A stretch of DNA of 64,000 bases, taken from Pedobacter psychrodurus (GTDB lineage: Bacteria > Bacteroidota > Bacteroidia > Sphingobacteriales > Sphingobacteriaceae). Under the pieces are notes generated by a model. That model did no database searches and was not told the origin of the DNA. It saw only the letters and a program-made list of their open reading frames with translations. Of the stretch, positions 1 through 64,000 are shown in pieces. Each line of letters begins with the position of its first letter. Within the stretch, counting starts at the first letter, position 1. The position numbers and the translations under genes were made by a program. Location of the stretch: contig NZ_SJSO01000003.1 of the NCBI RefSeq assembly GCF_004331735.1, positions 62,001-126,000 on the forward strand, written 5' to 3'.

Positions 1-615
1 AGGGATATAAATGGAGATAAAGTAATCGACAGTAAAGACTTGACTTATCTGGGCTCGCCATTGCCGAAATTTCAATATGGTTTCACCAATACTTTTAAAT
101 ACAAAGCATTTGATCTGACGGTGTTTTTCAATGGAAACTATGGCAACAAAATCTTTAACCAGTTAAAACGTACAAACGAAGATCTTCAGAGTGGTTTTGG
201 ATTGTTGCAATCGGTTAACGATTATGCCCGTATCGGTTTAAAAGACCCTAGCGGAAGTGCTACAGACATTAATAATGTGTATATCACCAATCCAAATACT
301 ACTGTTCCACGGATTTCAACTTCAACATTGAATGGCAACAACAGGGTTTCTTCGAGGTATATCGAAAACGGATCTTACCTACGACTTAAAAATTTGGTGC
401 TGGGTTACAGTGTGCCGTTTAAAATCGTTCAAAAGGTAAAACTTGGTTATTTGAGGGTATATGGCAATGTGACCAATCTGTTTACCATTACGGATTATAC
501 GGGTTACGATCCGGAAGTAGGCTCCAGGTTCCAGAATGCGCAATCGGCAGGGGTAGATAATGGAAGATATCCATCATCACGTACCTACACCTTTGGTATT
601 TATGCAGGTTTTTAA
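1..615 (+). CDS. SusC/RagA-family TonB-dependent receptor, C-terminal end (5' truncated by window)
   Basis: Outer-membrane barrel that imports oligosaccharides with its SusD partner, using TonB energy. The reading frame is already open at base 1 (RDINGDKVIDSKD), so the gene begins outside the window and the TTG at 40 is not the start. The stretch DINGD...TYLGSPLPKFQYGF is the usual late-barrel signature of SusC proteins, and the protein ends TFGIYAGF, an aromatic C-terminal strand as in outer-membrane barrels. A SusD gene follows after 17 bases, as expected of a susCD operon. Only about 204 residues are visible, so the plug, the carboxypeptidase-like domain and any STN domain cannot be judged. 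Confidence 0.92.
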   Translation, partial: RDINGDKVIDSKDLTYLGSPLPKFQYGFTNTFKYKAFDLTVFFNGNYGNKIFNQLKRTNEDLQSGFGLLQSVNDYARIGLKDPSGSATDINNVYITNPNTTVPRISTSTLNGNNRVSSRYIENGSYLRLKNLVLGYSVPFKIVQKVKLGYLRVYGNVTNLFTITDYTGYDPEVGSRFQNAQSAGVDNGRYPSSRTYTFGIYAGF

Positions 616-632
616 CATTAATATTTATAAAG

Positions 633-2216
633 ATGAAAAATAAAATATATTTCACAATAGCCCTGCTAACTGGCTTAACATCATTTTTAGGGTGTAAAAA
701 AAGCTTTTTAGACAGAACGCCACAGGATAAGGTAACGCTAGAAAGCTTTTTTAAATCAGAAAGCGATCTGCGCCTGGCTACTGGTGCCCTTTACGGAACA
801 CCCTGGTTTGATTTTAACGACAAATCGATCCTGGTTTTAGGCGATGCAATGGCCGGAAACCTGTCGCGCACCAACTTTGTTTCTTACTCTACCTTTGCAG
901 TAAACAGTTCAGACGCAAGGATTAACGAAGCCTGGCGTTCATTATATAAAATTATAGCCTATTGCAACCTGAATATTATTTACATCACCCAAAATACTGA
1001 TCCATCAGTTAGTGCAATAGCTAAAAATAATGCCATTGGCGAACTCCGTTTTTTAAGGGGAACATCCTATTTCTATCTGGTGCAGTATTTTGGCGAAGTA
1101 CCCATCATTACCGACAACCGTACGCTTGCAGAACAGCCGCAGGTTAACAAACACCTGGTTAAGGATGTTTACCGCTTTATTATTGAAGACCTGAAATTTG
1201 CATCACAAAACCTGCGTACTGTTATTGATAAAGGAAGGGTAAACAAATGGTCGGCCGAAGGTATGCTGGCTAAAATTTACCTCACCCGCTCGGGCCTGAA
1301 AGATAATGGAACCGGTACAGGTACCGGACAGCGTGATGTGGCCTTGTTGGACAGCGCAAAGAAATATGCAGGCGATGTTTGTAATAACAGTGGTTTAAAA
1401 CTGCTTCCCAGTTATGCCGATCTCTTTAAAATCGAAAACAACAATAACGAAGAAAGTTTATTTGCACTACAATTTATTGCCAGTCCGAATAGCTATGGCC
1501 TGGGCAACAGTACCCAGGGCTATTATGCAGCAGAAGGTAAATTAACCAATGCAGGCGACGGATATGGCGCTGCCAACACCCCAAGTATCGACATTTACAA
1601 TAAATACGATGTAAAAGACCTACGCCGTAAAGCCACCTTCATGCAGAATGGTGATTTCTATCCGGAACTGCTAAAAAAGGATGGTGGTTATAGGGTTACC
1701 GATGAAAGGCCACACGTGAAAAAATACGTGGTGGGTACCAATGAAGATAACCCCGGACAGGTATATTCGCTTTCTACCAGTTCTGCAGCATATATGCTTA
1801 GGTTGGCTGATGTATACCTGATCTATGTAGAAGCCATATTGGGCAATTCGCCTACTACTAGCGATGCAGATGCTTTAAAATATTATAATCTGGTGCGTGC
1901 CAGGGCAGGTTTAGATCTCAAAACCTTACCTGTTTCTAAGGCTGATGTTTTGGTGGATAGACAGTTAGAACTGGCTATTGAAGGGCAATACTGGTTCGAT
2001 CTGCTTCGAGAACATGATATTAACCCGGCGCAAACCATTTCTAAAATTGGTGCACAGAACCGTGGCCGCTTAACCTTCAATTCAGCTACGAATGTAAGGG
2101 TAAACGAAGATCAGTTTTCCACACCAACTGATGCATCTTTCAAGTTGCCTTATCCACTGGCCGATCTTACCACCAATCCATTGTTAAGTCAGCCTGCAGT
2201 ACCTTATTATAAATAA
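633..2216 (+). CDS. SusD/RagB-family outer-membrane glycan-binding lipoprotein
   Basis: Surface lipoprotein that caps the SusC barrel and binds glycan. The N-terminus is a lipoprotein signal with Cys21 (FLGCKKSFLDRTPQDKVT). This is followed by the typical SusD pattern: TPR-like helices around a family-specific segment (ELRFLRGTSYFYLVQYFGEVP), then MLRLADVYLIYVEA, YYNLVRARAGL and LELAIEGQYWFDLLRE near the C-terminus. At 527 residues the length is normal. It lies 17 bases after the susC end and 32 bases before an IPT-domain lipoprotein, so it is in the same operon. The ligand cannot be read from sequence. Confidence 0.95.
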   Translation: MKNKIYFTIALLTGLTSFLGCKKSFLDRTPQDKVTLESFFKSESDLRLATGALYGTPWFDFNDKSILVLGDAMAGNLSRTNFVSYSTFAVNSSDARINEAWRSLYKIIAYCNLNIIYITQNTDPSVSAIAKNNAIGELRFLRGTSYFYLVQYFGEVPIITDNRTLAEQPQVNKHLVKDVYRFIIEDLKFASQNLRTVIDKGRVNKWSAEGMLAKIYLTRSGLKDNGTGTGTGQRDVALLDSAKKYAGDVCNNSGLKLLPSYADLFKIENNNNEESLFALQFIASPNSYGLGNSTQGYYAAEGKLTNAGDGYGAANTPSIDIYNKYDVKDLRRKATFMQNGDFYPELLKKDGGYRVTDERPHVKKYVVGTNEDNPGQVYSLSTSSAAYMLRLADVYLIYVEAILGNSPTTSDADALKYYNLVRARAGLDLKTLPVSKADVLVDRQLELAIEGQYWFDLLREHDINPAQTISKIGAQNRGRLTFNSATNVRVNEDQFSTPTDASFKLPYPLADLTTNPLLSQPAVPYYK

Positions 2217-2248
2217 CAGCTATAAGTTTAATTTTAAATTAAATCAGA

Positions 2249-3463
2249 ATGAAAAAGCTTATAAAAAGCAGATCTGGAATCATTTTTATCTTAATGATGA
2301 TGGTACTTGCCATGCAGACTGCATGTAAAAAAAGTGACAACGAAAAACCACCTGTAATTACCAAAATAAGGGCAATTACAGCTGCTCCTAACGATTCGAC
2401 CTTGACCAAAGTAGGCTCAGGACAGAATATTGTAATCCAGGGCGAAAATTTAAAAACAGTTTCGGCTGTATATTTTAGCGGCTTTGCGGCAACTTTTAAC
2501 TCCGCACTGGTTGGAGATGATAATTTTGTGGTCACCGTTCCTTCTATTTTATTTTCCAATATCCCTAAGGGGCAGGAAAATACGATCCGCTTGGTGACCA
2601 AATATGGTGAAACAACCTTTACTTTTCCAGTTTCGCCACCACCACCGGTGGTCAACAGTGTAAGTAACGAGTATACCCCTCAGGGTCAAACCATCACTTT
2701 GTATGGTCAGTATCTTTATCTGATCAAGAGCATTACCTTTCCGGGTGGGGCAGATGGTACCGATGTGGTTTCTAAACCTGATGGAACGTCGTGTACCGTA
2801 ACAATTCCCTCATCAGCCACTTCAGGCGATATTATCGTGAAAACACAGGGCGGAACCAGCAGCTACAGTTCTTACAACGATAAGGTAACAGGCATGTTAT
2901 GCGATTTTGATAATGTAAATACCTATTCATTTGGTAGTTCTAGGATAAACGATCAGACACTATATCCTGGTGCACAAGGATACTATGGCAGAATGTTCAC
3001 AGGACCGATTTCTGGTTTTAGTTATAATCAATCAGATAATAGGTCAATTAATCTAACTGCCGTACAATGGATACCCCAGGCAAACCTACAAGATCCTTTA
3101 TCAAGCTATGCGCTTAAGTTCGAGATTTTTGTAAAAGAACCTTGGGGCGGCGGTACGATAATGATCAGAAGAGATGAAAATTCTTGGGTATATCTCGCAC
3201 GCTACGAACCTTGGAAGGCTGAAGCAACTAGGGTATTCAAATCCGATAAGTGGTATACGGTAACGATATCTTTGACCCAATTTAAAAAGAAAACCAATAA
3301 TGGTGAAGGTACGGGCGATTCTGCATTATCTTTAACTGATCTGGTGAACGCTACAGGAAAACGACCGATGACATTCATGTACATCAACGATACAGCGACA
3401 CCGGTAACCACCAAGTTTGATGTGGGGATCGATAATATCCGTATTGTAAAATTGAAAAAATAG
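2249..3463 (+). CDS. IPT/TIG-domain surface glycan-binding lipoprotein (SGBP-B-like)
   Basis: Lipoprotein signal with Cys26 (QTACKKSDNEKPP). Two IPT/TIG immunoglobulin-like repeats can be seen, roughly residues 35-130 (VGSGQNIVIQGENL) and 130-210 (YTPQGQTITLYGQYL). A C-terminal beta-rich domain of about 190 residues starts at CDFDNVNTYSFGSS and ends with FDVGIDNIRIVKLKK. This is the layout of surface glycan-binding proteins encoded just after susCD, in which TIG repeats act as spacers and the C-terminal domain binds sugar. Its position right after SusD supports that role. The ligand is unknown and no catalytic motif is visible. Confidence 0.82.
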   Translation: MKKLIKSRSGIIFILMMMVLAMQTACKKSDNEKPPVITKIRAITAAPNDSTLTKVGSGQNIVIQGENLKTVSAVYFSGFAATFNSALVGDDNFVVTVPSILFSNIPKGQENTIRLVTKYGETTFTFPVSPPPPVVNSVSNEYTPQGQTITLYGQYLYLIKSITFPGGADGTDVVSKPDGTSCTVTIPSSATSGDIIVKTQGGTSSYSSYNDKVTGMLCDFDNVNTYSFGSSRINDQTLYPGAQGYYGRMFTGPISGFSYNQSDNRSINLTAVQWIPQANLQDPLSSYALKFEIFVKEPWGGGTIMIRRDENSWVYLARYEPWKAEATRVFKSDKWYTVTISLTQFKKKTNNGEGTGDSALSLTDLVNATGKRPMTFMYINDTATPVTTKFDVGIDNIRIVKLKK

Positions 3464-3531
3464 TTTTCCCGTTGGTACTGGATAAATATATCCGGTACCA
3501 ATTTTTTACCCCATCTTCTTGACCTAATAAA

Positions 3532-5298
3532 ATGAAAACTTCTTTAAACCATACGTATAAAGTTATCGGTGTTTGCTTGCTGTTGGGCAGTTTAGCCATT
3601 GCTTCCTGTAAAAAGAGTCGCAATGAACCGATTCAGGAAACACCTGTAATAACGCCACCCAATACAGGCACCATTATTCCGCCAAAAGAGGTAACTACCG
3701 CAACAACCGTTGGTTTTTTTCTGGACAATTGGGAAGGTAAAACCTTTGTTGCGCCATCCTTTGTTGATGCCGCCAAACCAACCGGAGCTGCTGCTATAAC
3801 CATTAGTGCTGATTACAGCGAAACAGTGGGTAAAGTTTCCAAATATCTTTTCGGCAACAATAGCAACCCCTACATCGGCCAATTGGGTAACGAGGCTACT
3901 TTGATCAACCATGTAAAAAACCTTTCGCCAAATATTATCCGTTTCCCTGGTGGCAATATATCCAGCGTTTTTTTCTTTAATGCCAATACCGGGCAAAAAC
4001 CTGATGATGCACCCGCTACCTTGTACAATACTTCTGGTGCTCCGGTTAATGCAGGTTACTGGTATGGTAAAAACACCGCCAGCTGGACGTTTTCTGTAGA
4101 CAGTTATTATAGCTTTTTACAGCAGACGAATAGCACAGGTATAATCACTGTTAATTACAGCTATGCCCGCTACGGAACCAGTGCACATCCTGATCAGGTG
4201 GCTGCTCATTTGGCTGCCGATTGGGTGCGTTTTGATAAAGGAAAAACCAAGTACTGGGAAATTGGGAATGAAGATGCCGGACCATGGCAGGCCGGATATA
4301 AAATTAACACCGCTACCAATAAAGATGGACAGCCAGAGATTATCAATGGTGCTTTATATGGAAAACATTTTAAAGTTTTTGCAGATTCTATGCGCAAGGC
4401 AGCGGCAGAAATTGGTGCTACCATTAAAATTGGTGGTCAGTTGATCCAGTACGATGCCTCCGTAGGCAATAGCAATGTGGTAGATAAGGCCTGGAATAGC
4501 GGATTTCTATCTGCTGCAGGCAATACCGCCGATTTTTATATCGTGCATACTTATTACACCCCTTATGCCCAAAATTCTTCAGCCACGGTGATTTTAAATA
4601 CAGCGGTAACAGAATCAAAAATGATCATGGATTACATGAAAAAAAACACCCAGGAAAACGGTGTTGCTTTAAAACCGATCGCCATGACCGAGTGGAATAT
4701 TTTCGCCGAAGGATCTAAACAGCAGGTATCGCACATTGCTGGCATGCACGCATCGATGGTATTGGGCGAACTGATCAAAAATAATTATGGTATGGCCAGT
4801 CGGTGGGATTTAGCTAATGGTTATGCCGGAGGTAATGATCATGGCATGTTCAGTTTGGGCGATGAAGGAAACGGAACCACCAAATGGACCCCGAGACCTG
4901 CGTTTTACCATATGTACTATTTTCAGAAAATTTTTGGTGATAGAATGGTCAGTTCTAATGTTTCCGGATCAACCGATGTGGTGAGTTATGCCTCAGGTTA
5001 TGCTTCTGGTGCAGCCGGGATAGTGGTGGTGAACAAAGGAACAGTAAGCCAGGTGGCTGCTATCAATATCGCAAATTTCGCACCTGGTGCACGGTATTAT
5101 TACTACACCCTAACTGGAGGAGATGACAACGGTGAATTTTCCCAAAAGGTATTTATAAACGATAATGGCCCAACAGGCGTTTCCGGAGGACCTGCCAATT
5201 ATCAAACCTTAACGGCAAAATCGGCATTGGTTGATGGAGGAATAAAAGTTTCTTTACCGGCACGATCTGTTGTTTTTATAGCAGTGGGTAAAAAATAA
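3532..5298 (+). CDS. clan GH-A glycoside hydrolase, lipoprotein form (GH51/39/44-like, family uncertain)
   Basis: Probable retaining hydrolase exported as a lipoprotein (Cys26 in IASCKKS), followed by a Pro/Thr-rich linker of about 30 residues. The catalytic domain starts near residue 90. It has IIRFPGGNISS, then YWEIGNE with Glu247 as the likely acid/base, and AMTEWNIF with Glu387 as the likely nucleophile, in the spacing of (beta/alpha)8 clan GH-A enzymes. A small C-terminal beta-domain follows. Relatives are often annotated as alpha-L-arabinofuranosidases, but the match to GH51, GH39 or GH44 is not tight enough to assign a family or substrate. The next gene is a clear paralogue six bases away. 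The lipid anchor suggests this copy works at the membrane, possibly on the cell surface. Confidence 0.75.
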   Translation: MKTSLNHTYKVIGVCLLLGSLAIASCKKSRNEPIQETPVITPPNTGTIIPPKEVTTATTVGFFLDNWEGKTFVAPSFVDAAKPTGAAAITISADYSETVGKVSKYLFGNNSNPYIGQLGNEATLINHVKNLSPNIIRFPGGNISSVFFFNANTGQKPDDAPATLYNTSGAPVNAGYWYGKNTASWTFSVDSYYSFLQQTNSTGIITVNYSYARYGTSAHPDQVAAHLAADWVRFDKGKTKYWEIGNEDAGPWQAGYKINTATNKDGQPEIINGALYGKHFKVFADSMRKAAAEIGATIKIGGQLIQYDASVGNSNVVDKAWNSGFLSAAGNTADFYIVHTYYTPYAQNSSATVILNTAVTESKMIMDYMKKNTQENGVALKPIAMTEWNIFAEGSKQQVSHIAGMHASMVLGELIKNNYGMASRWDLANGYAGGNDHGMFSLGDEGNGTTKWTPRPAFYHMYYFQKIFGDRMVSSNVSGSTDVVSYASGYASGAAGIVVVNKGTVSQVAAINIANFAPGARYYYYTLTGGDDNGEFSQKVFINDNGPTGVSGGPANYQTLTAKSALVDGGIKVSLPARSVVFIAVGKK

Positions 5299-5304
5299 TA
5301 ATTC

Positions 5305-6969
5305 ATGTTACAAAAAGTACTCTTTTTCCTGCTATTGTTCTCTTCGTTCTTTACACTGCCCGATCATGTGTTTGCACAAAACCCTCAATCGTTTTTTTTA
5401 CAGGAAACTCAACGTAAAAAGGCAGATAAACCGGCCTATATTAAACATTCAATCCCCTTAAAACCTGCTTCAGTTGATATAAATATTAACTATAAAGCTG
5501 AAGCAGGAAGGGTTTCCAATTACCTGTACGGAAATAATTCAAATCCATACATGAGCAAGATTGTCGATCAGTCTGTGCTGATGGACCATATTAAAGCACT
5601 ATCCCCCAACATCATCCGCTTTCCGGGAGGCAACCTCAGCAATGTTTATTTTTGGAACGCATCGAAAGAAAACAGGCCAAAAGATGTACCAGAGATTATT
5701 TTATATGGAGATCAGCGGAAGCAAAAGCCTGAGCGCTTGTGGTATGGGATAACAGATAATCCATCGTCGTTATCCCTTTCTAACTATTATCAATTAATAA
5801 AGGAAACCAATAGTACGGGTATCATCTGCGTTAATTATAGTTACGCAAGGTATGGTATTGGCAATCGCCCGGTGCAAAACGCAGCGCACCTGGCAGCCGA
5901 TTGGGTGCGTTTTGATAAGGGGAAAACCAGATTCTGGGAAATTGGCAATGAAAATTACGGTACATGGCAGGCAGGCTATAAAATAGATACTGCAAAAAAT
6001 AAAGATCATCAACCAGAACTGATTTCGGGCAAATTGTATGGCGAACATTTAAAGATATTTGTTGATTCGATGAAGGCTGCTGCAAAAGAAATTAATAGCG
6101 AAATTTTTATCGGTGCGGTAGTTATCGAAACAGCCAAAGAAAAATCGTGGGAAGGTGGCATTACTAAAAACTGGAATGATGGCTTACTTAAAGCCGCTGG
6201 TTATGCTATAGATTATTATGTGCTGCACAGCTATTATACGCCTTATGAACAAAATTCTTCGCCAGAAGTTATTCTGAATACAGCAAAAACAGAAACCCAT
6301 AAAATGGCTGCATATATGAAAGAACTGGCCAAAATTTATCAGCTTCCAGAAAGACCTTTAGCGCTTACCGAATGGAATATTTTCGCAACAGGTTCCAAAC
6401 AGTCTTGTTCTTTTATTAATGGTATACATGCCGCTATTGTTTTGGGCGAACTGGCTAATTTAAAGTTTGGTATGGCCAGCCGCTGGGACCTGGCAAATGG
6501 ATATTCCCGTGGTAATGATCATGGTATGTTCAACAAAGGCGACGAACCTGGTGTTCCACTCTGGAATCCCAGACCGGTATTTTACTACATGTATTACTTT
6601 CAGCGGTTTTTTGGCGATCAACTCCTCACAACCAAGGTAAGTGATAACAAAGATATACTGGCTTATGCCGCCAAGTTTAAAAATGGAGAATTGGGAGCTG
6701 TCATTGTAAATAAAGGCAGTGTACCACAGGTTATCGATCTAGATGTCACCGGATTTAAGACCTCTAAAAAATATTACCTCTACAGTTTAACGGGTGGAGA
6801 TGATAATGGTGCTTTCTCTCAAAAAGTTTTGGTTAATGGCCAAACCACAAAATTTGCAGCCGGTGGACCTGAAGACCCTAAAAAGATAAAAGCATTATCT
6901 GCAACCGTTACCGGAAAGATAAAATTCGAATCTCAACCCTTTTCAGTTCAATACTTATTAATAGAATAA
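5305..6969 (+). CDS. clan GH-A glycoside hydrolase, signal-peptidase-I form, tandem paralogue
   Basis: Close paralogue of the preceding enzyme over its whole catalytic domain. Shared segments include GNNSNPYM/I, LSPNIIRFPGGN, NYSYARYG, HLAADWVRFDKGKT, WEIGNE (Glu216 here), TEWNIF (Glu356), MASRWDLANGYxxGNDHGMF and YYFQxxFGD. The start differs: a cleavable signal peptide ending VFAQ and no lipobox, so it is probably periplasmic. The linker is also shorter. Six bases separate it from the preceding stop, so the two are surely co-transcribed and look like a tandem duplication in which one copy changed its location. Activity is likely exo-acting on arabinose- or galactose-type residues, but that is inference. 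Confidence 0.76.
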   Translation: MLQKVLFFLLLFSSFFTLPDHVFAQNPQSFFLQETQRKKADKPAYIKHSIPLKPASVDININYKAEAGRVSNYLYGNNSNPYMSKIVDQSVLMDHIKALSPNIIRFPGGNLSNVYFWNASKENRPKDVPEIILYGDQRKQKPERLWYGITDNPSSLSLSNYYQLIKETNSTGIICVNYSYARYGIGNRPVQNAAHLAADWVRFDKGKTRFWEIGNENYGTWQAGYKIDTAKNKDHQPELISGKLYGEHLKIFVDSMKAAAKEINSEIFIGAVVIETAKEKSWEGGITKNWNDGLLKAAGYAIDYYVLHSYYTPYEQNSSPEVILNTAKTETHKMAAYMKELAKIYQLPERPLALTEWNIFATGSKQSCSFINGIHAAIVLGELANLKFGMASRWDLANGYSRGNDHGMFNKGDEPGVPLWNPRPVFYYMYYFQRFFGDQLLTTKVSDNKDILAYAAKFKNGELGAVIVNKGSVPQVIDLDVTGFKTSKKYYLYSLTGGDDNGAFSQKVLVNGQTTKFAAGGPEDPKKIKALSATVTGKIKFESQPFSVQYLLIE

Positions 6970-6985
6970 ACACAAACACACACAA

Positions 6986-9835
6986 ATGAAATTATATAAA
7001 ATATGCGCCTTACTGCTACTGCTAAAACTGGTTCAGCCAGTCCTATCATTCGCTCAAAAGCATAACGCGTTAAAACGCGAACATCTATTAATTGATACCG
7101 GATGGCGCTTTGCACTAGGTCATCCGTATGATGTTAAAAAGGATTTTTACAACGGAACGGGTTATTTTTCTTACCTGGCCAAAACAGGTTATGGAGATGG
7201 TGCAGCAGATCCCAGCTTTGACGACCGTACCTGGAGAAAACTCAATCTACCCCACGATTGGGCTGTAGAACAGGGATTTGATCCAAAAGCAAGTTTAAGC
7301 CATGGTTTTAAAGCGATCGGTCGTAATTTTCCAGATGCCAGCGTGGGTTGGTACCGTAAATCTTTTTTTATCCCTGCTAAAGATCTGGGCAGGAAGATCA
7401 GCATTGCTTTTGATGGGGTATTTAGAAATTCAATCGTTTGGGTAAACGGCCACTACCTGGGTACCGAACCTAGCGGTTACCATGGTTTCGAATACGATAT
7501 TACCGATTACTTAAATTACGGTGGCGAAAATGTAATCGCCGTACGGGCAGATGTAACCATCGAAGAAGGATGGTTTTATGAAGGGGCGGGCATTTATCGC
7601 CATGTGTGGCTAAATAAAACTGATCCTTTACATGTTGTACCCAACGGTACTTTTGTGCGCAGTACCGTAAACAATAATCAAGCAACTGTTACCGCCAGCG
7701 TTACCTTAAAAAATGATGCCCTCGAGAACCAAAAGTTTAATATTAAACAAAGCATAATCGATGCCGAAGGCAAGGTAGTAGCCTCTGGCGAACTTCAAAA
7801 CCTTGAACTAAATGTATTGACCGAAAAAGAATTTACTTTAACCATTCCGGTTCTTAAGCCACGATTATGGGATCTGGAAAATCCATATCTGTATCAATTG
7901 TTAACCACTATTAGCAAAAATGGGGATGTAATAGATGAATACAAAACCACTTTTGGGGTCAGAACGATCAGGTTCGATGCCGATAAAGGGTTCTTTTTAA
8001 ATGGAAAACGGATAGAGGTTAAAGGCACAAATAACCATCAGGACCACGCCGGAGTAGGTGTTGCCTTGCCAGATGCACTGCAGTATTTCAGGATCAGCAA
8101 ATTAAAAGAAATGGGCAGCAATGCCTACCGTTGCTCACACAATCCACCAACGCCAGAGTTATTGGATGCCTGCGATAAACTGGGCATGCTGGTAATTGAC
8201 GAAAACCGGTTGATGGGCATTACCGATCAGAACCTGGCTTACCTTAAAAAACTGATTATCCGCGACCGTAACCACCCCAGTATCATCAGTTGGTCTATCG
8301 GTAACGAAGAATGGAATATAGAAGGCAACATTACCGGTGCACGGATTGCCAAAACCATGCAGGCCTTTGCCAAAACCATTGATACTACGCGGGCAATTAC
8401 CGCTGCGGTGAGTGGGGGCATAGGAAATGGAATTTCGACCACTATTGATCTTTTAGGTTACAACTACGTGGCAACGAAAAACACAGATGAACAGCATAAA
8501 AAGTACCCTGCACAGTTTAGCTGGGGTACTGAAGAAGGCTCTACCGTGGCAAGCAGGGGTTTGTATGTTACCGATATGGATCAACATGAAATTGCGGCTT
8601 ATGATACCAGACAAAACGAGAACTTTCTGAGCCTGGAAGATGGTTGGAAACATTATGCCTCACGCCCTTACCTGGCTGGCATGTTTATCTGGACAGGCTT
8701 CGATTACCGCGGAGAGCCAACACCATTTGGATGGCCATCAGTACTTTCTTATTTCGGCATGGTTGATTTATGTGGCTTTCCAAAAGATAATGCCTTGTAT
8801 TTAAAATCATGGTGGGGTAATCAGCCTACTTTACACCTCTTACCACACTGGAACTGGAAAGGAAAAGAAGGTAAACCAATTGATGTTAAGGCATACAGCA
8901 ACTGTGATGAAGTAGAACTCTTTCTCAATAAAAAAAGTCTGGGCAAAAAGCGCATGGAACCTAACGGCCATCTAAGCTGGACGGTAAACTATGCACCTGG
9001 CACTTTAGAGGCTGTTGGATTTAAGAATGGGAAGAAAATATTAACAGATGTGGTAAAAACCACTTCAGATCCGGTTCAGGTGGCCATTACACAAGAAACC
9101 ATTCCAGTAGGAAAACCAAATATTGCCATCCTCACGGTTGATGTTCGTGATGCTTCAGGAAAAATGGTGCCTACAGCAGTAAACGATTTAAATTTCGAAA
9201 TCAGTGGTCCTGGAAAAATTATAGGTGTGGGTAATGGCAATCCCACTTCTTTAGAGCCCGATCAGTTTATAGAGCAGGTTAGTGTCATCCGCGTAAACAA
9301 CCTTAAAGAAAAAGCAATTTCAGCTATTGATGATCTAACAGAACTAACTACAGCAACAACAGATTGGGATTACGCTTTCAAGCAGGAAAGAACTCAGGAA
9401 TTTGGTAAAAAAGTAAAAGCATTGATCTATCGTGGAGATTTCGATTTAGCGGATTGGAGCGAACAGACCAAAATCACATTTTTTTATAAAAGCCTGGGCA
9501 AAGAACAGTCCATTTACATCAACGGCAAAAAAATCGGTGGTCAACTGCCGGCCGATAAAAAAGGAAATGTTTTTGTGCTCAACCGATCTGTGTTAAAAAC
9601 CGGAAAAAACAGTATTGCCATATTGGCTACACCGATTTTGAAAGTACAGAGCTGGGATAATATCAATACCGATCCTGGTGCAATTCAAGTATTAAAACCA
9701 GCAGCAGGCTGGAAAAGAAAACTATTTAGTGGTTTGGCTCAGGTGATTGTACAATCAACAGGAGGTAAAGGAGAAGTGAGCTTAACAGCTTCATCTAATG
9801 GTTTAAAGCCAGCCACAATAAAGGTTAAATTATAA
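6986..9835 (+). CDS. GH2 beta-galactosidase-like enzyme
   Basis: Secreted GH2 enzyme with a signal peptide ending VLSFAQ. Order: sugar-binding jelly roll (DDRTWRKLNLPHDW, then GWYRKSFFIPAKD and YHGFEYDITDYL), Ig-like domain, TIM barrel beginning near FFLNGKRIEVKGTNNHQD, then two or three C-terminal beta-domains (a DUF4982-like segment from VDVKAYSNCDEVELFLN). Acid/base Glu441 lies in WSIGNEEW and the probable nucleophile Glu516 in WGTEEGST. The C-terminal part adds another jelly-roll-like region (FFYKSLGKEQSIYINGKKIG). Length (949 residues) suits multidomain Bacteroidota GH2 proteins. The N-terminal pattern points to beta-galactosidase rather than beta-mannosidase. It follows the GH-A pair by 16 bases. 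Confidence 0.87.
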   Translation: MKLYKICALLLLLKLVQPVLSFAQKHNALKREHLLIDTGWRFALGHPYDVKKDFYNGTGYFSYLAKTGYGDGAADPSFDDRTWRKLNLPHDWAVEQGFDPKASLSHGFKAIGRNFPDASVGWYRKSFFIPAKDLGRKISIAFDGVFRNSIVWVNGHYLGTEPSGYHGFEYDITDYLNYGGENVIAVRADVTIEEGWFYEGAGIYRHVWLNKTDPLHVVPNGTFVRSTVNNNQATVTASVTLKNDALENQKFNIKQSIIDAEGKVVASGELQNLELNVLTEKEFTLTIPVLKPRLWDLENPYLYQLLTTISKNGDVIDEYKTTFGVRTIRFDADKGFFLNGKRIEVKGTNNHQDHAGVGVALPDALQYFRISKLKEMGSNAYRCSHNPPTPELLDACDKLGMLVIDENRLMGITDQNLAYLKKLIIRDRNHPSIISWSIGNEEWNIEGNITGARIAKTMQAFAKTIDTTRAITAAVSGGIGNGISTTIDLLGYNYVATKNTDEQHKKYPAQFSWGTEEGSTVASRGLYVTDMDQHEIAAYDTRQNENFLSLEDGWKHYASRPYLAGMFIWTGFDYRGEPTPFGWPSVLSYFGMVDLCGFPKDNALYLKSWWGNQPTLHLLPHWNWKGKEGKPIDVKAYSNCDEVELFLNKKSLGKKRMEPNGHLSWTVNYAPGTLEAVGFKNGKKILTDVVKTTSDPVQVAITQETIPVGKPNIAILTVDVRDASGKMVPTAVNDLNFEISGPGKIIGVGNGNPTSLEPDQFIEQVSVIRVNNLKEKAISAIDDLTELTTATTDWDYAFKQERTQEFGKKVKALIYRGDFDLADWSEQTKITFFYKSLGKEQSIYINGKKIGGQLPADKKGNVFVLNRSVLKTGKNSIAILATPILKVQSWDNINTDPGAIQVLKPAAGWKRKLFSGLAQVIVQSTGGKGEVSLTASSNGLKPATIKVKL

Positions 9836-9887
9836 ATTGATAAGCCGCAAAATTTCATTCTGCCACAGGAATAGATCAAAGAAAAAC

Positions 9888-12641
9888 ATGATAAAAAAAC
9901 TCTTTTTGATAGTTGCTATTACTTTTCTTACACAAAGTATCCATGCACAGGAAACACAGTACCAATATTTATCGGGAAAAGATAAGGACCATACCGTCGC
10001 CTGGGATTTCTTCATAAATACAGGGATGAAAAGTGGGCATTGGGATAAAATACAGGTGCCATCCAACTGGGAACAACAAGGTTTCGGTACCTATAACTAT
10101 TATAAAGATACCCAAAACCCTGAAGAAACCGGCCAATATAAATACAAATTTAAGGTTGCTAAAAGCAATGCCGGTAAAGAGATTTTTATCGTTTTTGAAG
10201 CCGCAATGACAGAGGCAGAAGTAAAAATTAACGGAAAATCAGCCGGGCCAATCCATCAGGGCGGGTTTTATACTTTTCAATACAACATAACAACATTATT
10301 AAATTTTGAAGGCGAAAACCTGCTCGAAGTAAAGGTAAGTAAGCAGTCAGCCGATAAATCGGTAAATAATGCAGAGCGGAAAGCAGATTTCTGGCTTTTT
10401 GGAGGGATTTTTAGACCGGTGTACCTTAAAATTTTACCAAAAGCACATGTAGACAGAATTGCAATCGATGCAAAAGCAAATGGAACGTTTAACCTCGATG
10501 CTTACACCGCAAATGCACCTGTAGGTTCAGTTTTAAAAGCCCAGGTGCAAAAACTAAGCGGCGAAAAGATTGGACTGGACATATCTTCGAGGATTACAGA
10601 TTTAGATAAAGCAACAACAATAAAAGGTCAGTTTAAAGATATAAACCTTTGGAATCCGGAATCTCCAAATTTATACCAGGTGATTGTTTCTTTAAGCGAT
10701 GCCAATGGTAAACTAATCCACCGCATAAAACAAAAATTTGGTTTCCGGACGGCAGAACTTCGTCCACAGGATGGTTTTTATGTCAACAATAAAAAAGTAA
10801 TATTTAAAGGGGTTAACAGGCACAGCGAATGGCCTGAATCGGGCAGGACTTTAAGCAAAGCGCTTAACATTGAAGATGTAAAACTGATTAAGGAGATGAA
10901 TATGAACGCCGTTCGTATGTCCCATTATCCACCAGATCCCAGCTTTTTAGATGCCTGCGATTCTTTAGGGTTATTCGTGATAAATGAATTAACGGGCTGG
11001 CAGGCGAAATACGATACCGAAGTAGGCACAAAACTCGTAAAAGAACTTGTGGTTCGTGATGTTAACCACCCCTCAATTGTAATGTGGGCAAATGGAAACG
11101 AAGGCGGCTTTAACTTTGATTTAGATCACCTATATGCAAAATACGATAACCAGAGCCGTTTGGTTATCCACCCGTGGGAGCGGTTTAATGGTACCGATAC
11201 CAAGCATTATCCAGATTACAATTATGTGGTAAACACAACTTTATATGGTACGGATGTGTTTTTCCCAACCGAATTTATGCATGGGCTGCATGATGGCGGG
11301 CATGGTGCCGGTTTAGATGATTTTTGGTCGATGATGATGAAACACCCTTATGCGGCAGGTGGTTTTTTATGGTCTTTTGCCGATGAAGGTGTAACCCGTT
11401 TAGATCGGAATGGCGAAATGGATATCCAGGGCAATGCAGCACCCGATGGCATTTTAGGTCCGCACCGCGAAAAGGAAGGCAGTTTTTACACCATAAAAGA
11501 AATCTGGTCGCCCGTTCAAATTACGCTAAAAGATTTACCTGTTAATTTTGATGGCAAAATAGCGGTAGAAAACCAGTATGCTTTCACAAACCTAAACCAA
11601 TGCAGTTTTGAATGGCGTTTGGCAAAATTACCTGCTGCGGGAACAAACAACATGGCTAAAGTTAGCGCATCAGGCCAACTAAAAGGCATCGGTTTACTGC
11701 CCGGTGAAAAAAGCTTTTTGACTATCCCGCTTCCTGCAAACTGGACAAGTAACGATGTTTTATACCTAACCGCGTTTGACCCTTATAAAAAAGAACTTTT
11801 TACCTGGAGTTGGCCGGTTAAAATGCCGGTTGCCCCTGTAGCTACCGGTACCGCTGCAAAATCAAAAATAGAGTTTATGGAAACCAATAAAGCATTAACC
11901 TTAAAAGTTGATGGTATCATTTACCTTTTCGATAAAAAAACAGGTTACATCCAAAGCGTTACGAATAGCAAATCTGAGATTTCGCTTTCAGGTGGGCCGG
12001 CTTTGGCAGGCGTTAAATGCGAGTTGAAGGATTTTAAGCATTACACATCCGGCGAAGATTACATCCTGGAACCAGTATATAACAGCGAAGCTAAATTCAA
12101 GGTGAAATGGATTTTCTCATCGGGCAAGCAGGTAAAGCTCGATTATGAATATGCTACCCAGGGTGAGGTAGATTTTATGGGCATTACCTTCAATTACCCT
12201 GAAGCAAATATTACCGGTATGGCATGGGAAGGAAATGGTCCTTACCGGGTTTGGAAAAACAGGTTGAAGGGTACAAGTTTTGGGGTATGGGATACTGGTT
12301 TTAATAATACCATAACCGGCGAAAGCTGGAAATACCCCGAGTTTAAAGGCTATTACGCTAATATTTACTGGGTAACGATAAAAAATAAACAAGCTCCTTT
12401 TACGGTTTACACCTCGAAAAAGAATACGTTTTTTCAAATGTTAAAACCGCAGAAAGCCGCCGGGGCGACTAATAATAATACCACACCGGCATTTCCTGAT
12501 GGCGATTTAGGGTTCTTAGATGCCATAAGTCCTATCGGAACTAAATTTCAATCTGCAGATAAACTTGGTCCGCAAAGTCAGAAAAATATGCAACTGAATT
12601 ATAGCTGGAACAAGGGCAGCCTTTGGTTCGATTTTAAATAA
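9888..12641 (+). CDS. GH2 beta-galactosidase-like enzyme with C-terminal small-chain-type domain
   Basis: Second GH2 enzyme, different from its neighbour. I choose the ATG at 9888 rather than an upstream in-frame ATG at 9837, because it gives a normal signal peptide (MIKKLFLIVAITFL to IHAQ). Order: jelly roll (VPSNWEQQGFGTYNYYK), Ig-like domain, TIM barrel (KKVIFKGVNRHSEWPESG), then a long beta-rich C-terminus like the Bgal small-N domain (MAWEGNGPYRVWKNRLKG). Catalytic residues by motif are Glu405 (ANGNEGG) and Glu462 (FPTEFMHG). The barrel segment RMSHYPPDPSFLDACDSLGL is typical of GH2. It likely removes beta-galactosyl, or a related beta-linked, residues in the periplasm. Confidence 0.86.
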   Translation: MIKKLFLIVAITFLTQSIHAQETQYQYLSGKDKDHTVAWDFFINTGMKSGHWDKIQVPSNWEQQGFGTYNYYKDTQNPEETGQYKYKFKVAKSNAGKEIFIVFEAAMTEAEVKINGKSAGPIHQGGFYTFQYNITTLLNFEGENLLEVKVSKQSADKSVNNAERKADFWLFGGIFRPVYLKILPKAHVDRIAIDAKANGTFNLDAYTANAPVGSVLKAQVQKLSGEKIGLDISSRITDLDKATTIKGQFKDINLWNPESPNLYQVIVSLSDANGKLIHRIKQKFGFRTAELRPQDGFYVNNKKVIFKGVNRHSEWPESGRTLSKALNIEDVKLIKEMNMNAVRMSHYPPDPSFLDACDSLGLFVINELTGWQAKYDTEVGTKLVKELVVRDVNHPSIVMWANGNEGGFNFDLDHLYAKYDNQSRLVIHPWERFNGTDTKHYPDYNYVVNTTLYGTDVFFPTEFMHGLHDGGHGAGLDDFWSMMMKHPYAAGGFLWSFADEGVTRLDRNGEMDIQGNAAPDGILGPHREKEGSFYTIKEIWSPVQITLKDLPVNFDGKIAVENQYAFTNLNQCSFEWRLAKLPAAGTNNMAKVSASGQLKGIGLLPGEKSFLTIPLPANWTSNDVLYLTAFDPYKKELFTWSWPVKMPVAPVATGTAAKSKIEFMETNKALTLKVDGIIYLFDKKTGYIQSVTNSKSEISLSGGPALAGVKCELKDFKHYTSGEDYILEPVYNSEAKFKVKWIFSSGKQVKLDYEYATQGEVDFMGITFNYPEANITGMAWEGNGPYRVWKNRLKGTSFGVWDTGFNNTITGESWKYPEFKGYYANIYWVTIKNKQAPFTVYTSKKNTFFQMLKPQKAAGATNNNTTPAFPDGDLGFLDAISPIGTKFQSADKLGPQSQKNMQLNYSWNKGSLWFDFK

Positions 12642-12659
12642 ACAGTACAAAATAAATAC

Positions 12660-14825
12660 ATGAATAAGAAAATAACAGGCTTCGTTGGGAGTGCTTTAAT
12701 GTTCTCGGTACTAACCGTGACTGCACAAAATTTGTTTAATCCGGCAACTGAAGCAAAAATAAACGCATTAATTAAAAAAATGACGCTCGAAGAAAAAGTA
12801 GGTATGCTGCATGCAAATTCTTCTTTTACCTCGGCAGGCGTAAAACGTTTAGGGATTCCCGAAATGGTTACTTCCGATGGGCCTCATGGTGTTCGTCTGG
12901 AGCATGGCAGAGGCTGGACACCCTTAAAAAATGTGAATGATGCCGGAACGTATTTACCAACCGGAAATACCCTTGCTGCAACATGGAATCCCAAATTAGG
13001 ATACGATTTTGGTGCGGTTTTAGGCAGTGAAGCTAAATTTAGAGGAAAAGATGTAATCCTCGGACCTGGTATTAACATTATCCGTTCGCCTTTAAACGGC
13101 CGGAATTTCGAGTACCAGAGCGAAGACCCTTACCTGGTTGCGCAAATGGCGGTGGGTTATATCAAAGGGGTACAGGATCAGGGTGTTTCAGCATCGTTAA
13201 AACACTTTGCAGCCAATAACGAAGAAGTTGATAGGGGAACAGTAAACGTAGAAATGAGTGAACGGGCCCTGCGTGAAATTTACTTGCCTGGTTTTGAGGC
13301 AGCGGTTAAAAAAGGACAGGTAAATACCGTAATGGGTGCTTATAATAAATTTAGGGGGCAATACGCAACTGAAAACAAATACCTGATCAACGATATCCTT
13401 AAAGGTGAATGGGGATTTAAAGGTTTGGTGATGAGCGATTGGGGAGCGGTACACAATACCATGGAAGCACTCGAAAACGGAACCGATTTAGAGATGGGTT
13501 CCGACCTGGGCACACCTCCTTTAAAATACAGTCAGTTTTTTCTTGGTGATACGGTAATTACGCTGGTAAAAAACGGTAAAGTTCCTGTGGCTTTAATCGA
13601 TGATAAAGTGCGACGCATTTTGAGGGTGATGTTTAAAACCAATATGATTGGTGCAAAACGTACCGCAGGTGCATATAATACCAAAGCGCATCAACAAACG
13701 GCTTTAAAGGTCGCCGAAGAAGGAATTGTATTGCTGAAAAATGAGGATAATGTACTTCCATTAGCCAAAGGAAAAATTAAGAGTATAGCCATTATTGGTC
13801 AAAATGCCGATCGGGAAAATGCCATGGGCGGCGGAAGCTCGCAAGTTAAGGCCAAATATGAAATCACCCCTTTACAAGGCATTAAAAATTTATTGGGTAG
13901 TAGCGTAAATGTACAATATGCGCAGGGATATAAAATTGCACGCAAGCAACAGGCCGATTCGGCTTTGATTAATGAAGCAGTTAAAATTGCCGCTAATGCA
14001 GACGCAGCCATAATTTTTTGCGGATGGACGCATGGCTACGATTACACCAAATGGGATGATAATGCTTATGATGCCGAAGGTGTAGATAAGCCAGATATGG
14101 ACATGCCTTTCGGCCAAAACGAATTGATAAAAGTAGTTTTAAAGGCGAATCCCAAAACAATCATTGTGCTAATGGGCGGTGGCCCGATAGATATGCGCGA
14201 ATGGGTAGGTAAGAGTAAAGCCATTATTGAAGGTTGGTACCCAGGCATGGAAGGTGGTACAGCCCTGGCCAAAGTTATTTTTGGTGAAGTAAATCCTTCA
14301 GGCAAACTCCCGATGACTTTTCCTAAAAAACTGCAGGATTCTCCAGCACATAAACTTGGCGAGTTTCCAGGTGTAAATGGCGTTGTACATTACAAAGAAG
14401 ATATTTTTGTAGGTTACCGTTATTTCGATACCTATAAAGTTGAACCACAGTTTGCGTTTGGTCATGGCTTATCTTACACCACTTTTAACTATGAAAATGC
14501 AGCTATCCAAAGAACAGGTGAGAAGCAGGTTACGGCCTCCGTTACCCTTAAAAACACAGGTAAAAGAGATGGTGCCGAAGTGGTACAGTTTTATGTAGAA
14601 CCCATCAATCCAAGTGTGCCCAGGCCACGTAAAGAATTGAAAGGATTTGAAAAAGTTTTCTTAAAGGCAGGTGAAACCAAAACGATAAAGGTTATACTGA
14701 ATAAAGATGCCTTTTCTTATTACGACGACAAAAAGAAAACCTGGGTTGCCGATAATGGCGAATATCTGATTGCAATTGGTAACTCATCAAAAGATATCCA
14801 GGTAAGCAGAACACTTTTATTATAA
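12660..14825 (+). CDS. GH3 beta-glycosidase (glucosidase/xylosidase type)
   Basis: Three-domain GH3 enzyme of 721 residues with a signal peptide ending VTAQ. The N-terminal TIM barrel carries KHFAANNEEVDRGTV and the nucleophile Asp260 in VMSDWG. The alpha/beta sandwich follows (AIIEGWYPGMEGGTALA, NPSGKLPMTFPKK), then the C-terminal Fn3-like domain (YVEPINPSVPRPRKELKGF). GH3 specificity (glucose, xylose, arabinose) cannot be settled by eye. It follows the GH2 gene by 18 bases and is the last confident gene of unit A. A short possible remnant and a GC-rich hairpin follow. Confidence 0.9.
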   Translation: MNKKITGFVGSALMFSVLTVTAQNLFNPATEAKINALIKKMTLEEKVGMLHANSSFTSAGVKRLGIPEMVTSDGPHGVRLEHGRGWTPLKNVNDAGTYLPTGNTLAATWNPKLGYDFGAVLGSEAKFRGKDVILGPGINIIRSPLNGRNFEYQSEDPYLVAQMAVGYIKGVQDQGVSASLKHFAANNEEVDRGTVNVEMSERALREIYLPGFEAAVKKGQVNTVMGAYNKFRGQYATENKYLINDILKGEWGFKGLVMSDWGAVHNTMEALENGTDLEMGSDLGTPPLKYSQFFLGDTVITLVKNGKVPVALIDDKVRRILRVMFKTNMIGAKRTAGAYNTKAHQQTALKVAEEGIVLLKNEDNVLPLAKGKIKSIAIIGQNADRENAMGGGSSQVKAKYEITPLQGIKNLLGSSVNVQYAQGYKIARKQQADSALINEAVKIAANADAAIIFCGWTHGYDYTKWDDNAYDAEGVDKPDMDMPFGQNELIKVVLKANPKTIIVLMGGGPIDMREWVGKSKAIIEGWYPGMEGGTALAKVIFGEVNPSGKLPMTFPKKLQDSPAHKLGEFPGVNGVVHYKEDIFVGYRYFDTYKVEPQFAFGHGLSYTTFNYENAAIQRTGEKQVTASVTLKNTGKRDGAEVVQFYVEPINPSVPRPRKELKGFEKVFLKAGETKTIKVILNKDAFSYYDDKKKTWVADNGEYLIAIGNSSKDIQVSRTLLL

Positions 14826-14843
14826 TTTTTTATCCTGCTGAAA

Positions 14844-15002
14844 ATGAAAAAGTACCTGTCGGTTTTTTGCTTTTTTGTATCGCAGCTACTTACCTCAAGG
14901 CGATTAGCAAAAGGTTTTGACGAGGAAGGCCTGTACGGAATAATATATGATGAAACCACAGTACAATATGTACTGAACATGATGGAATTGGTGATCAGGT
15001 AA
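14844..15002 (+). pseudogene. 52-residue ORF, possible remnant of an exported protein
   Basis: ATG at 14844, stop at 15000-15002. The first 17 residues (MKKYLSVFCFFVSQLLT) look like the start of an export signal. The rest (GFDEEGLYGIIYDETTVQYV) is acidic and soluble-looking, but too short to be an enzyme, and no recognisable cleavage site joins the two. It lies 18 bases after the GH3 gene on the same strand. Either it is a small uncharacterised peptide or, more likely, what is left of a longer secreted-protein gene at the end of the operon. No family recognised. Confidence 0.35.
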
Positions 15003-15338
15003 CACTTTATTTAATCAAAACTAATAGCTGCAATTGTGGGGCAGACCGCTGATCTGCCCCTGCATAAAATGATAACAAAAATCATAATATGTATCTTAAT
15101 GATCAAAATGTACATTTTTAAATCGCTATATCAGCGCTAGATTTATCGTTCTACACTAATGCTTATTAGTTGATAACCAAATAGAACGTTTATGAATATC
15201 CTTATGTCTGTTTATCTTTTAAGAAAGAGCCAATCTTTTTTTAATGGTAAATGCTCCAAAGTATCTGATTTGTCAGCCCATTCCATTGTAAGTTCTATCA
15301 CTAACAGCATCCGGTAGGTAACTTCAATTGTATGGGAT
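15003..15338. other. gene-free gap between unit A and the FecI gene
   Basis: 336 bases without a supportable gene. It holds one strong GC-rich hairpin near its left end (listed separately) and otherwise AT-rich sequence that must contain the promoter of the sigma-factor gene. I could not pick out a convincing Bacteroidota -33/-7 pair. Confidence 0.5.
15038..15060 (+). terminator. GC-rich hairpin, candidate end of unit A transcript
   Basis: Perfect 8-bp stem GGGGCAGA/TCTGCCCC with a 7-base loop, 36 bases after the small ORF. There is no U-tract after it, so it may be a processed or attenuating hairpin rather than a classical intrinsic terminator. It is the most GC-rich palindrome in this gap. 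Confidence 0.45.
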
Positions 15339-15923
15339 ATGAAATTTGGAAAAGAAATTGATAGCGAAACCTTAATCCGGGTAAGGGAAGGAGATGAGAC
15401 TGCTTTTCGGATGGTTTATGATACCTATAGTGCACGGTTGTACAACTTTGCATACCGTTTTGTTAAAAATAAGGAACTGAGCGAAGAAATTGTACAGGAA
15501 ACGCTCCTTAATCTATGGACAAGCAGACATAGGCTCGATGAGAGATATAACATGGGTTCTTATTTGATTACCATTACCAAAAGACTCTCCTTGAATATAA
15601 TAAGGAATCAATATACCTCAAACATAGCCTTGGATAAAATTGGATCATACAGGATCTGCAACAGCAATGAAACAGAAAATGAGGTAATCTATAATGATCT
15701 GTCTAATTATGCAGAGCGGATGGTAACCAAACTGCCTGATAAGCAACAAGAAGCTTTTCGGATGAGCCGTTTTCAGGGATTGTCGCATCTGCAGATCGCC
15801 CAGGAAATGCAGGTCTCAGAAAATACAATCAAAAACCATATTACTGCTGCATTAAAAACATTAAGGCTGCGTTTTAAAGGTGCCGATGTTTTTCTGTTTT
15901 TGCTTTACTTTCTTTTAAAATAA
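15339..15923 (+). CDS. ECF RNA polymerase sigma factor (FecI-like, PUL-associated)
   Basis: 194-residue sigma-70 family protein of ECF type. Region 2 lies about residues 12-75 (GDETAFRMVYDTYSARLYNFAYRF... EEIVQETLLNLW) and region 4 about 130-185 (LPDKQQEAFRMSRFQGLSHLQIA... SENTIKNHI, a helix-turn-helix). The C-terminus is hydrophobic (FLFLLYFLLK), as in many Bacteroidota members. It stands at the head of unit B, with the anti-sigma FecR gene 202 bases downstream and an STN-containing SusC after that. This is the standard trans-envelope switch in which substrate binding at SusC frees this factor to transcribe the locus. Confidence 0.93.
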   Translation: MKFGKEIDSETLIRVREGDETAFRMVYDTYSARLYNFAYRFVKNKELSEEIVQETLLNLWTSRHRLDERYNMGSYLITITKRLSLNIIRNQYTSNIALDKIGSYRICNSNETENEVIYNDLSNYAERMVTKLPDKQQEAFRMSRFQGLSHLQIAQEMQVSENTIKNHITAALKTLRLRFKGADVFLFLLYFLLK

Positions 15924-15927
15924 AAAA

Positions 15928-15938
15928 AACTAACCAAA
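15928..15938 (+). promoter_or_regulatory. AACTAACCAAA leader element, copy 1
   Basis: 11-base element immediately after the sigma-factor stop. An ATG at 15941 just downstream opens a 21-codon frame (MALSGLIGQCHQSMAS...) with no recognisable homology. Identical copies lie at 16051 and 17132. Function unknown. Confidence 0.4.
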
Positions 15939-16050
15939 ATATGGCCTTATCAGGCTTAATCGGGCAATGCCATCAATCAATGGCTTCCGCTGAAAATAAA
16001 TTTTGATAAGCACTAGTACCTGCCGGCCTCTGGCGTGTATTACTTATATA

Positions 16051-16061
16051 AACTAACCAAA
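16051..16061 (+). promoter_or_regulatory. AACTAACCAAA leader element, copy 2
   Basis: Identical to the copies at 15928 and 17132. It lies 63 bases before the GTG start of the FecR gene, in the sigma/anti-sigma gap. Confidence 0.4.
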
Positions 16062-16124
16062 TTAAAACGCCATTAAAGCAGTCAGGCTCCCGAAGTTCCA
16101 GCTGGTTTAATCAATAATGACAAC

Positions 16125-17132
16125 GTGGAGGAAGAATACATCTATAACCTTTTAAAAAAGTTTGTAACCAACAGTCTCAGTGATGCTGAATTTTTGGTGT
16201 TTAAAGAAATTATTGGTAATCCAGCGTACGCACCTGTAATTGATCGGTTAATGGATAACGAATGGGAAACCCTTCAATCAGGAATTGATTTTTCTAAGTT
16301 GCAGTCTGAAATCCTTTATCAAAAAATTACTGCAGATCAGCGTTATAAACCTTCAAATAAGGATAAACCGACATATTTCAATACAATAACAACGAAACTA
16401 CTATGGGCAGCATGTTTGTGTATAACACTCACATCGGTTATATGGATGGTAAGCTATTACCAGAAACCTGTATCTGCAGCATATATACTTTATAAAGCGC
16501 CATTGGGCCAGCGCATTTCCAGATCTCTTCCTGATGGATCGAAAGTATGGCTAAATGCAGGGAGTACGGTACGCATCAATAAAAATTTTAGTAGAAAAAT
16601 AAGAGAAGTTTACTTGCAGGGAGAGGCCTTTTTCGATGTCGTACACGAAGAGGATAGACCCTTTCTAATCCATACTGGTGAAATAACCACACAGGTATTG
16701 GGCACTGCATTTAATGTTAGCGCTTATCCTCAAAAAGAAATCAGTATAGTGGTGTCAAGGGGCCTTGTTGGAGTTAAAGATGAGCACCGTTTGTTGGGCT
16801 TGGTAAAGCCAGATCAACAGCTAAAATACGATCGAAGAACCAAAACTTCAAGCTCAGTTCATATTGATGCCCGGTTATATACGTCATGGATACACAATGA
16901 GCTCCAGCTAAATAATGTAAGTATGGAAGAGGCCGCTGAAACACTATCCAGATGGTATAATGTTAAGATCCTTTTTAAGGATGAAACGCTAAAAAATAGC
17001 ATGTTCACCGCTTCATTTCCGAATGATGCTCCACTTAAGCAAGTACTGAACATTATCAGCAAAATTAACAGATTCGATTATAAGCTTTCAGCAGATACCT
17101 TATCTATTTACAGATCTGGAGCTGCAAAATAA
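16125..17132 (+). CDS. FecR-family anti-sigma factor
   Basis: Inner-membrane anti-sigma/signal relay of 335 residues. The cytoplasmic N-terminal part spans about residues 1-85. One membrane segment lies near residues 88-108 (LLWAACLCITLTSVIWMV). The periplasmic FecR domain has the hallmark GQRISRSLPDGSKVWLNAGS and YLQGEAFFDV. A C-terminal DUF4974-like domain covers roughly residues 265-330 (NVSMEEAAETLSRWYNVKI), which in the family contacts the STN domain of SusC. The start is GTG at 16125; the nearby ATG at 16117 is out of frame and the frame closes at a stop at 16074. It sits between fecI and the STN-SusC gene, as in the canonical cassette. Confidence 0.92.
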   Translation: MEEEYIYNLLKKFVTNSLSDAEFLVFKEIIGNPAYAPVIDRLMDNEWETLQSGIDFSKLQSEILYQKITADQRYKPSNKDKPTYFNTITTKLLWAACLCITLTSVIWMVSYYQKPVSAAYILYKAPLGQRISRSLPDGSKVWLNAGSTVRINKNFSRKIREVYLQGEAFFDVVHEEDRPFLIHTGEITTQVLGTAFNVSAYPQKEISIVVSRGLVGVKDEHRLLGLVKPDQQLKYDRRTKTSSSVHIDARLYTSWIHNELQLNNVSMEEAAETLSRWYNVKILFKDETLKNSMFTASFPNDAPLKQVLNIISKINRFDYKLSADTLSIYRSGAAK

Positions 17133-17142
17133 ACTAACCAAA
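17132..17142 (+). promoter_or_regulatory. AACTAACCAAA leader element, copy 3
   Basis: Third identical copy, overlapping the FecR stop. It is followed 12 bases later by ATGATG (17155), opening a 10-codon frame (MMRNIHTKPK) that stops well before the SusC start at 17261. Confidence 0.4.
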
Positions 17143-17200
17143 CTAAACAAAAAAATGATGAGAAATATCCACACAAAACCAAAATAGGCCGCAGTAAAAA

Positions 17201-17225
17201 GCCACCATGATTGCGTCATGATGGC
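17201..17225 (+). promoter_or_regulatory. hairpin in the 5' leader of the unit B susC
   Basis: Inverted repeat GCCACCATGA / TCATGATGGC (10 bp with one C-A mismatch) around the loop TTGCG, ending 35 bases before the SusC ATG. It could be an attenuator, an RNA-stability element or a protein site. No riboswitch class is recognised. Confidence 0.4.
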
Positions 17226-17260
17226 CCTAAATTTAGCATCTGAAGCTTCGTAACCGTCAG

Positions 17261-20200
17261 ATGGAGAATCTTAAAAAACAGTTAAGCTTATTTAAAATCA
17301 AAAGTAAATATATGATAATTTTTACTAAAGGGACCTTTATACCCATTAGCGTACCTAAAAAATATGTTTTATACCTTATGAGATGCACTACTTTGACCAC
17401 TGTTGTTATGTTAGTCTGCGCAAGCATGATCATGGCCAAACCGATCAGCGCTCAGGGTATTAATGAAGTGCAGGTTAGGGTTGCCCAGCTTAATGGCAAC
17501 TTGGCCCTTGCAATAAAAACGGTAGAGGCACAAACAAAATTCCGTTTTGCCTATAAAACTGAAGAGACAGACCATTATCAGATCAGTTTAAAAGCCGGAT
17601 CGAGGTCTTTAGCTAAAACGCTCGATCTGCTGCTGGTTAATACAAACCTAAAATACACAGTCGAAGGAGATTATATCCTGATCTCAGCAAAAGAAAATGT
17701 GGTTAAACCCTTCAAAAAAGCATCAGAAGATATTACCGTAACTGGTGTGGTAAAAGATAAAGGAGGTGTGCTCCCAGGTGTTACGGTTTATCTTAAAAGC
17801 GATCCTAAGCGTGGCGTACAAACCGATGGGAATGGTCGTTATACCATCAAAGTGCCAGCCAATGGTACCCTGGTGTTTAGTATGATAGGCTTCGAAGCCA
17901 GGGAAGCCCAGATCAATGGAGAAGGTACAATTAATATAGAACTTAGCTCAACCGATAACAAACTTGATGAAGTAACAGTTGTGGCCTTCGGTACACAGAA
18001 GAAATCAAGTTTGATCAGTTCCATCACCACAATAAGTCCTAAAGAGCTTAAAGTGCCCTCAAGCAACCTTACAACAGCATTAGCAGGAAGGTTGGCCGGG
18101 GTTATTGCTTATCAGCGTACGGGAGAGCCCGGACAGGATAATGCGGCCTTTTTTATACGTGGCGTTACTACTTTCGGTTATAAAAAAGACCCCTTAATCA
18201 TGATCGATGGTATAGAGGTGAGTGCTACTGATCTGGCTAGGTTACAACCTGATGATATTTCTAGTTTTTCGATCATGAAGGATGCCACAGCCACCTCACT
18301 TTATGGCGCCAGGGGAGCCAATGGTGTAATATTAGTCACGACCAAATCGGGTAAAGAAGGGCCAGCGCGTATATCTGTCCGTTTCGAGAATTCTATATCT
18401 TCCAATACCAAAAAGGTAAATCTGGCAGATCCCATCACCTATATGCAGCTCGGTAACGAAGCCGTACTTACGCGGAATCCTTTAGGAATTCTCCCGTATT
18501 CCCAAAACAAGATCGATAATACCATTGCGGGCTTAAATCCAAATGTATATCCGGCAAATAACTGGATGGATCAGTTGATTAAAGATAGAACCAATAACCA
18601 GAGGTTAAATTTTAATGCCAATGGAGGAGGAACTGTTGCGAAATATTATATCGCAGGTACGCTGAACCAGGATAACGGCATTTTACAAGTCGATCAGAGA
18701 AATAATTACAACAGTAACATAGATCTCAAATCCTATCAGCTGCGCTCCAATGTGAATATCAATATGACAAAAACCAGTGAGGTAATTGTAAGGCTATCTG
18801 GCAGTTTCGACGACTATACAGGTCCAATTGACGGTGGTAGCGGCGTATATTCGAAGATATTGAGATCTAATCCTGTATTGTTTCCGGCTTATTATCCATC
18901 AGAACTCATGCCCAAAACCAACCATATTCTGTTCGGTAACGAGCGTATTAATGGCACCAATTACATTAATCCCTATGCAGATATGATCAAGGGGTATAAA
19001 AACTACTCAAGATCCACTTTGAATGCCCAGTTTGAGTTTAAGCAGGATTTTAAGTTTATTACCCCGGGGCTGAGTGCTAGAGGAATGTTTAATACCTCCA
19101 GATATTCCTTTTTTGATATTTTAAGGAACTATAACCCATACTACTATAGCGCCTCTGGTTACAACAGACTCACAGATACTTACGGGCTAACCAGTTTGAA
19201 CGAAACTTCTGCAACTGAGTATCTTAATTATAGTGAAGGCGTTAAAGATATCAACAGCTCGACCTACATGGAGGCGGCTGTTAACTATAATAAAACAATT
19301 GCCAAAAAACATGAGCTGGCCGGGTTATTGGTTTACCAAAGAAGGAACCAGATCTATGCCAATCAGGGTTCACTCCAAAAATCGCTTCCTTACCGCAACC
19401 AGGGTGTATCCGGAAGATTTACCTATGGCTACGATAACCGTTATCTCGCAGAGCTGAGTTTTGGCTATAATGGTTCTGAAAGGTTTTATAAAACAGAGCG
19501 TTATGGGCTTTTCCCTGCTGCAGGGATTGGATGGTTTGTATCTAACGAAAAGTTCTGGAAACCATTTGAAAAAGTAGTCAGTAAACTGAAACTGAAAGGA
19601 ACATATGGTATTGTAGGTAATGATGCCATAGGCAGCGCTGAGGATCGCTTCTTTTATCTTTCAGAGGTAAACATCAATGACCCTAACAAGGGATTTAACT
19701 TTGGTGAAAACTTTAATGTCTTTAGAAACGGCGTTACCGTAACCCGTTATGACAACCGTGACATTACCTGGGAAACCGCACGTAAGCTAAACCTTGGTTT
19801 TGAGCTGGGACTATTTAACAATTTAGAAATCCAGGCCGATTATTTCACCGAGAACCGAAACAATATTTTAATGGACCGTGCTTCCATTCCATCTACTATG
19901 GGGCTCTCCGCAACACCACGTGCAAATGTTGGCAAGGCCAAGGCTAGTGGGGTTGATATCTCTGCAGATTACAATAAAACTTTTAGCAGTGGTTATTGGT
20001 TGCAGCTCCGTGGTAATTTTACCTATGCGCATAGCGAGTTTACCGCTTATGAAGAACCTCAGTATAATGAGGTTTATAAAACCAGGGTAGGCAAATCGCT
20101 TAACCAGAGGTTTGGTCTCATTGCCGAACGCTTATTTGTAGATCAGGCAGAGGTGAATAACGCTCCTGTACAAACCTATGGTGATTATGGCGCAGGCGAC

Positions 20201-20803
20201 ATTAAATTCCGTGATGTAAATGGTGATGGCCGAATTACCGACCTTGATCAGGTAGCCCTGGGAAATCCCGAAGTACCAGAAATTATTTATGGAATGGGCT
20301 TTTCTACTGGGTATAAAGGTTTTGATATCTCTGCCTTTTTACAGGGATCTGCACGGTCTTCTTTCTGGATCGATGCCCAGGCAACTGCGCCATTTGTAAA
20401 CTATTACACTTTAGATGAAATTCAGGGCCGTTCGCCGATAACCGGTGTGCCGCAAAATGCGCTTCTACAGGCCTATGCCGATAGCCATTGGTCGGAAGAT
20501 AATAAAGACCTGTATGCCCTTTGGCCAAGATTAAGTAGCACAGTTAACCAGAACAATGCCCAAACCAGTAGCTGGTTTATGCGCAATGGTGCTTTTTTGA
20601 GGTTGAAATCTGTAGAAATCGGTTATTCACTTCCCAAAAAAATGAATACCAGACTGCATCTGGCGAGTGCAAGGTTTTATCTAAGCGGAACTAATCTGGC
20701 CACTTTGAGCGGATTTAAACTTTGGGATATCGAAATGGGCGGTAATGGCTTAGGTTATCCGATCCAAAGGGTATTTAATGTGGGCATACAAGTTGGCTTA
20801 TAA
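17261..20803 (+). CDS. SusC-family TonB-dependent transducer/receptor with STN domain
   Basis: 1180-residue outer-membrane receptor. Order: export signal with a long N-tail ending AKPISAQ (about residue 68); STN (secretin/TonB N-terminal) domain, about 75-145 (LALAIKTVEAQTKFRFAYK); carboxypeptidase-regulatory-like domain (VTGVVKDKGGVLPGVTVYLK); plug with GRLAGVIAYQRTGEPGQ and YGARGANGVILVTTK; then the barrel, with DVNGDGRITDLDQVALGNPE late in it. The STN domain is how such receptors signal to FecR, and fecI/fecR lie just upstream. Only this SusC among the three complete ones in the window has an STN domain, so unit B is probably controlled by transport-coupled sigma activation. Confidence 0.95.
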   Translation: MENLKKQLSLFKIKSKYMIIFTKGTFIPISVPKKYVLYLMRCTTLTTVVMLVCASMIMAKPISAQGINEVQVRVAQLNGNLALAIKTVEAQTKFRFAYKTEETDHYQISLKAGSRSLAKTLDLLLVNTNLKYTVEGDYILISAKENVVKPFKKASEDITVTGVVKDKGGVLPGVTVYLKSDPKRGVQTDGNGRYTIKVPANGTLVFSMIGFEAREAQINGEGTINIELSSTDNKLDEVTVVAFGTQKKSSLISSITTISPKELKVPSSNLTTALAGRLAGVIAYQRTGEPGQDNAAFFIRGVTTFGYKKDPLIMIDGIEVSATDLARLQPDDISSFSIMKDATATSLYGARGANGVILVTTKSGKEGPARISVRFENSISSNTKKVNLADPITYMQLGNEAVLTRNPLGILPYSQNKIDNTIAGLNPNVYPANNWMDQLIKDRTNNQRLNFNANGGGTVAKYYIAGTLNQDNGILQVDQRNNYNSNIDLKSYQLRSNVNINMTKTSEVIVRLSGSFDDYTGPIDGGSGVYSKILRSNPVLFPAYYPSELMPKTNHILFGNERINGTNYINPYADMIKGYKNYSRSTLNAQFEFKQDFKFITPGLSARGMFNTSRYSFFDILRNYNPYYYSASGYNRLTDTYGLTSLNETSATEYLNYSEGVKDINSSTYMEAAVNYNKTIAKKHELAGLLVYQRRNQIYANQGSLQKSLPYRNQGVSGRFTYGYDNRYLAELSFGYNGSERFYKTERYGLFPAAGIGWFVSNEKFWKPFEKVVSKLKLKGTYGIVGNDAIGSAEDRFFYLSEVNINDPNKGFNFGENFNVFRNGVTVTRYDNRDITWETARKLNLGFELGLFNNLEIQADYFTENRNNILMDRASIPSTMGLSATPRANVGKAKASGVDISADYNKTFSSGYWLQLRGNFTYAHSEFTAYEEPQYNEVYKTRVGKSLNQRFGLIAERLFVDQAEVNNAPVQTYGDYGAGDIKFRDVNGDGRITDLDQVALGNPEVPEIIYGMGFSTGYKGFDISAFLQGSARSSFWIDAQATAPFVNYYTLDEIQGRSPITGVPQNALLQAYADSHWSEDNKDLYALWPRLSSTVNQNNAQTSSWFMRNGAFLRLKSVEIGYSLPKKMNTRLHLASARFYLSGTNLATLSGFKLWDIEMGGNGLGYPIQRVFNVGIQVGL

Positions 20804-20814
20804 TTTATAACAGG

Positions 20815-22707
20815 ATGAAAAATTTAAAAATATACTATATCTTAATTTTTTGCGCCATGATAATGGGATGCAAAAAAGATTATCTGGATGTTGTTCCCGA
20901 TAATGTAGCCACGATAGAAAATTCATTTACCAGTAGAAATGAAGCAGAAAAATACCTTTATACCTGTTACTCGTATCTTCCTCAGGAAAGCGATATTAAC
21001 AGTAATCCTGCATTTTTAGCAGGCGACGAATTTTGGACTTATTGGCCAATCACTTCTGGGAATCCGCTTCCGGCCAATCCCCAGCAGATTGCAAGGGGCA
21101 ATCAGAATGTAAGTAATCCCTATTTAAATTTTTGGGATGGAGCCGTTGGAGGTAAACCACTTTGGAGGGCCATTAGAGATTGTAACATATTTTTAGAGAA
21201 TGTGGCTAAAGTACCCGATCTGGATCCTTCTTTAAAAGATAGATGGATAGCTGAAGTACAATTTTTAAAGGCATATTATCACTTTTATTTATTAAGGGCT
21301 TACGGGCCAATACCGATAGTAGATAAAAACCTACCCATATCAGCTTCAATCGAAGAAGTGAAAGTAAAGCGGCAGCCTGTTGATAAGGTTGTTAACTTCA
21401 TCGTAGCCCTGCTCGATTCTGCTGCTATCAATCTACCAGCAACCATCCAAAACCGGGCATCAGAACTCGGTAGGATTACCAAACCTGCGGCGCTTGCTAT
21501 AAAGGCCCGCACTTTAGTAACAGCTGCCAGTCCATTGTTTAACGGAAATTCTGACTTCGCACAACTACAAAACAGCGATGGTACGCCGCTCTTTAATGCG
21601 GTAAAAGATGTAGAAAAATGGAAAAGGGCAGCAATAGCATGTAAAGAAGCAATAACAGCATCAGAAAGTGCCGGCATTTTGTTATATGAATTTAATGAAC
21701 TCGTGAATGTTTCAGCACGTACAAAACTGGAAATGAATATCCGTAATAGTGTTGCAGATCAATGGAGTAACGAGCTAATATGGGGTTTTTCTAACGGAGC
21801 CGGTTCATTTATTCAAGGTTGGGCAATGCCTAAGCTCGATCCGAACAAACTGGCCAACGATTCATTTAAAGGAGAACTGGCACCTACCATGCGTATGGCC
21901 GAACTGTTTTACAGCGATAAAGGTGTGCCTATTGCCGAAGATAAAACCTGGGATTATCTTAACCGGAACAATCTCCGTACAGCTACCGCTACAGATCAGG
22001 ATTACCTACAGAACGGATATACTACTGTTGGCCTTCATTTTAACCGTGAAGCCCGTTTTTACGCCAACCTGGGGTTTGATGGTTCGGTATGGTATATGCA
22101 GAATGGAACCTGGAAAGTACAGGCAAAGTCTGGTCAGGCACAATCGAGAAAAGGGGCAAATGGCTATTCTACAACTGGTTACTTTGCTAAAAAATTGGTG
22201 AATTGGAAATTTGTAATTCTCCCGGATTTTGGCTTTACCCAACAGGTATATGCCTGGCCGATGATCCGTTTGGCTGATGTTTACCTGATGTATGCTGAGG
22301 CCTTAAACGAGGCAGACGGACCATCTCCAGAAGCTTATAGTTATATCAACAAAGTGAGAAAAAGAGCAGGGTTGGCTACCGTAGAAGAGTCATGGGCCAA
22401 CTATTCAACCAATCCAACCAAATATTTATCAAAAGAGGGTTTGAGGGATATTATCCAACAGGAAACCGCTATCGAATTTGCTTTTGAAGGCCATAACTTC
22501 TGGGACCTCCGTAGGTGGAAGAAAGCTTCTGAAGTACTCAATAATCAGGTTTATGGTTGGGATATCGATCAGGCAGATGCTCAGAATTATTACCGGAGAA
22601 AACCGCTTTTCAGTCAAAAATTTGTAGCGCCAAGAGATTATTTCTGGCCAATAAGTGAAGGAAGCTTAATTGTAAACCGAAACCTTGTTCAAAATACAGG
22701 TTGGTAA
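20815..22707 (+). CDS. SusD/RagB-family lipoprotein
   Basis: Partner of the STN-type SusC, 11 bases after its stop. Lipoprotein Cys19 (MIMGCKKDYLDVVPDNV). At 630 residues it is longer than most SusDs in this window. Typical segments are RWIAEVQFLKAYYHFYLLRAYGPIP, MIRLADVYLMYAEALNEADGPSPEAYSYINKVRKRAGL (cited in part) and AIEFAFEGHNFWDLRRWKKA. The insertions lie in the middle, where SusD proteins diverge and where glycan binding takes place. The ligand is not predictable. Confidence 0.95.
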   Translation: MKNLKIYYILIFCAMIMGCKKDYLDVVPDNVATIENSFTSRNEAEKYLYTCYSYLPQESDINSNPAFLAGDEFWTYWPITSGNPLPANPQQIARGNQNVSNPYLNFWDGAVGGKPLWRAIRDCNIFLENVAKVPDLDPSLKDRWIAEVQFLKAYYHFYLLRAYGPIPIVDKNLPISASIEEVKVKRQPVDKVVNFIVALLDSAAINLPATIQNRASELGRITKPAALAIKARTLVTAASPLFNGNSDFAQLQNSDGTPLFNAVKDVEKWKRAAIACKEAITASESAGILLYEFNELVNVSARTKLEMNIRNSVADQWSNELIWGFSNGAGSFIQGWAMPKLDPNKLANDSFKGELAPTMRMAELFYSDKGVPIAEDKTWDYLNRNNLRTATATDQDYLQNGYTTVGLHFNREARFYANLGFDGSVWYMQNGTWKVQAKSGQAQSRKGANGYSTTGYFAKKLVNWKFVILPDFGFTQQVYAWPMIRLADVYLMYAEALNEADGPSPEAYSYINKVRKRAGLATVEESWANYSTNPTKYLSKEGLRDIIQQETAIEFAFEGHNFWDLRRWKKASEVLNNQVYGWDIDQADAQNYYRRKPLFSQKFVAPRDYFWPISEGSLIVNRNLVQNTGW

Positions 22708-22724
22708 TCTTAAAAAACTAAAAT

Positions 22725-23903
22725 ATGAAAACTTTCAAAATATTTTTCCATGTTGGCTTACTCGCCATGTTTTTATTAAGCTGTAAAGAGGATTCGCTTT
22801 TACCAGTTGAAAATGATCAAAATAGCCCTGAAGCAGTGAGTAATATAAAGGTAGAAAGCCGACCGGGAACCATAAAGCTTACTTATACCTTGCCAAATGA
22901 TCCTGATCTGCTCTATGTACAGGCAGAGTATACCAATAAATATGGACAGCTAATTAAAAATAAGGCGTCTTATTTTTCTGATTCATTGGTGGTTACTGGT
23001 TTTGCAGATTCTGCAGTACATCAGATGAATGTATATGCAGTTGACCGTAGCGAGAATAAATCCACCCCGGTTACCGTATCGGTAAGGGCGATGTCTCCTC
23101 CAATTTTTGGGGTAAAAACCAGTCTGGTACTTCAGGAAGATTTTGGGGGTATAAATGTTACTTATTCAAATCCGAATGAAGCCGATATAGCCGTAGTGGT
23201 CTCATATAAAGATTCTTTGGGCTTTTTTGTGCCTAATGAAACGATTTATACCAAACTTAAACAGGGAACTTTTACCTCAAGGGGGCTTCCGCCCAAATCA
23301 ATAATTTTTGGTGTTTATATCCGCGACCGCTGGAATAACCGCTCAGATACAGTTTTTAAGACACTTACACCAATATTTGAACGCGAACTGGATAAATCAA
23401 AGTTTAAAACTGTAACCTTCCCAACCGATATTGGTGGTTATGGGAATGGCCTGGTGGTTTCGAACATGTGGGATAAAGTGATATCGCCTGATTATGGTAT
23501 GTGGCACTCCAGGGGAGATGCAGGTATGCCGATGCATGTGAGTTTTGATCTCGGAGTTGTAGCTAAGCTTAGCCGATTTGTGTTGTGGCAAAGAAATGGC
23601 AATTATATATTCAATCATGGTAACCCTAAGCGATACGAGGTCTGGGGATCCGATAATCCCCCTGCCGACGGCAGTTACACCAACTGGGTGCTGTTAAAAT
23701 CTTGTGCTTCCATAAAACCTTCTGGGCAGGCTGCAGGCGTAAACAGTGCTGACGATGTCGCCGCTGCCGCCCGTGGTGAGGAATGGAACGTTCCTTTGAA
23801 TGCGCCAAAGGTAAGGTACATCAGGGTAAAAATACTCGAAAATTGGATAGGCGGCCTTCAGGCGCATATTGCTGAAATGAGTTTTTACGGAAACGACAAT
23901 TAG
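22725..23903 (+). CDS. DUF4959/DUF5126/DUF5000-type PUL lipoprotein
   Basis: 392-residue lipoprotein (Cys20, FLLSCKEDSLLPV). The N-terminal third (VESRPGTIKLTYTLPNDPDLLYVQAEY) and middle third (GGINVTYSNPNEADIAVVVSY) are two Fn3-like beta-sandwiches matching my recollection of DUF4959 and DUF5126. The last third is discoidin-like (PMHVSFDLGVVAKLSRFVLWQRNG, RYEVWGSDNPP, KVRYIRVKI), as in DUF5000. Proteins of this type occur next to SusD in Bacteroidota PULs and are thought to bind glycan at the cell surface. It lies 17 bases after SusD. No catalytic residues were seen. Domain names are from memory of the families, not a search. Confidence 0.8.
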   Translation: MKTFKIFFHVGLLAMFLLSCKEDSLLPVENDQNSPEAVSNIKVESRPGTIKLTYTLPNDPDLLYVQAEYTNKYGQLIKNKASYFSDSLVVTGFADSAVHQMNVYAVDRSENKSTPVTVSVRAMSPPIFGVKTSLVLQEDFGGINVTYSNPNEADIAVVVSYKDSLGFFVPNETIYTKLKQGTFTSRGLPPKSIIFGVYIRDRWNNRSDTVFKTLTPIFERELDKSKFKTVTFPTDIGGYGNGLVVSNMWDKVISPDYGMWHSRGDAGMPMHVSFDLGVVAKLSRFVLWQRNGNYIFNHGNPKRYEVWGSDNPPADGSYTNWVLLKSCASIKPSGQAAGVNSADDVAAAARGEEWNVPLNAPKVRYIRVKILENWIGGLQAHIAEMSFYGNDN

Positions 23904-23945
23904 GTTTAGTTAAAATCCCGGTTTTAGCCGGATAATTCAATTGAA

Positions 23946-25157
23946 ATGAGACTAGAAATAAAAAATATACAACTGTTTATTTTATTTGCCTGCTGCCTGA
24001 TCATATCAGCTTGTACTAAGATGGATGCCTACAAAGATTTTGGTGCAGGAAAGGAAGTGCTGTATACAGGAAGGCCAGATTCAGTTATCGCTTTTTCAGG
24101 CAACAGCCGTGTAAAAATATCCTGGTTACGTGCTTCTGACCCAAAAGTGGTTAAAACCCGTATTTTTTGGAATAACCGAAAAGATTCGGTAGAAGTGCCA
24201 CTTCCTGCTGTAGCTGCTAAAAGATTAAACACGATCGTCAATCTGACAGAAGGCAACTATAACTTCGAACTTTTTAATTATGATGCATCAGGCAACCGTT
24301 CTGTAGTAAGCAGATGCGCCGGTTCGTCGTATGGTGATGTTTTTCAAAGATCTTTGTTTGGCCGTACCCTGGATAACTTCTATGCAAAACAATTTAACCT
24401 GCCCAATAATGCAGCACTAAGCTGGGCCAGTTCTGATGCAAAATCGGTAGGGGTAGAAGTGGTTTATAAAAATACTGTCGGTGTGAACAGGAGGGTAACC
24501 AGTTCTGCAAAATCTTCTGTTACGTACTTACCTGATTATGACCTGAGCAGCCCGGTAACTTACCGGACCATGTTTTTACCCGATTCTGCAGCAATCGATA
24601 CGTTTTTTACAGCTGCGGTTGTAAAATCACCTGGCGTACTTCTTCCCGGGCAGATCCACCTTAAAAATTCGGGATATCCATTTAAAGCAGCTAAAACGGT
24701 AGGTAGGTGGGGTACTCTCGCCGATTGGATGGCAAATGATGCTGTTAAGAACCATGATGGACCTGTTGGAGGGCTTGATAATTTAAACACCAGCACCGAG
24801 AACTATCTGTCGTACGAATTTTGGGGAACGCCGGCAATTGTAAATGGTAAAGTTTATCAGACAGGAACTTTAGCCCCAGGTGCTTACCGTTTGGTGGTAA
24901 CGATTTCCAACATCAACAATAACCTTGAAGATTCTTATTTGAGTATAACAAAAGGCACTGAGCTTCCAGATGTTGAGAATATAAATAGTTCACTGGTAAA
25001 GCTAAAACTCACCAATAACCAGATGAACAACAAGGATTTTACCCTGTCGTTCACCCTAACACAACAAGAAACAATAACCTTAGGCTTGGTTTGTACTATG
25101 AAAACCGTAAACGAAAGTAGTCTGAGGATAAGGAAATTCATGTTTTTTAAAGATTAA
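23946..25157 (+). CDS. DUF4998-type PUL lipoprotein
   Basis: 403-residue lipoprotein (Cys23, IISACTKMDAYKDFG). The segment after the anchor (LYTGRPDSVIAFSGNSRVKISWL) and the Fn3-like repeat pattern resemble DUF4998 proteins that accompany the DUF4959/5000 type in PULs. A C-terminal domain of about 160 residues (YPFKAAKTVGRWGTLADWMAND onward) is beta-rich and could be a sugar-binding module. Co-transcribed with the preceding gene (42-base gap). Binding partner unknown. Confidence 0.72.
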   Translation: MRLEIKNIQLFILFACCLIISACTKMDAYKDFGAGKEVLYTGRPDSVIAFSGNSRVKISWLRASDPKVVKTRIFWNNRKDSVEVPLPAVAAKRLNTIVNLTEGNYNFELFNYDASGNRSVVSRCAGSSYGDVFQRSLFGRTLDNFYAKQFNLPNNAALSWASSDAKSVGVEVVYKNTVGVNRRVTSSAKSSVTYLPDYDLSSPVTYRTMFLPDSAAIDTFFTAAVVKSPGVLLPGQIHLKNSGYPFKAAKTVGRWGTLADWMANDAVKNHDGPVGGLDNLNTSTENYLSYEFWGTPAIVNGKVYQTGTLAPGAYRLVVTISNINNNLEDSYLSITKGTELPDVENINSSLVKLKLTNNQMNNKDFTLSFTLTQQETITLGLVCTMKTVNESSLRIRKFMFFKD

Positions 25158-25214
25158 CCAGAAACTGACTTAGCCTCTCTTAAATAGTTATCGATTCCAT
25201 TTAATAAACACACA

Positions 25215-27704
25215 ATGAACAAACTCTTTTACAATGTTATTTTTCTATCGTTCAACTTGTTTTTTCTGGGCGGAAATAGCTTTGCACAAATCAAGGCAGA
25301 AGCCGATCCAGAAAAGGTTTTTCTAAATCCACCTGAAAGTGCTAAACCAGGTGTATTGTGGATGTGGATGGGCGCTAACTTAAGCAAAGCTGGTATTACC
25401 AAAGATTTAGAGGCACTTAAAAAAGAAGGCTTTAACCGTACAACCATGTTCAGTTTAGCCGATGTGACTACACCCTGGGCAGGTGAAATTGGGAAAAGCC
25501 CCACACCAGAAATCGTTTCATGGACTGAACCCTGGTGGGCACTGGTACGTCACGCTGCCCAGGAATCAAAACGGCTAGGAATGGATTTCGGAATGTTTAA
25601 CGGTCCCTCATATGAATCGAGCGGTGGGCCCTGGATTACTCCGGCACTTTCCATGCAGGAAATCTGTTGGAGAGAGGTGAAAATAACCGGGGATAAACAT
25701 ATCAGTATCAATATTGCTAAGCCAAAAGTAAATCCACAGGGTAAATCGCCCTTTCCAATGTATAACCCTGAAACTGGTTTGGTAGAAAAGCCAGATATCG
25801 CAGCAAGAAACACTTATTATGAAGATATCGCCTTATTGGCGTTACCTGCAAATGGTGTTGTTCCTAAAGATAAAGTAATCAATTTAACGGATAAAATGAA
25901 TGAAAACGGACATTTGGAATGGGATGCTCCCGCGGGAGAGTGGACAATTTACAGGTTCGGACACACTACCAGTGGCACACTCATGCAGCCTGCACAATGG
26001 AAAGCTACAGGTTTGGAATGCGATAAAATGAGTGAGGAGGCAGTTGCCTTTCATTTAGATCACGTAGTTGAGGAGATTAAAAAACATATTGGTGATTATA
26101 TTGGCACTAGTTTTACCCATGTTCATTTTGATAGCTACGAAGCCGGAGAACCAAACTGGACCCCGAAAATGAGGGCAGAGTTTTCTTCGAGAAGAGGATA
26201 CGACCTGCTCCCATACCTGGCTTCATTTGCAAAACGGACCATTGGAAGCAAACAGGATTCCTTAAAATTCAGGGAAGATTTTAGTGCTACAATTAAAGAT
26301 TTATACCGTGATGTATATTTTGCCACCATAGCCAAAAAGCTAAAAGAAGCTAACCTAACCTTTCTGGCAGAGCCTTATGGAGGGCCATGGAGACAGGATG
26401 ATGTAATGCCTTTTGTTGGAAAAGTAATGACCGAATTCTGGACACACAAAGGTAAATATTCCCCTTATGAATTAGACCCAACGGTAGCCGCCTTAAGAAA
26501 ATCAGGGCAGAATATTATCGAAGCCGAAGCTTTTACCGGAGACCCGACCGATAGTAAATGGGATGAAACACCAGCCTGGTTAAAATCGATGGGCGACGCC
26601 TCGTTTTGTGCAGGCGTAAACCGCATGATTTTACACCGTTTTGTACAACAGCCCTGGGATGATCAATACAAACCAGGTGCAACCATGGGGCAATGGGGAA
26701 CACATTTCGACCGTACCCAAACCTGGTGGAAACCCGGCCAAGCCATGGTTGAATATTGGAAACGCTGCCAGGCATTGTTGCAGTGGGGCGGCATCAATAA
26801 TGCAGAAGGAGATTTTGCGATAACTGATAAAACAGGAAATGCAGACATAAAACACATTCACAGGACGTTAGCCGATGTGGATGTTTATTTCGTAGCCAAT
26901 GTAAACCGTGCAAAAGGAAACGCGAAATGTAGTTTTAAAGTATCGGGTAAACAACCAGAATTATGGGATGCAGTGACAGGTAACAGGAAAGACCTGCAGG
27001 AATTCCAGCAGGCGAACGGAATGATTACCATTCCGCTGAATTTTGATGATTCGCAAAGTTGGTTTGTGGTATTCAGAAAGCCGCTTGCTGAAAAAAAAGG
27101 AGAAGTTAATTTTCCAGTTGCAAAACAACTGTCCATTCTTGATGGATCGTGGTCGGTTAAATTTGATGCGGTATGGGGCGGGCCTAAAAATCCGGTAAAG
27201 TTCGAAAGTTTACAGGACTGGACAAAAAATGAAAATAAAGGAATAAAATATTATAGTGGAACAGCCTTGTACACTAAAGTTTTTGAAATGCCTAAACAGG
27301 CAGAAAACAATAACGATTTGCTTTTAGACCTTGGTACCGTTAAACACATTGCCAGCGTAAAAATTAATAATGTAGACCTTGGTGTAGTTTGGACCGCGCC
27401 ATGGAGCGTTAAGATCCCGGCGAAATTATTAAAAGCCAAAAACAACAAGTTAGAGATCGAGGTGACCAATGTTTGGGCCAATCGTTTAATCGGCGATGAA
27501 CAGGAACCGGCCGATATGGAATGGCTTCCGGGGCATATGAACAGCGGTTCATATTTAAAGGAATTTCCGGACTGGTTTTTAAACAAAACCGCCCGTCCCT
27601 CAAAAGGCAGGTATACTTTTACCACCTGGAATTATTTTTCCAAAGATAGTGCATTGATTTCTTCAGGTTTAATTGGTCCTGTGCGGATCATGACTACAAA
27701 ATAA
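25215..27704 (+). CDS. GH106-like alpha-L-rhamnosidase
   Basis: 829-residue exported enzyme (signal ending SFAQ). The opening FLNPPESAKPGVLWMWMGANLSKAGITKDLE (cited in part) and SSGGPWITPALSMQE are the family signatures I associate with GH106. Further conserved acids lie in HFDSYEAGEPNW and IEAEAFTGDPTDSKWDE. The C-terminus has a GH2-type jelly roll (LDLGTVKHIASVKINNVDLG, then LEIEVTNVWANRLIG). It is shorter than characterised GH106 enzymes of about 1100 residues, lacking extra beta-domains, so it belongs to a compact subgroup. It likely releases L-rhamnose from oligosaccharides in the periplasm. Paired with the GH31 29 bases downstream. Confidence 0.78.
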   Translation: MNKLFYNVIFLSFNLFFLGGNSFAQIKAEADPEKVFLNPPESAKPGVLWMWMGANLSKAGITKDLEALKKEGFNRTTMFSLADVTTPWAGEIGKSPTPEIVSWTEPWWALVRHAAQESKRLGMDFGMFNGPSYESSGGPWITPALSMQEICWREVKITGDKHISINIAKPKVNPQGKSPFPMYNPETGLVEKPDIAARNTYYEDIALLALPANGVVPKDKVINLTDKMNENGHLEWDAPAGEWTIYRFGHTTSGTLMQPAQWKATGLECDKMSEEAVAFHLDHVVEEIKKHIGDYIGTSFTHVHFDSYEAGEPNWTPKMRAEFSSRRGYDLLPYLASFAKRTIGSKQDSLKFREDFSATIKDLYRDVYFATIAKKLKEANLTFLAEPYGGPWRQDDVMPFVGKVMTEFWTHKGKYSPYELDPTVAALRKSGQNIIEAEAFTGDPTDSKWDETPAWLKSMGDASFCAGVNRMILHRFVQQPWDDQYKPGATMGQWGTHFDRTQTWWKPGQAMVEYWKRCQALLQWGGINNAEGDFAITDKTGNADIKHIHRTLADVDVYFVANVNRAKGNAKCSFKVSGKQPELWDAVTGNRKDLQEFQQANGMITIPLNFDDSQSWFVVFRKPLAEKKGEVNFPVAKQLSILDGSWSVKFDAVWGGPKNPVKFESLQDWTKNENKGIKYYSGTALYTKVFEMPKQAENNNDLLLDLGTVKHIASVKINNVDLGVVWTAPWSVKIPAKLLKAKNNKLEIEVTNVWANRLIGDEQEPADMEWLPGHMNSGSYLKEFPDWFLNKTARPSKGRYTFTTWNYFSKDSALISSGLIGPVRIMTTK

Positions 27705-27733
27705 AAAGAAAGCATTTTAATAGAATAACTTAA

Positions 27734-29878
27734 ATGAAGTTTGCAAAATACATAGTACTGGCATGCGCGCTCCTTTTTACCTTCAATCTCCATGCCCAGC
27801 AAATCGACTGGGCGGAGGTTGAACCTGGGATCTGGAAAGCTGTTATTGGCAGACCAGAAAAGTACGACCTTTTAAGCGCATCGGGTGTAGGCCCATATCA
27901 TGCAGGACTGATGAAACTGAAACCTGCTGATTTTCCACTTTCAAAAAACGAAATAAGTGCAAAGGTTATCGACGGTAAAACTTATTTGAGATTTCCTTTA
28001 GACCGTTCTGAGCAGTTATTTGGTTTCGGACTTAATTTCAAAACGGTAAATCAGCGTGGCCGGATTTTAGATCTTCATGTTGATCATTACAATGGAACTG
28101 ATAACGGGCGCACCCATTCGCCAACTCCCTTTTATGTATCTTCAAAAGGTTATGGTGTATTCATCAACAGTGCAAGGTACCTTCGTGTTTACGCAGGTGC
28201 AGCGGTATTCCGAGATAGCAAAAATCCACCTCTGGTTCAGGACCGAAATACTGATCCCAACTGGAATCCGCATCCATACTCCGATGCTGTAGAGATATTG
28301 GTTCCGGCAGCAGGTGTTGAAATTTATATGATCGGTGGCCCAACAGCGATGAATGCCGTTCAGCGTTTTAATCTGTTTAATGGAGGAGGTTGCCTGCCAC
28401 CCCGTTGGGGGCTGGGGTTTACCCAACGCCTGGAACGGCTGACAGATGCCGAGGGGGTGGCCGCCGAAGCGAAAGCTTTTGAAGATAAGGGTTATCCGCT
28501 TGATTTTATTGGTCTTGAGCCCGGATGGCAAAGTAAATCTTATCCTAATACTTTTGAATGGGATGCCAAACGTTTTCCCGAACCGGAGAAAATGGTAAAA
28601 GAGATGTTGAAAAAAAATATCAGGCTCAATTTATGGATCAATCCATATGTTTCTCCCGATGCACCTTTTTATAAAAAAATACTTCCTTATACTGCATCAC
28701 ATACGGTTTGGGCAGGCTTAGTACCAGATCTGAAAACCGATAGCGCCAGAAAACTTTTATTCGGAGCCTTGGAAAAAAACAAAGTTGATATAGGCATTAG
28801 TGGTTATAAAATAGATGAAGTGGATGGTGGTGATAGCTACCTTTGGCCAGATGTGGCAACTTTCCCATCCCGTATCCCGGCTGAGCAGATGCGCCAAACC
28901 TATGGACTGCTGATGCAACGCTACAGCACCGAGCTTTATCAGAAAAGAAATTTGAGAACCTATGGTTTGGTACGTGCCTCGAATGCTGGTGGGGTATCTT
29001 TCCCCTATGTAATTTACAACGATTATTACAACCACCAGGATTTTATCACAGCGCTAATTAACAGTGGTTTCGCTGGTGTGTTGTGGACACCCGAAGTAAG
29101 GGCATCTAATTTAGCTGAAGAATGGGTGCGACGCTTTCAATCAAACGTATTCTCGCCAATGGCCATGATCAATGCATGGTCTAGCGGTACAAAACCATGG
29201 ACTTTCCCTGAAGTTGCGCCCATTATTAAACAGTTTGCCTTACTGCGCATGCAAATGATGCCGTACTGGTATAGTGAGTTTGCCAGATACCATTTTGAAG
29301 GTATCCCACCATTTAGAGCTATGAATTTAGAACCTGGTTTTCAGGATATCGGTGTGGTAAAAGAAACCAAAAACTTAAACCTCGAAGAAAATCCTTATGC
29401 AAAGGCCATTACCAGAGAAATTAAGGATCAATATATGGCTGGCGAAAATTTACTGGTTGCTCCGATGTTTACCGGACAAAAAAGTAGAACTGTGATTTTA
29501 CCCGCTGGAAAATGGTTCGATTTCTACACCGGAAAATATGTTGGTGGGGGCGAGGTGATTAACATCACCCCAGGGTTAGATCAGATTCCTGTTTATGTAA
29601 AAGATGGTGGAATTATCCCAATGGGTAAGCCACTATTGCATGCCCCAAAAGCCGGTGAAAAAGTTGATCTGGAAATCAGGTATTATGGAACAAAGCCAGG
29701 GGAATATAAATTATATGATGATGACGGAGAAACTTTTAATTACGAAAAAGGGGACTATAGTTTCAGGACCATAAAAGTGTTTAAAATAAAAGGAAAATTG
29801 TCGGCAAGTATCAGTAAAGCTGAGAAAAATAAGCCTAATTCTGTTGGTGAAATAACTTATAAAATGATGACGCTATAA
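27734..29878 (+). CDS. GH31 alpha-glycosidase (xylosidase/galactosidase/glucosidase type)
   Basis: 714-residue GH31 enzyme with a signal peptide ending LHAQ. Order: N-terminal beta-sandwich (YLRFPLDRSEQLFGFGLNF), (beta/alpha)8 barrel starting LPPRWGLGFTQRLERL, then C-terminal beta-domains (DQIPVYVKDGGIIPMG). Probable nucleophile Asp361 in SGYKIDEVDGG, with family-typical IGLEPGWQ and NDYYNHQDFI. The unusual EVDGGDSYLWPD insertion after the nucleophile separates it from plain alpha-glucosidases. Within GH31 the substrate could be alpha-xylose, alpha-galactose or another sugar. Last gene of unit B; a hairpin follows. Confidence 0.87.
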   Translation: MKFAKYIVLACALLFTFNLHAQQIDWAEVEPGIWKAVIGRPEKYDLLSASGVGPYHAGLMKLKPADFPLSKNEISAKVIDGKTYLRFPLDRSEQLFGFGLNFKTVNQRGRILDLHVDHYNGTDNGRTHSPTPFYVSSKGYGVFINSARYLRVYAGAAVFRDSKNPPLVQDRNTDPNWNPHPYSDAVEILVPAAGVEIYMIGGPTAMNAVQRFNLFNGGGCLPPRWGLGFTQRLERLTDAEGVAAEAKAFEDKGYPLDFIGLEPGWQSKSYPNTFEWDAKRFPEPEKMVKEMLKKNIRLNLWINPYVSPDAPFYKKILPYTASHTVWAGLVPDLKTDSARKLLFGALEKNKVDIGISGYKIDEVDGGDSYLWPDVATFPSRIPAEQMRQTYGLLMQRYSTELYQKRNLRTYGLVRASNAGGVSFPYVIYNDYYNHQDFITALINSGFAGVLWTPEVRASNLAEEWVRRFQSNVFSPMAMINAWSSGTKPWTFPEVAPIIKQFALLRMQMMPYWYSEFARYHFEGIPPFRAMNLEPGFQDIGVVKETKNLNLEENPYAKAITREIKDQYMAGENLLVAPMFTGQKSRTVILPAGKWFDFYTGKYVGGGEVINITPGLDQIPVYVKDGGIIPMGKPLLHAPKAGEKVDLEIRYYGTKPGEYKLYDDDGETFNYEKGDYSFRTIKVFKIKGKLSASISKAEKNKPNSVGEITYKMMTL

Positions 29879-29885
29879 TTTCCAA

Positions 29886-29921
29886 AAAGTGCATTTTACT
29901 TACTGGTAAGGTGCTTTTTTA
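29886..29921 (+). terminator. probable intrinsic terminator of unit B
   Basis: AAAAAGTGC and GTGCTTTTTT pair as a 9-bp stem including two G-U pairs. The loop contains a small CTTAC/GTAAG helix and the 3' arm runs into T residues. It begins eight bases after the GH31 stop. The two G-U pairs keep confidence moderate. Confidence 0.5.
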
Positions 29922-29935
29922 TATTTAAATACTAC

Positions 29936-29952
29936 TTAAACGTTTACGTAAA
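29936..29952. promoter_or_regulatory. operator-like palindromic site upstream of unit C susC
   Basis: TTAAACGTTTACGTAAA: the core AAACGTTT is palindromic and the 12-mer at 29941-29952 is the exact reverse complement of 55151-55162 upstream of the AraC gene. The look (CG-centred, TTTACG arms) resembles LacI/GntR-type operators. It lies about 140 bases before the SusC start. The binding protein is unknown. Confidence 0.4.
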
Positions 29953-30078
29953 AACCTTAAATAAATGTTATTATAACGTTTATTTATTCTGAAATTTAGA
30001 TTGTTAACTAAGCGTTAATTTTAATGCTGCAACGCTGGGGTTCCGCCAGTTTGCAGTCAAAGGTTATCGCCACTAAAT

Positions 30079-30087
30079 CTAACCAAA
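30079..30087 (+). promoter_or_regulatory. CTAACCAAA leader element before susC
   Basis: Same core as the unit B leader repeats, ending five bases before the ATG chosen for the SusC gene at 30093. Confidence 0.4.
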
Positions 30088-30092
30088 TTATT

Positions 30093-33000
30093 ATGATGAG
30101 TAAATCAAAACTTTATTATTTGCATAGCTGTAAAATTACAGGTATTGTACTATTGCAAATGCTGCTTTTGTTCGGTTACGCTTTCGCCCAAACCAGTGTT
30201 AGGGGGACCGTAACTGATGTTAAGGGAGGTGCTCTCCCGGGGGTGTCTGTTAAGATAAAAGGAACCCAATCGGCAACCTCTACAGATGGAAATGGTAAAT
30301 ATTCCATATCTGTACAACCATCGTCGGTTCTGGTATTTTCATTTATCGGTTCAGAACCCAAAGAAGTAACGGTTGGTAACCAAACCACCATAAATGTAAC
30401 TCTTGAAGAAAGCCAAAATTCGCTTACTGATGTAGTGGTTATTGGTTATGGTACCAAGAAAAAGATCGATTTGACTGGTGCCGTAAATTCCATACAATCT
30501 GAAGAAATTACCAGAGCAAGAGCTACGAATGCTCAGGAGGCTATTCAGGGGCGATTACCAGGTGTTGATATTAAACGTAGCTCTGGTAAACCAGGTGCTG
30601 ATTTTAGTATCGAAATCAGGGGTGCAAACTCCATCACCGGTAACACGCAGCCATTGTATGTTATCGATGGAATTCCAGTTGGGCAAAATGGCAGTGCAAC
30701 TAATCCGATAAACGACATCAATCCATCAGATATTGAACGTATTGATGTATTAAAAGATGTTTCATCAACAGCTATTTATGGTTCCAGAGGATCAAACGGA
30801 GTGATTTTGGTTACCACCAAACGTGGTTCAAAAGGGACTACAAAAATAACTTACGATGCTTTCCTGGGTATTGTAAATCCTTACAATCTGCCTCCGGTAA
30901 TGGATGGACCAACCTTTGTAAACTATGTTCGTGATTATTTTTATGAATTACCAAGAGCTTCTGCCATCAGAAATAATCTACCCATTCCAACAACACCTAT
31001 TGCAGATAATACCATATTCTCTGCAACTGAATTAAGTAACATTGCCAATGGCACTTATACCGATTGGATTGATTTAATTAAAAGAAATGGTATTTCTTCC
31101 AACCAAAATTTATCAATTAATGGTGGTGACAATAAAACCAACTACTTCATTGCTGCGGGCTATCAGCTTTATCAGGGTACAATGAAATCAGAAAGCACCA
31201 AAAAATACACATTAAAAGCTGGTTTGGATAAAACCTTAAATCAAACCTTTAAAGCAGGAGCATCCATTTACGCTACCTTCGCAGATATACGCCCGGGAAG
31301 TTCTGAAGCCTTTAGAAGTGCCTACCGCCTCCGCCCAACAGGTAGTGCATACAACGCAGATGGAACGGAACGTTTTTTTGCTTACGAAACAGAAGCACAA
31401 ATCACCAATCCATTGTTCGATTTTAGAAATGAGATCAGACAACAACAATATCTGCATGTTTTACCCAATGTTTATGCAGAAGCAAATATTATCAAAGGAT
31501 TAAAAATACGTACTTCTTTTAGTCCGGATATCACCATACAAAAACAAGGTCAGTTTAATGATACCTTTTCCAAATCGAGATTGGGTACGCTGCCAAACAG
31601 TGCGTCAACAGCAGCCAATCAATGGGTTAATTATACTTGGGATAACTTACTGGTTTATAACAATCAAATTGGAAAGCATAAGTTTGATGTAACCATTGGT
31701 AACTCTTTTGAATACCATCAACAGGATTTTACATCCAATTCTGCAACAGGGCTTCCTTTTAATTCTTTATGGTACAACCTGCAGTCGGCGACAACAATAA
31801 ATGGAATTGCCCCGGTAATTACAGTAGGTAGTGGCTATAATCAACAGAATATTACTTCTGTTTATGGAAGAGCAAATTATACTTACGATGATAAGTATCT
31901 TTTTACCGCCACTATGCGTGCAGATGGGAATTCAATATTCGCACCCGGACGTAAATGGGGTTATTTTCCATCAGGTGCATTTGCCTGGATAGCCAGTAAA
32001 GAAAGCTTTTTAAGCAATGTAAAAGCGATAGATTTATTGAAGTTTAGATTCAGTTACGGAAAATCTGGAAATGCTGCATTAAGTACTTTCATACAGCCCT
32101 ATTTTACACAATCACAACTCAATCAAACAGTATACGATTTTAATGGAAATGGTGCCAATGGATTTTCGCCTGCCTTTGGAAATCAAAGCTTAACATGGGA
32201 GAAAACCGATGAATACAATTTAGGTTTGGATTTGCAAATGTTAAAGAACAGAATTGGGTTACAATTGGATTTGTACCGTAAAACAACAGATGGTACACTT
32301 TTAAATCAACAGATTCCGCTCGCTAATGGTTATCCAAATACTCGAGCTAATCTGGGCGTTATCCGTAACCAGGGTATTGAAGTTGGTATCAATACGGTAA
32401 ATGTTCGCTCTGATAAATTTACCTGGAATACAAGCTTTAACTTTGCCATTAACAGTAATAAAATTCTTGAATTATACGGCGATGGTAAAAATGATATAGG
32501 AAATGGGTTTTTCATCGGAGAGAAATCCAGGGTAGTTTATCGTTATAAAGTTATCGGAGTATGGCAAAATGAAGAACTTGCTGCGGCTAAAGGATATGGT
32601 AGAATCCCAGGACAATATAAAATTGAAGATTTTAGTGGGCCAAATGGTGTTCCTGATGGTAAAATTGATCCAAGCGACAGACAAATTATCGGCAGTGATA
32701 TGCCTAAATGGTTTGGTGGTTTAACCAGCACGATGAACTACGCTAATTTTGATTTTAGCATTACGCTGTACACCCGTCAGGGAACTTTCGAAAATAGTGT
32801 TTTTCTGGAACAAGCCATGAACGGTGATCAAACCCGGGCGCGTTTCGGAGCTTTCGACAGAGATTATTGGACACCAACTAATCCAAGTAACACTTGGGCA
32901 AACACAGCTATCGAAATCGATGGCGAGGCCAGAACTGTTGCTCAATTTCAGAACAGTTCGTATACAAAAATCAGCAATATGACATTGGGCTATACTTTGC

Positions 33001-33179
33001 CAAAAAAAATGTTGAATAAAGCTGGCATACAAGGGTTTAGGGTGTATGCTAATGCCTTTAATCCTTTCGTTTTTACAAAATTTATTGGCTGGGATCCCGA
33101 AAATCCAAGTGGAAACTCTTTCCTCAACCAGGATTTTAGAACGCGAACTTTTATGTTCGGTTTAACATTAACATTATAA
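30093..33179 (+). CDS. SusC/RagA-family TonB-dependent receptor (unit C)
   Basis: Outer-membrane oligosaccharide importer of about 1028 residues. I start it at ATG 30093 (or the adjacent 30096), giving MMSKSKLYYLHSC and a signal ending GYAFAQ; the upstream ATG at 30024 adds 23 residues that do not look like an export signal. There is no STN domain. Carboxypeptidase-regulatory-like domain (VRGTVTDVKGGALPGVSVKI), TonB-box region (LTDVVVIGYGTKKK), plug (GRLPGVDIKRSSGKPGADF, YGSRGSNGVILVTTK), barrel, then a terminal FMFGLTLTL. SusD follows after 26 bases. It has its own promoter region, so unit C is a separate transcription unit. Confidence 0.95.
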   Translation: MMSKSKLYYLHSCKITGIVLLQMLLLFGYAFAQTSVRGTVTDVKGGALPGVSVKIKGTQSATSTDGNGKYSISVQPSSVLVFSFIGSEPKEVTVGNQTTINVTLEESQNSLTDVVVIGYGTKKKIDLTGAVNSIQSEEITRARATNAQEAIQGRLPGVDIKRSSGKPGADFSIEIRGANSITGNTQPLYVIDGIPVGQNGSATNPINDINPSDIERIDVLKDVSSTAIYGSRGSNGVILVTTKRGSKGTTKITYDAFLGIVNPYNLPPVMDGPTFVNYVRDYFYELPRASAIRNNLPIPTTPIADNTIFSATELSNIANGTYTDWIDLIKRNGISSNQNLSINGGDNKTNYFIAAGYQLYQGTMKSESTKKYTLKAGLDKTLNQTFKAGASIYATFADIRPGSSEAFRSAYRLRPTGSAYNADGTERFFAYETEAQITNPLFDFRNEIRQQQYLHVLPNVYAEANIIKGLKIRTSFSPDITIQKQGQFNDTFSKSRLGTLPNSASTAANQWVNYTWDNLLVYNNQIGKHKFDVTIGNSFEYHQQDFTSNSATGLPFNSLWYNLQSATTINGIAPVITVGSGYNQQNITSVYGRANYTYDDKYLFTATMRADGNSIFAPGRKWGYFPSGAFAWIASKESFLSNVKAIDLLKFRFSYGKSGNAALSTFIQPYFTQSQLNQTVYDFNGNGANGFSPAFGNQSLTWEKTDEYNLGLDLQMLKNRIGLQLDLYRKTTDGTLLNQQIPLANGYPNTRANLGVIRNQGIEVGINTVNVRSDKFTWNTSFNFAINSNKILELYGDGKNDIGNGFFIGEKSRVVYRYKVIGVWQNEELAAAKGYGRIPGQYKIEDFSGPNGVPDGKIDPSDRQIIGSDMPKWFGGLTSTMNYANFDFSITLYTRQGTFENSVFLEQAMNGDQTRARFGAFDRDYWTPTNPSNTWANTAIEIDGEARTVAQFQNSSYTKISNMTLGYTLPKKMLNKAGIQGFRVYANAFNPFVFTKFIGWDPENPSGNSFLNQDFRTRTFMFGLTLTL

Positions 33180-33205
33180 ACAGCTGTCATAATTTAATTC
33201 TAGAT

Positions 33206-34915
33206 ATGATGAAAAATATAAGCACAAAATACATACTGATTGGTGCATCGGCATTAATACTAAGTATAACAGGCTGTAAAAAATTTACGGATGAATACAA
33301 TCCTGCAAACCGCACAGCCGAGGGCTACTACGATAAATTTTCGGGATTTGAAGATTTATCCAAATCAAATTATGCCACACTAAGAGGTATAGTTAACTTT
33401 CCTACTTTTTTTAATTTAGGTACAGATACCTACAGCACAGCAAATATTAATGATAATAATGGGGAAAACCTGTATAATATCAATCTTAATTCGCAAAATG
33501 GAAGTGCGGGTTCACTGTACGGTCAACTTTATTCGGCAATTAATATTGCAAATAATACTATATACTGGGCAACACAGGTAACAGATGGTAATGCCGCAAC
33601 AGTTAATACTAGAGTGGCAGAGGCCAAAGCCTTAAGGGCCTTTTACTATTACTATTTAGCAGAAACTTTTGGAGATGTGCCATTGGTTATTACACGTACA
33701 ACTGCTCCTACCTTAGCATACACCAGAACACCAGAAAAAGATATTTATGATCAGGTAATAAAGGATTTAAATGAGGCCATAGCTGTATTGCCAGCTACAA
33801 CGCCAGATTTTGGTCGTGCTACTAAAGGCTTTGCTCAACACTTGCTTGCGAAGGTTTATTTAACAAGAGGTTATAAGTCGTACGGAGGTGGTAATGCCGA
33901 TTTTACACAGGCTGCTGCACTTGCTGAAGCTGTAATCGGTTCTGGAACTTATGCATTAAAAACTAAGTTTTCTGATCTATTCGATCCAACAGTTCCTAAT
34001 TATCAAAGTAACAATGAGGTGATTTTTTCTGTTCAATACAGTACAAATGTTTTATTTAATGGTGGTGGCAATACCTTGCAACAATGGTTTCTTTGGGATG
34101 TGCAAAACGCTGCTCTGTTAGGAAGAAGTGTATTTTATGGTAAAACCAATAATGCAATAGCGCCTGTTCCTTACTTTTTTAGTTTGTTTAATAAAAATAG
34201 CGATAGCCGCTATCAGGCTACTGTTTACGATGCTGTGCTTGCACAGGTAGCTGGATCTTTTAATGGTAAAACTTATGCAGTTGGCGATACTTTAATCTAT
34301 TATCCGATTGTGCCATTCACAGCAGCACAAAAAGCATTAAGAAAATATATCGTTATCAATCCGGATGAATACAGAACATCTCCATTTCTTAACGGTGTGC
34401 GAAACTATCCACAATTTAAAAAATTCCGCGATCCTTTTGTAAGTGGCTATGTAGATAATGGCGGTGCAAGAGATACCTATGTGTTCAGGTTGGCAGAAAC
34501 CTATTTGCTTGCAGCAGAGGCTTATGTAAAACTCAATAACCAAGCTAAAGCTTTAACTTACATGAACGTTTTAAGAACACGAGCAGCTAAAACAGGAACC
34601 AATCCAGTAACCGGAGTTTTATATGCAACAGAAATGCAATATGCTGGTACTGTAACTTTAGATGCCATACTGGAAGAGCGAGCCAGAGAGTTGGTTGGCG
34701 AAGAATTTAGATGGTATGAATTAAAAAGAATGTATGAAAGCGTTGGCAACTTATCGACCAACAAACTACTTACGCGGCCTATATTGTATAATGATGAGCT
34801 AAAGGCAGCAGAAGCAGGTAGAACAATTTTAGATGCGAAATTTTTATTGAGGCCAATTCCTCAAAGGGAAATAGATTTAAATAGAGGATCGTTTCCGCAA
34901 AATCCTGGATATTAA
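33206..34915 (+). CDS. SusD/RagB-family lipoprotein (unit C)
   Basis: 569-residue SusD with lipoprotein Cys24 ([15 protein letters not shown]). It has TPR-type segments around [22 protein letters not shown], and later [31 protein letters not shown], and [21 protein letters not shown]. An intrinsic terminator begins seven bases after the stop, so SusCD messenger probably exceeds that of the glycosidases beyond it. Confidence 0.95.
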
Positions 34916-34922
34916 TTATTTT

Positions 34923-34961
34923 AACATAAACTTTGGCCTTGTGTTAAAGTTTATGTTTTTT
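34923..34961 (+). terminator. intrinsic terminator/attenuator after unit C susD
   Basis: Perfect 12-bp stem AACATAAACTTT/AAAGTTTATGTT around an 11-base loop, followed by TTTT. It sits between SusD and the GH95 gene on the same strand. Its loop contains the GTG at 34941 that could otherwise be taken as the GH95 start, which argues for the later ATG at 34998. Confidence 0.82.
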
Positions 34962-34997
34962 CCTTTGCGTTGTATTTTAACTTTAATATTCCATTTT

Positions 34998-37457
34998 ATG
35001 TACAAATTTTGTTTGCTCAGCCTAGTTCTAATCGTTTTAAATTTTAATCAATTATTTGCCCAAAAACAACAACTTTGGTACAATAAGCCTGCAAAACAAT
35101 GGACAGAAGCATTACCTGTCGGCAACGGAAGATTGGGGGCAATGGTTTTTGGTGGAGTAAAAGAAGAACTGCTTCAACTTAACGAGGCAACCTTATGGTC
35201 GGGCGGTCCGGTAAAAGAAAATGTAAATCCAAATGCTTACAGCCATTTGGCTCAAGTTCGAGAGGCGTTATTTAAAGAAGATTATGAATCGGCCAGAAAA
35301 CTCACACAAAAGATGCAGGGTGTGTATTCTGAAAGTTTTTTACCGCTGGGTGATTTAAAAATCAAACAAAAGTTTGAAAACGAGCAGGTATCAGCTTACA
35401 AGCGTGATCTGGATATTCAACGCGCCATCGCAACAACAAGTTTTACAGTTAATGGGGTCAGTTATAAGCGGGAAGTTTTTTCAAGTGCGCCAGATCAGGT
35501 TATCGTGATGAAAATTTCTGCAAGCAAACCCAAAATGCTTAACCTTTGTATTAGTACTAGTTCGCAGATTATATTTACTAAAAGTGTGCTACCTGGTCAT
35601 GTTTTGTCGCTAGGCGGAAGAGCACCAATACATGCAGATCCAGTTTATGTTAAAAATACCAAAGATCCAATTCGCTATGGAACCGGGAAAGATTGTGCCG
35701 GAATGCCCTACGAGCTATTGGCAAAAGCAATTAGCAATGATGGAAAAATTGTACTGGATACAGCTGGAATTACCGTAAGCAATGCGACAGAAGTATTAAT
35801 TTATCTTTCTGCTGCAACAGGTTTTAATGGTTTTAACAACTGCCCAAATTTAGATGCCCAAAAATTAGCTAAAGATAAATTAAATTTAGCCAGCACAAAA
35901 ACTTGGGATGCGTTATTGATCGCACATTTAAAAGACTTTCAAAAATACTTTAACCGGGTATCGTTTAAATTAAATGCTGACGAAAAATCTAAAACAAATA
36001 TGCCTACTGATGAAAGGTTAGAGGCTTACACCAAAGGCGAATCCGATTCGGAGCTGGAAGCTTTGTATTTTCAGTATGGCCGCTATTTATTAATCAGCAG
36101 TTCGAGAGTTGTGGGCGTACCCGCAAATTTACAAGGTATCTGGAACAAAGAAATGCGACCGCCTTGGAGTTCTAATTATACCACAAACATTAATGTGCAA
36201 ATGAATTACTGGATGGCAGAAAATTGTAATTTGTCAGAAATGCACACCCCGCTTTTTGGGTTAATTAAAAACCTTTCGGTAACAGGGAGCGAAGTTTCAT
36301 CTTCATTTTATAAAACCAGGGGTTGGGTTACGCACCACAATAGCGATATATGGGCATTGGCAAACCCAGTAGGCGATTTAGGCTCTGGCGATCCAAAATG
36401 GGCAAACTGGCCTATGGGTGGCGATTGGTTAACCCGTCATTTATGGGAACATTACCAATATACACAAGACAAAGCTTTTCTGGCCAGCACAGCCTATCCA
36501 TTAATGAAAGGTGCGGCAGAGTTTACCCTCGATTGGCTTGTTCCCGATAAAGAAGGATATTTAGTGACTGCGCCGTCTTTCTCTCCAGAAAATGATTTTA
36601 TTTATGGAAATAAAAAGGTTGGACAAGTATCAGTAGCAACTACAATGGATATGGGAATCATCAGAGATCTTTTTGATAATCTGATTGACGCAAGTAAAAT
36701 TTTAAACATCGATAAAGCCTTCCGAGATACTTTAATCGCGAAGAAAGCCAAACTGTTGCCTTACCAAATTGGTAGCAAAGGGCAGCTGCAAGAATGGAAT
36801 AAAGACTATGAATCTCCAGATCCGCATCACAGACACGTTTCTCATTTATTTGCCTTATATCCTGCGAATCAAATTTCACCGCTAACTACACCAAAATTTG
36901 CTGAAGCAGCAAAAAAGACTTTAGAATTGCGTGGAGATGATGGTACAGGATGGAGCTTGGCCTGGAAAGTAAACATGTGGGCCAGACTTTTAGACGGCGA
37001 TCATGCTTATAAACTTTACCGAAACCTATTTAGAATTACTCGGGAAAATGGAACCAATTATGGTGGCGGCGGTGGCATCTATCCGAACATGTTCGATGCT
37101 CATCCACCATTTCAAATCGATGGAAATTTCGGTGGGACATCGGGCGTAGCCGAAATGCTAATGCAGAGCCAGGATGGATACATCCACTTATTACCAGCCT
37201 TGCCAAAAGTATGGAAAGAAGGAAAAATAACCGGACTCATGAGCAGAGGTGCATTTACCGTGGATATAAAATGGGTAGCTGGTAAGCTTAAAACCGCTAC
37301 AGTAACCCCAAAAAAAGCTGGTCTCTGTAAAATTTTATCAGCCCAAAAATTGAAAATAAATGCAATGGTAAATGCTAAAAATATAAAAACAATGAATGGT
37401 TATATGCTTGAATTTAAAGCAACAGCAGGTCGGGTATATACGCTCTCTGCAATGTAG
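34998..37457 (+). CDS. GH95 alpha-L-fucosidase / alpha-L-galactosidase
   Basis: Inverting GH95 enzyme of about 819 residues from ATG 34998 (signal [15 protein letters not shown] to LFAQ). Order: N-terminal beta-sandwich ([30 protein letters not shown]), then an (alpha/alpha)6 barrel with [70 protein letters not shown] and [18 protein letters not shown]. These are the GH95 signature blocks. The family removes alpha-1,2-L-fucose, and in some plant-glycan PULs L-galactose. It is followed by a GH29 fucosidase, so unit C appears directed at fucosylated (or L-galactosylated) termini. Confidence 0.92.
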
Positions 37458-37609
37458 GTAACCATAATTTTTTTTGAAGAAATTTAATTTAACAATATAA
37501 AAATTCAGTATGGTTAAGGAAACATTTTGTACCAGGTATTCCACCAGATGAAATTGATAGGTGAAAAATCTACATTAATTCTAATAGCTTATAAATTAAA
37601 AATACACAA

Positions 37610-39298
37610 ATGAAAAAAATAGCATTTACTTTAATGGCATTGTTTTTTTTGATGCAGACTTACGCACAAAATACAGCACCTAAATTGGTTGATGAAAAGA
37701 AAATGGAGTGGTGGAAAGAAGCAAAATTTGGAATGTTTATCCATTGGGGCCTTTACGCCGTGCCTGCAGGTGTATATCAGGATAAACCAGTTAAGGGTAT
37801 TGGGGAATGGATCATGAACACAGCTAAAATCCCTGTAGCAGAATACCAGAAATATGCACCACAATTTAATCCAGATCAATATGATCCTGAAGCCTGGGTT
37901 AAAATGGCGAAAGATGCAGGAATGAAATATATCATCATTACTTCAAAACACCATGATGGTTTTGCCATGTTCGATTCGAAAGTTACCAAATGGGATATTA
38001 TGGATTCATCACCATATAAAAAAGATATTCTTAAGCCGCTGGTAGAAGCATGTAGAAAAGCCGGCATAAAAATCGGGTTTTATTATTCGCAGGCCCAGGA
38101 TTGGACACATCCCGGAGGTGCTGTAAGCGGTGGTGCCTGGGATGAGGCGCAAAAAGGCAATTTCGATACTTATCTAGACAAGGTGTCTATCTCACAGGTG
38201 AAAGAAATTTTGTCTAATTACGGAGAACCCGATATTTTGTGGTGGGATACACCGCAAAATATGACACCTGAACGTGCAGCTAAATTTGAAGCCATTATTA
38301 AATACCATCCGAATCTGATCACCAACAATAGGTTAGGTGGAGGTTACAACGGAGATACCGAAACACCGGAGCAATTTGTTCCGTCAACTGGTTTTCCGGG
38401 GCGCAATTGGGAAGCCTGTATGACTATTAACGATACATGGGGCTTTAAATCAACCGATCACGATTGGAAAAGCACCAAAACCCTGATTCGCAACTTAACC
38501 GATATTGTAAGTAAGGGTGGTAACTTTCTGCTGAACGTTGGGCCCGATGCTCGCGGACAAATCCCCTCAGCCAGCATAGAACGTTTGGCCGAGATGGGTA
38601 AATGGATCAAGGTAAATCAGGAAGCTATTTACGGTACAACCGCAAGCCCTTTTCCTTATCTATCCTGGGGCAGGGCAACGCGTAAGCAGCAAAAACTTTA
38701 CCTCCATGTTTTCGACAATCCGAAAGATGGTAAGCTAAAAGTTCCTATGTTAAACAAAGTAAAGAAAGCTTATCTCTTAAGTGATGTTGCAAAAGAATTA
38801 AAAACCAAAAGGTCGGGTAAAAATTTAGAGATTATGTTGCCAGGGCAGTTGCCTGATACCATTAATACGGTTGTAGTGCTCGAATTTATTGGAGAACCCG
38901 ATGTTGCGCCATCGCCCGTTAAAGGTAAAAATATAACAGCATCATCAGAACAGCCAGGTGCGAATGCAAAAAATCTTTTGGATGCCAACAGGTTAACCAA
39001 ATGGGAAGCGGCTAAGGGGCAGAAAGACGCCATTTTAGAAATAGACCTGGCTAGAAATTTTAACATATCAACCTTAATAATTGATGAACCATGGCATCCA
39101 TGGGAAGATAAAAAACAGGAAATTACGCTGGAATACAAAAAAGGTGAGGCCTGGTTACCGGTAGTGAAAACCACAACCGGAGGGATTGGATTTACTAAGA
39201 ATTTTGAACCAGTTACTGCCCGTTACTTCAGGCTTAACCTGCACAACGGACAAACACAACCAACTCTTTTAGAGTGGCAGTTGTACGGGCCTGAATAA
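37610..39298 (+). CDS. GH29 alpha-L-fucosidase with C-terminal discoidin (F5/8 type C) domain
   Basis: 562 residues, signal ending TYAQ. GH29 blocks: WWKEAKFGMFIHWGLYAVP, SKHHDGFAMFDSKVTKWDI, GFYYSQAQDWTHPGG, and DILWWDT with Asp213 as the likely nucleophile. The last 120 residues (DANRLTKWEAAKGQKDAILE... YFRLNLHNGQTQPTL) form a discoidin-like carbohydrate-binding domain. The active-site layout fits the group with broad alpha-fucosidase and related activity. The 152 bases between GH95 and this gene contain a 23-codon open stretch but no supportable gene. Confidence 0.92.
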   Translation: MKKIAFTLMALFFLMQTYAQNTAPKLVDEKKMEWWKEAKFGMFIHWGLYAVPAGVYQDKPVKGIGEWIMNTAKIPVAEYQKYAPQFNPDQYDPEAWVKMAKDAGMKYIIITSKHHDGFAMFDSKVTKWDIMDSSPYKKDILKPLVEACRKAGIKIGFYYSQAQDWTHPGGAVSGGAWDEAQKGNFDTYLDKVSISQVKEILSNYGEPDILWWDTPQNMTPERAAKFEAIIKYHPNLITNNRLGGGYNGDTETPEQFVPSTGFPGRNWEACMTINDTWGFKSTDHDWKSTKTLIRNLTDIVSKGGNFLLNVGPDARGQIPSASIERLAEMGKWIKVNQEAIYGTTASPFPYLSWGRATRKQQKLYLHVFDNPKDGKLKVPMLNKVKKAYLLSDVAKELKTKRSGKNLEIMLPGQLPDTINTVVVLEFIGEPDVAPSPVKGKNITASSEQPGANAKNLLDANRLTKWEAAKGQKDAILEIDLARNFNISTLIIDEPWHPWEDKKQEITLEYKKGEAWLPVVKTTTGGIGFTKNFEPVTARYFRLNLHNGQTQPTLLEWQLYGPE

Positions 39299-39369
39299 TG
39301 GAACCCACGAAATGGATTTGATATAAGCCACAGAAATTACGGTCGTTTTTGGAACAGGCCCAAATAATA

Positions 39370-40395
39370 ATGAAAATTGACATGATAGATTATAGAATTA
39401 CGATTAAAGACGAAGATAAGGTTACCAAGGTACGGCAGATCGTAAACCGGATGACCCATGATATAGACAAAGGGATTTTAAAAATAAATACCCAGGTAGC
39501 CTCTATCAACGAGTTTAGCAAGTCTCATCACGTTGCAAGGGAAACTGTAGAGAAGGCCTATAAAATTCTACATAAAAATGGATATCTGGTTTCTGTCCCG
39601 GGAAAGGGGAATTTTGTCGGGAAAGGTCAAACTCAGGCGATAAAAATATTGATGATCCTAAATAAAATGAGCCCTTATAAAAAAGAAGTTTATGAATCCT
39701 TTATTGAAGAACTCGGAGATAAGGCACATGTTCATCTGGAAATACATCACTACAATCCCAAAATCTTCCGTGATATCATTCATGATAACCATGGTAAATA
39801 TCATTATTATGCAATTATGCCTCATTTTTATTCGGGAACAGACGAGCAGGAATACATAGAGATATTAAAGGATATTTCGCCGAATGAGCTGGTGATTCTG
39901 GATAAGAGAATCAATCTTGATGGCAGATTTATCTCTGTCTTTCAGGATTTTGAAATGGATATTTTCGAGGCTATGGACAAGAATGCAGAACTGTTCTCAA
40001 AATACTCGGTTATAACAGTTGTTTTTCCTGAAAATGACCACCATCCCTTAGAGATCACCTCGGGGGTTAAAAAATTCTGTGAACTTTACAGAAAGCGTTT
40101 CGATATTATATCCGATGTTAATAAAATGGAACTATTGGCAGGACAGTGTTTTATTACGCTGACCGAAATAGATCTTGCTAGGCTGATTAAAAAATTAAGA
40201 GCAACCAATTTAAGTGCTGGCCACGATATTGGTATCGTTTCTTTTAATGAAACTGTTTTTAAAGAGTTATTGGAAATAACTGTGGTTTCTACCGATTTCT
40301 CGGCTATGGGGCGGACTGCTGCAAAGATGATTGTCGGCAAAAAGTTTAAACAGGTTCGCAATTCTTTTAATTTTATTAAGCGCGCGTCGCTTTGA
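39370..40395 (+). CDS. GntR-type transcription regulator with LacI-like sugar-sensing domain
   Basis: 341 residues from ATG 39370 (an in-frame TTG at 39349 is less likely). A winged helix-turn-helix of GntR type occupies about residues 15-80 (KINTQVASINEFSKSHHVA, RETVEKAYKILHKNGYLVS, PGKGNFV). The remainder has the fold pattern of a periplasmic-binding/LacI-type effector domain (ILMILNKMSPYKKEVYESF, IGIVSFNETVFKELLEI). Such hybrids in Bacteroidota respond to monosaccharides and sit in sugar-use loci. It is followed after 10 bases by GH43, so it probably regulates that gene and perhaps its neighbours. Confidence 0.85.
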   Translation: MKIDMIDYRITIKDEDKVTKVRQIVNRMTHDIDKGILKINTQVASINEFSKSHHVARETVEKAYKILHKNGYLVSVPGKGNFVGKGQTQAIKILMILNKMSPYKKEVYESFIEELGDKAHVHLEIHHYNPKIFRDIIHDNHGKYHYYAIMPHFYSGTDEQEYIEILKDISPNELVILDKRINLDGRFISVFQDFEMDIFEAMDKNAELFSKYSVITVVFPENDHHPLEITSGVKKFCELYRKRFDIISDVNKMELLAGQCFITLTEIDLARLIKKLRATNLSAGHDIGIVSFNETVFKELLEITVVSTDFSAMGRTAAKMIVGKKFKQVRNSFNFIKRASL

Positions 40396-40405
40396 TTTTT
40401 TAATT

Positions 40406-42007
40406 ATGGAACAGCTATTTAAGGGCATATTTTTTTGTGTCATCTTTGGCCTCTCATCACAATATGTACAGGCTCAAGAACATAATCAAAATGTGAAATG
40501 GGGGTACTGGGAAAAATGGGGCGACCAGGGAGATGGAACTTATAACAATCCATTACTTCCGGCCGATTACAGTGATATCGACTGTATCCGTGTGGGGGAT
40601 GATTATTATGCAATATCTTCTACTTTTCAGTATTCTCCCGGCATGGTTATCCTCCACTCTAAGGATCTGGTAAATTGGACAATTGCCGGACATGCTGTAA
40701 ATGATGTATCGAAGATCTCCCCTAAATTGAATTGGGACAGGATGGATAGTTACGGGAAAGGGATCTGGGCCGGATCAATCAGGTACCATGCCGGCAAATT
40801 CTTTATTTATTTTGGAACGCCTGACGAGGGATACTTCATGACCTCCTCGAAAAATATCAAGGGACCTTGGTCACCATTGGTTAACGTATTGGCCGAAAAA
40901 GGTTGGGATGATTGCTGTCCTTTTTGGGATGACGATGGTCAGGCTTATCTGGTGGGAAGTAATTTCGCCGATAACTATAAAATCCACTTATTTAAGCTGA
41001 GCCAGAACGGCGAAAAAATTGTTGAAGGGTCAGATAAGGTGATCTATCAGTCCAAAGGTAGTGAGGCCAATAAACTCTATAAAATTAATGGTCTATACTA
41101 TCATTTTTTTAGTGAAGTAAAAGCAGGTGGACGGGTCGTAATGATCAGGAAGGGCAGCACAATATCAGGTCCTTACGGTCCTGCTAAACAGATCGGGCAT
41201 GCGCAGAAAAATTTTCACGAACCTAATCAGGGCGGAATCGTAAATGCCGTTAATGGTAAATGGTATTTTCTCACGCATCATGGCTCTTCCGGAGACTGGT
41301 CGGGACGTAATATGAGCCTGTTGCCCGTTAATTGGGTAAATGGTTGGCCAATATTGGGTAAGGTAGGGACAGATACTATTGGAAACATGGTTTGGGCCGG
41401 CAAAAAACCGGTGGCAGGCAGAAAAACCTTTCCACAATCCAGTGATGATTTTAACCAGGCTGAAATTCAGCCGCAGTGGGAATGGAACTATCAGCCCAGG
41501 ACCGAAAAATTCTCTCTGAAAGCACGCAAAGGGTGGCTAAGGCTTTGGGCATTTAAGCCTTTAGAAAAGGATAATCTGCTAAAAGCCGGAAATACCTTAA
41601 CACAACGTACCATGCGGACAACACAAAGCGAGGCAATTGTGAAATTAGATCTTAAAGGGGTAACAGATGGGCAAAAATGTGGTATAACCCACTTTGGTGC
41701 TCCTGAATATTCTTCATTTGGAGTTGCCAAAAAAAACAGCGAGTTGATTGTTGTACTAAACCTGAAAAATAAGGTTGTTTATGGTCCCAAAATTTTGGAC
41801 AAAATTTTATGGCTAAAATCAACATGGGGGTCTGACGGCCGAAGTCAATATTATTATAGTACCAATGGTACAGATTTTATTGCCTTTGGCGACCAGTACC
41901 AACTGGAATGGGGCAGCTATCGCGGCGACCGTATCGGTATTTTTAACTATAATAATGATGAAGCATCGGGATATGTAGATGTTGATTATTTCAGATATAC
42001 ATACTGA
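40406..42007 (+). CDS. GH43 arabinofuranosidase/xylosidase-type hydrolase
   Basis: 533 residues from ATG 40406 (signal MEQLFKGIFFCVIFG to VQAQ); an upstream in-frame start overlaps the regulator and lacks a signal. The five-bladed propeller spans about residues 40-330: base Asp57 in DYSDIDCIRVGDDYY (the proline usual after the Asp is Ile here), WAGSIRYHAGKFFIYF for the pKa modulator region, and acid Glu220 in GSEANKLYKINGLYYHFF. A C-terminal concanavalin-like domain follows (WNYQPRTEKFSLKARKG, VDVDYFRYTY), typical of beta-xylosidase-type GH43. It acts on arabinose or xylose side groups. A 30-base piece of its C-terminal domain recurs at 62751. Confidence 0.88.
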   Translation: MEQLFKGIFFCVIFGLSSQYVQAQEHNQNVKWGYWEKWGDQGDGTYNNPLLPADYSDIDCIRVGDDYYAISSTFQYSPGMVILHSKDLVNWTIAGHAVNDVSKISPKLNWDRMDSYGKGIWAGSIRYHAGKFFIYFGTPDEGYFMTSSKNIKGPWSPLVNVLAEKGWDDCCPFWDDDGQAYLVGSNFADNYKIHLFKLSQNGEKIVEGSDKVIYQSKGSEANKLYKINGLYYHFFSEVKAGGRVVMIRKGSTISGPYGPAKQIGHAQKNFHEPNQGGIVNAVNGKWYFLTHHGSSGDWSGRNMSLLPVNWVNGWPILGKVGTDTIGNMVWAGKKPVAGRKTFPQSSDDFNQAEIQPQWEWNYQPRTEKFSLKARKGWLRLWAFKPLEKDNLLKAGNTLTQRTMRTTQSEAIVKLDLKGVTDGQKCGITHFGAPEYSSFGVAKKNSELIVVLNLKNKVVYGPKILDKILWLKSTWGSDGRSQYYYSTNGTDFIAFGDQYQLEWGSYRGDRIGIFNYNNDEASGYVDVDYFRYTY

Positions 42008-42192
42008 TTTAAACAGCCTGTGATCTTGGTATTGCTTGTTACAAGAGAATTCGCTTTGTAGTAGGTTTCAACTAAATTTTGCTCTTCTGATTTTTGGAAA
42101 TCCTGCGGAGCTTGGCGGTCCATTACAAAGTGGAATTCCCCATACAAAGTATCTTTTGCGATACGCGGCTCCAGTTGTAATTTTTTATTGAA
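41986..42192 (-). pseudogene. unassigned minus-strand open frame, possible gene remnant
   Basis: A 69-codon stop-free frame that overlaps only the last 22 bases of GH43 and fills most of the gap to the next SusC. It reads like real protein (LEPRIAKDTLYGEFHFVMDR, then QAPQDFQKSEEQNLVETYYK), with a good mix of charged and aromatic residues. From its only ATG (42123) 45 residues would be made. There is no upstream partner, so it is likely the tail of a lost gene. No family recognised. Confidence 0.35.
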
Positions 42193-42337
42193 TTAGGCTG
42201 TAGATGGTCAGTATTTGCTTAAAAAAATCAATTTGGATATGGTAATGCTCAAATTATGCATTTTTTTAGCGTGCTTCCGACATTAATTTTGATTAAAAAA
42301 ACTAATCAATCATTAGTCGCTAACCAGATAACAGATT
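42008..42337. other. gap between GH43 and unit E susC
   Basis: 330 bases without an intact gene. The left part is covered by the minus-strand remnant described separately. The right part (about 42195-42337) is AT-rich with runs of A and should contain the promoter of the following SusC operon. Confidence 0.5.
42320..42326 (+). promoter_or_regulatory. CTAACCA leader element before unit E susC
   Basis: Core of the leader repeat seen at 15928, 16051, 17132, 30079 and 55283. Here it ends 11 bases before the SusC ATG. Confidence 0.35.
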
Positions 42338-45300
42338 ATGAGAATTTCTACATCAATCTACCTTAAAACAAAAGGTAGGCCCCATTATTTGATTGCGCTT
42401 TTTGCTTTGGCAATCAGCCTGTTTATTTCCCAGCCATTATGGGCGCAAACACCGGCCTTTACCGTTTCTGGTAAGATCAGTTCTACCATGGGCGAGACAC
42501 TTCCAGGTGTAAGTGTGAGCGTTAAGGGTGGCCAAAATGTAACCACATCAGATGCAAATGGCAGTTATAAAATTACGCTTTCAAGCCAAACGGCAACACT
42601 GGTTTTTTCTTATGTAGGTTTTAAGTCCCTTGAAGTGCCCGTTAGTAATAGAACAAGCATTAATGTTCAGTTGGTAGAGGACAGCAAAGCCCTGGATGAT
42701 GTTGTGGTGGTAGCCTATGGCAGTACCACACAGAGAAGTTCTACCGGTGCATTGCAGACGGTGAACGCAAAAGAGCTTCAGGATATCCCTGCAGCTCAGA
42801 TCACACAAAAGCTTCAAGGAAAACTTGCAGGCGTACAGATCAATCAGGCATCGGGTAAACCAGGCCAGGGGCTACAGGTACGTATCCGGGGCGGTGCATC
42901 TATTTCAACAGGGGCCGGGCCTTTATATGTTGTTGATGGTTTCCCTATCGCTGGCGATATCAGTAACATTAATCCAGATGAGATCGAAAATATCACAGTT
43001 TTAAAAGATGCGGCCTCAACTTCGTTATACGGTTCGAGGGCGGCTTTTGGCGTAGTTGTTGTAACGACCAAAGCTGCCAAATCTGGCCAGACCAATATTT
43101 CGGCAAGTGTTTATACAGGCACTCAGCAAGTACCACAGAAAGGCCGGCCTGATATGATGAATGGTACAGAATGGGCGCAGTTTAAAAAAGAATATTACGA
43201 GGATTTAGGGCAACCAGTACCTGTTCCGCTTCAAAATCCGACGCAATATGGAGAAGGTTATGATTGGTACGACGCCATGTTACGTTCTGCGCCTTTAACA
43301 AACTACAGCATTTCATTAAATACCAATAAAGAAAACTTCAGCAGCTCGATTGTTGCCGGCTATTTTAAGCAGGATGGGGTACTTTTAAATTCAGGTTACG
43401 AACGTTTTTCAGTTCGCCTCAACTCGCTCTTTAAAGTGAACGATCAGATTAAAGTAGGTTTCAATCTTGCACCTACACACACCGTAAATAATTCACCATC
43501 AACCGATGGGATGTTTTTTGGTGGCGGCGGTTTAATTAACAATGCGCTTTTAACACCGCCTGTTCTTAATTATCAAAATCCTGACGGTTCTTATCCGGTC
43601 ACCGTTACCACAGCTGGTATTACGGCTTTTCCTACACCTAATTGGGTAAGGTCTATTCAGGATATTACCAATAAAAGCAAAGACAACAGAATACTGTCCA
43701 ACGGTTACGTAGAATACGAGCCGATCAGCAAGTTGGTGCTAAAATCCAGTATCAATGTAGATTTTGCACAGTCACTGTTCCATTCTTTTCAGCCTTCTAC
43801 AGCTTCGCGGGCTTTCGCTTCAACGCCAAGTCCACTTTCTGCAGGATTATTTGATTCAAACTATCAATACCAGTCCTGGCTGTCGGAAAATACAGTTAAT
43901 TACTCAAAACAGATCAATGATCACGGATTTGATGTTTTGGCAGGTTTTACCAAGCAAAAATACCGTAGTGATTACAGTACCATCAGTGGATCTAATTATC
44001 CCGATGATAGGATCGAAACCATAGCTGGGGCCCTGATCAAAAATAATTCTACCTCCGATATACAGGAGTGGAGCCTTACTTCATTTCTGGCACGCTTGAA
44101 CTACAACTATAAAGGCAAATACCTTTTCGCTGCAAGTATCCGCCGTGACGGTTCTTCACGGTTCGGATCGGCAAATAAATGGGGGAATTTCCCTTCGGTA
44201 TCTGCGGGATGGGTTTTAAGCCAGGAATCATTTTTACGCGATTTGAAACTGGTATCATTCTTTAAAATCCGTGGAAGTTATGGGGTTACTGGAAATAACA
44301 ATATTGGCAATTATACACAGTATGCTACAGTATCGAGTGGCGTAAACAGTCCGTTCGGTTCTACAACGGCAAGTGGTGTAGCGGTAACCAATTTAGGGAA
44401 CGACGTGTTGGGATGGGAAACAACTAAACAGTTAGACCTTGGGATTGATCTTTCCATATTAAATAACCGTATCAACTTTACTTATGATTATTATAGCAAA
44501 AAAACCTCCGACCTGTTGTTCTCTCTGGCCGTACCGCGCGAATCCGGCTTCTCCTCATTCACAGGGAATGTTGGTGAAATAAAATTCTGGGGACACGAGT
44601 TTGCCATTAACTCCAATAACCTGGTCGGTAAATTTAAATGGAACACCAATTTTAATATTGCTTTCAGCGACAATAAAGTACTGGCGCTGTCTTCGCTGAG
44701 CGACCGTTTGTATACCGGAAATGGCACAGCGAGATCAATCACCCAAGTTGGACAAAGGATAGGACAGTTCTGGGGACTAATCCAGGATGGGGTATATAAG
44801 GATCAGGCAGATTTTAACAGTTCTCCAAAAAGCGTCAATTCACAGGTGGGTACTATTAAGTTTCGCGATCTTAACGGCGATGGCGTAATCAAATATGGTG
44901 ATGAGGAAGGCGACAGAACAGTGATCGGCAATCCGTTCCCAAAATTTGTTTTCGGACTGACAAACAGTTTTACTTATAAAAACTTTGACTTCACCGTGGT
45001 TGCAAGTGGATCGTACGGCAATGATATTGCAAGAATGATGGATGAGGGAACAACAAACCTTGACGGTGTGTTCAACGTACTTAAAGAAGTGAAAGACCGA
45101 TGGCGCTCGCCACAAAATCCAGGTGCTGGTAAATACGGAAAAACAACCGCATCAACAGGAGATGACCGTGCCCAGTTCCATACCCGCTTTGTTCAGGATG
45201 GAAGTTATCTGACCATCAAGAACATTACCCTGGGTTACAGCCTTCCCGTAGAGAAGTTAAAAGTATTAAAGAGTGTACGCTTTTACGCGAGTATACAGCA

Positions 45301-45454
45301 GGCCTTTGTTTTTACTAATTACGATGGTATAAACCCGGAAATTGGTACCGATCTTAATGGAAATGCACCAAATTCGCTGTCGCAGGGTCTTGATTTTTCT
45401 GCCTACCCGGTTCCAAGGACATTCACTTTCGGGTTAAATGTAAATTTTAAATAA
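42338..45454 (+). CDS. SusC/RagA-family TonB-dependent receptor (unit E)
   Basis: 1038 residues. Signal ending LWAQ, carboxypeptidase-regulatory-like domain (VSGKISSTMGETLPGVSVSV), TonB-box region (LDDVVVVAYGSTTQRSS), plug (QKLQGKLAGVQINQASGKPG, YGSRAAFGVVVVTTKAAKSG) and a barrel with the late DLNGDGVIKYGDEEGDR motif. There is no STN domain, so control probably does not pass through a FecI/FecR pair. A SusD gene follows after 26 bases. Confidence 0.95.
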   Translation: MRISTSIYLKTKGRPHYLIALFALAISLFISQPLWAQTPAFTVSGKISSTMGETLPGVSVSVKGGQNVTTSDANGSYKITLSSQTATLVFSYVGFKSLEVPVSNRTSINVQLVEDSKALDDVVVVAYGSTTQRSSTGALQTVNAKELQDIPAAQITQKLQGKLAGVQINQASGKPGQGLQVRIRGGASISTGAGPLYVVDGFPIAGDISNINPDEIENITVLKDAASTSLYGSRAAFGVVVVTTKAAKSGQTNISASVYTGTQQVPQKGRPDMMNGTEWAQFKKEYYEDLGQPVPVPLQNPTQYGEGYDWYDAMLRSAPLTNYSISLNTNKENFSSSIVAGYFKQDGVLLNSGYERFSVRLNSLFKVNDQIKVGFNLAPTHTVNNSPSTDGMFFGGGGLINNALLTPPVLNYQNPDGSYPVTVTTAGITAFPTPNWVRSIQDITNKSKDNRILSNGYVEYEPISKLVLKSSINVDFAQSLFHSFQPSTASRAFASTPSPLSAGLFDSNYQYQSWLSENTVNYSKQINDHGFDVLAGFTKQKYRSDYSTISGSNYPDDRIETIAGALIKNNSTSDIQEWSLTSFLARLNYNYKGKYLFAASIRRDGSSRFGSANKWGNFPSVSAGWVLSQESFLRDLKLVSFFKIRGSYGVTGNNNIGNYTQYATVSSGVNSPFGSTTASGVAVTNLGNDVLGWETTKQLDLGIDLSILNNRINFTYDYYSKKTSDLLFSLAVPRESGFSSFTGNVGEIKFWGHEFAINSNNLVGKFKWNTNFNIAFSDNKVLALSSLSDRLYTGNGTARSITQVGQRIGQFWGLIQDGVYKDQADFNSSPKSVNSQVGTIKFRDLNGDGVIKYGDEEGDRTVIGNPFPKFVFGLTNSFTYKNFDFTVVASGSYGNDIARMMDEGTTNLDGVFNVLKEVKDRWRSPQNPGAGKYGKTTASTGDDRAQFHTRFVQDGSYLTIKNITLGYSLPVEKLKVLKSVRFYASIQQAFVFTNYDGINPEIGTDLNGNAPNSLSQGLDFSAYPVPRTFTFGLNVNFK

Positions 45455-45480
45455 TCAAATTACTATTAAATCTGACGATC

Positions 45481-46953
45481 ATGAACAAGAATATATTCTG
45501 GGCTATTATCCTGATGGTTTCATTGGGAGCCTGCAAAAAGGGGTTTTTGGAAATTCCTGCAAAAACCGCATTAAGTACCCCCGTTTTCTTTAAAACAGAA
45601 AGCGATTTTCAACAGGCCATCAACGGTGCTTATGCTCCCCTTCGTGGTCTTTACGGAGGGCAGAACGGCGCATGGGCAATGGGAGAGCAGCGGTCTGACA
45701 ACACAACCTATAAATATAATCCTAACGATAGGGGGAGCATTCAGTCCGAATATATTAAAGACTTTACCGATGATGCGAATAACCCGGTTTCGGCAAATAA
45801 ATATTTTACCGATTATTCTATAATTGCAAGGGTAAACCAGGTTCTTGAACCGATTGATGGGATCGATTTTGGTGCTGCCTCAAAGAACAATATCAAAGGA
45901 CAGGCCTACTTTTTAAGGGCATTTGCCTACTTCGACCTGGTTCAGTATTTCGGACAGGTGCCTTTGCACCTTAAACCTGCCAAAACGCTTGATGAGACTT
46001 CACTTCCTTTGAGTAGTGTTGAGAATGTGTATGCACAGATTATTGCAGATGCTAAACAGGCGGCTACTTTGTTGCCCAACAAGGCTAGCCAGGAGGCAGG
46101 ACGGGCTACATCGGGTGCTGCAAAAACACTGCTTGGCAACGTTTATATGGTTTTAAAAAGATGGGCTGACGCTGAAGCAATACTCAAAGAGGTTACGGGT
46201 TATTCATTGGTGTCTGATTACAATAATGTTTTTAATCCTTCACAAAAAAACAATAGCGAATCGGTTTTCGAAATACAGTATAAAGAAGGAAATGAAGGGC
46301 TTTCCAGCAATTTCTTTTACACTTTTCTTATTCAACCTATTTCAGCGGCAGAAATAACAGCAATAACCGGGATACAAGAAGTTCCAAGAACCATACAGGG
46401 ATTTAATCTTCCAACACCAGATATTATTGCCGCCTACGAGGCAAATGATAAGCGGAAGGATGCATCGATCGGTTACCTTACAGCAGGTGGGGTTAGTTAT
46501 CCGTACATCAAAAAATATAGTCACCCACATGCGGTTACCAATAATACAAACGATAACTGGCCGGTATACCGCTACGCGGAAGTACTTTTGTTTTTGGCCG
46601 AAGCAGTAAATGAACAGAATAGGCCAGGTGATGCTTTAACCTATTTAAACATGGTCAGGGCAAATCCAAGGACGGGATTAACAGCTAGTTTAGCATCAGG
46701 ACAAACCGCCGTTAGGGATGCGATACAGAATGAAAGAAGAGTGGAACTAGCTTTTGAAAACAAAAGATGGCCTGATCTGGTAAGAACAGGGAAGGCTGAT
46801 GAGGTGATGAAGGCCTTTGGTATCCGGTTCAAGGCAAATCCACTGAATTACTACTTCCCGGCTGGTATTACACCATCGCCAGCATCGTATACCAATATCA
46901 GGTTGTTATTTCCGATCCCAGCATCTGAAGTTGCGTTAAATCCTTATTTTTAA
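45481..46953 (+). CDS. SusD/RagB-family lipoprotein (unit E)
   Basis: 490 residues, the shortest SusD here. Lipoprotein Cys18 (SLGACKKGFLEIPAKTAL). It has the usual KGQAYFLRAFAYFDLVQYFGQVP, YRYAEVLLFLAEAVNEQN, YLNMVRANPRTGL and NERRVELAFENKRWPDLVR. A strong hairpin follows eight bases after the stop, before the GH78 gene. Confidence 0.95.
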   Translation: MNKNIFWAIILMVSLGACKKGFLEIPAKTALSTPVFFKTESDFQQAINGAYAPLRGLYGGQNGAWAMGEQRSDNTTYKYNPNDRGSIQSEYIKDFTDDANNPVSANKYFTDYSIIARVNQVLEPIDGIDFGAASKNNIKGQAYFLRAFAYFDLVQYFGQVPLHLKPAKTLDETSLPLSSVENVYAQIIADAKQAATLLPNKASQEAGRATSGAAKTLLGNVYMVLKRWADAEAILKEVTGYSLVSDYNNVFNPSQKNNSESVFEIQYKEGNEGLSSNFFYTFLIQPISAAEITAITGIQEVPRTIQGFNLPTPDIIAAYEANDKRKDASIGYLTAGGVSYPYIKKYSHPHAVTNNTNDNWPVYRYAEVLLFLAEAVNEQNRPGDALTYLNMVRANPRTGLTASLASGQTAVRDAIQNERRVELAFENKRWPDLVRTGKADEVMKAFGIRFKANPLNYYFPAGITPSPASYTNIRLLFPIPASEVALNPYF

Positions 46954-46961
46954 CTTATTTT

Positions 46962-46993
46962 AAAGGAAACATTAGCTAAGTGGTGTTTCCTTT
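46962..46993 (+). terminator. hairpin after unit E susD (terminator or attenuator)
   Basis: Perfect 10-bp stem AAAGGAAACA/TGTTTCCTTT with a 12-base loop. The 3' arm ends in TTT but no long U-tract follows, so readthrough to GH78 is likely. Position matches the terminator after the unit C susD. Confidence 0.6.
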
Positions 46994-47013
46994 AATTGTA
47001 TTATCCCAATATT

Positions 47014-50000
47014 ATGTTTCAATCCAAAAGATATTTTACCGTTTTTCTGTTGTTGCTGACCAATTCTTTTTGCTTTGCTTTTTCAGCACTAAAGCCAACA
47101 GATCTAAAGTGCGAACTATTCTATAATCCGCTAGGAGTAGATGTAGTTCACCCAGGCCTGAGCTATATCCTAACAGCTACAAATAGTCAAAGGGGATTAA
47201 AACAACTTGCTTATCAGATACTCGTTTCAGATGCAGAGCAGTTATTGAAGAACGATAAAGGTAATGCGTGGAATTCGGGTAAGATAGCATCTAGTCAGAT
47301 GGCCTATATCAGTTATATGGGCCAGCCGTTAAAATCAGGTAAAAAATATTGGTGGAAAGTACGTGTATGGGATAATAAAGGAACAATTTCTGAATGGAGC
47401 GATGCCGCAACATTTACAATGGGACTATTGTCAGATAAAGATTGGGTTGCCAATTGGATCAGTGGAGCAGGAGCGGAAAAATTTTCGCTTAGCCCATTTG
47501 GGTATAGGGCCAAAAGTGCAGAAACGCAAAATGCAACCAAGTGGGTTCAGATCGATCTGAAAAAAAAATCACCTATTTCTTCCATCCGCATCACACCCAT
47601 GTTTTTTGAAGACCGTGCAGGTTATGGTTTTCCTTTTAACTTTAAAGTAGAAATATCGGATGACGAAAGTTTTACAGAGGCCACTATGGTTGCTGATTAT
47701 ACTACCCTAAATTTCAATAATCCGGGGTGGAAACCAGTATCGTTCAATGTTAAAAATGCCACAGGAAGATTTGTAAGAATAACCGCAAATAAATTGTGGG
47801 GATGGAAAGGAAACTTTCAGTTTGCACTCAGGCAGATTGAAGTGTTATCAAACGGAAAAAATATCGCCTCCGAAAGGCTGGTACAATCACTTGATAGCAA
47901 TGAAGCCAATGGATGGGACAAACAGAATTTAACTGATGAACCATTAGATAGGTCGGTTTTGCCCAATTATTCGTCTATGGCATTGAGAAAAGACTTTTCA
48001 ATAAACAAGGGTTTAGTCCGTGCCGTAATTTTCATTAGCGGCATGTCTGAATTTGAACTTTCGGTTAATGGCAAAAAAGTTGGTGAAGATTTACTAACGC
48101 CGGGATGGACAGATTATAAAAAGACGATCTTATACAGTACTTACGACATTACGGATAAACTTAAATCTGGAAGCAATGCCATTGGGATTATTTTAGGGAA
48201 TGGCATGTATAATATCCAACCGGATTCTATTCGCTATGTTAAATTCCTAAATTCTTACGGGCCCTTAAAAGCAATTGCACAGATCCGCTTAGAATACGCT
48301 GATGGTATAGTAAAAACAATTGGTACCGATAAAACATGGCAGGTTGCGCCTGGGCCAATTACCTATTCGAATATGTTTGGAGGCGAAGATTATAATGCCA
48401 ACCTGGAACCTATCGGCTGGAATACGGCTGCATTCGAAACGAATAAGGATTGGAAAATGGCTGTAGTTTCTGCTGGCCCGGGAGGAAAATTAAAGGGACT
48501 ATCTTTTGCTGCTCCTGCGGTAAAAGTTATTGAAACCAAATCGTCGGTTAAGGTTACTAAAATTAAAGATAACTTGTTTATTTACGATTTTGGGCAGAAT
48601 GCTGCTATGATGCCAAAACTTGCTATTAGTGGAGAAAAAGGATCATTTGTTCGGATGATTCCGTCAGAATTATTGGGTGCAGATGGCCTAATCGACCGTA
48701 AATCAGCTACACAGGATGGTGCCAGGCCGGCATGGTGGCAATATACGCTTGCAGGAATAGGAGTAGAGCGCTGGCAACCTAAATTCTTTTATCAGGGCGC
48801 AAGATACGTTCAGGTAGAGCTTTTTGCAGCCAAATCTGGTGGGCAGTTGCCGAGGGTGGAGGCTTTGGAGGATTTGATTGTACACTCTTCATCCACGCCT
48901 GTGGGTAAATTTTCTACCTCAAACACACTTTTTAACCAAATTTACGAGTTGGTTCGGTGGGCACAGCGAAGTAATATGCAGAGCCTGATGACCGACTGCC
49001 CGCACCGCGAAAAGATGGGCTGGTTAGAAGAAAACCAGTTGAATGGTCCCTCGCTGAGGTACAACTTCGATATGTCTCCACTGTTCCGCAAAACGATGAG
49101 CGATATGGCAGATGCACAGCTGGCAAACGGATTTGTTCCGAATATCGCCCCGGAATATTTTATTGCCGGTTCTCCCGACCTCACTAACGGTTTTCGCAAC
49201 TCTACAGAATGGGGAAGCTCGTTTATTATAGTTCCATGGCAGCAATATTTGTTTTCGGGCGATATTTCCCTGCTTGAAAGATACTATGAACGGATGAAGA
49301 AATATGTGGCCTTTTTATCCTCATCGGCTCAAAACAACATTATTGTTACTGGTCTTGGCGATTGGTATGATATCGGTCCGAAGCCTGCCTGGGGATCACA
49401 GCTCACTCCAGTATCCTTTACCGGAACTGCAATATATTATTACGATAATCTTATCATGTACAACATTGCCAAACAACTTGGTAAACAGTCAGATGCAGAT
49501 ATGTACCATAGATCCAGTGAACAGATCCGCAAATCATTTAACGATAAATTTTTTAATCCTACATCAGGATTGTATGCAACCGGTTCGAACACAACCAGTG
49601 CCTTACCATTATTCCTCAATATTGTTGAGCCCCAGAACAGACCTAAGCTGTTGAGTGCATTGGTAGATAGTATCAGGAAAAATAACAATAGTTTTAACTC
49701 TGGAGAAGTGGGATACCGCTTTTTACTGAGGGCACTGGCCGATGGCGGGCATTCAGATGTGGTGTTTGATATGAACAACCAGTCTGATAAACCGGGTTAT
49801 GGCTACCAGATTAAAAAAGGGGCAACCAGTTTGACTGAAAAATGGGATGCCGGTGTTGGTGATTTTGGCTCTCAGAACCATTTCATGTCCGGACAGATCA
49901 ATGAATGGTTTTTTAATGACCTGGTTGGTATCAGTCCTGATGAATCCGGTCCTGGTTTCCGAAAAATTATCATCAAGCCGTCAGTATTGCCAGACCTTAA

Positions 50001-50265
50001 CTGGGTAAAAGGATCTTTCAAATCGATAAGCGGCGATATTACCTGTAGTTGGAAGAGAACAGATAATGGCCTTGAAATGGATGTTTCGATTCCGGTAAAT
50101 ACCTCGGCTACAATTTATATACCATCCGGCAAGACCAGCCTAGTGAAAGAAGGAGGGGTGCCTCTTGACAAAGCCGATGGTTTAAGTTTTTTAAGAGCTG
50201 AACCTGATAAATTAGTGTATAATGCCGAAGCAGGTAATTATCACTTCGTGATTAAGAAGAACTAG
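47014..50265 (+). CDS. GH78 alpha-L-rhamnosidase with inserted discoidin-like domain
   Basis: 1083 residues from ATG 47014 (signal MFQSKRYFTVFLLLL to CFAFS). The N-terminal Fn3-like domain (LKCELFYNPLGVDVVHPGLSY... SGKKYWWKVRVWDNKG) is interrupted by a discoidin-like insert (KWVQIDLKKKSPISSIRITP to GRFVRITANKLW). Next are a jelly roll (FELSVNGKKVGEDLLTPGWT), the (alpha/alpha)6 catalytic domain with the GH78 block TDCPHREKMGWLEENQ (Asp661 region), and the C-terminal beta-domain (GPGFRKIIIKPSVLPDLNW). It releases L-rhamnose by inversion. With the GH106 in unit B, two unrelated rhamnosidase families are present. Confidence 0.93.
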   Translation: MFQSKRYFTVFLLLLTNSFCFAFSALKPTDLKCELFYNPLGVDVVHPGLSYILTATNSQRGLKQLAYQILVSDAEQLLKNDKGNAWNSGKIASSQMAYISYMGQPLKSGKKYWWKVRVWDNKGTISEWSDAATFTMGLLSDKDWVANWISGAGAEKFSLSPFGYRAKSAETQNATKWVQIDLKKKSPISSIRITPMFFEDRAGYGFPFNFKVEISDDESFTEATMVADYTTLNFNNPGWKPVSFNVKNATGRFVRITANKLWGWKGNFQFALRQIEVLSNGKNIASERLVQSLDSNEANGWDKQNLTDEPLDRSVLPNYSSMALRKDFSINKGLVRAVIFISGMSEFELSVNGKKVGEDLLTPGWTDYKKTILYSTYDITDKLKSGSNAIGIILGNGMYNIQPDSIRYVKFLNSYGPLKAIAQIRLEYADGIVKTIGTDKTWQVAPGPITYSNMFGGEDYNANLEPIGWNTAAFETNKDWKMAVVSAGPGGKLKGLSFAAPAVKVIETKSSVKVTKIKDNLFIYDFGQNAAMMPKLAISGEKGSFVRMIPSELLGADGLIDRKSATQDGARPAWWQYTLAGIGVERWQPKFFYQGARYVQVELFAAKSGGQLPRVEALEDLIVHSSSTPVGKFSTSNTLFNQIYELVRWAQRSNMQSLMTDCPHREKMGWLEENQLNGPSLRYNFDMSPLFRKTMSDMADAQLANGFVPNIAPEYFIAGSPDLTNGFRNSTEWGSSFIIVPWQQYLFSGDISLLERYYERMKKYVAFLSSSAQNNIIVTGLGDWYDIGPKPAWGSQLTPVSFTGTAIYYYDNLIMYNIAKQLGKQSDADMYHRSSEQIRKSFNDKFFNPTSGLYATGSNTTSALPLFLNIVEPQNRPKLLSALVDSIRKNNNSFNSGEVGYRFLLRALADGGHSDVVFDMNNQSDKPGYGYQIKKGATSLTEKWDAGVGDFGSQNHFMSGQINEWFFNDLVGISPDESGPGFRKIIIKPSVLPDLNWVKGSFKSISGDITCSWKRTDNGLEMDVSIPVNTSATIYIPSGKTSLVKEGGVPLDKADGLSFLRAEPDKLVYNAEAGNYHFVIKKN

Positions 50266-50717
50266 TAATTGGAACAATCAGCTGCAAATTTGTTGATAAC
50301 GGGATATTTTGTTTCGTCTACCTATGAAACACGGTAATTAAATGAATGGTGGCAGCTTAACCTCTTAAATGACGATAAGCTGTTGCCATGATTTGACGCT
50401 GAACAATATAGCTGCTATTAGTGGGCGCTTGATGTGTAATGTGATTACTTTCCATATTCAAAGTCGTTTTTATCTTATCAACGGGTAAGCTTCAGAAATA
50501 TCATCGATTACCAATCCGTTTGTTCTGGTATTCCCTGCAAATTGTGGAGATTTCCACCCACCACATTATAAAAAAAAAATCCTTTTTCACTAGTCTTATT
50601 AATCCTCACTCTGGGATAATGAATTTTCCCAGAAGTGGATGGCTCATGCTTAAACGCCATCAAAACCATAATCTTTAATTACAACTCTGAATTGCCTTAG
50701 GTGGCTATCAGATCATA
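50266..50717. other. gap between convergent GH78 and GH28 genes
   Basis: 452 bases between convergent ends. About 200 bases on the minus strand (50470-50669) carry a frameshifted protein remnant, listed separately. No clear bidirectional terminator was found. Confidence 0.5.
50470..50669 (-). pseudogene. frameshifted C-terminal remnant of an unidentified protein
   Basis: Two overlapping minus-strand frames read as one plausible protein tail if a single frameshift is allowed near 50550-50570. The first frame is MVLMAFKHEPSTSGKIHY to KGFFFYNVVGG (from 50669). The second is GGWKSPQFAGNTRTNGLV then IDDISEAYPLIR and a stop (ends 50470). A run of ten A residues lies at the junction, a likely slippage spot. 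The ending NTRTNGLVIDDI looks like a beta-sandwich tail of a secreted protein. Strand matches the GH28 gene upstream of it. Family not identified. Confidence 0.45.
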
Positions 50718-52235
50718 TTATGGGAGCTCTTTTACAGCGTCTTTAGTGTTAAATGGCAATTTGAGATTTTTGATCGAAACCTTTTCTGTTTTTTTTAGGA
50801 TGATCTGGTGAGGGTTTTCTCCTTTTTCGATCTGTAACCCATCAATGTTGATCGAACTTACATCATCGAAAACCAAAGCATGCCTAAAATCGGATGTTTT
50901 GTATCCCAGTTTAATGTTCTTAAAAGATATGCCTTTGGCATGTCGAACATAAAATCCCCAGGCCGGCAGTTCGCCAAACATACTAAATTCAGGATACCCG
51001 GCTTCATTTTCCACTACGCTGTCCAGTTTATCCAGCGGGATATGGGCAACTTTTTCGGATGCGCCACCACCATATGTAATCTCAATATCTTCGAGGATTA
51101 CGTTTTCAACGAAATGATTGGGAATACCTGTAATTGATGCTGGAAGTAAATTGTGCGGAGGTACTTTAGGAAGTGGTCCTTCTAATGGATAACCAGCGTC
51201 AGGTTTGGCATTTGGAATATCGGCTTTTAACTTGGCAATACGGATGTTTTTGATACTACTGTACTCACTGGTTTTGTTTCTATGTCCTAAACGGATAAAA
51301 ATGGCATTTCCTGTGTATTTTGCAGTAACACCTTCGATATCTACGCCATCTATAAAACCACCATCAACGGCCTCTAGGGCAATTGCAGAGCGGTAAGTAT
51401 TGTACACGGTGATATTGCGTACCTTGATGTTTTTAAAGCCGCCGTAAGAACCTGTACCCAGTTTAAAACCGCTGGCACTCGAGCGGATAATGCAATTGGC
51501 TACAAATATATTTTCGCAGATGCCCGGACTTCCTTCAGATTTTAAGCAGATGCCATCATCGGCAGCATCAATATTGCAATTGGTAATGCGCACGTTTTTA
51601 CTGTTTACGATATCGATACCATCATTATTCCAATAGACTGTACTTTCTACTGTAACGCTATCGATATAAAGCCTGTTACAGTTGACAAAATCCTGAACCC
51701 AACCTGCACTGTTTTTCATGGTTACGTTTTTAATTGAAACATCCTCGCAGTTGGAAAAGGCAATCAGCCTGGGTCTGTTGCTTTCTGATGGGCGTTTAAC
51801 CACCCAGGTTTCATCGGTTAATATGCCTTGATGCAAGAGTAGCAACAGGTTCTTTACTACTTCGGCACCACGGCCATTAATGGTTCCTTTGCCGGTAATT
51901 GCGATATTATGTTGTGCTTTTGCATAAATAAGGGCGCTTACACGCTGTTTCCCGTAGTCTAAACGGTTTACGGTTCCTAATAGTTCTGCGTCATCCGACA
52001 GGTAAAGTTCTACATTTGATTTAAGTTGAATAGGCCCGGTAACAAATTGCCCGGATGGGATAATTACACGGCCACCTGCTTTTGAGGCAGCATCAATAGT
52101 CTTTTGGATAGCTTTGCTGTTAGAAAATTGCAGACCTGATTTTGCGCCAAAATCGACAATGTTGAATGATTTGCTTTGAGCGCTAGCTTTAGAGAAAAAC
52201 AACGATAAAATAAAAAGGTACGGAAGGATTTTCAT
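50718..52235 (-). CDS. GH28-family (polygalacturonase-fold) hydrolase
   Basis: 505 residues, signal ending SAQ, right-handed beta-helix with the opening FNIVDFGAKSG and GGRVIIPSGQFVTGPIQLKSNV typical of GH28. Catalytic Asp triad by motif: Asp205 in NNDGID and Asp226/Asp227 in AADDGICLKSE. The classical Gly/Ser-His-Gly segment is not present; SGFKLGTGSYGGFKNI occupies that place, and FIRLGHR stands where the RIK motif would be. The same variants occur in the second GH28 at 60913. Expected to act on galacturonosyl, or another uronic acid or rhamnose-linked, site in pectic material. Separated from the upstream GH3 by 137 bases. Confidence 0.87.
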   Translation of the reverse strand: MKILPYLFILSLFFSKASAQSKSFNIVDFGAKSGLQFSNSKAIQKTIDAASKAGGRVIIPSGQFVTGPIQLKSNVELYLSDDAELLGTVNRLDYGKQRVSALIYAKAQHNIAITGKGTINGRGAEVVKNLLLLLHQGILTDETWVVKRPSESNRPRLIAFSNCEDVSIKNVTMKNSAGWVQDFVNCNRLYIDSVTVESTVYWNNDGIDIVNSKNVRITNCNIDAADDGICLKSEGSPGICENIFVANCIIRSSASGFKLGTGSYGGFKNIKVRNITVYNTYRSAIALEAVDGGFIDGVDIEGVTAKYTGNAIFIRLGHRNKTSEYSSIKNIRIAKLKADIPNAKPDAGYPLEGPLPKVPPHNLLPASITGIPNHFVENVILEDIEITYGGGASEKVAHIPLDKLDSVVENEAGYPEFSMFGELPAWGFYVRHAKGISFKNIKLGYKTSDFRHALVFDDVSSINIDGLQIEKGENPHQIILKKTEKVSIKNLKLPFNTKDAVKELP

Positions 52236-52372
52236 GGTGATGCTGGAAATATATTTGTGTATTGATTTGCTTTTTGTATTAAGCTACGGTATTTTCTGTG
52301 GATTTGGATAATTGTAATTACCCGATTACCAAGTGTGTTAACCAAACATCGTTTTTCTTTCATGACCTGCTT

Positions 52373-54958
52373 TTACTGAGCCAAGCTGATCAGGGAATGC
52401 AAACGGATGTCTTTTGAGGAAGAACCAATATTGATCATAACCGTTCCTTTTTCTGGTAACCAGCTTTTTTGCTCAACCGACCAAAATGAGATATCTTCTT
52501 CATTAATTAAAAAATCAACTTTTACAGTTTTACCTCTGGCCACAAACACTTTTTTAAAGCTTTTCAACTGCTTAAGCGGTACAGGATGTTTTGAGTTAGG
52601 ATAGCTTAAATAAAGCTGTACTACTTCTTCACCGTCCATTTTGCCTGTGTTTTCGATCTCAATATGAACCGATAGCTTTTTCTTCATGCCAGCCGATATT
52701 TTCTTCACCATTAAATTGCCATATTTGAATGTGGTATAACTAAGTCCATAACCAAACTCATAAAGCGGTTTTCCTGGATAATACATATAGGTTCTGCCTT
52801 CGCTTATTTCGTACCTGTCCATAGCCGGTACCTTTTCCAGACTTTCGTAATAGGTAAGTGGCAATTTTCCGGAAGGGTTATATTTTCCGAAAAGTACAGA
52901 TGCAATGGCATTGCCTGCCTGTTCTCCTCCAAAGTACATATTTACAATGCCCGGGATCTTTTCTTTTATCCATCCGATGGTATGTTGGCTACCCGTTACC
53001 ATTACCACAATCACATTTGGGTTTGCCTCATAAACAGCTTTTAACATCGCCATTTGATCTCCTGGAAGATCAAGGCTTTCTTTGTCGTGACCCTCACGTT
53101 CATTATATAGTCCGGTACCGATTACAGCAACCACCACATCACTTTTTTTTGCCGCTTCAACCTGTGCGGTGTATACACGTTCTTTTGAAAAAGGTGTGTG
53201 CCACCAAAAACGGCATACTGCATCGTTTCCGGTATCGTAATATTCAATTTTTACCGGATATTTTTTGCCAGCTTCTAGCTTTACCCTAAAACTATCAAGT
53301 ATTTCACCCCTATCTTTCCAGCTGTCAATAACAATTTTACCATCAAACCAGGTGCGTGATCCATCGTCAGAACTTACTGCCAATGTGTATTCGCCACTTC
53401 TATCAGGCACCAGCCAGCCACTCCAGCGTATAGATTTCTTTCCTGCGGGGATAAATGGATCAGGCGGGTTTTCTTTGGTGCTAAAATTTACCTGTGCATC
53501 GATTCTTTTCTTAGGTATTCCCTCCAGAAATTTATTGTCAAAATATTCAGCATCAAGCCCATTTTGCCCACTCTGTGATAATAACTCAGCTGAAGGTATC
53601 ATTTCTACATTGAACAAGTCGAGTTTAGTGGGTACATAGTTTATAGTTGTTCCACTTCCAACGATATTTTTTATGCCCTGTAATGGGGTAATTGGTGTGT
53701 TTAAAGGAACACCGCTATAGCCCCCAAAAACGTTGATGTCAGCATTATGTCCAACAACAGCTATCGATTTGATCTTGTCTGCCTGGAGCGGAAGTATGCG
53801 TTTGTCGTTTTTTAAAAGTACTATACTTTCTTTAGCAGCAGTTAGGGCCAACTGCTGATGTGCAGCGCTACCTATCACCGAAGGGCTGATCTTGTCGTAA
53901 GGACCATATCCTAACCTATCGAACAGTCCAAGGCGGAATCTTACCCGTAATACGTTTTTTACGGCATTGTTTATTTCCTCATCACTTACCAATTTTTTTT
54001 GCCATGCCAATTTTAAATAATCCCTGATTAAACTACATCCGGCTGCACATTCCATATCCATGCCAGCTTTTATTGCGGCTGCTGCTGCTTCTTCCAGCGA
54101 GCCGGTAAACTGATGTTTACTAAAGATATTGCAGGGTGCACCACAGTCACTCACAACAAAGCCATCAAATTTCCATTCTTTGCGCAATACGTCTGTTAAG
54201 AGCCACCTGCTTGCTGTTGATGGTATCCAGTTCACTTTATTATACGCAGACATGATGCTCTGTGCCCTGCCTTCAGTTATACTGCTTTGAAAAGCCGGAA
54301 GATAGTATTCTCTAAGCGTTTTTTCGGAGATAATGGCATTTGCAGCAAGACGGTTGTTTTCCTCGTTATTGGCTGCAAGGTGTTTTGGAGTGGCTACTAC
54401 TTTTATGTGGTTAGGATCGCTGCCCTGCAGCCCTTTGATATAGGCTACTGCAGCGCGTGAGGTGAGATAGGGATCTTCACCATAAGTTTCTGCTGTCCGG
54501 CCCCACCTGGGATCTCGGGCCATATTAATTGTTGGAGACCATAAGGTGAGCAAATCACTAAATGGCGCAGTTTGTTTCCTGCCTTGCCCGAGTTCATTCC
54601 ATTTGCCCCGGGCCTCGTCAGATATTGCAGTCGCGACCTGATTGATCAGAGTAGGGTTCCAGGACGCGGCCAGACCGATGGATTGTGGGAAAACCGTAAA
54701 TTTTCCGGGGCGCATTACCCCATGCAGACCTTCATTGCCGTAATAGTATTTGGCTACTCCCAGACGTTCTACCGGTAAGGATGTTTCTGATAACATACCG
54801 ATTTTTTCATCGATGGTCAGTCTTTTCATCAGGTCCTGCAACCTGGTTTCTACTGGCAAGTTAGTATGGTTAAATGGAAACGGACCCAATTGTTGTGCAA
54901 TGCCTAGGAAAGGGGAGATGCTCAAAAAGATCAGTCCCAAAGAAAATTTGATTTTCAT
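52373..54958 (-). CDS. GH3 beta-glycosidase with PA14 insert
   Basis: 861 residues, signal ending LGIAQ. GH3 barrel with KHLAANNEENNRLA and nucleophile Asp271 in VSDCGAP. The alpha/beta domain is split by a PA14 domain (GLDAEYFDNKFLEG to IEYYDTGNDAVCRFWW, about residues 450-590). It then resumes with VVAVIGTGLYNEREGHDKESL, a segment seen in beta-glucosidase/xylosidase-type GH3 enzymes with PA14 inserts. The Fn3-like C-terminus is present (YLSYPNSKHPVPLKQLKSFKK). PA14 inserts narrow the active site toward oligosaccharides. Different subfamily from the GH3 of unit A. Confidence 0.9.
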   Translation of the reverse strand: MKIKFSLGLIFLSISPFLGIAQQLGPFPFNHTNLPVETRLQDLMKRLTIDEKIGMLSETSLPVERLGVAKYYYGNEGLHGVMRPGKFTVFPQSIGLAASWNPTLINQVATAISDEARGKWNELGQGRKQTAPFSDLLTLWSPTINMARDPRWGRTAETYGEDPYLTSRAAVAYIKGLQGSDPNHIKVVATPKHLAANNEENNRLAANAIISEKTLREYYLPAFQSSITEGRAQSIMSAYNKVNWIPSTASRWLLTDVLRKEWKFDGFVVSDCGAPCNIFSKHQFTGSLEEAAAAAIKAGMDMECAAGCSLIRDYLKLAWQKKLVSDEEINNAVKNVLRVRFRLGLFDRLGYGPYDKISPSVIGSAAHQQLALTAAKESIVLLKNDKRILPLQADKIKSIAVVGHNADINVFGGYSGVPLNTPITPLQGIKNIVGSGTTINYVPTKLDLFNVEMIPSAELLSQSGQNGLDAEYFDNKFLEGIPKKRIDAQVNFSTKENPPDPFIPAGKKSIRWSGWLVPDRSGEYTLAVSSDDGSRTWFDGKIVIDSWKDRGEILDSFRVKLEAGKKYPVKIEYYDTGNDAVCRFWWHTPFSKERVYTAQVEAAKKSDVVVAVIGTGLYNEREGHDKESLDLPGDQMAMLKAVYEANPNVIVVMVTGSQHTIGWIKEKIPGIVNMYFGGEQAGNAIASVLFGKYNPSGKLPLTYYESLEKVPAMDRYEISEGRTYMYYPGKPLYEFGYGLSYTTFKYGNLMVKKISAGMKKKLSVHIEIENTGKMDGEEVVQLYLSYPNSKHPVPLKQLKSFKKVFVARGKTVKVDFLINEEDISFWSVEQKSWLPEKGTVMINIGSSSKDIRLHSLISLAQ

Positions 54959-55150
54959 CTGAAAATAATAGTTTTATGGTGTTAGGGTGAATATAGTACT
55001 GGTTGGTAACGGCATAAAATTCTGCTGCAGATAAATCAGTCTTGCATTCATCTTTACTGAGTTATTTGGTTAAAATTAAACCTGGCGATTACACCTGGCC
55101 GATAAAGTTGTCATTTAAATGCCTCAGATAGTAATATTTGTGCTGAATTA

Positions 55151-55162
55151 TTTACGTAAACG
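55151..55162. promoter_or_regulatory. operator-like site TTTACGTAAACG
   Basis: Exact reverse complement of 29941-29952 upstream of the unit C susC. The inner TTTACGTAAA is a perfect palindrome. It could be a shared regulator site linking units C and F. Confidence 0.4.
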
Positions 55163-55282
55163 ATTTAGTTGTTGCGACACTGTCTTGAAAGTTTGCATGT
55201 TTTGGGTTTTTTAATGCACTTTTTGATATTAATTATCAGAACTTGTTTGGTAACGGAGTGTTTTGCTTAAATTAGGTACTTG

Positions 55283-55292
55283 AACTAACCAA
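55283..55292 (+). promoter_or_regulatory. AACTAACCAA leader element before the AraC gene
   Basis: Matches the unit B leader repeats and ends one base before the AraC-type ATG at 55294, so at this gene it occupies the ribosome-binding position. Confidence 0.4.
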
Positions 55293-55293
55293 T

Positions 55294-56193
55294 ATGGACA
55301 CTTTCCGAAAATATATAAATCCAGGTGCCGGAGAAGATGCTAATCAACCTGATTGGGGAATCTCGATATTAAATGTGGGCCATTATATCCATCCTGCTGG
55401 AAAAATATATCCAGATGCCGTACATCCGGATGAATACTTTTTCGATTATGCAAAAGGCCGGGTACTCTCCGAATACCAGTTGGTGTACATCGCATCGGGG
55501 ACAGGTATTTTTGAAGCCGAATTTATCGGTCAGGTAAATGTACAGCCAGGAACCATTTTTTTTCTGTATCCAGGGATATGGCATCGGTTTAAACCGGATG
55601 AGGAAAATGGCTGGAGCGAATATTGGGTAGGTTTCGGTGGTAGTTATGCCAATCACCTGATGAAACAGGATTGTTTCAGCCCTGAACACCCCTTGATATA
55701 TATGGGCTTTAATGCCGAATTTATCAATATTTTTATCCAGCTGATTGATACCATAAAATTTGATGGAATGGGAAGCAATCAGCTTGCCGGATGTTTAACG
55801 ATTCAGCTTTTGGGACTGGTATATGCCTCAGCGCTTTTAAAATTGCAGTCCAGTAGCCGCAAATCTCAGATTATCAATAATATCAAATATAGCATCCATG
55901 AAAATTTGAACAGTGATATTTCGCCGGAAAAGCTTGCAGAAAAACATAATGTAAGTTATGCGTGGTTTAGGAAATCGTTTAAAGAAATTACAGGCCAGTC
56001 GCCCGGACAATACCAGCTGAACCTCAAAATCCAAAAAGCAGCCAAAATGCTGCTCGAAACTGATCTGGGCATTTGCGATATTGCCTATCAGAACGGCTTT
56101 GAATCTGAATATTATTTTTCCAGGCTCTTCAAATCTAAGATGAATCTTTCGCCATCTAGATATAGAAAGGAATTCCTGAGTAGGAAAGAATGA
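55294..56193 (+). CDS. AraC-family transcription regulator
   Basis: 299 residues. The N-terminal cupin-like sugar-binding domain covers about residues 20-165 (YQLVYIASGTGIFEAEFIG, QPGTIFFLYPGIWHRFKPDE). The C-terminal double helix-turn-helix covers about 195-295 (LAEKHNVSYAWFRKSFKEIT, GICDIAYQNGFESEYYFSRL). It is divergent from the GH3/GH28 pair and upstream of the isomerase gene, so it probably controls either or both in response to a released monosaccharide. The inducer cannot be read from sequence. Confidence 0.92.
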   Translation: MDTFRKYINPGAGEDANQPDWGISILNVGHYIHPAGKIYPDAVHPDEYFFDYAKGRVLSEYQLVYIASGTGIFEAEFIGQVNVQPGTIFFLYPGIWHRFKPDEENGWSEYWVGFGGSYANHLMKQDCFSPEHPLIYMGFNAEFINIFIQLIDTIKFDGMGSNQLAGCLTIQLLGLVYASALLKLQSSSRKSQIINNIKYSIHENLNSDISPEKLAEKHNVSYAWFRKSFKEITGQSPGQYQLNLKIQKAAKMLLETDLGICDIAYQNGFESEYYFSRLFKSKMNLSPSRYRKEFLSRKE

Positions 56194-56238
56194 AGTTCTT
56201 CCTATTGATAAGTTTATAAGCGCAATAAAAATCAAAAT

Positions 56239-56325
56239 ATGAATCTCAATGATCAAAAAGTGTATTTCTTCATCACTGACCAAGCAGTAGATTTAGCAGA
56301 AAATAATTTGAAAGATTTTACCTGA
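56239..56325 (+). CDS. 28-residue ORF, doubtful
   Basis: MNLNDQKVYFFITDQAVDLA and eight more residues, ATG 56239, in the 281-base gap between the AraC and isomerase genes. Its composition is protein-like, but there is no homology I recognise. It may be a decayed N-terminus or chance. Confidence 0.2.
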   Translation: MNLNDQKVYFFITDQAVDLAENNLKDFT

Positions 56326-56474
56326 CCAAATAGATAAAAATAATAGGATTATTTAAGTTAAAAGCACCTACTATGAAATCGTTTCCGATTGCTTAACCAT
56401 TGCAGGGAAAAGCGGTGTTGGTAAATTTCAAAGAGACATAAGCTGTCCATAAAAAAAATAGAAACTAAATAAAG

Positions 56475-57905
56475 ATGCGCAAAAATTCATTGAAGATTGG
56501 TCTCTTCGGTATTGGCCTTGATACCTACTGGGAGCAGTTCGAAGGTTTGGAAGACAGATTAAAAAATTATCTTTCTACTATTGAAAAAAAAATTAACACA
56601 TTTCATCCAGATGTGATCAATCTTGGTATTGTAGACAATATTGATAAGGCATTTGATGCAGGAGACCGTTTCAGGAGTGAAAACGTAGATCTTATATTTC
56701 TTTATGTGAGCACATATGCACTTTCATCAACAGTTCTGCCTGTGGTGCAAAAGGCTAAAGTTCCTGTTATTATTTTGAATGTATCGCCTGAAGCTGCTAT
56801 AAACTATGAAACGTTTAACCAGATGGATGATCGTGTAAAAATGACAGGAGAGTGGCTGGCATTTTGCGCGGCCTGTCCGGTTCCCGAAATTGCAAACGTT
56901 TTTAACCGCACAGGAATTAAGTTTCACCAGGTTACAGGTATGCTCAATGGAGATGAAGAGTTTTGGGAGGAGGTATCAGCATGGGTTGAGGCTGCAAAGG
57001 TTAAAAATATCATGTCGTACAACCGCATGGGCTGTATGGGACATTATTACAGCGGTATGCTGGATATCTATACCGATATGACAAAACAATATGCATATTT
57101 TGGAGGGCATATTGAAATGCTTGAAGTGGAAGAACTTGCCTCGCTAAGAAAAACGGTTACAGAAAGTGAGGTTGCGGAAAGAATTGAGCATTTCAAGCTA
57201 CAGTTCGATATGCAGGCCGATTGTTCTCTCGAAGACCTTCAAGAATCCTCAAGAACATCAGTTGCATTGGACCTACTTGCCGAAAAATATAAACTTGGAT
57301 CATTTGCATACTATTACAAGGGAACGGGAAACAAAGAAAACGAAGATGCGATCAGCTCGATTATCTTAGGGAATTCGTTGCTCACGGCTCGCGGCATTCC
57401 AGTGGCAGGAGAATACGAAATAAAAAATGTTCAGGCGATGAAAATCATGGATAGCTTTGGAGTTGGGGGGTCTTTTACAGAGTATTATGCCATGGATTTC
57501 AAGGATGATATAGTTTTGATGGGGCATGATGGCCCTGGTCACATAGCTATTGCGGAAGGAAAAACAAAAGTGAAGCCGCTTAAGGTATACCATGGAAAAG
57601 TTGGCAGAGGCTTATCGGTAGAAATGTCTGTGAAGAATGGCCCCGTTACCTTATTGTCAGTGGCCGAGACTAATGACGGTAAGCTTATGCTTCTGGTAGC
57701 GGAGGGAGAATCGGTGGAGGGACCTATTCTGCAAATTGGAAATACCAATAGCCGCTACAGATTCAGTATTGGTGCCCGTAAGTTTGTGAACGCATGGAAT
57801 CTTAACGGGCCGGCACATCATTGTGCAGTTGGGGTAGGTCACATTGCCGATAAGATCGAGAAACTCGGGGAACTATTGGATATGAAAGTTGTCAGGGTCT
57901 GCTGA
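56475..57905 (+). CDS. L-fucose/L-arabinose isomerase-family protein
   Basis: 476-residue cytosolic protein without a signal peptide, the only intracellular metabolic enzyme in the PUL region. The N-terminal Rossmann-like half has KIGLFGIGLDTYWEQFEGL and VDLIFLYVSTYALSSTVLPV, as in AraA/FucI. The centre has MSYNRMGCMGHYYSGMLDI. The C-terminal barrel has EYEIKNVQAMKIMDSFGVGG, FTEYYAMDF, LMGHDGPGHIAIAEGK and the final HHCAVGVGHIADKIEKLG. This layout belongs to the L-fucose/L-arabinose isomerase fold and would convert an aldose freed by the locus into a ketose. The exact sugar (arabinose, fucose, rhamnose-like or galactose) is open. No kinase or aldolase neighbours it. Confidence 0.82.
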   Translation: MRKNSLKIGLFGIGLDTYWEQFEGLEDRLKNYLSTIEKKINTFHPDVINLGIVDNIDKAFDAGDRFRSENVDLIFLYVSTYALSSTVLPVVQKAKVPVIILNVSPEAAINYETFNQMDDRVKMTGEWLAFCAACPVPEIANVFNRTGIKFHQVTGMLNGDEEFWEEVSAWVEAAKVKNIMSYNRMGCMGHYYSGMLDIYTDMTKQYAYFGGHIEMLEVEELASLRKTVTESEVAERIEHFKLQFDMQADCSLEDLQESSRTSVALDLLAEKYKLGSFAYYYKGTGNKENEDAISSIILGNSLLTARGIPVAGEYEIKNVQAMKIMDSFGVGGSFTEYYAMDFKDDIVLMGHDGPGHIAIAEGKTKVKPLKVYHGKVGRGLSVEMSVKNGPVTLLSVAETNDGKLMLLVAEGESVEGPILQIGNTNSRYRFSIGARKFVNAWNLNGPAHHCAVGVGHIADKIEKLGELLDMKVVRVC

Positions 57906-58032
57906 TCGTAAGCCCCTGGCCCTTTAAAATTAATGTAAAATCTATTAAGTTTTAAATGGCTTATAATAAAGCAGATTTGTGAAAGAGGTAATTTTTTGTA
58001 AATAAGAACATGGAGTACATCCGGTCTGATTA

Positions 58033-58242
58033 ATGGAACTACAGTTATTAAATAAAAGATTTCTTAGAATCCACAGGTCTTTTTTAGCTGCTATCGATAG
58101 TGTAAATGCTTTTAATACAGTTACAATTGAAATTAATAACTACAAGCTTCCTATTGGCAGAAGCTATAGGAAAATTGTACATTCTGTTTTATCAAACCCG
58201 TATCCATCTCCAGAAACGGACTTGGCCTTGGTTACAATTTAG
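58033..58242 (+). pseudogene. truncated LytTR DNA-binding domain fragment
   Basis: 69 residues reading LLNKRFLRIHRSFLAAIDSV and YKLPIGRSYRKIV, which match the C-terminal half of a LytTR DNA-binding domain (the RIHRSF..... and LPIGRSYR blocks). The N-terminal half of the domain and the receiver domain are missing. A short in-frame-like piece MEYIRSD directly upstream is in another frame and stops, as if the gene were frameshifted or cut. Probable remnant of a response regulator close to the island boundary. Confidence 0.62.
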
Positions 58243-58640
58243 AGATCCAATATTTATACACTATTTGATCTTGTATCTTATCCTCTTCAGTCAAAATGCC
58301 CAACCTTTGAGCAGGAACCGGGGAGAATATCATTAAATAACATCGAAAGTGAAAACGGTGTGTAGGGAAAAGTGAGGTGGAGTTTCACAGGCTGCCAGTG
58401 TTTAGTAAGATGTAGCTTTAAAAGCTCAAAATTGTGTTAGCTATCCCCTGAAAAATCATTATGGATACTATAAGATAAACCAATTTCATTGATTCCGCTC
58501 CGCTGATTGCAAAGTCTCTGAAAAATACTGATTATTAGAATTAATCAATAATTTGTTTTTGGTTAAGAAGCGTCAATAGGTTGTGGTTTCTTTAGGGTAA
58601 AGTTAATATGTGTGAATAATAACGAGTTACGTAAAATAAA

Positions 58641-58679
58641 AAACGAGACAAACAGCATGAAAACTGATTTGTCTCGTTT
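58641..58679 (-). terminator. intrinsic terminator downstream of tRNA fragment
   Basis: Perfect 12-bp stem AAACGAGACAAA/TTTGTCTCGTTT with a 15-base loop. On the minus strand it is followed by TTTTTTATTTT, so it terminates leftward transcription. It lies directly behind the tRNA 3' end, as an original tRNA terminator would. Confidence 0.85.
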
Positions 58680-58681
58680 AG

Positions 58682-58722
58682 TGCTCCCGACGAGATTCGA
58701 ACTCATATCGATGGTACCGGAA
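58682..58722 (-). other. 3' fragment of a tRNA gene (probably tRNA-Arg CCG), att site
   Basis: On the minus strand this reads from an anticodon loop TTCCGGT through a 3' anticodon stem ACCAT, a short variable region, a complete T arm (ATGAG TTCGAAT CTCGT, all five pairs formed) and the acceptor 3' strand CGGGAGC plus A. Beyond the loop (58723 onward) the sequence does not pair with the stem, so the 5' half of the tRNA is missing. This is what site-specific integration at a tRNA anticodon loop leaves at the distal end of an element. The tyrosine recombinase next door supports an attachment site. The amino-acid identity rests on the CCG anticodon reading. Confidence 0.7.
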
Positions 58723-58910
58723 TTTTGGGTCTTTAATGTGAAAAAGATTGTATAAATTTATAATAATAGGCCTTAAAGCCATCTATAAGCCAATATTTTT
58801 CATTAAACTCAAAAATCTAAAATTTGATTTTTTTGAGTTCAACAGGCTTTTTTGATGAATTAAACAGCCCTGTTTTACAAATAATTTACAGTTTTTTTTA
58901 TTACATTATT

Positions 58911-60221
58911 ATGGCAACAATAAGTGCAGTGGTACTCAAACATCAGATGAAAAAAGATGGGACCTTCAATGTAAAGATTCGTCTAACACATAAAAGACAA
59001 ACCCGCTACATTGACACCAAGCAATTTGTAGTTAGAAAACAATTAGACCAAAATTACAACATTAAAGACATGTTTGCCGCGAAGCCAATCTACGATACAG
59101 TTTTTAAATATCGTGAATCTTTAACAAATTTAAATGATAGGGTAGATTATTATACCTGTGAACAATTGTTAGAATATATTCAGGCGGATGGAGAGAAAGT
59201 CGAGTTCATCTCTTTCGGTAGAAAACATATTGAAAAGTTAAAGGCTGAGGGACGTAAGGGAACTGTAACAAATTTCAGAAGCGCGGTAAATCACCTAATT
59301 GATTATTTTGAAAGGGAAGAAGTTTTTATCGATGAGGTTACCTCGAAGATGTTGAAGGATTACGAGGCTTATTTAAGAAAGCCCCGGACCTTGAACCGTG
59401 TCCATCGTAATGGTACTAAATTTCAAATCAAAACTGTAGGCCTTTCTGATGCCGGAATAGCGGGTGCAATGCGCGATCTTCGAGGGCTTTTCAATGTAGC
59501 AAGAGATACCTATAACGATGAGGACCTGGGAATAATCAGGATTCCCCATTATCCTTTTAAAAAATATAAAATTAAGCCTGCTCCCGAAACGAGAAAAAGG
59601 AATATTGATATTGAAACAATCAAGAAAATCAGGGATTACAAGCCAAGGATTGAAGATGGTATTGAAGCGACAACAAGGGATCTGTTTATGCTTTCCTTTT
59701 ATGCATGCGGCACTAATGCTGTTGATATTTTTCATTTTAGAAAAGAGAATATGTACAATGGTAGGCTCGAATACAATAGGATGAAGACTAAGTCTAAAAG
59801 GAGAGATAGAGCTTTTATAAGTATCAAAATAATTGATGAAATGAAACCCATTCTCGATAAATATGTCGGAAAACTTCATGAAAGATTTTCTTCTGCAACG
59901 GGCATGAATTCAGCACTTAGTCAAGGCTTTAACAAGATCTGCCGAGAACTTGAAATCCCAAGAATTTCATTTTATTGGGGAAGACACAGTTTTGCTACAA
60001 TAGCCAGAAATAAATGTCGAAAAAGTAAAGATGATGTTGCTCTTGCATTAAACCATGTAGATGAAACCCGAAAGACTACTGATATTTATATCGAGAAGGA
60101 TTGGGATATTCTGGATGAAGTTCAAAATGCGGTTATAAGTCTGTTAAGAGATAGTCCACTTGGATACAGACCATTTTCATCGAATTTAATTTCTGGATTA
60201 AGTCTCTCCACTTGCCGTTAG
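58911..60221 (+). CDS. tyrosine recombinase / phage-type integrase
   Basis: 436 residues from ATG 58911. The earlier in-frame start at 58824 would add a hydrophobic, unlikely leader. An Arm-type DNA-binding domain at the N-terminus (ISAVVLKHQMKKDGTFNVKI), then a SAM-like core-binding domain and a catalytic domain. Visible catalytic residues are Arg in YWGRHSFATIARN with its preceding helix, His in LALNHVD and Tyr in TDIYIEKDW. The first catalytic Arg position reads ACGTNAVDIFH, with Asn in place of the usual Arg; I recall this in other Bacteroidota integrases. It is 188 bases from the tRNA fragment and likely inserted the island there. Confidence 0.88.
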   Translation: MATISAVVLKHQMKKDGTFNVKIRLTHKRQTRYIDTKQFVVRKQLDQNYNIKDMFAAKPIYDTVFKYRESLTNLNDRVDYYTCEQLLEYIQADGEKVEFISFGRKHIEKLKAEGRKGTVTNFRSAVNHLIDYFEREEVFIDEVTSKMLKDYEAYLRKPRTLNRVHRNGTKFQIKTVGLSDAGIAGAMRDLRGLFNVARDTYNDEDLGIIRIPHYPFKKYKIKPAPETRKRNIDIETIKKIRDYKPRIEDGIEATTRDLFMLSFYACGTNAVDIFHFRKENMYNGRLEYNRMKTKSKRRDRAFISIKIIDEMKPILDKYVGKLHERFSSATGMNSALSQGFNKICRELEIPRISFYWGRHSFATIARNKCRKSKDDVALALNHVDETRKTTDIYIEKDWDILDEVQNAVISLLRDSPLGYRPFSSNLISGLSLSTCR

Positions 60222-60912
60222 ATGGAGTCTGGAGTCGTAAATATTTGATTTTTCTAACATTCTACTACCAAGTATTAAATGCTGCTGGACACCCTATTGT
60301 AGATATCTTGTTTATTGGAGAATCTCCAAATTAATTTATTGTAAAATGCAAAATGTACTGAATAAAGAAATTAAGCAGATGGTGCCATATCTGTTAAGTC
60401 TTGTAACAGTCGCTTAATTTTGGGATCGGTTAATCGAGATGTAGCGTAGCCAGGTATCGCGCCAGCATGGGGTGCTGGAGGGTGGAAGTTCCAATCTTCT
60501 CATCCTGACTAAACTGAAAAACGATGTTAGAATTATTATTCTACTTCGTAATTGAAGAATTTTATGGTAAATGCTTATTGGGTATCTTCAACCTGTAAAG
60601 GTTGGAATTGTCCTGGTCAACATCAGCATGGGGATAACAAATTTACTGAAGTATGTCTTATCGGCCTTTGCGTAAAGATAACCTCCGGACAGCATCACAG
60701 TAGTTTCTCCCAACAATATCATGAGGGGTGGAGTAAACGTTATCTGGCCCAGTTTTAATGCTCCAGTAGTATTGTAGAATAAAGGCAAATAACCTTGTCG
60801 CAAATTAAGTTCAAACCATTGCAAATTATGGTAAAGAATATCAGCTCACTAAAGAATAGATTTGCTTAAACCATTTATAAACCGCATACGATGACATTTG
60901 ACCTGCCTTAAC
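60222..60912. other. gap between recombinase and second GH28
   Basis: Contains the tRNA-Pro-like gene at 60435-60508. Otherwise only weak open frames are present. A hydrophobic minus-strand frame near 60588-60824 (GGYLYAKADKTYFSKFVIP) overlaps an opposite frame of similar length; neither has recognisable homology, so neither is called as a gene. Confidence 0.5.
60435..60508 (+). tRNA. tRNA-Pro(GGG)-like gene, divergent
   Basis: Cloverleaf: acceptor CGAGATG/CATCCTG (one A-C mismatch and one G-T pair), D arm GCG/CGC, perfect anticodon stem CCAGC/GCTGG with loop ATGGGGT (anticodon GGG, 60469-60471), and T stem GGAAG/CTTCT with loop TTCCAAT. After the discriminator A comes CTA, not CCA. The T loop has C where tRNAs have a purine, and the acceptor is imperfect, so it may be a decaying or island-borne copy. 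The proline identity is clear from the anticodon and the GGGGT loop. Confidence 0.65.
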
Positions 60913-62364
60913 ATGAAGAGAACAGTCCTGTATTTTGTCTTCTTATTATTTGTATCATCTTGCTACGCCCAGACTTATAATATCCGAGATTTTGGTGCTA
61001 ATTCCGATAGTACCAAACTTAACACCAAATCGATACAGTTTGCAATTGATAAATGTAATAAAGATGGAGGTGGCGAAGTTCAGGTTCCAGCTGGGACCTA
61101 CTTTACTGGAACAATCTTTCTGAAGTCCAATGTATATCTCCGGCTACTTCCTGGTGCAATATTGCAGGGGAGCTATCACGTAAGCGATTACCCTGAACAT
61201 GACATTTCATCCAAAAAGAAGCATGCTACAATCACACACAATGGAATGTACGTGGCTTGGTTAAAAGCCTTGATTATTGCAGATAATTTGACGAACGCTG
61301 GCATCATTGGCGAAGGAACAATTAAAGGTGCTGGTGAAGGAAGGGCATTTCAATTAGGTGAAAACAAGAATGGTAAGCCGATGAATGTTCTTTTTATCGG
61401 CTGTAAAAATGTGGCGCTTAAAGGTGTACGCATTCTTAATTCTGCACAGATTACAGTCTCTATATCCGATTGTGAAGAGATGTCTATCGATGGACTCTAC
61501 ATCAATAGCTTTGTTAACTGGAATACTGATGGCATGGATATAGATGGTAGAAACATTACTGTAAGCAATTGCATCATTGATTCGGAAGATGACGCGCTAT
61601 GTTTTAAAAGTGAGTATACGGACAAGCCATGTGAGAATATTACAACCAACAATTGTGTGTTAGCCTCTAATTGCAACGGTTTAAAGTTTGGCACAGGTTC
61701 GAGAGGTGGCTTCAAAAACATCACGGTTAGTAATATTGTAATCAAAAAGCCGTCTCGGGACCTCTTAAGAAAGTGGAATATCTTGCCAGGCATTGTTAAA
61801 AAAATCAATACGAATAGCGTAAATACCGGAATTGTGATTTTAGGAGTTGATGGCGGTATCGTGGAAAACATCAATATTTCCAATGTTGTGATGACTGATG
61901 TAATTAGCCCAATAATGATTAGGGTGAGCAAACGTTTTTTGAACGAAGATGGAAAGCCATCAATTATGCGCAATATCTCAATTCATGATGTGTTTGCCGA
62001 GTCGCAGAGCATTATTCCTTCAGTTATTGCTGGCTTGCCGGAAAGCGTTATTCAAGATATACGGATTTACAATGTTAGGCTAATGTTGCCCGGCGATGTC
62101 AATTCCACAAAAGACTTTCCTATACGGGTACCTGAAAACGACAGGGGTTATCCGGAAAACCGGATGTTTGGACTGAAGCTGCCTGCAAACAGTTTGTACG
62201 CGCGTCATGTAAATGGTTTGTATGTCACTAATGTTTCTATCACGACTCAAGCACAAGATATCCGCCCTGTGTTCGTTTTTGATAACGTAAAAGATGCCAT
62301 TCTAGAAAATATCCGGTTTAATGGTAATACCATTAAAAACAAGAGTATAGGCGGTACGAAATAA
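60913..62364 (+). CDS. GH28-family hydrolase (second copy)
   Basis: 483 residues from ATG 60913 (signal MKRTVLYFVFLLFVSS to CYAQ; a TTG at 60898 is rejected). Beta-helix with YNIRDFGANSDSTKLN, GGGEVQVPAGTYFTGTIFLKS (cited in part), NTDGMDIDGRN and DSEDDALCFKSE for the Asp triad. GLKFGTGSRGGFKNI replaces the His-containing motif, and PIMIRVSKR lies at the RIK position. It is the same subgroup as the minus-strand GH28 but clearly diverged. It sits inside the putative island, so a pectin-type enzyme was probably carried or retained there. Confidence 0.87.
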   Translation: MKRTVLYFVFLLFVSSCYAQTYNIRDFGANSDSTKLNTKSIQFAIDKCNKDGGGEVQVPAGTYFTGTIFLKSNVYLRLLPGAILQGSYHVSDYPEHDISSKKKHATITHNGMYVAWLKALIIADNLTNAGIIGEGTIKGAGEGRAFQLGENKNGKPMNVLFIGCKNVALKGVRILNSAQITVSISDCEEMSIDGLYINSFVNWNTDGMDIDGRNITVSNCIIDSEDDALCFKSEYTDKPCENITTNNCVLASNCNGLKFGTGSRGGFKNITVSNIVIKKPSRDLLRKWNILPGIVKKINTNSVNTGIVILGVDGGIVENINISNVVMTDVISPIMIRVSKRFLNEDGKPSIMRNISIHDVFAESQSIIPSVIAGLPESVIQDIRIYNVRLMLPGDVNSTKDFPIRVPENDRGYPENRMFGLKLPANSLYARHVNGLYVTNVSITTQAQDIRPVFVFDNVKDAILENIRFNGNTIKNKSIGGTK

Positions 62365-62448
62365 GTACTCATTGTGGCGGATAACTAATTTTCCCTACAA
62401 TTCACCCTAAAAGAACACTCAATACATGTCAAGTAAGGTTAATTTTGA

Positions 62449-62634
62449 AGCAAGTGTAACTCGGAGCTATGTACTTCTTACCTGCATTTTTACAGCAGCG
62501 TAAATGCGCAGACTAAATCCAATCAATTTTCGGTAATAACTGGAAAAATACCTAACGATACGCTTCAGGTGGCTGTTAAGGACTTGCAGCGTTACATTAC
62601 TAGAACTGTTCCCAATGCAAAAGTAATATGCTAA
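62449..62634 (+). pseudogene. N-terminal remnant of a secreted glycosidase-like protein
   Basis: An open frame without a start reads LHFYSSVNAQTKSNQFSVI, then TGKIPNDTLQVAVKDLQRYI and TRTVPNAKVI before a stop. The VNAQ looks like a signal-peptidase site. The DTLQVAVKDLQRYITRTV segment resembles the N-terminal beta-alpha domain of GH20, GH67 or GH115 and DUF4838 proteins (AAKDLQ.YI). The initiator Met and everything after about residue 45 are missing, so it is dead. Confidence 0.5.
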
Positions 62635-62750
62635 AAATGCCTGCCACAGGTCAATTGAAAGCATTTGCCGTCAAGACTGAAATTTAACGGTGTAATCTGT
62701 TTTGCTAATAAGGCCATGTATATTTGGTCAGCGTTTGGTTGAATTAGACC

Positions 62751-62780
62751 TTAGAAAGTGATAATCTGCTGAAAGCCGGA
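62751..62780 (+). repeat. 30-base fragment homologous to the GH43 gene
   Basis: 27 of 30 bases match 41561-41590 in the GH43 C-terminal domain. In frame it reads LESDNLLKAG against LEKDNLLKAG, with stops on both sides. It is the relic of another GH43-like gene. Confidence 0.6.
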
Positions 62781-63056
62781 TGCAGATAGACTGAGCTTAT
62801 TTTTGGTGACAGGCGTTTATGATTACAGGCCTTGCCATTAAAGTAAGAAGCTTTAGAACCTAGGCTCCATCCCTCGCTTTCAAAATTTTTTTGCTGTTAT
62901 CTGGGTTAATAACGGAACATGCATCCATTTTGTGTGTTCAAACATCAAAGTGAAGGTTAAATTCCGCTTACCAATATTTGCTTCATAATTTTATATTGGT
63001 TATGTGATCGCTGTATGGGTTGGCCCGGACATTATAAATTGATAAAAGAAGATCAC

Positions 63057-63776
63057 TTAGAATAGCTTTTGCAATAACATTTCTTTACGCTGTGGCGAAA
63101 CTTCTACCTCTGCACCATCACTGAACTCTAAAGTGCCTCCGTCACCTTTGCGGTATTTAACCACATAACTCAGGTTTACAATTACCGAACGGTTAATGCG
63201 CATAAAAAAATCATCGTTCAATTGTGTTTCATATTCTTTTAGTGTTTTTGAAACGATGATTTTCTTGTTGTCGGTAAGCAGGAAAACACTATAGTTGCTC
63301 ATGGCTTCTACCCTGATAATGGTTGTTTTATCGATAATATAAATTCCTTCGGCAGTGGGTAAGGCTAGTCTCGCATTTAGAACTTCAGATTTCTTGCTTG
63401 GTTGCCTCATTCTACCAGCAACGCGTTTACGCAAACGGATTATGGCGGTTTTTAGATCATCTTCATCTACGGGTTTCATGAGGTAATCCACAGCACTTAA
63501 ACGAAGTGCTTCCAGCGTATAGCTATCGTAGGCGGTGGTGAAAATTACCTCAAAACTAAAACTTCCCAAGCGCTCTAAGAACTGGAATCCGTTGAGGCCG
63601 GGCATTTCCACATCAAGGAACAGCACATCCGGATCTAACGCAATAATTGCAGCCAGGGCTTTTGCAGGTTCATTAAAAACACCCACAACCTGAAGTTCAT
63701 CTTCGAAAGATTGAAGTTTCTGTGAGAGTAGTTTACTTCCTCGGGTTTCATCGTCTAAAATAACTGCCTTTAACAT
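63057..63776 (-). CDS. LytTR-family response regulator
   Basis: 239 residues. Receiver domain about 1-120 with Asp8/Asp9 and phospho-acceptor Asp55 in LFLDVEMPGLNGF, then Thr-Ala (IFTTAYDSYTLEAL) and the Lys of YLMKPVD. LytTR DNA-binding domain about 140-235 (YIIDKTTIIRVEAMSNYSVF, MRINRSVIVNLSYVVKY, EVSPQRKEMLLQKLF). Partner histidine kinases normally lie just upstream; here 224 bases upstream to the window end show no gene, so the kinase may be beyond the edge or elsewhere. Unrelated to sugar use as far as can be seen. Confidence 0.93.
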   Translation of the reverse strand: MLKAVILDDETRGSKLLSQKLQSFEDELQVVGVFNEPAKALAAIIALDPDVLFLDVEMPGLNGFQFLERLGSFSFEVIFTTAYDSYTLEALRLSAVDYLMKPVDEDDLKTAIIRLRKRVAGRMRQPSKKSEVLNARLALPTAEGIYIIDKTTIIRVEAMSNYSVFLLTDNKKIIVSKTLKEYETQLNDDFFMRINRSVIVNLSYVVKYRKGDGGTLEFSDGAEVEVSPQRKEMLLQKLF

Positions 63777-64000
63777 AGGGAGATGTGTTAATGCTAAAAT
63801 TCGGGTTTTAAATCCGGTTAGCCAAAATTATAATGAGATTTTCTCTGCCACCAGGCGGAGTGGTAATTTTATTTCATTTGCTATAAAGATTGCGTTACCA
63901 ATAATAATCTGTACAGACTATTCAATTGGAAAATTGGCTTCGCAACGACGACCTCTTACCGACAATCATCAAACTCTTTATTCTTTTTAAAAACTGACTT

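What the first reader, a model, noticed from the sequence alone, without database searches (positions are those of the whole stretch)
58641..60221. Island boundary: tRNA 3' fragment, its terminator and an adjacent tyrosine recombinase
The minus-strand fragment (58682-58722) runs from an anticodon loop to the acceptor end, keeps its terminator on the left and lacks the 5' half; the recombinase starts 188 bases to the right. By the usual logic the element extends rightwards, and an intact tRNA on the minus strand should lie at its far end. The GH28 at 60913 and the gene relics would be inside it.
Basis: partly seen in the sequence, partly recalled or inferred. Interest (0 to 1): 0.6.

Follow-up and report, generated by a model that had tools for sequence, protein, structure and literature searches.

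The report
Mobile element carrying a spare tRNA
A 286-kb mobile DNA element in a Pedobacter bacterium has cut the cell's only tRNA gene for the CGG codon in two and brings its own complete, slightly recoded copy of that tRNA, a rescue strategy shared by at least six related elements and different from the textbook way in which such elements repair the tRNA gene they land in.

Summary
In detail: 58682-58722(-) is the 3' 41 nt of a tRNA-Arg(CCG) with its terminator, 188 bp from an intact tyrosine-recombinase gene. The matching orphan is the 5' half of the same gene, 285.5 kb to the right (contig C23:406259-406315), with a 16-bp direct repeat at both junctions; joined, the halves give a perfect native tRNA-Arg(CCG), which relatives carry unsplit with the same flanks. 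The one intact tRNA-Arg(CCG) of the genome (C23:368104-368176) lies inside the element beside its conjugation genes: it is a complete, promoter-bearing spare with a recoded anticodon stem, not a target restored by attP. Six further elements (Pedobacter miscanthi, four Mucilaginibacter genomes including a finished chromosome, one other genus) show the same plan, in four with the spare 85-195 bp from the integrase. Their integrases form one clade (100/98); sister integrases sit in the classical way beside intact tRNA-Met, -Asn, -Phe or -Ala. So this is an ICE family that splits a presumably essential tRNA gene at the 7-bp anticodon loop and rescues the host with a whole spare gene. I found no described precedent in bacteria. 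Activity is untested.

The parts
58641..58679 (-). Transcription terminator of the native (host) tRNA-Arg(CCG) gene; host side of the junction
   Evidence: Same stem CGAGACAAATCAG...CTGTTTGTCTCG follows the unsplit tRNA-Arg(CCG) in G009, G001, G008
58682..58722 (-). Orphan 3' half of native tRNA-Arg(CCG), anticodon loop to discriminator base
   Evidence: 41/41 identical to the reconstituted native gene
58707..58722 (-). Attachment-site direct repeat TTCCGGTACCATCGAT, also at the right junction C23:406259-406274
58716..58722 (-). TTCCGGT, 7-bp anticodon loop; the only sequence shared by both junctions in all six elements whose two junctions were read, taken as the strand-exchange (overlap) region
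   Evidence: SMC90, dw_454, limnophilus, G171; own, P. miscanthi
58723..64000 (.). Left 5.3 kb of the 285,552-bp integrative conjugative element, which runs on to about C23:406258 outside the window (window = C23:62001-126000)
58911..60221 (+). Tyrosine recombinase (436 aa), integrase of the element
   Evidence: PF13102, phrog_216, conserved K292, R358, H382, Y393 over 58 homologues, 93% identical integrase at the same junction in P. miscanthi
60435..60509 (+). Decayed tRNA-Pro(GGG), 217 bp after the integrase, the slot that holds the spare tRNA in Mucilaginibacter elements; role unknown

Best explanation
This is the left end of a 285.5-kb integrative and conjugative element (ICE) of the Bacteroidota TraG/K/M/N type. 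Its tyrosine integrase recombines attP with the anticodon loop (TTCCGGT) of the host's single tRNA-Arg(CCG) gene. Insertion leaves the host gene in two dead halves: the 5' half with promoter at the right end (C23:406 kb) and the 3' half with terminator at the left end (window 58682-58722). Unlike classical tRNA-site elements, attP carries only the anticodon loop and the start of the 3' stem, so no tRNA is rebuilt at either junction. Instead the element carries a complete second tRNA-Arg(CCG) gene with its own promoter and terminator (C23:368104-368176), which replaces the lost function. The spare keeps the anticodon loop but has a different anticodon stem (TGA/TCA next to the loop instead of GGT/ACC), which would keep it from being a good recombination site. 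Shown: split gene, repeats, unsplit homologues, spare inside, same plan in seven elements, integrase clade. Inferred: that the spare is expressed and charged, that the recoded stem gives immunity, that the element still moves.
For: Reciprocal halves with a 16-bp repeat on one contig. The halves join to a tRNA-Arg(CCG) that ARAGORN accepts and match unsplit genes with the same promoter and terminator in G009, G001 and G008. The right flank is core genome found near tRNA-Arg in eight relatives. The same architecture is in P. miscanthi: integrase 93% identical, spare 73/73 identical, different host terminators, tra/mob backbone syntenic at 63-97% aa, cargo different. It is also in the finished chromosome of Mucilaginibacter SMC90 (253.6 kb), dw_454 (124.7 kb), M. 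limnophilus, G171 (107.6 kb) and MAG G472 (integrase end seen). The spare lies 85-195 bp from the integrase in four of them. Conjugation genes TraG, TraK, TraN over cut-off, TraM just under it, plus MobB- and MobC-like matches. The spare is the only CCG tRNA among 49 tRNA hits; CGG occurs 4-6 per 1000 codons in about 80% of genes sampled. The integrases form one clade, 100/98, among sisters with classical tRNA-Met/Asn/Phe/Ala sites.
Against: No expression, charging or excision data. In the two Pedobacter elements the spare lies 30-38 kb from the 5' half and not beside the integrase, so a later rearrangement must be assumed. P. miscanthi, M. limnophilus and G472 are on several contigs or seen from one end only. 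Four other Mucilaginibacter-type genomes carry a tRNA of the spare's stem type with no orphan halves found, so the different stem may reflect ancestry and not selection for immunity. The left flank beyond about 130 bp is not syntenic with relatives, so the left host side is shown only by the tRNA and terminator.
Confidence: 0.87

Rival explanations
1. Two successive classical insertions at one tRNA gene: one element supplied a new 5' half, a second a new 3' half, so that a wholly foreign tRNA lies between two displaced native halves.
For: Islander reports both 3'- and 5'-displacing islands (PMC4383910); the order 5' half, intact tRNA, 3' half is what two insertions would leave.
Against: In M. 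limnophilus and G472 the intact tRNA is inverted relative to the 3' half beside it, which two restorations cannot give. The spare's two anticodon-stem strands match each other (CTGA/TCAG) and not the native ones, so the first insertion alone would have left a mispaired tRNA. Only one tyrosine recombinase was found on the contig, and in SMC90 and dw_454 the supposed second element would hold just the integrase (1.5 kb).
Confidence: 0.05
2. A classical tRNA-restoring island of 247 kb, from the fragment to the intact tRNA at C23:368104.
For: Intact tRNA-Arg(CCG), same strand, at the predicted side.
Against: 5 mismatches in 46 bp with the fragment; the reciprocal 5' half lies 38 kb further on; the flank beyond the intact tRNA is the ICE conjugation module, not core genome.
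Confidence: 0.03
3. Assembly or contamination artefact: a scaffold error splits the tRNA.
For: Draft assembly of 58 contigs.
Against: The same three-part arrangement in a finished Mucilaginibacter chromosome and in other assemblies with the same junction logic.
Confidence: 0.01
4. The two halves are transcribed and joined in trans, as in archaeal split tRNAs, and the internal tRNA is only cargo.
For: Each half keeps one end of the gene; the 5' half keeps the promoter.
Against: No pairing leader was noticed at the 3' half; bacteria have no known trans-splicing of such halves (established knowledge); every element of the group carries a complete tRNA with the same anticodon.
Confidence: 0.01

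Closest known systems
Classical tRNA-site islands/ICEs with anticodon-loop crossover (Islander class; Williams 2002 as cited in PMC8371274)
   Same: Tyrosine integrase, crossover in the anticodon loop, displaced 3' fragment, cargo between
   Different: Those carry the rest of the tRNA gene in attP so that the target is rebuilt at one junction; here neither junction is rebuilt and a whole spare gene sits elsewhere in the element. Islander's length and integrase filters would reject these elements.
CTnDOT-type conjugative transposons of Bacteroidota
   Same: TraG/K/M/N conjugation module (TIGR03783, 03781, 03779, 03780), MobB/MobC-like genes
   Different: CTnDOT itself uses a short non-tRNA site (from memory); the integrase here belongs to a PF13102 family tied to tRNA genes
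Caldiarchaeum tRNA-Thr(GGU) disruption (PMC3293823)
   Same: A 5' tRNA fragment and a second complete tRNA of the same anticodon separated by a recombinase-coding insert
   Different: Archaeal, a 1.8-kb insert, read as the origin of tRNA introns; no 3' orphan half and no family of conjugative elements in the abstract
Tycheposons (as described in PMC10872708; original paper not held)
   Same: Large cargo elements next to tRNA genes with a tyrosine recombinase
   Different: Described there only as bordered by a tRNA; no split gene with a spare copy is mentioned

Membership tests
Integrative and conjugative element (Bacteroidota TraG type) | Integrase plus att direct repeats at both ends | tested here: met
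Integrative and conjugative element (Bacteroidota TraG type) | Conjugation module with relaxase and coupling protein | tested here: met
   TIGR03783, 03781, 03780 over cut-off, TIGR03779 at 170.5 of 172.45 bits; relaxase (MobB, 106.7 of 400 bits) and coupling protein (MobC, 553.7 of 900 bits) are below the NCBIfam cut-offs but clear matches
Integrative and conjugative element (Bacteroidota TraG type) | Excises and transfers | not testable with these tools
   no reads or experiment
Classical tRNA-restoring genomic island | Target tRNA rebuilt at one junction from element-borne attP sequence | tested here: not met
   right junction keeps 16 bp of tRNA sequence from the anticodon loop on and then non-tRNA sequence; left junction has only the native 3' half
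Classical tRNA-restoring genomic island | Displaced tRNA fragment beside an integrase | tested here: met
Tyrosine recombinase | Catalytic residues | tested here: met
   K292, R358, H382, Y393 at 97-100% in 58 homologues; Y355 and N269 in place of the usual His and first Arg, as read by eye against the canonical motif
Tyrosine recombinase | Fold | tested here: inconclusive
   AlphaFold model with mean pLDDT 47.6, not usable; PF00589 gave no match on this contig

The most novel reading that the evidence does not exclude
A natural insert-and-rescue strategy: a clade of integrases turned round relative to its tRNA target, lost the ability to rebuild it, and became dependent on a whole spare tRNA gene recoded so that the element's own integrase ignores it. 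While integrated, the host's CGG decoding depends on the element, which penalises any partial deletion that removes the spare.
Probability: 0.5. Interest if true: 0.75.

Novelty: new variant of a known kind. Interest (0 to 1): 0.64.

Why it matters
A review states that integration into a tRNA gene leaves an uninterrupted copy rebuilt by recombination (PMC8371274), and island finders rely on that rule (PMC4383910). These elements break it, and the standard filters would miss them. They offer a testable case of a mobile element that destroys a presumably essential gene and carries a recoded rescue copy, a natural counterpart of engineered cleave-and-rescue designs (my comparison). They also give one reason why complete tRNA genes travel on mobile elements.

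Tried and rejected
A 247-kb classical island ending at the intact tRNA: rejected by the orphan 5' half. Two tandem insertions: rejected by inverted spares and the self-matching recoded stem. The AlphaFold model of the integrase (4 sequences) had mean pLDDT 47.6, so no fold search was run; no PDB sequence match. Left-flank gene synteny with relatives failed: the 3' side of tRNA-Arg is a variable hotspot. Paper searches for a bacterial element carrying a whole replacement tRNA found none, in an open-access library only.

Full report
What is in the window. The minus-strand stretch 58682-58722 is the last 41 nt of a tRNA-Arg(CCG), from the anticodon loop to the discriminator base, followed on its 3' side by a terminator hairpin (58641-58679); an open tyrosine-recombinase frame starts 188 bases to the right at ATG 58911 and ends at 60221. 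The recombinase has a Phage_int_SAM_5 domain (PF13102, E=3.4e-14), a PHROG integrase match and, across 58 homologues, near-invariant K292, R358, H382 and Y393. PF00589 does not recognise it.

Where the rest of the tRNA is. The window is bases 62001-126000 of a 413.5-kb contig. Searching the genome with the tRNA found an intact tRNA-Arg(CCG) at C23:368104-368176(-), but its 3' end differs from the fragment (41 of 46 matches). The genome also holds a 5' half at C23:406259-406315(-). Reading both junctions shows a 16-bp direct repeat TTCCGGTACCATCGAT: the right junction is ...GCTCCCGTAGTTCAATGGATAGAATTATGGT-TTCCGGTACCATCGAT-TATTCATC, the left is CCCAAAA-TTCCGGTACCATCGAT-ATGAGTTCGAATCTCGTCGGGAGCA. 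Joined, the halves make a complete tRNA-Arg(CCG) that ARAGORN accepts, with a fully paired acceptor stem (GCTCCCG/CGGGAGC). The inserted DNA, counting one repeat copy, is 285,552 bp.

Empty site. Unsplit tRNA-Arg(CCG) genes with the same promoter region and the same terminator occur in G009, G001 and G008. Genes right of C23:408.7 kb are core genes (86-99% aa identity) found near tRNA-Arg on its 5' side in relatives, within about 2 kb in G003, G007 and G011. On the 3' side relatives differ among themselves, so this is an integration hotspot and left-flank synteny could not be used.

What the element is. Its left end holds the integrase and the GH28 gene; the interior is rich in SusC/SusD-like and other cargo genes (read by eye); 202-214 kb of the contig encodes DndFGH and DndCDE; 369-388 kb holds a Bacteroidota conjugation module with TraG, TraK and TraN over their cut-offs, TraM just under, MobB- and MobC-like proteins and a ParA-like ATPase. 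Only one tyrosine recombinase was found on the contig. The intact tRNA-Arg(CCG) lies inside the element, about 1.3 kb from the mobilization genes.

The same plan elsewhere. Pedobacter miscanthi RS10 (G072; identified by L178) has a 93% identical integrase beside the 3' half, the 5' half on another contig, and 30 kb inside from it a spare tRNA identical to ours in all 73 bases, with a conserved promoter region. The host terminators differ, so the insertions are most likely independent. The backbone genes are syntenic at 63-97% aa identity while the cargo differs. A pattern scan for the spare's stem led to Mucilaginibacter: sp. SMC90, a finished chromosome (5' half 6,150,088, spare 6,402,085, integrase, 3' half 6,403,680: 253.6 kb); sp. 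dw_454 (124.7 kb); and M. limnophilus (two contigs). A member of another genus, G171 (107.6 kb), and a Mucilaginibacter-genus genome, G472, of which the integrase end was seen, follow. In SMC90, dw_454 and limnophilus the spare lies 109-195 bp after the integrase gene and in G472 85 bp after it; in G171 a second integrase copy lies between. SMC90, dw_454 and G171 carry the conjugation genes.

Where recombination happens. Comparing both junctions of six elements, the shared sequence ranges from 17 bp (SMC90) down to 7 bp, TTCCGGT, in M. limnophilus, whose native tRNA has a different stem. TTCCGGT is the anticodon loop, as expected for the overlap region of tRNA-site integrases (PMC8371274).

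The spare is recoded. Native genes at the split sites have anticodon stems ATGGT/ACCAT (CAGA/TCTG in limnophilus). The spares have GCTGA/TCAGT, GCTGA/TCAGC or GTTGA/TCAAC, always TGA/TCA next to the loop. The changes keep the stem paired. Four other genomes, mostly Mucilaginibacter, carry this stem type with no orphan halves found, so the spare's ancestor may simply come from such a lineage; that the difference protects the spare from the integrase is an inference.

Integrase phylogeny. In the other integrases examined the neighbouring tRNA, where one was recognised, is intact, on the integrase's strand and roughly 180-470 bp upstream (Met, Asn, Phe, Ala, and Arg(TCT) in two), the classical arrangement. 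In the tRNA-Arg(CCG) group the native 3' half lies upstream on the opposite strand and the spare downstream. In a tree of 58 integrases the six Arg-splitting members included are one clade (100/98). So the group has turned its integrase end round relative to the tRNA, which is probably why attP no longer carries a usable tRNA half.

Why the spare is needed. In this genome 49 tRNA hits include Arg anticodons ACG, TCT, CCT and, as the only CCG, the spare; two weak hits were not called by ARAGORN and show no CCG anticodon. CGG makes up 4-6 of 1000 codons and occurs in about 80% of the genes sampled. By standard wobble no other of these tRNAs reads CGG (established knowledge), so the spare should be essential while the element is integrated. 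Precise excision would restore the native gene.

Rivals. Two successive classical insertions would leave the same order, but cannot explain inverted spares (limnophilus, G472) or a spare whose two stem strands match each other and not the native ones. Assembly error is excluded by the finished SMC90 chromosome. A classical island ending at the intact tRNA is excluded by the orphan 5' half.

Literature. [quoted passage not shown] Islander is built on that rule and drops candidates under 2 kb, over 200 kb or without an integrase in the interval (PMC4383910), so it would miss these elements. The nearest precedent found is an archaeal tRNA-Thr with a displaced 5' fragment and a second complete copy around a recombinase gene (PMC3293823). 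The paper library is open-access only, so a described precedent could have been missed.

Limits. No expression, charging, excision or transfer data. P. miscanthi, limnophilus and G472 are fragmentary. The structure model of the integrase was too poor to use. Only the best-scoring homologues were inspected, so the frequency of the arrangement is not known.

Noticed in passing
window 60435-60509(+): A decayed tRNA-Pro(GGG) (48 bits, several changes at positions identical in 11 relatives) lies 217 bp after the integrase, in the slot where Mucilaginibacter elements keep their spare tRNA-Arg; no other Pro(GGG) was found in this genome. It may be the relic of a spare for another target.
   Followed up: partly
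L014:2239-14436 (C23:202239-214436): Complete phosphorothioation-type defence set DndF, DndG, DndH, DndC, DndD/PbeC-like, DndE as cargo of the element.
   Followed up: partly
G000:C1:246630-248169: Another tyrosine integrase about 1.1 kb from the intact tRNA-Arg(CCT), probably a classical tRNA-site element.
   Followed up: no
G033:C5:299150 and C5:351397: A probable classical 52-kb island at the same tRNA-Arg(CCG): intact tRNA plus displaced 3' fragment.
   Followed up: no
L113 (G136:C2:94249-99971), G103:C34, G122:C22: Tandem arrays of three to four related integrase genes in a row; purpose unknown.
   Followed up: no
L176, L180, L181, L182: Four genomes, mostly Mucilaginibacter, carry a tRNA-Arg(CCG) of the spare's stem type without orphan halves: either the source of the spare or hosts where a spare has replaced the native gene.
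   Followed up: partly
C23:1-120640 (window 1-58640): Left flank has almost no synteny with the 3' side of tRNA-Arg in relatives; it may be an older layer of islands at the same hotspot.
   Followed up: partly
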